A stretch of 27,379 nt of DNA from a virus. Each line of letters begins with the position of its first letter. The stretch's first letter is position 1. Both the position numbers and the translations under genes were made by a program. This document shows positions 1 to 27,379 of this stretch, in pieces. The notes below the pieces were generated by a model. The model was not told the origin of the DNA and did no database searches. It saw only the letters and a program-made list of their open reading frames with translations. Where the stretch lies: the IMG/VR virus record IMGVR_UViG_3300000353_000007, positions 1-27,379 of that record; one strand, given 5' to 3'.

Positions 1-10
1 GGGATATTTT

Positions 11-19
11 TTTAAATAC
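11..19 (-). promoter_or_regulatory. Weak promoter-like element for a gene beyond the left edge
   Basis: In the minus-strand sense this reads GTATTTAAA, a partial match to the (G/C)TATTTAT(A/G) element found before most operon heads in the window. It lies just after the stop of the 31-540 gene, so it would drive a gene lying left of the window. No start codon for such a gene is visible in the 30 bases available. Confidence 0.3.
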
Positions 20-30
20 TGCTAATCTTT

Positions 31-540
31 TCATTTTAAACAATCGTATTTCATATTATTAACATCTTCTACTTCTTCACAATATTCACTAAATAACCAA
101 GTTGGTATGGTATAAAAACTCATTAATTTTACTGATTTATCTTCTTGTTTAACAGGATAATTAACCATATGTAGAAATTTTGTAGGTTTATCAGGAAATA
201 ATGATGTATGACCTTCTTCAATACATCTTTTTATCTCTGATGTCTTTATTAAATATCCTTTAATATTATCAGTAATTAACCAATAATCAGCAGTCGTTGT
301 TAAAATACCTGATTCATTATCATTACAATGAGTTTCAATACAAATATTTTGGGTTTCTTCTGCTTTTTCATCACATTTACATTCAATAGTTATTCCGTTT
401 TCAATGGTAAAATCAAAAAATTTTAAATTCGAATATAATTCATTTTTTGTACATTTAAGACCTATTTTATCATAAATGTCTTTCATTCTATTATTTTCAA
501 AATCCTCACCAATTTTAAGAGATTCTTCCCATGATGCCAT
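31..540 (-). CDS. PD-(D/E)XK nuclease-like phage protein
   Basis: This 169-residue protein carries an arrangement typical of the PD-(D/E)XK nuclease fold: an acidic N-terminal helix (E12-D13-F14-E15), D43 in the strand FFDFT, then E53-x-K55 in TIECK ten residues later, followed by ICIET and TADYWLI. Those residues would bind the metal and cut DNA. The motif is seen in the sequence; the exact family and substrate are not. It is the last gene of the run that starts with the endonuclease at 4403 and lies 42 nt after the 2H phosphoesterase. It could act as a resolvase-like or recombination nuclease, or degrade host DNA. There is no signal peptide or membrane segment, so it should be cytoplasmic. 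Confidence 0.6.
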   Translation of the reverse strand: MASWEESLKIGEDFENNRMKDIYDKIGLKCTKNELYSNLKFFDFTIENGITIECKCDEKAEETQNICIETHCNDNESGILTTTADYWLITDNIKGYLIKTSEIKRCIEEGHTSLFPDKPTKFLHMVNYPVKQEDKSVKLMSFYTIPTWLFSEYCEEVEDVNNMKYDCLK

Positions 541-582
541 AATTTTTCATTTTTAAATTTTCAGTTATTTTTAATTTCAATA

Positions 583-978
583 TTATTTAGTTACTTCTTC
601 AACATAACCTGTTAATTCGAATGAAAAACCAATTTTTCTCCAATCAGTTAGTTTATTTGATAAATATGGTTTCCCACCATTGGCTCGATTAACGGCAATT
701 GTTATATGTGGTTTTTCATTAGTACTTGAGTATCCTTTAACACCAACAGCCATTACTTTATCATCCATTGCATAATCAACTACATTTAAATGAATTTTTT
801 TACCTTCTTCCATATCCTGTTTTTCTTGACAACCGTCTTCAAGACCACCTAATTTTATTGTCATATGATGTGCAATTACCTCATAATTTGATGGGATTAA
901 ATACCAAAAAACCTTAATCAATTTTTTTCTTGATTCTTCATCTAACACAACTGCTGAATATGAAACATTTTTATTCAT
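583..978 (-). CDS. 2H phosphoesterase (ligT/CPDase-like)
   Basis: This 131-residue protein has the two H-x-T signatures that define the 2H phosphoesterase superfamily: H38-M-T40-I and H91-I-T93-I, about 53 residues apart, each followed by a hydrophobic strand. Known members open 2',3'-cyclic phosphates on RNA or hydrolyse 2'-5' and cyclic oligonucleotides; the phage anti-CBASS protein Acb1 belongs to the same superfamily. The length is short but sufficient for a single 2H domain. The gene starts 8 nt after the GIY-YIG gene, with the CCA-type nucleotidyltransferase one gene further upstream, so an RNA end-processing role is plausible. Family membership is fairly secure; substrate and cellular role are inference. 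Confidence 0.75.
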   Translation of the reverse strand: MNKNVSYSAVVLDEESRKKLIKVFWYLIPSNYEVIAHHMTIKLGGLEDGCQEKQDMEEGKKIHLNVVDYAMDDKVMAVGVKGYSSTNEKPHITIAVNRANGGKPYLSNKLTDWRKIGFSFELTGYVEEVTK

Positions 979-986
979 AATTAAAT

Positions 987-1637
987 TTATTTAAATTCCC
1001 AATAATAACCACCAGCCGATTTTCGTTTTCTATTACATACTTCACTAATATGCAAAATTTTTGTTTTCTCATATGCCTCTTTACCTGATGTAAATATATT
1101 AATTAAATTATTATTCATGTCTATTTGCATTACTAATTTAGATAATTTTTCTGATGTTATTGGTTTTTTTAAACCAGTTAATGATTTAGACATTTTATCT
1201 TTATGTGATTGGGTTAATTTTTTTCCAAACATGGGGTTTAATTTTCCTTCTCTTAAACATCCTTTTCCATACATAGGATTTCCAGACCCACATCTTCTTT
1301 TTTTAGATTTTTCAGACCAATTAGTGCCATATCTTGATTTACCAACAACACAAATATTATATCCATACTTTCTATTTGTTGTATTATATTGATTTATATG
1401 ATGTTCCTCCAGTTTTAATAATTTTTCACTTGAAATATTATTAAATGATTCAATTATTTTAAAAGTAAATTTATCATCACCATATTTATTCCAAGCATTT
1501 TGTAATATTGGATTTTCATACTTATTTCTTTTAAGTAAATAAATGTGTGATTTAAATCTATATTTAAAAGATTTTAAAGTACTACCAATATATACTTTAT
1601 TATTAATATTGTTCACTATTTGATAAATACCAATCAT
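987..1637 (-). CDS. GIY-YIG homing endonuclease with NUMOD motifs
   Basis: This 216-residue free-standing endonuclease has the full GIY-YIG catalytic module in residues 1-95: GIY at 3-5, YIG at 16-18, R27, a catalytic-type Glu in LEEHH (77-78) and N94. Two NUMOD3-type repeats follow (GSGNPMYGK near 117-125 and GKLNPMFGKK near 131-140) and then a NUMOD1-like C-terminal DNA-binding segment ending in AGGYYWEFK. Such enzymes nick or cut a DNA site and spread their own gene. It sits between the nucleotidyltransferase (2 nt upstream) and the 2H phosphoesterase (8 nt downstream), interrupting what may once have been an adjacent pair. An AGG sits 8-10 nt before the ATG, inside the preceding reading frame. 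Confidence 0.92.
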   Translation of the reverse strand: MIGIYQIVNNINNKVYIGSTLKSFKYRFKSHIYLLKRNKYENPILQNAWNKYGDDKFTFKIIESFNNISSEKLLKLEEHHINQYNTTNRKYGYNICVVGKSRYGTNWSEKSKKRRCGSGNPMYGKGCLREGKLNPMFGKKLTQSHKDKMSKSLTGLKKPITSEKLSKLVMQIDMNNNLINIFTSGKEAYEKTKILHISEVCNRKRKSAGGYYWEFK

Positions 1638-1639
1638 TT

Positions 1640-3466
1640 TTAACCTGTTGAATCTATAAAACTAATTTCTTTTACTGTTATTTTATCTGGTGTCGGATGT
1701 GATTTTGAACGTGCTCGGTGAGAATAAACAAAAAAACCATCTTTATCTGCTCCCAAACTAACACCATTTGATTTATTTGATTTTTCTATTAATTCTTTTG
1801 GTTTTATTAAACCTGTTACTCTACCACCTTCATGATATTTTGAACTACTCGTTAAATATTTCAATATCTGTTCTTTCATTTCATTATTAATTGATTTCGA
1901 TTTCATTAATGATTTTTTTGCATTTTCATACTTAGATTTTTCCTCATTAATATGATAATTAATTTCATTTATAATTATCAATTTCGATTTATCTTCTCTC
2001 AATAAATCTCTATCAGTTAACGCCCAATACAATTTCTTATTTAGATTTTCATCGGTAGAATAATCCTCATAGTTATTTTGAAGAAACTCTAATACACTTG
2101 CTCTTGAAGGATGTTCATAACCACCACCTTGATTATTCCATTTATCATATTCTTTTACAAAGAAATCAATACTTACTAATTTATTATTAATTTTCCATGT
2201 TTCTACTGGTTCATGATAATTCCCATAACCGTCTTCAACAATATTATTTTTCTTTGAAACCAAAGATAGCAATTCTTCTTTATTATTCCTAACTTTATCA
2301 GCATAAATCTGAATTAACATAGATTTTTGCATGTCACCAATTTCTTTTCCACTTAAACCAGCATTCATTAAATCATTACCATTAACAGCTAATTCATTTA
2401 TTGTCTTGGGATATTTTCCATGTAATAGTTCTTGTGCTGCAATTTTAATTTGTTGTGGTATTATTTGACTTTCGAGTGTTTGAGGTGCTATTTTATACAT
2501 GTTATGTGCAATTGACCTTGCTTTCACATTATCCATTTGTTGGTCAACTAAATCAGAATTAAATGCTAAATCCAATGCTTGTAATTCTTTATAAATTTTA
2601 TCTCTTTTTGCATCTTCAGTACTAAATCTACTTAAATAAAATTCACTTGGGTTTTGAACAACACCATTCATCATTAAAAACAATAATTCTGCCATTGTTC
2701 TAACATTTTCAAAATCTCTTCTATCTATTTGTGAAGGATTGATTTCATTACCAAATATTTGTTTAAATAAACCCGTATTTGATAATAATTCAACACCGAT
2801 ACGAGCATTACCTTTATTAACTATTTTATCTAACTCAATTAATATTCTTTCAGGTGCAATTTCACTAATTTTATCGGCATTATCGATAATCATTTGCATT
2901 GTCTTAGGTTCAATAGAAAAACCAAAACGACTTGCAAAATTTATCATTCTTAACATTCTTAATGGGTCATCACTAAATGTATTTGGATTTGCTGCTGATA
3001 TTTGTTTATTTTCAATATCATCGAGTCCATTTAATGGGTCAATAAATTTACCAGTATTAAGGTTAATTGCCATTGCATTCATTTTTGCATCCCTTCTAAT
3101 AAGGTCATCTTCAATTGGTAAATTTTCATCACTTTGAATATCAAATCCTTTATGTCCTCCTTCACCAGTAGGTTTATCTTTACGAGGTAATGCAATATCA
3201 TAATCAATACCATCATTATCAACGAATTTAATTACACCAAATGACTCACCAACAACATCAACTTTACCAAATTTTTGTAAATGATTAATTAATAAATTAA
3301 TTGGAATATTTCGGACAATTAAATCGATATCTTTATTTGGTTTATTAAGAATTAAATCTCTCGTTGCTCCCCCGACCACATAAATTTCCGATTTTAATTC
3401 ATTAATAAGTGATTGAACGAATGGTTTTTGTCTTAAATTTGATATAAAGTCTAGTATTTTACTCAT
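1640..3466 (-). CDS. CCA-adding enzyme / poly(A) polymerase family nucleotidyltransferase with long C-terminal extension
   Basis: This is a 608-residue protein. The N-terminal ~240 residues match the bacterial class II CCA-adding/poly(A) polymerase head: GGATRD at 32-37, the metal-binding D46-x-D48 in DIDLIV, RRDAKMNAMAI at 124-134 and DDPLRMLR at 166-173. A late motif, GNDLMNAGLSGKEIG, near 363-377 resembles the conserved C-terminal part of cellular enzymes. The expected activity is adding nucleotides to RNA 3' ends, most likely CCA to tRNA. Beyond residue ~390 lie about 220 further residues not expected in housekeeping CCA enzymes, ending in a Gly/basic tail (GADKDGFFVYSHRARS at 572-587). 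An ATG ten codons upstream would overlap the preceding gene, so I prefer the start at 3466, 1 nt after that gene's TAG. Confidence 0.88.
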   Translation of the reverse strand: MSKILDFISNLRQKPFVQSLINELKSEIYVVGGATRDLILNKPNKDIDLIVRNIPINLLINHLQKFGKVDVVGESFGVIKFVDNDGIDYDIALPRKDKPTGEGGHKGFDIQSDENLPIEDDLIRRDAKMNAMAINLNTGKFIDPLNGLDDIENKQISAANPNTFSDDPLRMLRMINFASRFGFSIEPKTMQMIIDNADKISEIAPERILIELDKIVNKGNARIGVELLSNTGLFKQIFGNEINPSQIDRRDFENVRTMAELLFLMMNGVVQNPSEFYLSRFSTEDAKRDKIYKELQALDLAFNSDLVDQQMDNVKARSIAHNMYKIAPQTLESQIIPQQIKIAAQELLHGKYPKTINELAVNGNDLMNAGLSGKEIGDMQKSMLIQIYADKVRNNKEELLSLVSKKNNIVEDGYGNYHEPVETWKINNKLVSIDFFVKEYDKWNNQGGGYEHPSRASVLEFLQNNYEDYSTDENLNKKLYWALTDRDLLREDKSKLIIINEINYHINEEKSKYENAKKSLMKSKSINNEMKEQILKYLTSSSKYHEGGRVTGLIKPKELIEKSNKSNGVSLGADKDGFFVYSHRARSKSHPTPDKITVKEISFIDSTG

Positions 3467-3467
3467 T

Positions 3468-4403
3468 CTAATTATTTTTATATGATAATTCTTCAATATA
3501 TTTTAAATTTTCACCTAATAAGAATCTATATTCATAATGATTCTCTTTACAATATTCAATTCCAACAGATGCTTTTAAAATGTCATTTTTTTTAATCCAA
3601 CCTTTAACTTCTTCAATAATTATTTTATTATTATCGACAATTTTAAAGTCTGGAACATAATATGTTTTTAATCCCTTCTCATTAACATATGGAATTCGAA
3701 TTCCATGTTTTTTTGTCCAAATAATATTATTATCATCAAAAAATTTCATTCTTATTTCTTCATATGAAGAATCAAACCATTCAATAGTTCCATTTTTTTG
3801 TATATAATTACCACATTTCCAATTATTTTTTAATTTTATTTTTCCATTAGATAAATTTTCACAATATGTTTTTATTCGTTTTTCTAACAATTCTTTATCA
3901 TCCCATCTATTTTTTAAAACTTTAATAGTATTTTCATATCCAACTTTCATTCTATTAACTCTTGCTTTTTCAACATATTTAATATTATGCATTGGATTAT
4001 TTTCTGATATTTTTTTTCTTACATCGTCTCGTTTTGCAGGATTATCTTCTCCATATTTTCTATTTTTTATTTTAAACAATGGATTATTTTTTTTCCACTT
4101 AATTGACTGTTCTTCTCTTCTTTCTAATGTCCATCCTTTACTATAATTTAATAACTGTTTTTCGGTTCTTTTTACACCAATTGCACCATGTCCTAAAATT
4201 CGTTTATTACCAACCAAAGTAATTTCCCCGCATCCACATTCACATTTTTTATCCCACGAATTAATAAAATTATTTCTATATTTTTCATGTTTAGTATTAC
4301 AAATATTACAATTTCTTAAATGTTTATGCCATTGTCTATTATTAAAATTAATTCCGCAATATGAAATTAATGGTAATTTAATTATTCTGAACTTTTCTCT
4401 CAT
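3468..4403 (-). CDS. PD-(D/E)XK homing-type endonuclease with NUMOD3 and zinc-binding motifs
   Basis: This 311-residue protein begins with Cys/His clusters (C32-N-I-C35 and C54-E-C-G-C58 followed by GHG at 71-73) that look like a zinc-binding DNA-recognition region. NUMOD3-type repeats follow (GEDNPAKR near 118-125, SENNPMHN near 133-140). The C-terminal ~100 residues hold a PD-(D/E)XK catalytic set: E215 in SSYEEIRMKFF, PDF at 251-253 and E265-V-K267. This layout is known for mobile phage endonucleases. The gene has a promoter-like element at 4414-4422, and its TAG stop lies 1 nt before the start of the nucleotidyltransferase. It therefore appears to have inserted precisely at the head of that operon. 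Confidence 0.8.
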   Translation of the reverse strand: MREKFRIIKLPLISYCGINFNNRQWHKHLRNCNICNTKHEKYRNNFINSWDKKCECGCGEITLVGNKRILGHGAIGVKRTEKQLLNYSKGWTLERREEQSIKWKKNNPLFKIKNRKYGEDNPAKRDDVRKKISENNPMHNIKYVEKARVNRMKVGYENTIKVLKNRWDDKELLEKRIKTYCENLSNGKIKLKNNWKCGNYIQKNGTIEWFDSSYEEIRMKFFDDNNIIWTKKHGIRIPYVNEKGLKTYYVPDFKIVDNNKIIIEEVKGWIKKNDILKASVGIEYCKENHYEYRFLLGENLKYIEELSYKNN

Positions 4404-4413
4404 AGTATTATTT

Positions 4414-4422
4414 TATAAATAC
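4414..4422 (-). promoter_or_regulatory. Promoter-like element GTATTTATA
   Basis: In the coding sense this reads GTATTTATA, ending 10 nt before the ATG at 4403. It is one of about ten copies of this element placed before operon heads. A second, weaker copy (ATATTTATA) lies at 4453-4461. Confidence 0.55.
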
Positions 4423-4476
4423 TGAAAGAAAACAATAAAACACCACCAACACTATAAATATGTTAACTTAAATTAA

Positions 4477-5019
4477 TTACATCATCTTTCTTGCTTCATC
4501 AATATTTTTTTTAATAATTTCTCCTTCATCAATATTAGGTACAAGACTACTAAAATATTCTTGAAGTTCCAAATTATTTTCGATTTCTTCTTTAATTGAT
4601 TTTAAAATCAGGTTATTAATATCGCCTTGATTACATGCAGTACTAGTATTACCTTCACCTCCAAGACGACATTTCTTTTTTACCTCAACTTCTTTTGAAC
4701 CACTCCCAAATGATTTATCTCTAACTTCATTAATAATATCCTTATTTTTCAAATAATTGTGTATTAAATTAAAAACATGATTAAATTTATCAAAACCCAT
4801 ATATTCTCTATACTTATTTCTATTATAATTCATTGATAATAATAGAAATTTCATATCATTTAAATCATCGTTACTTAGATATTTTTTATTTTCTATTTGA
4901 TTTAAAAACATATTAATATTTTTAATATATTCCAAAATCTCAGTATTATCAATTCTTTGATAATCTTCTTTACTTAAATTAATATTAGATTCATCTAAAT
5001 TTTGTTTATTATTTACCAT
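4477..5019 (-). CDS. Unknown phage protein with conserved CRLGG-GNTS-CNQGD segment
   Basis: This 180-residue protein is mostly helical and rich in Asn, Lys and Glu. Near residues 114-136 is a distinctive basic/Gly segment, KKKCRLGGEGNTSTACNQGD, with two cysteines 12 residues apart. I do not recognise a function. The chosen ATG at 5019 overlaps the end of the kinase-like gene by 11 nt, suggesting translational coupling; an in-frame TTG at 5025 is less likely. There is no signal peptide or membrane segment. The 73 nt after its stop contain no clear terminator. Confidence 0.75.
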   Translation of the reverse strand: MVNNKQNLDESNINLSKEDYQRIDNTEILEYIKNINMFLNQIENKKYLSNDDLNDMKFLLLSMNYNRNKYREYMGFDKFNHVFNLIHNYLKNKDIINEVRDKSFGSGSKEVEVKKKCRLGGEGNTSTACNQGDINNLILKSIKEEIENNLELQEYFSSLVPNIDEGEIIKKNIDEARKMM

Positions 5020-6937
5020 AACCAATCATTTCCATTATGTGTTTAAAAATTAAATCTTCATACTCACTCAACATATATTCATCATCAGCAGCATCTCCAT
5101 CAACATGATTATATTCTAAATCTTCTTTATACATTGTAATATTAGCATCTAAATTGTTATTAATACTAGGTGAACTATCATAAGTATTATATGCTGGAAA
5201 TTCATCTTGATTAATTGCAGTATCACTACTAAATTTAGAACTGCCGTCTTCAGGTAAAGTAATAATATTATTGTCTTTAAAATCTGGTTCTTGTACTCCA
5301 CGATAACCACCAGTATCAAAAAATTTAAGTACATCATTCTTATATCCTAAATTCTGATTTTCAATATAATCAACAGATTTTATTTGGAAATCAAGTAATT
5401 CTTTACGCATTTCAATCATCTGAACTAAAAACTCATAGGCTTCTTGTCTTTCTTGAGGATTAACATCAGCATCTGGATTATCAGTTAATACCTTTTTAGC
5501 AAATTCAAGCATTTGTTTATAATCAAATCTTTTTGGTTTTTTCATTGAAAACATAATATCGACATAACTCATGCCATCAGGACTTATTTTAGTTATATCA
5601 TTTTGCATTTTTCTAAACTTTTCAACTGGTTTATAATTAACGTTTTCTTGTAAAATAGCAAAATACGCTTTATCGGTTTCTGTATCATGAACCTTATATA
5701 AGTTAAAGATTTTTGCGATATGTTTTGGGTTACCTCTTATTAATTTAGATGCAGCATCTGCCTCACTAACATCTGAAGTTAATTTAAGCACTAAATTATC
5801 ATTAATTTCATAAGCAAATCCATTTGCACCACCACCAAGATATCGTGGTTGAGTTAAATCTAACTTAACAGCTACTTCTTTGGCAAGTTCATTAGCATTG
5901 TTTTTATCATCTAATGAATATTGCTCTACATCAGGAATTTCTTCATTTATAACATACTCTTCTTTTAATAATGGTTCTCTGTTATAATAACCTTGTTCAA
6001 TCAAATAATTTTGTAGTTCAAGTAAGTTATTGTAAAACTGTTGTTTATTATCAACAATTTCAAGTATACCTTTAATATTATTTACGCATTCATTAAATCC
6101 ATCAGCAAGTTTTCCAATACTTTCAACTGGCTTATTAGGATATTTACTCCTATTTTTTACAAATTTAACAAATTTTTCATTGATAAGTCCTTCACCATCA
6201 CTAACACTATAAGGCATTTGTGCCCACATTCCACGTCTTATAACACCAGTATCACCAATATTATTAAGAATATCATCATTACCATCAGCATAATTGAATA
6301 ATTCATACATTTGGTATTTTTTCTTTCTATCAGGACTATAATGTGTGTTAAAAACTTCATCATTTAAACCGTAGTCGGTTAAAACAATTGTAGGTTGACC
6401 ATCACGAAGTACTTCACCATAAGTACTTGGTCTTCCCATATCACCAACTTCTTGATTATAATTTGCTACAAAATCGGCTAAATCTGTAGAAAATTCATTT
6501 TCCCAGAAAAATTCTTCCATTTCTTTATCCTGACCAAAAATTTTTCTCCGACCATTATTTTGTTCTTTAAAATTTCTTAGGAAATAAAACAAATCATTAA
6601 GACTTGGGATACCAGTAAGTTCTTTGATTCTATTTTTAGTTACTTTCTTAGCTAATTCAGAAACCAGCCATGTATAATTATCATCATAATCAAAAACCTC
6701 AGTAACTATACTTTGCGAATAATAATCTGAAGCATTTGCTTCGGCTTCATTTTGTGCAACACCTTTAGCATTTTTAGCTAATTTAAGTGCTTTTTCACCA
6801 TCGATATTATATACTATTCTTCCCGAACCACTACCTATTCTTTCTAGATTATCATTAGCAAATCTTATTCTGCCTGCATAAGACTTAATATTAAGAAATT
6901 CTGGAAGGAAACTTTGTTTAAATTCTTCATATGTCAT
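5009..6937 (-). CDS. Tandem protein-kinase-like protein, probably degenerate
   Basis: This 642-residue protein contains two segments resembling kinase N-lobes. The first has a glycine loop GSGSGRIVY (35-43), a lysine in ALKLAK (K52), a helix-C-like Glu (NEAEA, 63-67) and a DYG reminiscent of DFG (188-190), but no clear HRD loop. The second has LGGGANGFAYEI (367-378), a lysine in LVLKLT (K385), a following Glu (392) and then SVDYIENQNLG with FFDTGG (521-544), which resembles a catalytic loop followed by a metal-binding Asp. The C-terminal ~90 residues are acidic and low-complexity. This is seen at motif level only; activity is uncertain. It heads its operon, with a promoter-like element at 6957-6965, and could be an effector or structural pseudokinase. 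Confidence 0.55.
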   Translation of the reverse strand: MTYEEFKQSFLPEFLNIKSYAGRIRFANDNLERIGSGSGRIVYNIDGEKALKLAKNAKGVAQNEAEANASDYYSQSIVTEVFDYDDNYTWLVSELAKKVTKNRIKELTGIPSLNDLFYFLRNFKEQNNGRRKIFGQDKEMEEFFWENEFSTDLADFVANYNQEVGDMGRPSTYGEVLRDGQPTIVLTDYGLNDEVFNTHYSPDRKKKYQMYELFNYADGNDDILNNIGDTGVIRRGMWAQMPYSVSDGEGLINEKFVKFVKNRSKYPNKPVESIGKLADGFNECVNNIKGILEIVDNKQQFYNNLLELQNYLIEQGYYNREPLLKEEYVINEEIPDVEQYSLDDKNNANELAKEVAVKLDLTQPRYLGGGANGFAYEINDNLVLKLTSDVSEADAASKLIRGNPKHIAKIFNLYKVHDTETDKAYFAILQENVNYKPVEKFRKMQNDITKISPDGMSYVDIMFSMKKPKRFDYKQMLEFAKKVLTDNPDADVNPQERQEAYEFLVQMIEMRKELLDFQIKSVDYIENQNLGYKNDVLKFFDTGGYRGVQEPDFKDNNIITLPEDGSSKFSSDTAINQDEFPAYNTYDSSPSINNNLDANITMYKEDLEYNHVDGDAADDEYMLSEYEDLIFKHIMEMIGYGK

Positions 6938-6956
6938 ATTACGAATATTTTATATT

Positions 6957-6965
6957 CATAAATAC
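6957..6965 (-). promoter_or_regulatory. Promoter-like element GTATTTATG
   Basis: In the coding sense this reads GTATTTATG, ending 19 nt before the ATG at 6937 and just after the terminator at 6981-7009. The tract that follows (AATATAAAATATT) closely matches that after the plus-strand copy at 16398-16406. Confidence 0.6.
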
Positions 6966-6980
6966 ATATGAAACTATAAA

Positions 6981-7009
6981 AAAAAGCACAATTAAGATTG
7001 TGCTTTTTT
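6981..7009 (-). terminator. Rho-independent terminator of the 6992-7714 gene
   Basis: An inverted repeat aaaaagcacaat / attgtgctttttt with a 4-nt loop gives a stem of about 12 bp with a GCACAAT core and a T-run on the minus strand. The TAA stop of the 6992-7714 gene lies inside the stem, an economical arrangement. The A/T-rich flanks would let it work in both directions. Confidence 0.85.
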
Positions 7010-7714
7010 CTTATTTTTTGCTTGTATCTCTCGAATGGTCTCAATGACCACTGATTTAATTAAATCTCGATTTTCATTTAGTACGTCTTTTATTCTTTCA
7101 ACAGCATACATTTCAATGATAGTGCCTTTAATAGCTTCTTCAAAAACACCTCCAAGATTTTCACTAAGATAACCATTTACAACATTTTTTACATTTTCAA
7201 CTAATGCACCTTCATTAATTTGTGTTGGTTGTGAAACCGATGATTGTTGTTGCGTTGCTGTTGGTGGTTGAGTTAGATATTTTGTGCCGTTAAAATCAAC
7301 AGAACCAGATGTTTGACCACCTTGATTTCCAGTATAACTTGCAATGCTTTCAGCTAATGTCTGATTTCTTTTCTTTTCAAGGTCAGAAAATAATTGTTCG
7401 TCTCTTTCAGGACTCATATTAACTGGTGCTGGTCTTGATTTTTCAGGTTTTATCGGTCTGTTCTCATTTATTTTATGTCTTACTTCTTCACCATTTTTTT
7501 CCGAAACCTTATTATCAACATTTTTTATCAAATTAATTGATGGTGTTGCAACACCTTTATCTAATGATTCTTTTAATCCGTGTAAAAAAACATCTCGTGG
7601 CGCAACTCCTGACTCAACTTTTTCACCTAATTGTGAAGGAGTTGTAGTACGACTTTGTTTTTCTTTATGAATTTCGTTTCTTATTTTATTTAAATCAAGT
7701 TTATTATTAGTCAT
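6992..7714 (-). CDS. Unknown phage protein, low-complexity centre and helical C-terminus
   Basis: This 240-residue protein has no recognised domain. The N-terminal half is charged and basic, the centre (about 125-168) is rich in Gly, Thr, Gln and Ser like a flexible linker, and the last ~70 residues (ALVENVKNVVNGYL onward) form amphipathic helices with a Lys-rich end. This layout suits a scaffold, core or virion-associated protein, but that is only inference. It is a single-gene unit, with a promoter-like element at 7737-7745 and a terminator that includes its stop codon, so it is probably controlled independently of its neighbours. Confidence 0.75.
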   Translation of the reverse strand: MTNNKLDLNKIRNEIHKEKQSRTTTPSQLGEKVESGVAPRDVFLHGLKESLDKGVATPSINLIKNVDNKVSEKNGEEVRHKINENRPIKPEKSRPAPVNMSPERDEQLFSDLEKKRNQTLAESIASYTGNQGGQTSGSVDFNGTKYLTQPPTATQQQSSVSQPTQINEGALVENVKNVVNGYLSENLGGVFEEAIKGTIIEMYAVERIKDVLNENRDLIKSVVIETIREIQAKNKKKAQS

Positions 7715-7736
7715 ATTATAAATTTTTATATTTTTT

Positions 7737-7745
7737 TATAAATAG
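7737..7745 (-). promoter_or_regulatory. Promoter-like element CTATTTATA
   Basis: In the coding sense this reads CTATTTATA, ending 22 nt before the ATG at 7714. It lies immediately after the TAG stop (7747-7749) of the WYL-domain gene, so it would start a separate transcript for the 6992-7714 gene. Confidence 0.5.
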
Positions 7746-7746
7746 T

Positions 7747-8682
7747 CTATTTTTTGAAAAAAGTCGTTTTTTTGTAAGGAATAGATGGAATATTTTTTTC
7801 ATCAATGCTTTGTTCTTTTGAACTTAAATCAGTTAATGTTTTATTTCGCACATCATCATAAAATTTTTTATCAGGTTGAGTATTTTTCTTAACTAGACTA
7901 TCTATTAAGTATGGTAATGAACCAACAATTGCTGTATCTGGAACATCATGTTTTTCCTTATCTTTCACATTTATTAATTGAAAATCACCTTTATCATTAA
8001 TAGTAACTAAATAACTACCCTGTGATTTTTTTGAAACACGACTAGCAATATCTCGTAATTTTATTACATCATTAGCAGTTATTTGCTTACTATTTTTATT
8101 TCCTCTTCTTATACTATCCCAATATTCTTTATCTCTATCAGCTTTTGGAACGACATCGATTTTTTGTTCTTTATCATATTTATAATCAAAATCGGGTTGT
8201 TTTTTTGTTGAAACATAAGCAATTATGTTTGTCATATCATCATCACCACCTTCATGATACCCAGCAGGTATCATTGGCAATCCATTTGAATCATTAAATT
8301 TTTTACCAATAGGATAGATTTTTGATATTTTATCTACTCTAAACATTCTCCAACCCGGTTTACTGCCTTCTTGGTCAGTCCAATAATCATGATATAAACT
8401 ATCATCCCTTGTTGCCTTATTTTGAAAATGCCAACTATTTTTTGGATTGTCTTGCCAAGCTCTTAACATTAAATTTCCATCGGCATTTTTACCAAGCACA
8501 TATGGTCTTACCGTTCTATAACCACTAGCATTTTTTCCTTCTTCATTATCTGCATTATAATAAAGATAAATCCATTCATGATTATTGATTGCATCCACAA
8601 TAGTACTTGCTCCAACTCCTTCAGTAATGAGTTGACGAAAGTTTTTTATGTTTTCAATTAATATTTTTAGCTCGTTTTCCAT
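7747..8682 (-). CDS. WYL-domain protein
   Basis: This is a 311-residue protein. Residues ~27-127 resemble the WYL domain: a helix (IVDAINNHEW), strand IYLYYNAD, then GYRTVRPYVLG (54-64), a strand LMLRAW (71-76), and GWRMFRVDKISKIYPIG (110-126) as the closing Arg-bearing strand. WYL domains bind nucleotide or nucleic-acid ligands and are common in regulators of phage and defence genes. No helix-turn-helix is seen before it, unlike typical WYL transcription factors. The C-terminal 180 residues are unassigned and Lys/Asp-rich. Its ATG overlaps the TAA of the upstream 93-residue gene by one base (TAATG), so the two are coupled. Confidence 0.68.
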   Translation of the reverse strand: MENELKILIENIKNFRQLITEGVGASTIVDAINNHEWIYLYYNADNEEGKNASGYRTVRPYVLGKNADGNLMLRAWQDNPKNSWHFQNKATRDDSLYHDYWTDQEGSKPGWRMFRVDKISKIYPIGKKFNDSNGLPMIPAGYHEGGDDDMTNIIAYVSTKKQPDFDYKYDKEQKIDVVPKADRDKEYWDSIRRGNKNSKQITANDVIKLRDIASRVSKKSQGSYLVTINDKGDFQLINVKDKEKHDVPDTAIVGSLPYLIDSLVKKNTQPDKKFYDDVRNKTLTDLSSKEQSIDEKNIPSIPYKKTTFFKK

Positions 8683-8963
8683 TATACGTTATCACTGCCT
8701 TCGCTATATTCATTACCACAAGTATACATGCAACTATTTTTAGCAAGCATTTCTTCTCTGGTTTCAATATCCGTTAATGTTCCAATTGTACCGCCTTCAT
8801 CTTCAGGGTCTCTTCCTTTTTCATCACCATCAGAAATTGAATTTGGGTGACCTGTATTATATCCTTTACCTTCAATATATAAATCACCGTTTTTAGCAAG
8901 CATAGTTTTTCTAATTTCTTCACTATTTGTTAATAATCTACTAGTATTTTCACCGTCTGCCAT
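8682..8963 (-). CDS. Small acidic protein with a duplicated MLAKN motif
   Basis: This 93-residue acidic protein contains two related segments of about 23 residues: EEIRKTMLAKNGDLYIEGKGY (15-35) and DIETREEMLAKNSCMYTCGNEY (65-86). They share an R-x2-MLAKN-x3-Y-x5-Y pattern and are separated by a Gly/Asp-rich linker (NSISDGDEKGRDPEDEGG). I do not recognise a function. The duplication suggests a small binding or virion protein with twofold symmetry. It heads the unit that includes the WYL gene and has a promoter-like element at 8994-9002. Confidence 0.75.
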   Translation of the reverse strand: MADGENTSRLLTNSEEIRKTMLAKNGDLYIEGKGYNTGHPNSISDGDEKGRDPEDEGGTIGTLTDIETREEMLAKNSCMYTCGNEYSEGSDNV

Positions 8964-8993
8964 TTTTTTTTGTTTTAATTTTCTGTTATTTAT

Positions 8994-9002
8994 TATAAAT
9001 AC
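8994..9002 (-). promoter_or_regulatory. Promoter-like element GTATTTATA
   Basis: In the coding sense this reads GTATTTATA, ending 30 nt before the ATG at 8963. It is followed by AACAGAAAATT and a run of nine A residues directly before the start codon, with no GGAGG-like ribosome site. Confidence 0.55.
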
Positions 9003-9005
9003 AAA

Positions 9006-9770
9006 TTATTCGTATTTTTTAAATACTAATGTAATATATTCTATTAAATGTGGTACAGTATCAAGATAATCCATTTCATTTATATCATACCATCCATAAT
9101 TACTATTTTCATCATCTAATTTTATATCTGTTGGTTCACCACTATATCTACATGCAAATACATGTTCAATACTATCTGAATGTCTTTGAATAGTAAAAGA
9201 TTTAATAAATTTTTTTATTTCCAATCCCGTTTCTTCTAGTATTTCTCTTTCACATGCCTTTTTTGGATTCTCACCTTTCTCAATTCCACCACCAACAAGA
9301 CTCCATTTATTTGGCATCCAAGGAGATTTATCTCCACGTTTTAATAACAATATTTTATTATCATTATTCATGATGACAGCAACAGCATTTTTATCTTTTT
9401 CTTTTTTTTTATTCTCGTTAAGACTTAGATTGGCTTGATGAGGCATCATATCTTGATTAGAAAAATTATTAGGTATGTCTTGTCTGACTTCTTTCCCTGT
9501 TTTAACTGCATTTCTATCTTGATTTAATGTTTTTTCAATAAATGCTTTCATATCTTGTCCTCCTGCAAGTTCAAACTGAGTATTATCCATATTATTAAAA
9601 TCATGCAATATTCTTTTCATTGCTTGATAGGTTAAATAACCATTTTTAACCATGAATTTAGCTCGTTTAACACCTTCTCCAGTTGGATTCGATACCAAGG
9701 CTGCCTGAATACGTTTTAATACATTAGAAGGTATTTTATATGTCTTATTATAGAGTTCTTGATTAGCCAT
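9006..9770 (-). CDS. Nudix hydrolase fused to a phage-specific N-terminal domain
   Basis: This 254-residue protein has an exact Nudix box (G-x5-E-x7-R-E-U-x-E-E-x-G-U) at residues 161-183, read as GGIEKGENPKKACEREILEE followed by TGL. It lies within a typical alpha/beta fold from AVAVIM (129) to the end. Nudix enzymes cleave nucleoside diphosphates linked to another group. The first ~120 residues (IPSNVLKRIQAAL, NPTGEGVKRAKFMVKNGYLTY, QFELAGGQDMKAFIEKTL) are a separate helical domain, joined by a Lys/Asn linker, and I cannot assign it. The ATG overlaps the upstream stop by 8 nt. AGGAAAG before the start is one of the few Shine-Dalgarno-like sites here. Confidence 0.9.
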   Translation of the reverse strand: MANQELYNKTYKIPSNVLKRIQAALVSNPTGEGVKRAKFMVKNGYLTYQAMKRILHDFNNMDNTQFELAGGQDMKAFIEKTLNQDRNAVKTGKEVRQDIPNNFSNQDMMPHQANLSLNENKKKEKDKNAVAVIMNNDNKILLLKRGDKSPWMPNKWSLVGGGIEKGENPKKACEREILEETGLEIKKFIKSFTIQRHSDSIEHVFACRYSGEPTDIKLDDENSNYGWYDINEMDYLDTVPHLIEYITLVFKKYE

Positions 9771-10404
9771 CTTTCCTTTCCAATAAATTTATTAATGAGT
9801 CAATATCTTTTTTTTCCAATCGATTAATTAAACCAGCAATTTTCTTTAATTTCTTATCTCTAATTTCTTTATCATCCTCTTTTTTTGGTAATTTATCTTC
9901 TTTTTTATCAACTAGTTTTTCTTCGATATTTTTTGCTTCCGCAATATTTTCTTTAAATTGCTCATCAAGATTTTTTAATGATTCATCAACATGTTTACTA
10001 AAGACATCAATTGCTTTATGTGCCCATTCATCTGAATTTTTCTTACATTCACCAATATGTTCACCAGCACTTAATTTTCTATAATCAGATTTTAATTTAT
10101 TTGGATTTTTATAATAATGACCTAAGATATCTACAAATCTATCATGCATTAAATCAGTTAAATCATTTAATAAATCTTTTTGACCTTCAGTTTTTTCTTC
10201 GCCTTCCATAAAAGGCATTAAAGTAAAACCAAAACGACCTAACATATCATATCTATAGGGTTGAGTACCTACTTTTGCATTATAATCACTACTATGTTTT
10301 GCCTGAGTATCGGCATTCATGTCATTACTAGGAATATCATCATTACCAATTAAATTTTCATTACCATCAATAATTTCTTCAATTTCTTTCTTTTTATATT
10401 TCAT
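9763..10404 (-). CDS. Unknown phage protein, helical with Lys/Glu coiled-coil tail
   Basis: This 213-residue protein has a polar N-terminus, a middle part with helices (DLLNDLTDLMHDRFVDILGHYY, about 77-98) and a highly charged C-terminus from ~140 rich in Lys, Glu and Asp that should form coiled coil. Gly-Arg-Phe-Gly-Phe with TLMPFMEG (56-68) is the most distinctive segment. I do not recognise the family. It heads a two-gene unit with the Nudix fusion and has its own promoter-like element at 10420-10428, so a structural or assembly role alongside that fusion is possible. Confidence 0.75.
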   Translation of the reverse strand: MKYKKKEIEEIIDGNENLIGNDDIPSNDMNADTQAKHSSDYNAKVGTQPYRYDMLGRFGFTLMPFMEGEEKTEGQKDLLNDLTDLMHDRFVDILGHYYKNPNKLKSDYRKLSAGEHIGECKKNSDEWAHKAIDVFSKHVDESLKNLDEQFKENIAEAKNIEEKLVDKKEDKLPKKEDDKEIRDKKLKKIAGLINRLEKKDIDSLINLLERKDG

Positions 10405-10419
10405 AATAGAATATTTTCA

Positions 10420-10428
10420 TATAAATAC
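10420..10428 (-). promoter_or_regulatory. Promoter-like element GTATTTATA
   Basis: In the coding sense this reads GTATTTATA, ending 15 nt before the ATG at 10404. It sits in the short gap after the DNA polymerase stop and would separate this unit from the replication block. Confidence 0.6.
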
Positions 10429-10437
10429 TTATTAATA

Positions 10438-13400
10438 TTAATATGAACCATCTTCAGCATCTAAATATTCATTAGCATTTTCAATAATATCATTTTCTGC
10501 TTTAGTAATATATGCTTCAAAAGCACCTTCTGCCTCTGGAACGTCTTCAAAAAGTTTTTCTATAGTATATGTTAAATCAAGACCAAATGCTTGTTTAAAT
10601 TCCTTAAAATATTCTTGTCTTTTTTTCGCTTGTGCTTCTAAAAATATTTCTCTATCTGATTTAGTCGCTAATTCACTAGATTGTAATTCCTTTATTTTTC
10701 TCTCTTTTTCTTCATTAATTTTATCAAGTTCTATTTCAACATCGGTTTTTGGTATTTTAACATCACTTCGAATAATTTGTAAATACACACCGTTATATGC
10801 ACCAACATTATATTCACTACCATTTTTAATTAAAACCAAATCACCTTTTTGATAATCGTCATTAATTGATTTAATCCTACGTTCATCACCTTTTTTTTCT
10901 AATTCAGAATTTAAGAAATTTAAAGCATTTTCATATATCTCATAATAAATCCTATTATCTTCATATGTTTTAAAACCATCCCATACCAATCTTGGGTCAT
11001 ATCCTGTTTTATTCCAGAAAGTAACTTCTTTCTCACTTAAATGCATTGATTCATCGAAATCATCTAAGTCAAAAGATTTAAGTTCTAATTCATTTTTTAA
11101 TGGATTAAATTCATATTTACGTAAATCACCTGCATTCTCACCTTTTTTTATTATTTCAACAGGAATTTTTTCAGCTACTTCTGGTTCAAATGCCGAAAGC
11201 AATGCACCTATTTTTTTATCACTATAACATACCCTTTTATTAAATGCATCAAGATATCTTTCATAATTATATTCCCCTGTCATATCAGGATTATCTTCAA
11301 GGTCTTTAACACTAATTAATTTACAACGTAATTCGATTTCACCAGTGTCTTTATTTTTTTTCACATCACCATGAGATTTGCGTTGACCTGTATTAACATG
11401 ATAAACAGTACTATCTACTTCTGGTTCAGGAGGCATGTAATTGATAACTGCTTTCATCTTATCATCAATATTCTTTGGTTCTTTTTCAGGGTCGGTAAAA
11501 CCAAGACTTTCTTTATGTTTTTCAAATAATTCTTCAGCAATTCTCTCTCTTTCTTGAATTAGTAATTCCATATGTGCTTGACTTGCTTTAGGTTTACCAT
11601 TCTTGTCTGTTCCTCTGTTCTTATATGCTTTAAGAGTTTGTTTTACCTTACTTTTACTAGCAATTTTCTTTAATGGTATTTGCATGTATCGAATATCTTC
11701 ACAATAACTATAATAATAATCAACAAATTCCTTTCCTTTGCCATGAAGAATTAAATCCAATCCCTTATCAATGAATTCTTCAATATATTCAGGCATTACT
11801 TTTGATTTTAATGTATTACCAGTTAATTTAACTTTTTCTTTAATCTCACCACTTTTCTTATCTTTTTTTTCTGAAAGCGTGGCATAATTAATACGAGCAA
11901 GATTAAAACAAGAAAGACTTTCACCATCATTATCAACGCTCATATAGGGTTTAGCCATTTCAGTATCATTAAAATACTCAATTAATGCATTAATACCTGT
12001 TTTTCCACCATAAACCCACATTTCATCAATTAATCCCTCATTTGTTCCCTCAGTTATTCCCTTATCATTAACAACAATATTAGTGTAATCAGGTATTTTA
12101 AAGTTAACACCATCAGTTACTGCAAGTAATGGAACACATCCTAATTTTCCAAACCAATGAATTGCATGTCTTAATTCTAACCTAGCAACACTTGTAATCC
12201 ATGCAGCACAAATATTATCTGACCAGTTAAAACTAATATGTGAACCTAATGCACCATATAATGAGTTGTTCAAAATCTTAATAGGTAATTGCTTTACCTT
12301 AAACATTGATATGTCTTCATCAGTTAATGTATTACTAATATATTTTACATGTGCTTCATGGTCAACTTGTTTCAATAATTCAAGTTCTTCATTATCTAAT
12401 TTAGCCCCAGCACCCATTTTCTTATAAATATTACGGGTAGTTGTCATATATAACAACATTTTCTGCATAACACCAGTAATATCAAACATTGGAAACACAC
12501 CATGTGTTAACTGAATCATAGGATATAGTGAAGCATAATCAATTTTTATAATTTTTTCAGTATATCCTTTTTTATATGTTCTTGCTAATCCACCACCAAA
12601 TTGTTCAAATTTATCTGGTATTGGAATCGCTAAATCATTCTCATAACTCCATGTAGTAAGTAATAAATTCCATATACTTGCAGTACCCATAGTACAAATT
12701 CTTTGATAAACAGTTGGCACTATTTTGGCAAGCATGAATGATGATTGATTATATAATTCATCAACTTGTTCGGTTTCCCAAAGGTCATCAAGAAGATATT
12801 GATGAACTAATTTTTTACCTCCAATAAATATAGTTAAATTCTTTTCAAGACAATTTTCCTTATACCAATCAATAAAAGTTTTTTCCTTATTAACTAACTC
12901 ATCTTCTTTAAGAAATTTCTTTTTAAATCCTTTATATTGTTCAGTACTAATTCTATCTTTATTGGCTTGAAGTTTATATAATTTTCTACCTAATTCTTGG
13001 AATTCAGGTGGTAATTCAATATATTCATTTTTCTCATTAATTAAGAAAACATTATCTTCTTCATAAAATCTACCAATATCATTGTCTTCACCTTTAATAT
13101 ATGTTCTGTTTTCTCTAGCAAATTTTTCATATTTTGCGATATATTTTAGATTAGTTCTTTTTATATCAGTATTAACTGCAGCAGTTCTTTTTGCAGCATG
13201 AAGTGTGTCAATAAAAGAATATCCCCACATTTGAGTAGCGGTATATTTATCACTAGTATTACCATATTTCACACTACTATTACCTTTTCTTTTTAATGAA
13301 ATTCCTTTTTTCAATCCATTAGGTAAGGCACTAATATCCATTTTTAATAATTTTGCTCTACCTAATATAAAATCAATATCAAAATTTTCAGCATTATGTC

Positions 13401-14145
13401 CTACAATAACAGCAGGTCTAATATGGTCAATTAAATTAAAAAAGTCCTGAATTAATTTAATTTCAGATTCATCATCATCACGTTTGTCTACTTCTAAAAT
13501 AGTTTCAAAACCTCTATTATCTCTAACACCAATAGCAAACATTCTTGCAATTTGATAACGCAAACCCGTGGTTTCAATATCATATGTTAGTCTATGAACT
13601 TCTTTATATTGCTCATAACCCTTATATAATCTAGATTGTGTTGAAATAAAAAATTGTTCGGTTGTTTTTACAGAATGAAATAAATCACGATTTCTATAAA
13701 CAAATTTTCCTTTATTATCTCTAACTAAATTACCTAATTCATCAGTTAATTTTTCAAAAATATCGATACCGCCATCACGAATATAATTAATAATATCATT
13801 ATATGACCTATGACTAGTTATTTTATAACAATATCCATCAACAAGTCTTTGTTGATTACCTGTTTTTAATTTTGTGATTTTAATACCGTACTTAATTCTT
13901 TTACTTTCAATATATGATTCTTCAGTATTTGGATATAATTCTCTTCCAAGTCTAGATAAATCTTTCATATACATAAAAGGCTCATACCTGATTTTCTCAA
14001 TTCTAGATTCTTGGTTCGGTTCATGAATAATACATTCAGCGTAATTCGTTCTGGGGTCGGTTTCAACATTAACTAAATATTTAATATCGGTATTATAACC
14101 TTCAAGAAATCCTTTGATTTCACCTAAAACTTCATGTTTATTCAT
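10438..14145 (-). CDS. Family B DNA polymerase with 3'-5' exonuclease
   Basis: This 1235-residue replicative polymerase is larger than T4 gp43 (~900 residues). Exonuclease motifs are complete: Exo I DIET (189-192), Exo II NAENFDIDF (251-259), and Exo III Y309-x3-D313 in YSFID. Polymerase motif A is D536-YASLYP, motif B is K623-ILNNSLYG, and the TTTRNIYKK segment (568-576) supplies the fingers/palm basic residues. Motif C reads LLAVTDGVNF (673-682): the usual D-T-D is V-T-D, keeping only the second Asp (D678). Extra sequence includes an insertion near 370-440 and a C-terminal ~400 residues of thumb and unassigned parts. It is the last gene of the helicase operon, 1 nt after the preceding stop. 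Confidence 0.95.
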   Translation of the reverse strand: MNKHEVLGEIKGFLEGYNTDIKYLVNVETDPRTNYAECIIHEPNQESRIEKIRYEPFMYMKDLSRLGRELYPNTEESYIESKRIKYGIKITKLKTGNQQRLVDGYCYKITSHRSYNDIINYIRDGGIDIFEKLTDELGNLVRDNKGKFVYRNRDLFHSVKTTEQFFISTQSRLYKGYEQYKEVHRLTYDIETTGLRYQIARMFAIGVRDNRGFETILEVDKRDDDESEIKLIQDFFNLIDHIRPAVIVGHNAENFDIDFILGRAKLLKMDISALPNGLKKGISLKRKGNSSVKYGNTSDKYTATQMWGYSFIDTLHAAKRTAAVNTDIKRTNLKYIAKYEKFARENRTYIKGEDNDIGRFYEEDNVFLINEKNEYIELPPEFQELGRKLYKLQANKDRISTEQYKGFKKKFLKEDELVNKEKTFIDWYKENCLEKNLTIFIGGKKLVHQYLLDDLWETEQVDELYNQSSFMLAKIVPTVYQRICTMGTASIWNLLLTTWSYENDLAIPIPDKFEQFGGGLARTYKKGYTEKIIKIDYASLYPMIQLTHGVFPMFDITGVMQKMLLYMTTTRNIYKKMGAGAKLDNEELELLKQVDHEAHVKYISNTLTDEDISMFKVKQLPIKILNNSLYGALGSHISFNWSDNICAAWITSVARLELRHAIHWFGKLGCVPLLAVTDGVNFKIPDYTNIVVNDKGITEGTNEGLIDEMWVYGGKTGINALIEYFNDTEMAKPYMSVDNDGESLSCFNLARINYATLSEKKDKKSGEIKEKVKLTGNTLKSKVMPEYIEEFIDKGLDLILHGKGKEFVDYYYSYCEDIRYMQIPLKKIASKSKVKQTLKAYKNRGTDKNGKPKASQAHMELLIQERERIAEELFEKHKESLGFTDPEKEPKNIDDKMKAVINYMPPEPEVDSTVYHVNTGQRKSHGDVKKNKDTGEIELRCKLISVKDLEDNPDMTGEYNYERYLDAFNKRVCYSDKKIGALLSAFEPEVAEKIPVEIIKKGENAGDLRKYEFNPLKNELELKSFDLDDFDESMHLSEKEVTFWNKTGYDPRLVWDGFKTYEDNRIYYEIYENALNFLNSELEKKGDERRIKSINDDYQKGDLVLIKNGSEYNVGAYNGVYLQIIRSDVKIPKTDVEIELDKINEEKERKIKELQSSELATKSDREIFLEAQAKKRQEYFKEFKQAFGLDLTYTIEKLFEDVPEAEGAFEAYITKAENDIIENANEYLDAEDGSY

Positions 14146-14146
14146 A

Positions 14147-14512
14147 TTATTTTTTTATTGGTTTATAAGTCAATTTATTTGTATTGTAATTAAATTTATA
14201 TTTTATTTTATCAACAATGATTTCATTAGTATAATTTAAATCATTTGGATTTTCAGGAAAAATTCCTGATAACCAAAGAGCAGAAATAAAATTATTTCCA
14301 ATTACTTTAAATTTATCTTTTCTTTTTGTTATTTTAAAATCTAATAATTCGATTTCATTTTCAGAATAAGGTGCAATATATCCTAAAATTGAACTAAATG
14401 CAACAAAAATTTCTGCTTCTAATTCTTTATCTGTTACATCAGCACCATACATTAATGATGTTAATAAAAAATCCTGAAATGGATTAACTTCCCATTCGTA
14501 CTCATTTGCCAT
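14147..14512 (-). CDS. Unknown small protein between helicase and polymerase
   Basis: This protein of about 121 residues starts at MANEYEWEV, and its ATG overlaps the helicase stop by 11 nt. AAGGA lies 6 nt upstream of this ATG and supports the choice over an in-frame ATG 21 nt earlier. It is mixed alpha/beta with aromatic residues (DFLLTSLMYG, FISALWLSGIF) and a Lys-rich C-terminus; no known motif is visible. Its placement between two replication genes suggests a role in replication, but this is by context only. Confidence 0.7.
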   Translation of the reverse strand: MANEYEWEVNPFQDFLLTSLMYGADVTDKELEAEIFVAFSSILGYIAPYSENEIELLDFKITKRKDKFKVIGNNFISALWLSGIFPENPNDLNYTNEIIVDKIKYKFNYNTNKLTYKPIKK

Positions 14513-16298
14513 GTTTTTCCTTAATTTTTTCAATCACTTCACTTAATACCGATTCATCAACATTTGATTCATAATCTTCATTATCAATAACTTTAACAAT
14601 TTCTTTTCGTTTTCCCTCAATTGCCGAAAATATATAATCATCAATTGTATCAGGAAATATTAAAACATATATGTTGACAGCAGCTTTCTGACCTATTCTA
14701 TGTAATCTATCACTAACTTGGTCATATTCACCAACAGAATAAGGTAGTGTCATAATAAATAATTTACTTGCAGCAGTTAATGTAAGACCATAATTACAAG
14801 TTTGAATACTACCTAAAAAACCTTTTAACGCACTATTTACATCTTGAAATAATTTCACAATATCAGCACGTTCTTCAACACTTTGGTCTCCAGTATGTAA
14901 TGTTACACATTCACCTAATTTCTTTTTCAGTTCATATAAACTGTCTTTAAAATAATCAACAACAACGACTTTTTCACCTGTTTGAAATACGTTTTCTATT
15001 AATTCAATAACGTGTTGTACTTTAATTAATGCCAGATATTGTCTTAATCTTATCATTATTGTCAATGGATTTCCTTTAGGATTTTCTTCAAATTCATTAG
15101 CAATACCTGCTTCTATTTCATCATAAATTTTCTGTTTTTTTTCAGTCATTTCCAGTATAATACGTTGATATGTTTTATCTGGAAGGTCAGTTAAGACTTC
15201 AAATTTACGTTTTCTATGTGTAAAAGGTGCTATTTTATGATATAATTCTTCAAATTTTTGCGCCATAGTATCAACCTGATAACCCCATCCGTCTTCGGTA
15301 TTATAAGTCATACCACAATAATATTCTTGAAAATATTTTTTTGTCGGAAAATCTACTTCTGAAATCTGGTTCAAAATAGTATATAATTCATATGCTCTAT
15401 TTGGTGCTGGTGTTCCTGATAAGAAAATCTTACTTATCTTACCATTTCTAAATATTGATTTTTTAAATGTTCGTTTAAAATTCTTATATGTGTTTGCTTT
15501 AGTATTTTTTAATCGATGAGATTCATCACAAATCACGGCATCAATTACATCAATACCTAATTTTTTCCATTTAGTTGTAAACCTACCACTTTTAATACTT
15601 GGGTTAAAAAATTCATAATTGACTATAATATACTTAGCTTCTTCTAATCCACAATCATTTTTATTCCAATTAATTATATGTGCAGTGCTATTCGTAAATT
15701 TCTTTACTTCATAATAGAAATTAAATTTTAATGAGTTCGGAGTGACAACAAAAACTCTTTCAAAACCATTCATTTCAACGTAAAGTATTGAAGATAAGCT
15801 CTTTCCAAGCCCCATTTCGTGAGAAATTAATGTGCTACGTGTAGCATTCATAAACATTGCAGCAACAATTTGATGAGGATATAGTTTAATGCCTTCTTTT
15901 AATAGTGCATGTAGTTTATCACTATATTCGATATACGTGGTTTCGAGTTCTTGTTTATACTTAACCCATTGTTCTTTTTTTATCTTGAGGTCGGCAATAA
16001 ATTTTCGCTTTTCTATTTCTTTTATCTTAAGTTTTTTTACTTGTTCAATAAATATTTTGCGACTTTCTTCATTACCAAAATCAAAATGTATTTTAGTCGA
16101 ACCCTTATATCTTTTAATTAAAGCAAATAATGAATCTATCTTGACTTCCCAACACATCATACCAGCATTCCATTTTCGTGTGTCTTCAGGTAGATTTTTT
16201 AATCTCTGAATTAATTGGTCATTAATAGGGAATCTAAGATAATACCATTGTCTTTGTCTAATTCGTTCACAATGTACAACAAACAATAATTTATTCAT
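14502..16298 (-). CDS. SNF2-family (SMARCAL1-like) DNA helicase / annealing ATPase
   Basis: This 598-residue superfamily 2 ATPase has the SNF2 motifs in order: LYPHQ Q-motif region (139-143), Walker A MGLGKS (162-167), VTPNSL (185-190), DESH (258-261), SGTP (294-297), a TGDQS/GLTL region (469-507), and motif VI Q527-VSDRLHRIGQ (527-537). Residues ~15-70 (WYYLRFPINDQLIQRLKNLP then MMCWEV) resemble the HARP-like module of SMARCAL1-type fork-remodelling enzymes. It should translocate on DNA to remodel forks or anneal strands, serving the polymerase encoded two genes downstream. It heads the replication operon. The upstream gap up to 16417 is shared with a divergent endonuclease gene. Confidence 0.93.
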   Translation of the reverse strand: MNKLLFVVHCERIRQRQWYYLRFPINDQLIQRLKNLPEDTRKWNAGMMCWEVKIDSLFALIKRYKGSTKIHFDFGNEESRKIFIEQVKKLKIKEIEKRKFIADLKIKKEQWVKYKQELETTYIEYSDKLHALLKEGIKLYPHQIVAAMFMNATRSTLISHEMGLGKSLSSILYVEMNGFERVFVVTPNSLKFNFYYEVKKFTNSTAHIINWNKNDCGLEEAKYIIVNYEFFNPSIKSGRFTTKWKKLGIDVIDAVICDESHRLKNTKANTYKNFKRTFKKSIFRNGKISKIFLSGTPAPNRAYELYTILNQISEVDFPTKKYFQEYYCGMTYNTEDGWGYQVDTMAQKFEELYHKIAPFTHRKRKFEVLTDLPDKTYQRIILEMTEKKQKIYDEIEAGIANEFEENPKGNPLTIMIRLRQYLALIKVQHVIELIENVFQTGEKVVVVDYFKDSLYELKKKLGECVTLHTGDQSVEERADIVKLFQDVNSALKGFLGSIQTCNYGLTLTAASKLFIMTLPYSVGEYDQVSDRLHRIGQKAAVNIYVLIFPDTIDDYIFSAIEGKRKEIVKVIDNEDYESNVDESVLSEVIEKIKEKHGK

Positions 16299-16397
16299 AC
16301 TAATATTTATATGTATTTCACAAATATATAAAAAATATAAAACATTAATACTATAATAAATATTTTTTATTCACAATGTACAATAAATAATTTTCAC

Positions 16398-16406
16398 GTA
16401 TTTATG
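16398..16406 (+). promoter_or_regulatory. Promoter-like element GTATTTATG on the plus strand
   Basis: GTATTTATG ends 11 nt before the ATG of the plus-strand endonuclease. It is the only plus-strand copy placed before a gene, and its spacer AATAAAATATT nearly equals that at 6938-6956. This shows that the element follows gene orientation. Confidence 0.65.
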
Positions 16407-16417
16407 AATAAAATATT

Positions 16418-17068
16418 ATGAAATCAGGTATATACAAAATTAAAAATACCATTAACGGTAAAATCTACATTGGAAGTTCAAAAAATATCAAATTAAGATG
16501 GCAACAACACAAATATGCATTAAACCACAATAAACATCACAACATACATTTAAATAATGCTTGGAATAAATACGGGTCAGATAATTTTAAATTTATAATT
16601 ATTGAATATGTTGAACCAACTATGATGCTGGAACGGGAACAATTTTATGTTAAACAATATAATTGTAATAATCATGATAATGGATATAATGTAAGATTAA
16701 TTTGTGAAAGTAATTTAGGATGGAAAGCATCTAAAGAAACAAAAAAAAGAATGAGTGAAAGTGCAAAAAATAAACCACCTATATCTGAAGAAACTAGAAA
16801 TAAAATGAGAGAAAATAATATTGGAAATAAAAAAGCATGTCGTGTTGTAAGTGATAAAGAAAGAAGAAAAAATTCAGAATCCAAAATTGGTATTAATCGT
16901 GGCGAAAAAAATGGAAAAGCTATTACTAACAAAAATATCATAATTAATATGAGAAAAGATTATGACAATGGCATGTCAATATCAAAAATAATGATTAAAT
17001 ATAAGAAAAAATATACATTTACATACCAAATAGTAAAAAGATTAAGATGGGCATGGTTAGATATATAA
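16418..17068 (+). CDS. GIY-YIG homing endonuclease (only plus-strand gene)
   Basis: This 216-residue endonuclease has GIY at 4-6, YIG at 17-19, R27, a catalytic-type Glu in MLEREQF (E72) and N91. A NUMOD3-like helical stretch (SKETKKRMSESAKNKPP, near 105-121, and SEETRNKMRENN) follows, then a C-terminal helix-turn-helix-like segment (GMSISKIMIKYKKKYTFTYQ, about 185-204) for site recognition. The gene lies opposite to all its neighbours, between the start of the helicase gene and the 3' end of the 17070-17456 gene, with only 1 nt between the two convergent stops. It is a mobile gene inserted at an operon boundary. Confidence 0.92.
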   Translation: MKSGIYKIKNTINGKIYIGSSKNIKLRWQQHKYALNHNKHHNIHLNNAWNKYGSDNFKFIIIEYVEPTMMLEREQFYVKQYNCNNHDNGYNVRLICESNLGWKASKETKKRMSESAKNKPPISEETRNKMRENNIGNKKACRVVSDKERRKNSESKIGINRGEKNGKAITNKNIIINMRKDYDNGMSISKIMIKYKKKYTFTYQIVKRLRWAWLDI

Positions 17069-17069
17069 A

Positions 17070-17456
17070 TTAATTAATTAGATAATCTGAAGTAACATAA
17101 ATTCTAAGTGCATCAGTAATATCTTGTGTGTTATTAACTGGACTAGGAGTATATGTTGTTCTTGTTGGTGCTATATACCACGTGGTTATTGTAGTGATAT
17201 CACTTAAGTTAGAATTTTGAATTGGGAAATATGAAGTTATACCTGTAGGTGAGGTATATACAGTAAAGTTATCAGTAATATCTTGAGTATTGTTACTATC
17301 AACAGCAATATATGTATCATCAGTAGGTGCGATAAACCATGTATAATTATCAGTTATATCTTGTGAATTATTACCTGATAATGGAAAATATGTTGTTATA
17401 CCAGTAGGTATAATATAAAGTATATCGCAACTAGTTATATCCTGTGTATTAGTCAT
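17070..17456 (-). CDS. Repeat protein with five NTQDIT units, probable virion component
   Basis: This 128-residue protein is built almost entirely of five copies of a ~26-residue unit starting N-[TS]-Q-D-I-T or a close variant, at residues 3, 30, 56, 83 and 109. The units alternate between a PTGIT-YFP form (1 and 3) and an IAPT form (2 and 4), giving a ~53-residue super-repeat. The content is beta-prone with Thr, Tyr and Ile and no Cys beyond one residue, which resembles extended fibre or decoration proteins. It is the last gene of a three-gene unit with the BppU-like protein, starting 1 nt after its stop. Its exact role is unknown. Confidence 0.8.
   Translation of the reverse strand: MTNTQDITSCDILYIIPTGITTYFPLSGNNSQDITDNYTWFIAPTDDTYIAVDSNNTQDITDNFTVYTSPTGITSYFPIQNSNLSDITTITTWYIAPTRTTYTPSPVNNTQDITDALRIYVTSDYLIN
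17115..17450 (-). repeat. Five tandem ~79-bp coding repeats
   Basis: The repeat units of the 17070-17456 gene recur at 81, 78, 81 and 78 bp spacing. On the plus strand each is marked by a variant of atatcttgtgt (the NTQDIT codons). Units 1 and 3, and 2 and 4, are most alike, suggesting duplication of a two-unit block. Confidence 0.8.
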
Positions 17457-17457
17457 T

Positions 17458-17871
17458 TTACATTACTGTTGTTTTAGTTATTCCATCAGATATTTGAATA
17501 TTTATTTGATTCTCAGTTGGTAATGTTATTTTTCCACAATTTTCACCAAGAAAATCAAGTTTGAATTCACCTAAATATCTTCCAGCTTTACTAGTTTGAT
17601 TTAATTTAAATTTATATGTTAGAGTATATTGTACTTCATCAGGAAATTCAGGTCTGTCATTATTAACAACAAGACTACCAGCAACATTAGCTATGCGATA
17701 AATACCTGTACTAGCATCAATCATTGAAAATGTAACAGCAACATTTTCCAACATGTCTTCAGTTATATCGAATTGTTCTAAAGTATGTTGAGATAGAGGA
17801 TATTTTAATACTGGTAAAGTACTGTCCTTTTTTATAAAAAAATTATTTAATCTAAATGTGCTGTAATCCAT
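17458..17871 (-). CDS. BppU N-terminal-like baseplate/tail protein
   Basis: This 137-residue beta-rich protein has the pattern seen in the N-terminal domain of phage upper-baseplate proteins: FFIKKDSTLPVLKYPL near the start, a strand AVTFSMIDASTG (45-56), VQYTLTYKF (80-88), AGRYLGEFKLDF (96-107) and a final TLPTENQINIQI (116-127). That domain joins receptor-binding proteins to the tail. The match is by pattern, so the call is moderate. Its ATG overlaps the stop of the upstream membrane-protein gene by 1 nt (TAATG), and it is followed by the repeat protein after a 1-nt gap. Confidence 0.6.
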   Translation of the reverse strand: MDYSTFRLNNFFIKKDSTLPVLKYPLSQHTLEQFDITEDMLENVAVTFSMIDASTGIYRIANVAGSLVVNNDRPEFPDEVQYTLTYKFKLNQTSKAGRYLGEFKLDFLGENCGKITLPTENQINIQISDGITKTTVM

Positions 17872-18272
17872 TATCCAATTTCCTCATTATTATTTTCAAT
17901 TATTTGTTCGGCTCTCATTAATTTTTCTCTATCAGCCTTTACTTTATTAATTTTATGTTTAGCACTTGCACCAATTCCATCACCAATTAATCCCATCATA
18001 AGTGCTTCGAAATTAGTGAGTTCATGTCCTACAAATTCAACATAAAATCTAAAAAATATATATGTTGATAAAATAGTTACTAAATATCTACGCCAATTAT
18101 CACTAACCCAAAATCTCCATTTCCATTTTCTAGGGGTTTTAGTGCTTAATTTATCACGATTACTTACTTCATTTAAAGCATAAATAACATAACCAATCAT
18201 TAAAAACCACAAATAACCGAAAATTTCTATTCCAGTATAATTACCAAAAATTACTTGAAAAATTTCATTCAT
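17871..18272 (-). CDS. Small two-TM membrane protein (holin-like size)
   Basis: This 133-residue protein has hydrophobic segments at ~17-33 (IFGYLWFLMIGYVIYAL) and ~63-81 (YLVTILSTYIFFRFYVEFV), plus a weaker one at 90-101 (ALMMGLIGDGIG). They are separated by a basic loop (RKWKWRFW), with a charged helical C-terminal tail. The size and layout suit a phage holin or other inner-membrane protein, but no lysin is adjacent and no family signature is certain. It heads a unit with the BppU-like and repeat proteins, under the promoter-like element at 18287-18295. Confidence 0.72.
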   Translation of the reverse strand: MNEIFQVIFGNYTGIEIFGYLWFLMIGYVIYALNEVSNRDKLSTKTPRKWKWRFWVSDNWRRYLVTILSTYIFFRFYVEFVGHELTNFEALMMGLIGDGIGASAKHKINKVKADREKLMRAEQIIENNNEEIG

Positions 18273-18286
18273 AATATCTTATTTAA

Positions 18287-18295
18287 TATAAATAC
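18287..18295 (-). promoter_or_regulatory. Promoter-like element GTATTTATA
   Basis: In the coding sense this reads GTATTTATA, ending 14 nt before the ATG at 18272. It lies directly after the end of the decayed sulfotransferase region. Confidence 0.6.
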
Positions 18296-18297
18296 AA

Positions 18298-18589
18298 TTA
18301 TCTATTTCTTTTACCATGAATTTTTTCCTTATTAGGTACAATTTTTGAAAATTTCTTATCTACTTCAAAATCATAATTTTTATCTAAATTCATTTTATAT
18401 GAATTATTTTTAGATTTAATATATAATTGTTTAATTAATGACTCATAATTTAATTATTCAATAAATATTTTTTTCAAAATTATACGCACCAGTTATATTA
18501 GGATGCTTACATATCATTCCATAATTTCTCATTAAATGAGCAATACTCTTAGTTCCTGTTCTCGGCAAACCAATATTATATATTATCAT
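18298..18589 (-). pseudogene. Remnant of a sulfotransferase gene
   Basis: An ATG at 18589, 1 nt after the fibre stop, opens a 43-codon frame (18458-18589) that contains GLPRTGTKSIAHLMRNYG. That is the 5'-phosphosulfate-binding loop of PAPS-dependent sulfotransferases, at the proper place near the N-terminus. The frame then hits TGA. A second open stretch in another frame (18298-18453, 51 codons, LNYESLIKQLYIKSK to the end KIHGKRNR) may be the frameshifted 3' end; its relation to sulfotransferases is not proven. An intact enzyme needs ~250 residues, so an internal deletion plus a frameshift is the simplest reading. The loop differs from the intact enzyme's GFPRAGSTLL, so this is not a copy of that gene. 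Confidence 0.75.
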
Positions 18590-18590
18590 A

Positions 18591-20336
18591 TTATGATGAA
18601 CTTATTGTTTCCCAACTAATTCCTGTATATACTTTTAATTTATTAGCAGTACTATCATAATATACCATACCCTCTAACGGAGATGATGGTTCTGAAGTTG
18701 GAGTTAATTTTAATATATTATTAATCCCAACATAATCATTAGCGTGAATATCTAAACAACTAATACTATCATTATCATACCCACAAATTTCTCTAACATA
18801 TACAGCACTACCACAATCAGAGAAATTTGATTTTCCAACACAAATTTTAAATTGCGATAAATCTGATGACTCAGAAGTATCACAACTAAAAAATTCCATA
18901 ATTGTTCTTGAAGTAAAATAATCAACATCTTTTTTTATTACAAACATAGCATCACTTGTAGCTGATTTATTCCAACCTATATGATTTAAACTATCGTCAA
19001 AACATAAATTAGTACCACCAAAACTATCACCATTATTATATTGCATTTGACCGTCTGAACCACCCGGAGATGCACCGCCACTTGTTGCACCAGTAGCTAT
19101 TTGACCAGTACTTGAATTAATATAAAGAACATCGGTTTCTATTGATTTTGCTGCTAAACAACAAAATCTAACATTATTACCTGTACCTAGTTCAATCGAA
19201 CCATTTCCAAGATAATCATATATATTAAAACTTGCACCACCAAGACTAGCGCAAACATTACAACCTTTTAAATTTACACTACCATCAGTTAATAAATCAA
19301 TTGGCGCACTAGAAGCAAAAGGTGCTGCAACACAAAAATATGTTAAACCAGTCATACTAACACCATAATTACCAGCACCACCAATACATGTGTTTTCACT
19401 TAAAACACCACCTAATTTAACAGTTGTCCCATCATCAGTTAATCCATTTGATGCAGTACTTAAACCACCGCCAGTTCCACCAGTTGGTGAATAAATTGTT
19501 ATCTGATTACCTTCTTCAAGTACTTGAGTAGAACCACTACCTATAAAACTATATGATGTTCCACCTGTTGGTAAAGGCACGTTATCATATGAAATATGTG
19601 CCCATTGAACATTTAAACCCACATCAGTCCAGTCATCAGAATTAATATAGATTGTTTTAGTTTCAGTTATTGAAAGTCTCATATTAACAGTAACACTAAC
19701 ATCTTCATCTGGGTCAATTGTTATTGCTTGAAATGAAGTTATATCATTACCAGTTGATGTTGTGCCCAGATTAACAACTGCTTGTGTACTACCTGTATTT
19801 GTAATATAAACCATACCTAATGTCTGACCACTAGGTAAACTACCAAGACTCTGATTTGAAGTCACATTATTAACAGTAGTTAAATCAGGTAACCCTACTT
19901 CTGCAATATATGTATTATCAAGATAAAATCTATTACTGCCATCAACTAGAATACCTTCCGTTCCACTAACAAAAGTACTTGCACTAAATACATGATGATG
20001 TGTATTGCCACTTGAAATATCTGTTGAAGTATTTAAAATTGCACTTGGTGTTCCTAAAACTATTTCACCAGTACTTGTTATTGGAGAAAAATTCATACCA
20101 CTTCCACCACTTAATGATGTTACTCCTTCTGCTGCTGCATCTTGCCATGTTGCGATACCAGTCCCATCAGATGTTAATATTTTCCCAACACCAGCGTTTT
20201 CACAAATAGTTAATGTTGCACCAGTTTCGATATCAAACATACCATATATTTGAGTACAACCAGATAAATTCATAATGTCTGTTGCACATTGCTCAAATTT
20301 TTTACTACTAAAATTCGGTTTTGTATCTACTGCCAT
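18591..20336 (-). CDS. Modular tail-fibre protein, Cys-rich
   Basis: This 581-residue fibre protein is rich in Gly, Ser, Thr and Asn. Residues 78-100 (GSGMNFSPITSTGEIVLG) and NGLTDDGTTVKLGG (297-310) are fibre modules, the latter shared with the fibres at 23101-25653 and the right edge. A Gly-rich hinge follows (GGASPGGSDGQMQYNNG, 420-436). The C-terminus, EGMVYYDSTANKLKVYTGISWE (555-576), is of a type common at the end of phage adhesins. About 15 cysteines are present, unusual for a fibre. The promoter-like element lies 53 nt upstream, with a small hairpin in the leader. The sulfotransferase remnant follows after 1 nt. Confidence 0.85.
   Translation of the reverse strand: MAVDTKPNFSSKKFEQCATDIMNLSGCTQIYGMFDIETGATLTICENAGVGKILTSDGTGIATWQDAAAEGVTSLSGGSGMNFSPITSTGEIVLGTPSAILNTSTDISSGNTHHHVFSASTFVSGTEGILVDGSNRFYLDNTYIAEVGLPDLTTVNNVTSNQSLGSLPSGQTLGMVYITNTGSTQAVVNLGTTSTGNDITSFQAITIDPDEDVSVTVNMRLSITETKTIYINSDDWTDVGLNVQWAHISYDNVPLPTGGTSYSFIGSGSTQVLEEGNQITIYSPTGGTGGGLSTASNGLTDDGTTVKLGGVLSENTCIGGAGNYGVSMTGLTYFCVAAPFASSAPIDLLTDGSVNLKGCNVCASLGGASFNIYDYLGNGSIELGTGNNVRFCCLAAKSIETDVLYINSSTGQIATGATSGGASPGGSDGQMQYNNGDSFGGTNLCFDDSLNHIGWNKSATSDAMFVIKKDVDYFTSRTIMEFFSCDTSESSDLSQFKICVGKSNFSDCGSAVYVREICGYDNDSISCLDIHANDYVGINNILKLTPTSEPSSPLEGMVYYDSTANKLKVYTGISWETISSS
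19383..19448 (-). repeat. Shared fibre module (copy in the 581-residue fibre)
   Basis: This encodes NGLTDDGTTVKLGG then VLSENTCI, one of seven copies of a 22-residue module N-G-[LI]-x4-G-x2-[VI]-x-LGG-x-L-x3-T-x-I found in three separate fibre genes. Confidence 0.8.
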
Positions 20337-20363
20337 AATATTTCGTTTTTTTTTATATTTCTA

Positions 20364-20382
20364 CATCAAATATATGTTGATG
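20364..20382 (-). promoter_or_regulatory. Hairpin in the leader of the 18591-20336 fibre gene
   Basis: A perfect 6-bp inverted repeat, CATCAA / TTGATG with a 7-nt loop, lies between the promoter-like element and the start codon. It could be an operator or a leader RNA hairpin. It is too short to be certain. Confidence 0.35.
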
Positions 20383-20389
20383 CAGTTAT

Positions 20390-20402
20390 TATAAATAAAT
20401 AC
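20390..20402 (-). promoter_or_regulatory. Promoter-like element GTATTTATTTATA
   Basis: In the coding sense this reads GTATTTATTTATA, two overlapping forms of the element, ending 53 nt before the ATG at 20336. The long leader holds the hairpin at 20364-20382. Confidence 0.5.
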
Positions 20403-20435
20403 TTTATATCGATACTTAATTCAAAATAAATAAAA

Positions 20436-20464
20436 AAAACTCATTGAAATTTTCAATGAGTTTT
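20436..20464 (-). terminator. Rho-independent terminator after the glycosyltransferase gene
   Basis: A perfect inverted repeat aaaactcattgaa / ttcaatgagtttt surrounds a 3-nt loop and has A/T runs on both sides, about 20 nt after the TAA at 20484. It ends the sulfotransferase to glycosyltransferase unit and could work in both directions. Confidence 0.85.
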
Positions 20465-20483
20465 AATTTAAGATAAAAATAAA

Positions 20484-21395
20484 TTATTTTTGTTTATTTA
20501 CTGCTTCAATAATTTTATTGATATCCAGCATATTTATTGTATCATATGGAAATTGCTGTATTTGCCCATCAATTGAAAAATCATCAAGATAACTAAATTT
20601 AGTTAATTCATTAACATGTTCAACATTAGGCAATACATTAATATGTTCTGGATAACCAAATATTTCTGGTTTATTTCCTATCCAAACAACAGTACTCTGT
20701 AAATCAAGTGCTGCTGCAAGATGTTGACTAAAACTATCAATGAATAATCTCTTTGTACTTAAAGGAAATACTGCATATAGTTCTCTAAAAGGTAATGTCA
20801 ATAATTCAGTGCCTTGCAACGCTGGTTGGTCAGGGGTTCTTATATGTAATATTCTATAAGACTTACTGAAATAATTAACAAGTTTTTGTGCAATTTCAAT
20901 TGGCATATCTCTAAACCATGATTTCTTACTATATTGTGCTTTTGGACTACCACCGTGTGTTTGTAACAACATAATAGGTCTACCATCAGGTTTTATTTTA
21001 TCTTTGGCTATTTCAAGTTCTCTTGGATTCAAATAAATTTTAGGTTTATATCCATCATATTTAATTCCATACATATCACACCAAGACTTAGTTAAATGTT
21101 TTCTTTTAAGTATATGGTCTTCAGTATGATATACTTCTTGACGTAATATTATTGTATCTTCTTTGATGAAATCAGTGAAAAAATATTGCATCTGACCAAA
21201 GTTATAAAATCTCCATACATCAGGATTGTAGAAGAATGGACCGTCCCATGCCGTAACAACTATTAGTTTTCTATCAGGATATTGTTTTTTTATTGCTCTA
21301 CATACTGCTGTTGCTTGGATTTGTTTTCCATGACCTCCTTCAGTATGAAATATAACATATTTATCATCAGTATTAATTCTTGTATCTTTATTCAT
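20484..21395 (-). CDS. GT9/heptosyltransferase-like glycosyltransferase
   Basis: This 303-residue GT-B-type protein has an N-terminal Rossmann start, VIFHTEGGHGKQIQATAVCRAI (14-35), with the substrate loop GGHGKQI. A later domain contains RPIMLLQTHGGS (139-150), ILHIRTPDQPALQG (182-195), and the donor-site region LFIDSFSQHLAAALDLQSTVVWIGNKPE (217-244), whose S-x2-H-x-AAAL pattern is typical of the GT9 (ADP-heptose transferase) group. It should move a sugar from a nucleotide donor to an unknown acceptor, perhaps the phage fibre or a host glycan. It lies 17 nt after a GIY-YIG gene and next to a sulfotransferase, within the fibre region. Confidence 0.75.
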   Translation of the reverse strand: MNKDTRINTDDKYVIFHTEGGHGKQIQATAVCRAIKKQYPDRKLIVVTAWDGPFFYNPDVWRFYNFGQMQYFFTDFIKEDTIILRQEVYHTEDHILKRKHLTKSWCDMYGIKYDGYKPKIYLNPRELEIAKDKIKPDGRPIMLLQTHGGSPKAQYSKKSWFRDMPIEIAQKLVNYFSKSYRILHIRTPDQPALQGTELLTLPFRELYAVFPLSTKRLFIDSFSQHLAAALDLQSTVVWIGNKPEIFGYPEHINVLPNVEHVNELTKFSYLDDFSIDGQIQQFPYDTINMLDINKIIEAVNKQK

Positions 21396-21412
21396 AAATT
21401 TATTAATTTAAA

Positions 21413-22138
21413 TTATAATTTATTTTTATATTTCCAAATAAAACCACCAGCAAAATTTCTTTTATTTTTCAAACAATGATTAATATTTGGTTGTGAAATG
21501 TTTGTCAAAATAGATGCTTCTTTTTGACTTTTATATTCATTTATTAAAATATTTTCTACCGAATATTGCAATATAGGTATATTATCTTTTTTTGTTTCTT
21601 TAAATTCAAATGAATTTGCTTTTTCTTTAGATGAAAATAAATACGTAGCACGATAAGATTTCTTACCTCTTTGGTCAATTACTTTTGAAATAATATCAGG
21701 ATTTACATTATAAATATTAGCACAATCATTAACAGATTCATATTCCTTTAAAAATTTACCTTCTTCTGAGTATTGAAATACTTTTCGTTGATAAGTACAA
21801 CCACCATCACCACCAGTTGTTAAATTTGTTAATTTAATTCCAGAATCATTATATTTTTTTATATAATGAATTTCAAGAATTTCATGCTCATATTTATTTA
21901 AATTAGTATTAATTTTTTTTTCACATGAATCTAAAATAATCATTTTTGGTTCTAATCCTAAATTTAAAATTTTTCGAATAACATTATCTTTATATAAATT
22001 TTTTTCCCTTCGATGACCATTAATATTTAAATGAATATTAAATCTTTTTTTTAAATTTTGAGTAAACCCAATATAAAAAATTTTAGAACTTCGAGGGTCA
22101 ATTAATCCATAAATATATACAATACCAATATTATCCAT
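21413..22138 (-). CDS. GIY-YIG endonuclease with two NUMOD1-type repeats
   Basis: This is a 241-residue endonuclease. The catalytic module has VYIYG (7-11) in place of the usual GIY strand, YIG at 22-24, R32 and a Glu in KYEHEILEIHYIKKY (82-96). The C-terminal half holds two related DNA-binding segments, VFQYSEEGKFLKEYESVNDC (120-139) and ILQYSVENILINEYKSQKEA (189-208), each followed by a helix-turn-helix-like part, ending in AGGFIWKYKNKL. The same ending type (AGG-[FY]-x-W) closes the 987-1637 endonuclease. It is wedged between sulfotransferase (2 nt) and glycosyltransferase genes, so it has probably split a modification cassette. Confidence 0.88.
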   Translation of the reverse strand: MDNIGIVYIYGLIDPRSSKIFYIGFTQNLKKRFNIHLNINGHRREKNLYKDNVIRKILNLGLEPKMIILDSCEKKINTNLNKYEHEILEIHYIKKYNDSGIKLTNLTTGGDGGCTYQRKVFQYSEEGKFLKEYESVNDCANIYNVNPDIISKVIDQRGKKSYRATYLFSSKEKANSFEFKETKKDNIPILQYSVENILINEYKSQKEASILTNISQPNINHCLKNKRNFAGGFIWKYKNKL

Positions 22139-22140
22139 AA

Positions 22141-22986
22141 TTATATGTTATTTGTATTTGTGTTAATAAAATCCGTTATATCTTTAAATAAATCGTTTTC
22201 GATTTTCTTAACAAATTCTTCATCATATATAGTTAAATCTCTTGGATTTGGTGGTAATATTTTACCTTCTTTTATTTTATGTAATGAATTTGGTGCATAT
22301 CCATGATGAATATCTCGTTCATATATACTTTGTTTGATATTATTTAAGTCATGTTGAAAATATTCAATTCCTAATTGATAATATAATCTTTTCATTGTTG
22401 GTTCGGGATAATTTAATAAATCATTAAACGGAACTAATATTAACCTATCGTATTCTTTTCGATATAGTATTTCTCTTAAATATGTTAATGGTAATCCCAT
22501 TAAACCATCATCAGATAACATTACTTCAGCACGTCCAACAGTAGTTAATTCCTGTGTTTTTGTTGGCATTTTAATTACAGATGATTTTCTCCCACTTTTT
22601 TCCATTGATATTAAACAATCAATAATATGTCTTATTGGGTAAATAAATTTAACTTTTGTATTAAAAATTTCATCTAGTAAATCAAAGTTCCCTACCCATG
22701 CTCTATTTTTATCAATAGGAATTATATTTTTTTTTAATTCTTCTTGATAAAAACCTTCAAATATGCCTTTCATCATTAATTTTATTTTATCATAAATATA
22801 TTGTTCATCATTTGCCAAATAATTTTCATTACTTTTCCAAGAGTCTTTAATATTAATAATTGATGTGATTAATCCCGAAGTAGCTGTTCCATGAAACAAT
22901 GGATTTTGGTTCAAGATATTCATTAATAAAGTACTTCCTGCTCTAGGAAATCCTGCCATAAAAAAAATATTCTGTTGATTATTCAT
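22141..22986 (-). CDS. PAPS-dependent sulfotransferase
   Basis: This 281-residue protein has the 5'-phosphosulfate loop AGFPRAGSTLLMNIL (11-25) followed by FHGTATSGL. The 3'-phosphate motif appears as FIYPIRHIIDCLISMEKSGR (114-133), in which Arg119 and Ser127 match the conserved R-x7-S spacing. It should transfer sulfate from PAPS to a sugar hydroxyl or tyrosine. It follows the 850-residue fibre gene after an intrinsic terminator and has its own promoter-like element at 23007-23015. The next genes are an endonuclease and a glycosyltransferase, so sulfation and glycosylation of one target (a fibre protein or host surface glycan) is a fair inference. Confidence 0.85.
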   Translation of the reverse strand: MNNQQNIFFMAGFPRAGSTLLMNILNQNPLFHGTATSGLITSIINIKDSWKSNENYLANDEQYIYDKIKLMMKGIFEGFYQEELKKNIIPIDKNRAWVGNFDLLDEIFNTKVKFIYPIRHIIDCLISMEKSGRKSSVIKMPTKTQELTTVGRAEVMLSDDGLMGLPLTYLREILYRKEYDRLILVPFNDLLNYPEPTMKRLYYQLGIEYFQHDLNNIKQSIYERDIHHGYAPNSLHKIKEGKILPPNPRDLTIYDEEFVKKIENDLFKDITDFINTNTNNI

Positions 22987-23006
22987 TATAAAATTTTATA
23001 GTTTTT

Positions 23007-23015
23007 TATAAATAC
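23007..23015 (-). promoter_or_regulatory. Promoter-like element GTATTTATA
   Basis: In the coding sense this reads GTATTTATA, ending 20 nt before the ATG at 22986 and just after the terminator at 23047-23081. This is a clear separation of the fibre transcript from the sulfotransferase transcript. Confidence 0.6.
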
Positions 23016-23046
23016 TATGATTTATTGTAAAAAACTAAATATCACC

Positions 23047-23081
23047 AAAAAAAATGGAAAACTTTCGCTTTCCATTTTTTT
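23047..23081 (-). terminator. Rho-independent terminator with GAAA tetraloop
   Basis: On the minus strand TGGAAAGC and GTTTTCCA pair around a GAAA tetraloop, closed by C-G and a G-U wobble and flanked by A and T runs. It lies about 20 nt after the TAA of the 850-residue fibre gene. Confidence 0.88.
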
Positions 23082-23100
23082 ATAATTATTATTAATCGTA

Positions 23101-25653
23101 TTAGTTAATGAAAGAGAATACAAACCAAGAACCCAGAGTATTATTATAAACTACTTCATGCGCACCGCCATCAGTATTTAAAATACCGTCATTTGTTCCA
23201 TTATCTATTAACTTACCATTACGAGCAATCGTAATATTATAATCAAGTGCAGCACTAGCAGCATCTTTTATTCTAAAGACTTGTCCGTTTAATGGATTAG
23301 CTGGTAGTGTTACTGTCACACCACTTGTAGGTGAATTAACTAATTGTACATATGTGCTACCTGTTGTTAAAGTAACATCAGATGTTACAATAGTCATATC
23401 ATAAATATTATTATCTTCACCAAGATTAGCAGCACTAACTTGTTTAACTTTTCTATCGGTACTATTCCAAACTAATACTGCATCTGTTGTTGCAGAACCA
23501 GCACTTGGAGTATCCCAAATTGCTAAACTAGGTACAATCGCATGGTTTGGTAATGAACTACTTGCAACATTTATATTATCACCTCCAATAATCACCGAAC
23601 AATGGTTATTTTGACCAATATTATTATTATTACCAGCAATAATTGCTGAATTATTACCATATAAATAACCATCAGCACCACCTAATATAACTGAATAGGG
23701 TGATTGAACTTGATTATTACTACCACCTAAAATTGATGAATTAAGTGAATTTACTCTATTGGTTTGTCCACCAATAACCGTTGAGTGTGGACTAAAAGCA
23801 CAACTATTTTTACTAACAAAAATACCACTACAATTAGAACCATTAGAAATTTCATTTCTATTACCTCCTAAAATTACACTATTATTACCACAATTACAAG
23901 TATAATCACCACCAAAAGCAAATGATTGAGTACCTATTGCTTTTACACCACCATAATATCCAAAACCACCAGCAAATGACTCATTACCTGTTGCACAAAC
24001 ACTTCCACAACCAATTGCGAAACTATTATTACCTGTTGCTTGAACACCACAACCAATTGCTACACCGTAAGAATTATTGGTATCAATACAAGTGTTTTTA
24101 GTTAATGTACCACCAAGACAAATATCTTGTCCATCTGTACCTAAACCATTTGTTGCACCAGTTATTGCTGTTGTAGTAATTGCAGTATCTACATAACCTT
24201 TATCTGTTAACCATCTATCTGTTGGAGTACCACCAGTAGTGTAATCATCACCATAATAGAAACCAACAACCGTTGCATCACCATCAAATAAGAAAGACGT
24301 ACCTTCAACGCCATTACTAAACGATACATTTTTAGTATCAACACTAAAACAAGAATTTATATTATTCCATTTAAATGTACCACCTGCAACAGCATTTAAT
24401 ATTAAACAACCACCAGACGTATTAATATTAGCATTTGAAGAACCAACACTAAAATTAGTTGTATTAACATATAAATTATTACTTCCATCACCAATTGTTG
24501 TGTCACCAGTTAAAGCACCACCTAATACAATATTATTACCACTTCTACTTAAACCATTATTTGCATCGATACCACCTGTTACATTATCAACATAATCTTT
24601 AGTAACTAATGTATTTGGTTTGAAATTACTTGAATAATCACCACCATATGTTAAACCACTTAAACTTAAATCAACATTACTTCCTGAACAATGAGTTAAA
24701 GTATAATCGTCACCAGTATTTGAAATATTTAAACTTGAACTATTATTGATTAAACTAACTCTGTCTTTATCGAATATATAATCAGCATTGTTTCCAGTAT
24801 CACATAATTGAAAACAATTACCATTATTTAAATTAATAACTGTATCTGTACTTAATGTACCACCTAAACAAACATCTTGTTCGGTTTTTGTTAATCCATT
24901 ACTTGCGCCAGTAATTGCCTGACTTGTTGTACCAGTAAGAATATTAATTTCATTATCAACATATTTTTTAGATACTAATGAACAATCTCCAAATGTTGAA
25001 GAATAATCATCATCATAACTTAAACCATAACCAAGACCACTATTATCACGAATTAAAACACCACTATCAAAAGTAAAATAAACTAATTTTAAATTTAATA
25101 AACATAAATCATATGAACCACTATTACCATCAATTGTCGTATTTTCAGATAATGTACCACCTAATTTAACATCTTGACCATCTTTTGTCAGTCCATTTCT
25201 TGCACCAGTAACACTGTTACTTTCAATACTACTTGTAATACCAGTAACATATGCAGCATCAGGAATTGTTTGTGCATCATATTCACCACTATAATCAGCA
25301 GCGTATTTAAGTAAAGAACCAGTACCGCTTTTAGTAAAGATTGTTTCACCTGTTAATGTTCCACCTAATTTAACTGCATTTGCTTCTTTAGTAATACCAT
25401 TATATGCCGAAGTAACACCAGTACTTGCAGTACCACTGTCCTTAATAACTAAATTGCCATCAGCAACTCCTTCTTTATACCAGTACTCGACATTATTAAT
25501 ATTAACTGTTAAACCAACATATCTTTGTGATTCAGCAATTGCTAAATTAACCGCACTAATTGATGCATATGGTTGATTGGTTGAAGTTAAATATCTTGAA
25601 TCAATAGGATTTCCCACATTGATTTTGAAATTATCATTCATTATTTTTGACAT
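23101..25653 (-). CDS. Large modular tail fibre with YadA-like repeats
   Basis: This is an 850-residue fibre protein. Residues 1-75 form an attachment region (YASISAVNLAIAESQRYVGL, with EYWY). Five copies of the N-G-L-T...LGG-x-L module follow (85-106, 153-174, 252-273, 366-387, 502-523), separated by beta-rich spacers, most carrying a [ST]K-[KDG]-YVD motif (228-233, 351-356, 484-489). Residues 528-690 are YadA/Hia-head-like repeats (NNSFAIGCG, NSVILGG, SSILGGSNNQV). The C-terminal domain (755-850) ends WFVFSFIN, matching the end of the fibre at the right edge. It holds 18 cysteines. The trimeric architecture is inferred from known YadA-like proteins. The intergenic leader is only 42 nt and has no promoter-like element. 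Confidence 0.88.
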   Translation of the reverse strand: MSKIMNDNFKINVGNPIDSRYLTSTNQPYASISAVNLAIAESQRYVGLTVNINNVEYWYKEGVADGNLVIKDSGTASTGVTSAYNGITKEANAVKLGGTLTGETIFTKSGTGSLLKYAADYSGEYDAQTIPDAAYVTGITSSIESNSVTGARNGLTKDGQDVKLGGTLSENTTIDGNSGSYDLCLLNLKLVYFTFDSGVLIRDNSGLGYGLSYDDDYSSTFGDCSLVSKKYVDNEINILTGTTSQAITGASNGLTKTEQDVCLGGTLSTDTVINLNNGNCFQLCDTGNNADYIFDKDRVSLINNSSSLNISNTGDDYTLTHCSGSNVDLSLSGLTYGGDYSSNFKPNTLVTKDYVDNVTGGIDANNGLSRSGNNIVLGGALTGDTTIGDGSNNLYVNTTNFSVGSSNANINTSGGCLILNAVAGGTFKWNNINSCFSVDTKNVSFSNGVEGTSFLFDGDATVVGFYYGDDYTTGGTPTDRWLTDKGYVDTAITTTAITGATNGLGTDGQDICLGGTLTKNTCIDTNNSYGVAIGCGVQATGNNSFAIGCGSVCATGNESFAGGFGYYGGVKAIGTQSFAFGGDYTCNCGNNSVILGGNRNEISNGSNCSGIFVSKNSCAFSPHSTVIGGQTNRVNSLNSSILGGSNNQVQSPYSVILGGADGYLYGNNSAIIAGNNNNIGQNNHCSVIIGGDNINVASSSLPNHAIVPSLAIWDTPSAGSATTDAVLVWNSTDRKVKQVSAANLGEDNNIYDMTIVTSDVTLTTGSTYVQLVNSPTSGVTVTLPANPLNGQVFRIKDAASAALDYNITIARNGKLIDNGTNDGILNTDGGAHEVVYNNTLGSWFVFSFIN
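23584..24072 (-). repeat. YadA-like head repeats in the 850-residue fibre
   Basis: This encodes about ten short repeats with the pattern N-N-S-[VFI]-[IA]-[LI]-G-G/C, such as NNSFAIGCG, NSVILGGN, HSTVIGGQ, NSSILGGSNNQV, YSVILGGA and NSAIIAGN. Such repeats stack as a left-handed beta-roll in trimeric adhesins. Confidence 0.75.
24085..25401 (-). repeat. Five copies of the shared fibre module
   Basis: The five 22-residue modules are encoded at 25336-25401, 25132-25197, 24835-24900, 24493-24558 and 24085-24150. Spacing grows from about 200 to 410 bp, so the linkers vary while the module stays. On the plus strand a ccacctaa-type core marks most copies. Confidence 0.82.
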
Positions 25654-25695
25654 ATTCTTCTGTTTTTATTTTTTATATTATTTTCTGTTTATCTT

Positions 25696-26688
25696 TTAGC
25701 TAATTGTCATTGATAATGTTTGACATGTTTGTTTATTACTTACATATACTTCATATGCTACCCCACTCCAACAATTATTTTCAACATTATTTACTACGTC
25801 TGGTGATGGAAATAAATTACATCCTGCTGCAACACCACCACCAATATCACCATTATTGATTGCATCAACATACCAACAAGTTTTATTACTTACAGTTGCA
25901 GGAACTGCAAACCATAGATAATCATTATCACTACTATTAAAATTAATGCTAAATGAACCCGCACTTCCAGAAAGAATTTTAGTTCCACCTGTAATATCAC
26001 TTGTAGTTAAAGACGGACGACTTTCACCAGCAGCACCCGGGCATGTGCACACACCCCAATAATATGGATATAAACCAGTAACAGTATGATTATTTGAACC
26101 AAATGCGGTACTACAACTATTTTGTGCACATCCTTTCCATTGTTGTGTTTGACCACAACTTGTAAATGTTTTTGTTCCAATATTTGCTGATTGAGGTGAA
26201 GTCGTGCTGATATCAGTTGCAATTGCCGTTGCACCATCAGTAACATCAATAATACACATTGTACCTGCTTGAACATTATCTGAATTAGTAAATGTCCAAT
26301 TAAATGATTTACTACCAGAAAGAACAGTCCCTACTTCAACGGTACTATCCATTTCACTACTAAAACTACTTAATGTTGGTACTTGATAAGGTGTTAGAAT
26401 TTCTTCAAGTATTTTATTTGAAGTTTTTCCACTTAAAATCGTTCCAACTGTAATTCCACCAACATCTGTTGTCGCAGGACTACTTAAATTATATGTTGTA
26501 CCACTACCTAATTGACCATCAACATATTTTTTTGTAACAAGTTGAGTATCACCAGTAAAATTTACATCTTCTGCATATTTAATATTTCCAACTGCTGAAA
26601 TAACTGTATTTCCTGATAAGGTTAATACATCACCATTATTTTGACAGACTTTATTATCATTTAAATTGATTTTAGTATTATAAGCCAT
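25696..26688 (-). CDS. Tail-fibre-like protein with Cys-rich C-terminus
   Basis: This 330-residue protein starts with a fibre module (GDVLTLSGNTVIS, then QLVTKKYVDGQLGS, 49-62), followed by NKILEEILTPYQVPTLSSFS (91-110) and beta-rich domains with a D-x-S-x-V-E-V-G-x-x-L-S-G pattern near 114-126. The last 190 residues contain ten of eleven cysteines, including SCGQ, CAQNSC, CTC and NNCW, plus many aromatic residues (YPYYWG, DYLWFAVP, CWYVD), as in a receptor-binding head. No signal peptide is present. The promoter-like element lies 42 nt upstream. The gene lies between two larger fibre genes with which it shares the KKYVD motif. Confidence 0.8.
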   Translation of the reverse strand: MAYNTKINLNDNKVCQNNGDVLTLSGNTVISAVGNIKYAEDVNFTGDTQLVTKKYVDGQLGSGTTYNLSSPATTDVGGITVGTILSGKTSNKILEEILTPYQVPTLSSFSSEMDSTVEVGTVLSGSKSFNWTFTNSDNVQAGTMCIIDVTDGATAIATDISTTSPQSANIGTKTFTSCGQTQQWKGCAQNSCSTAFGSNNHTVTGLYPYYWGVCTCPGAAGESRPSLTTSDITGGTKILSGSAGSFSINFNSSDNDYLWFAVPATVSNKTCWYVDAINNGDIGGGVAAGCNLFPSPDVVNNVENNCWSGVAYEVYVSNKQTCQTLSMTIS

Positions 26689-26730
26689 ATTTCTGTTTTT
26701 TTATAAAAAAATTATTTATTATCTGTTTAA

Positions 26731-26739
26731 TATAAATAG
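26731..26739 (-). promoter_or_regulatory. Promoter-like element CTATTTATA
   Basis: In the coding sense this reads CTATTTATA, ending 42 nt before the ATG at 26688. AACAGA follows in the leader and AACAGAAAT directly precedes the start; the latter is shared with the next fibre gene (AACAGAAGAAT). Confidence 0.5.
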
Positions 26740-26776
26740 TTTGAAATTACCATAAAAAATAATTATATTAACTTTT

Positions 26777-27379
26777 TTAATTAATAAATGCAACAGCACT
26801 CCAAAATATTCCATTAAATACGTATGTCACTGAACCATAATCAGTATTTATTGTAGAACATATACCATCATTAATATTATGACCATTACCATTTACCACA
26901 ATTGGTTCAACAAATGCATTACCACAAATATCAACAACAGTTAATCTTTGTCCAATTACTGGTGTCGCATATAAAAAAATTTCATTACTTGATATGCCAC
27001 TTACTGCAATTAATTCATCATTACGTAAAGTAGTATATGCAGTGCTGATTTGACATACATTAACAACATTTGCTTTATCATCAACATATTTTTTACTTAC
27101 AAGCGAACATGTAGTAAAATTATTTTCATAACTATCAGCATATTCTAAACCTTTAGAATTAATACTATCTGTTATTATCATATCTGCTTGACCAATAGCA
27201 ACACTATTAGTACCACTATTAATTATTGTACTACCACTTGAATTAAAAGTTAAATTATTAATTCTTCTAGTTGAAGTACCTAATTGAAAATTATTACCAT
27301 CCCCATATATATCAGTTCCTTGAATTAATGACCCACCTAAACAAACATTTTGACCTACTTTAGTTAAACCATTTGTTGC
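26777..27379 (-). CDS. Tail-fibre protein, 5' end beyond the right edge
   Basis: The frame stays open to the last base of the window, so the gene starts further right. The visible part is 200 residues. It opens with the fibre module TNGLTKVGQNVCLGGSL, passes NSVAIGQA (a YadA-like repeat) and SLVSKKYVDDKANV, and ends in a C-terminal domain finishing GIFWSAVAFIN. This layout copies the 850-residue fibre, whose C-terminus ends WFVFSFIN. An internal ATG at 27181 is not the true start, because coding similarity continues upstream of it. It holds several cysteines. It is a probable structural paralogue of the 23101-25653 fibre. Confidence 0.85.
   Translation of the reverse strand, partial: ATNGLTKVGQNVCLGGSLIQGTDIYGDGNNFQLGTSTRRINNLTFNSSGSTIINSGTNSVAIGQADMIITDSINSKGLEYADSYENNFTTCSLVSKKYVDDKANVVNVCQISTAYTTLRNDELIAVSGISSNEIFLYATPVIGQRLTVVDICGNAFVEPIVVNGNGHNINDGICSTINTDYGSVTYVFNGIFWSAVAFIN
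27308..27373 (-). repeat. Shared fibre module (copy in the edge fibre)
   Basis: This encodes NGLTKVGQNVCLGG then SLIQGTDI, the seventh copy in the window of the 22-residue fibre module. Confidence 0.8.

Follow-up and report, generated by a model that had tools for sequence, protein, structure and literature searches.

The window, that is, the whole stretch of 27,379 nucleotides of the IMG/VR virus record IMGVR_UViG_3300000353_000007 that was analysed, carries on its minus strand a gene for a CCA-type tRNA nucleotidyltransferase (1640..3466, 608 aa), a gene for a GIY-YIG homing endonuclease with NUMOD3 repeats (987..1637, 216 aa), which lies just upstream of the 2H sequence, and a gene for a 2H phosphoesterase of the CNPase/tRNA-ligase-CPD type (583..978, 131 aa). 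The spacing is tight, with 2 nt between the CCA and endonuclease genes and 8 nt between the latter and the 2H gene. An earlier note on this DNA had located the CCA and 2H genes at these places, and the domain identities that it gave them were upheld by Pfam and PHROGs.

The next gene after 2H is a conserved ORF of 169 aa (31..540, minus strand) to which no function is assigned. In the related locus L003, its 75% identical homologue lies directly after the gene in which CCA and 2H are fused (see below) and is followed by a gene for an RNA-repair phosphatase of the HAD 'Swiss Army Knife' type (HAD_SAK). A further gene, starting with MKRLAVF, overlaps the 169-aa ORF by an ATGA, and the window ends there (1..34, minus strand). 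This start resembles those of the HAD_SAK genes of L003 (MKRLAVY, in a gene that matches HAD_SAK_1) and L005 (MKRLAVF), each of which is preceded by one intervening gene, as in the window. Judging from the seven codons before the window end, the edge gene is thus probably a HAD_SAK gene.

Upstream of the CCA gene, a putative endonuclease (3468..4403, minus strand; phrog_15427 'endonuclease', 4e-9) sits between it and two pieces of what is a polyprotein in the relatives; in L002, L003 and L026 other ORFs are found at that place. By homology to L002-L005, these pieces correspond to the linker part (4477..5025, 182 aa) and the N-terminal part (5009..6937, 642 aa, kinase-like by eye) of the polyprotein, both on the minus strand. 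Elsewhere in the window there are another gene for a GIY-YIG endonuclease, from the family of the one at 987..1637 (16418-17068, plus strand), a NUDIX domain protein (9006-9770, minus strand, 6e-21), a protein with a sulfotransferase-like P-loop start, FPRAGSTLL, recognized by eye (22141-22986, minus strand), and a sub-threshold WYL-like match (7747-8682, minus strand). No DNA-level relatives of the window were found in cultured phages.

The CCA-type nucleotidyltransferase

The product of 1640-3466 matches PolyA_pol (PF01743, 3e-21), PolyA_pol_RNAbd (PF12627, 3e-16) and phrog_2244 'tRNA nucleotidyltransferase' (1e-56), and its nearest solved relative is the CCA-adding enzyme of Bacillus (Geobacillus) stearothermophilus, 1miv. 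The motifs of class II CCA enzymes (GG..RD, D-x-D, RRD and [E/D]DxxR) are present, with D46, D48, R124-R125-D126, D167 and R170 conserved. Its head motifs, together with the RNA-binding domain, identify the predicted protein as a class II CCA-adding nucleotidyltransferase. No HD family match was observed in this ORF with Pfam. Likewise, the CCA enzymes of the window group lack HD, whereas the CCA enzyme near the 2H gene of L059 (1004-2824) has, by eye, an HD-like region. In L167 (1863-8250), a 353-aa ORF apparently divides the CCA gene into two.

The catalytic core occupies residues 1-410 (2237..3466), as delimited by alignments to 1miv and to the relatives and by a model of the L003 fusion protein, whose core is 79% identical to that of the window. 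In this model (pLDDT 83.4), residues 4-407 match 1miv (Z 29.4, 373 residues) and residues 499-622 match CNPase; the order, CCA and then 2H, is clear, and with a pTM of 0.58 the relative placement of the domains is not defined by the model. The ORF exceeds the length of a CCA enzyme by a small extra domain common to the fused relatives (residues 411-497, 1976..2236) and by a C-terminal tail (residues 518-608, 1643..1915) that resembles phrog_3666 (E 3e-9) and is absent at this place from L002 and L003. Homology to these two loci ends near the end of the extra domain. Read-through into an intron was considered as the source of the tail; this idea was given up on the ground that the CCA polyproteins of L005 and L023 also end in this tail, as a conserved domain.

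The 2H phosphoesterase

The 131-aa protein encoded at 583-978 matches Pfam tRNA_lig_CPD (PF08302) with an E of 7e-6 and 26.1 bits, the cut-off being 23 and several of the relatives scoring under it, and matches phrog_36523 (E 5e-11). Both H-x-T motifs are present, H38-M-T40 (859..867) and H91-I-T93 (700..708): H38, T40 and H91 are invariant among 56 homologues and T93 is conserved in at least 90% of them. In L002 (5998-6384), H-I-I stands in place of the second motif; its 2H may therefore lack activity, which may have been lost in some members of the family.

As a PDB sequence search with the protein or with profiles gave no credible match, the fold was searched instead. An AlphaFold2 model of the window 2H (mean pLDDT 96.5) was most similar by VIA-align to CNPase (Z 13.5, 127 residues, 2.1 A), followed by the RNA kinase-CPD chain of fungal tRNA ligase, 6u05 (Z 11.1), a phosphodiesterase of phage BCSR5 (7.9), Acb1 (7t26, 7.2) and LigT (6.8). 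The earlier note had named Acb1, LigT and the CPD of tRNA ligases as the structures for comparison, and what emerged was a CPD-type 2H fold with CNPase on top, Acb1 being level with other 2H enzymes. Consequently, the predicted protein has the fold and motifs of the 2H superfamily, and by profile it belongs to the CNPase/tRNA-ligase CPD branch.

In bacterial genomes two weak relatives, and no others, were found, and weak protein-level relatives of this 2H exist in cultured phages (Atu_ph07, crAss-like and other Bacteroides phages); in the annotated ones (Atu_ph07, Kolpuevirus and DAC19), no annotated repair gene lies beside 2H. A contig labelled as coming from a Prochlorococcus single-cell genome also holds a 2H relative (L087, 5578-6378), and the neighbouring proteins are, by eye, unlike those of Prochlorococcus. 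Neither the 2H nor the CCA protein matches a known defence protein in PADLOC.

CCA and 2H as one ORF in the closest relatives

Six relatives of the window 2H were found in IMG/VR. In the two closest phages, L002 and L003, CCA and 2H form one ORF (623 and 622 aa, respectively), in which 2H homology begins at most a few codons after CCA homology ends. These proteins are about 76% identical to the window in 2H and 75-77% in CCA, up to window residue 492-497. Compared with them, the window is longer by about 1 kb, located precisely at the linker between the two domains; this additional DNA is made up of the GIY-YIG gene and the sequence for the phrog_3666 tail. The position of the junction was taken from protein alignments; a global DNA alignment misaligned the endonuclease and was set aside. 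The earlier note was right in placing a homing endonuclease gene between the two enzymes. Rather than merely separating independent genes, this endonuclease marks the point at which a single gene, fused in the closest relatives, has apparently come apart.

Judging from the sequences, the split could have originated in either of two ways. The tail and the endonuclease could have entered a fused gene, or a form with a terminal tail could have gained the endonuclease; in L023, which lacks the endonuclease, the CCA polyprotein ends in the tail and is followed, after 21 nt, by a separate 2H gene. A tree of the 2H domain pairs the window with L002 (100/86) and joins L003 to these two next (100/98), within a clade of eight rows (99/95) in which every row except the window is a fusion. 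As the window is nested inside a supported fusion clade, the tree, which is that of one short domain, favours entry of the tail and the endonuclease into a fused gene.

The endonuclease itself (GIY-YIG domain PF01541, 7e-9, with NUMOD3) appears to be free-standing and outside a self-splicing intron. A group I or group II intron between the CCA and 2H genes was considered and rejected, as no intron of either group or other known RNA was matched in Rfam in positions 1-7000 at E up to 1. Relatives of this endonuclease lie directly before 2H in L028 and, in a broken form, in L024 and L025, and within the kinase-side ORF in L069, L070 and L073, where they separate a polynucleotide kinase (PNK) from 2H. 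Because the family recurs at the 5′ edge of 2H in both the CCA and the kinase settings, its target is suggested to be in or near the 2H sequence. The gene would spread by cutting alleles that lack the endonuclease, as is indirectly supported by the repeated presence of its relatives at the 2H boundary of other phages.

Conserved partners of the 2H domain

A profile search with the 2H domain yielded 80 loci, from which, after near-copies were removed and the window was added, 56 distinct 2H domains were obtained. CCA is encoded in the same ORF in 16 cases and nearby in 15 (overlapping or within 25 nt in 8 of these), so that 31/56 are found with CCA. The CCA enzyme of L059 was entered as nearby despite its HD-like region. 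In 17/56 the partner is PNK and/or the RNA ligase Rnl1 (PNK in the same ORF 15, kinase nearby 1, Rnl1 nearby 1), and the remaining 8 were classed as other. In the reverse search, based on CCA similarity alone, 68 distinct CCA loci were found, with 2H in the same ORF in 25 and nearby in 31; of the 12 that lack 2H, at least 3 break off at a contig end. These group counts rest on local iterated HMMs and on filtering at 90% identity, and some contigs may be cut short; the association is far beyond chance. The earlier note would have abandoned the pairing had the two genes never occurred together in relatives; the opposite was found, with 56/68 CCA loci having both.

The HAD_SAK phosphatase accompanies the pair, being present in 53/56 of the CCA loci with 2H versus 2/12 of those without it. 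In L031 (6001-8085) and L032 (567-3662), a single ORF includes 2H, CCA and HAD_SAK. The surroundings of the CCA-2H genes yielded no ligase gene; consequently, the repair of breaks in the middle of a tRNA would depend on a ligase from another locus. In L055 (4784-8481), the CCA gene is followed, after 3 nt, by an 827-aa ORF that encodes 2H and matches RNA_ligase below threshold.

In the second setting of the domain (L006, L037, L043 and many others), a protein of about 310 aa combines an AAA_33 kinase with the same 2H at its C terminus, and most of the loci with this PNK-2H fusion have a gene for an Rnl1 RNA ligase. In L006, L037, L043, L046, L057 and others, the Rnl1-type gene, at times together with an Rnl2-like one, is no more than a few kb away. 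By sequence, PNK-2H with a separate ligase gene would be the phage counterpart of the kinase-CPD plus ligase set of Trl1.

A proposed role in RNA 3′-end healing

We think it probable that the two genes are the parts of a split CCA/2H fusion whose task is the healing of RNA 3′ ends, tRNAs being the most likely substrates. In the proposed pathway, a metal-independent host ribonuclease would cut the tRNA at or near its acceptor end, leaving a 2′,3′-cyclic phosphate. The 2H enzyme would open the ring, probably to a 2′-phosphate, which is the product of CNPase and of the CPD domains of fungal tRNA ligases; plant tRNA-ligase CPD would be a further model for this step. The HAD_SAK phosphatase encoded just downstream would then remove the phosphate to leave a free 3′-OH, and the CCA enzyme would restore the missing 3′ nucleotides. 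With the GIY-YIG gene and the tail domain at the linker, the one gene of the relatives would be two in the window, and the proteins could act in trans. Sequence comparison and prediction show what the domains are, that they are fused in relatives and have a phosphatase gene as a conserved neighbour, and that the split is derived according to the 2H tree; we infer each of the enzymatic steps, the tRNA substrate, the triggering by host defences and the working of the split halves. More speculatively, one polypeptide with cyclic phosphodiesterase, phosphatase and CCA-adding domains, such as that of L031 and L032, may heal the whole RNA 3′ end, sometimes delivered as part of a polyvalent protein, and homing endonucleases may repeatedly break the gene at the edge of 2H with its function kept; we hold this wider scheme to be doubtful.

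The fusion could mean shared delivery and not a shared substrate, because the giant proteins of the relatives also hold unrelated domains. According to this explanation, which we regard as possible and on balance unlikely, CCA and 2H would be independent host-takeover domains of a polyvalent protein, a described class (PMC5512222), fused for delivery and acting on separate substrates. Indeed, both are found in ORFs of 1300-2128 aa in L004, L005, L018, L035 and L039, accompanied in some by ART-PolyVal, GNAT, SAM (S-adenosylmethionine) lyase or a second, LigT-like 2H. In the window, where the domains are in separate ORFs, this gathering of several effectors in one polypeptide is not seen. Furthermore, the combination of CCA with 2H, and mostly with HAD_SAK, persists in loci that lack the giant protein or have it in pieces (L031, L038 and L048), which suggests a shared pathway.

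Other explanations concern 2H itself. For the 2H domains of polyvalent proteins, Iyer and colleagues in 2017 proposed roles as RNases or in degrading nucleotide signals such as 2′-5′ oligonucleotides, these versions never having been seen with RNA ligases (PMC5512222). That the window 2H is such an RNase or 2′-5′ oligonucleotide phosphodiesterase seems very improbable to us, since window-type domains are fused to PNK and lie near Rnl1 ligases. The association with RNA ligases thus exists for the window type, and the authors may have meant another version, as several of the giant relatives also carry the second, LigT-like 2H. The earlier note had also envisaged an anti-CBASS function. In that case, an Acb1-like 2H would degrade cyclic oligonucleotide signals, its proximity to CCA being incidental. 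Acb1 belongs to the same superfamily and appears in the fold list, and the separate LigT-like 2H of some relatives has sub-threshold matches to the Acb1 profile. However, the window protein does not match that profile (PF23474) at E up to 1, its similarity to Acb1 (Z 7.2) is well below that to CNPase and 6u05 (13.5 and 11.1), and its conserved neighbours are RNA-repair genes, so we consider this function very improbable as well. Of the joint role put forward in that note, the anti-CBASS arm therefore found no support, while repair of tRNA or other RNA ends gained from the CCA-2H association, the HAD_SAK gene downstream, the PNK fusion with Rnl1 and the CNPase/CPD-like fold. Most likely, the pair would mend tRNA 3′ ends damaged by host defences rather than block a signalling defence.

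If RNA 3′-end healing is indeed the role of the pair, these phages would have a compact enzyme for healing 3′ ends that differs from the kinase and ligase route taken by T4. Its target would be tRNAs in which damage has left a cyclic phosphate on the acceptor end or close to it. Some bacterial defences would then be predicted to hit the acceptor end, with effects reversible by rebuilding it. A 2H version of polyvalent-type proteins, for which an RNase or nucleotide-signal role was proposed in 2017 (PMC5512222), would also be placed in the context of RNA repair, and the locus would be a natural experiment in the splitting of domains by homing endonucleases.

Comparison with known systems

Phage genes split by the insertion of a homing endonuclease with their function kept have been described, such as Aeh1 nrdA/mobE and T4 gene 60/mobA (PMC2988022). 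As in those cases, insertion makes two coding regions from one; by contrast, the split in the window is at the linker between catalytic domains, not in a critical region, and a tail domain accompanies the endonuclease. The relatives, giant multi-domain ORFs with ART-PolyVal and 2H, resemble the polyvalent proteins, in the description of which 'CCA' has no occurrence (PMC5512222), whereas the version of the window is in separate genes.

The 2H protein shares with CNPase and the healing module of Trl1 a CPD-type fold (Z 11-13.5) and the tRNA_lig_CPD match, and a sister group of phage loci has the PNK-CPD fusion of the latter. A relationship has been described between CNPase and the PNK/CPDase enzymes by which yeast and lancelet heal tRNA (PMC5434554). 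At 131 aa, the window protein is shorter than the CNPase domain (about 205-220 residues), and the partners in its group are a CCA nucleotidyltransferase and a HAD phosphatase rather than a kinase and a ligase.

A nucleotidyltransferase joined to a phosphodiesterase able to clean 3′ ends is also found in E. coli Cca, where 2′,3′-cyclic phosphodiesterase activity resides in the HD domain of the CCA-adding enzyme. In the window, no HD domain was found in CCA and the phosphodiesterase has the unrelated 2H fold, so that its pairing with CCA would be convergent. The RNA-repair functions of jumbo phages include the same classes, CCA-adding enzymes, 2H phosphoesterases and HAD_SAK phosphatases, with the same proposed purpose (PMC7824862); there, they are listed as separate functions, whereas in the relatives of the window they are fused. 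Our literature search found no paper describing CCA-2H or 2H-CCA-HAD_SAK fusions, an earlier description being possible. Compared with these systems, the parts are known, their conserved combination is unusual, and RNA 3′-end healing is the best-supported reading of it.
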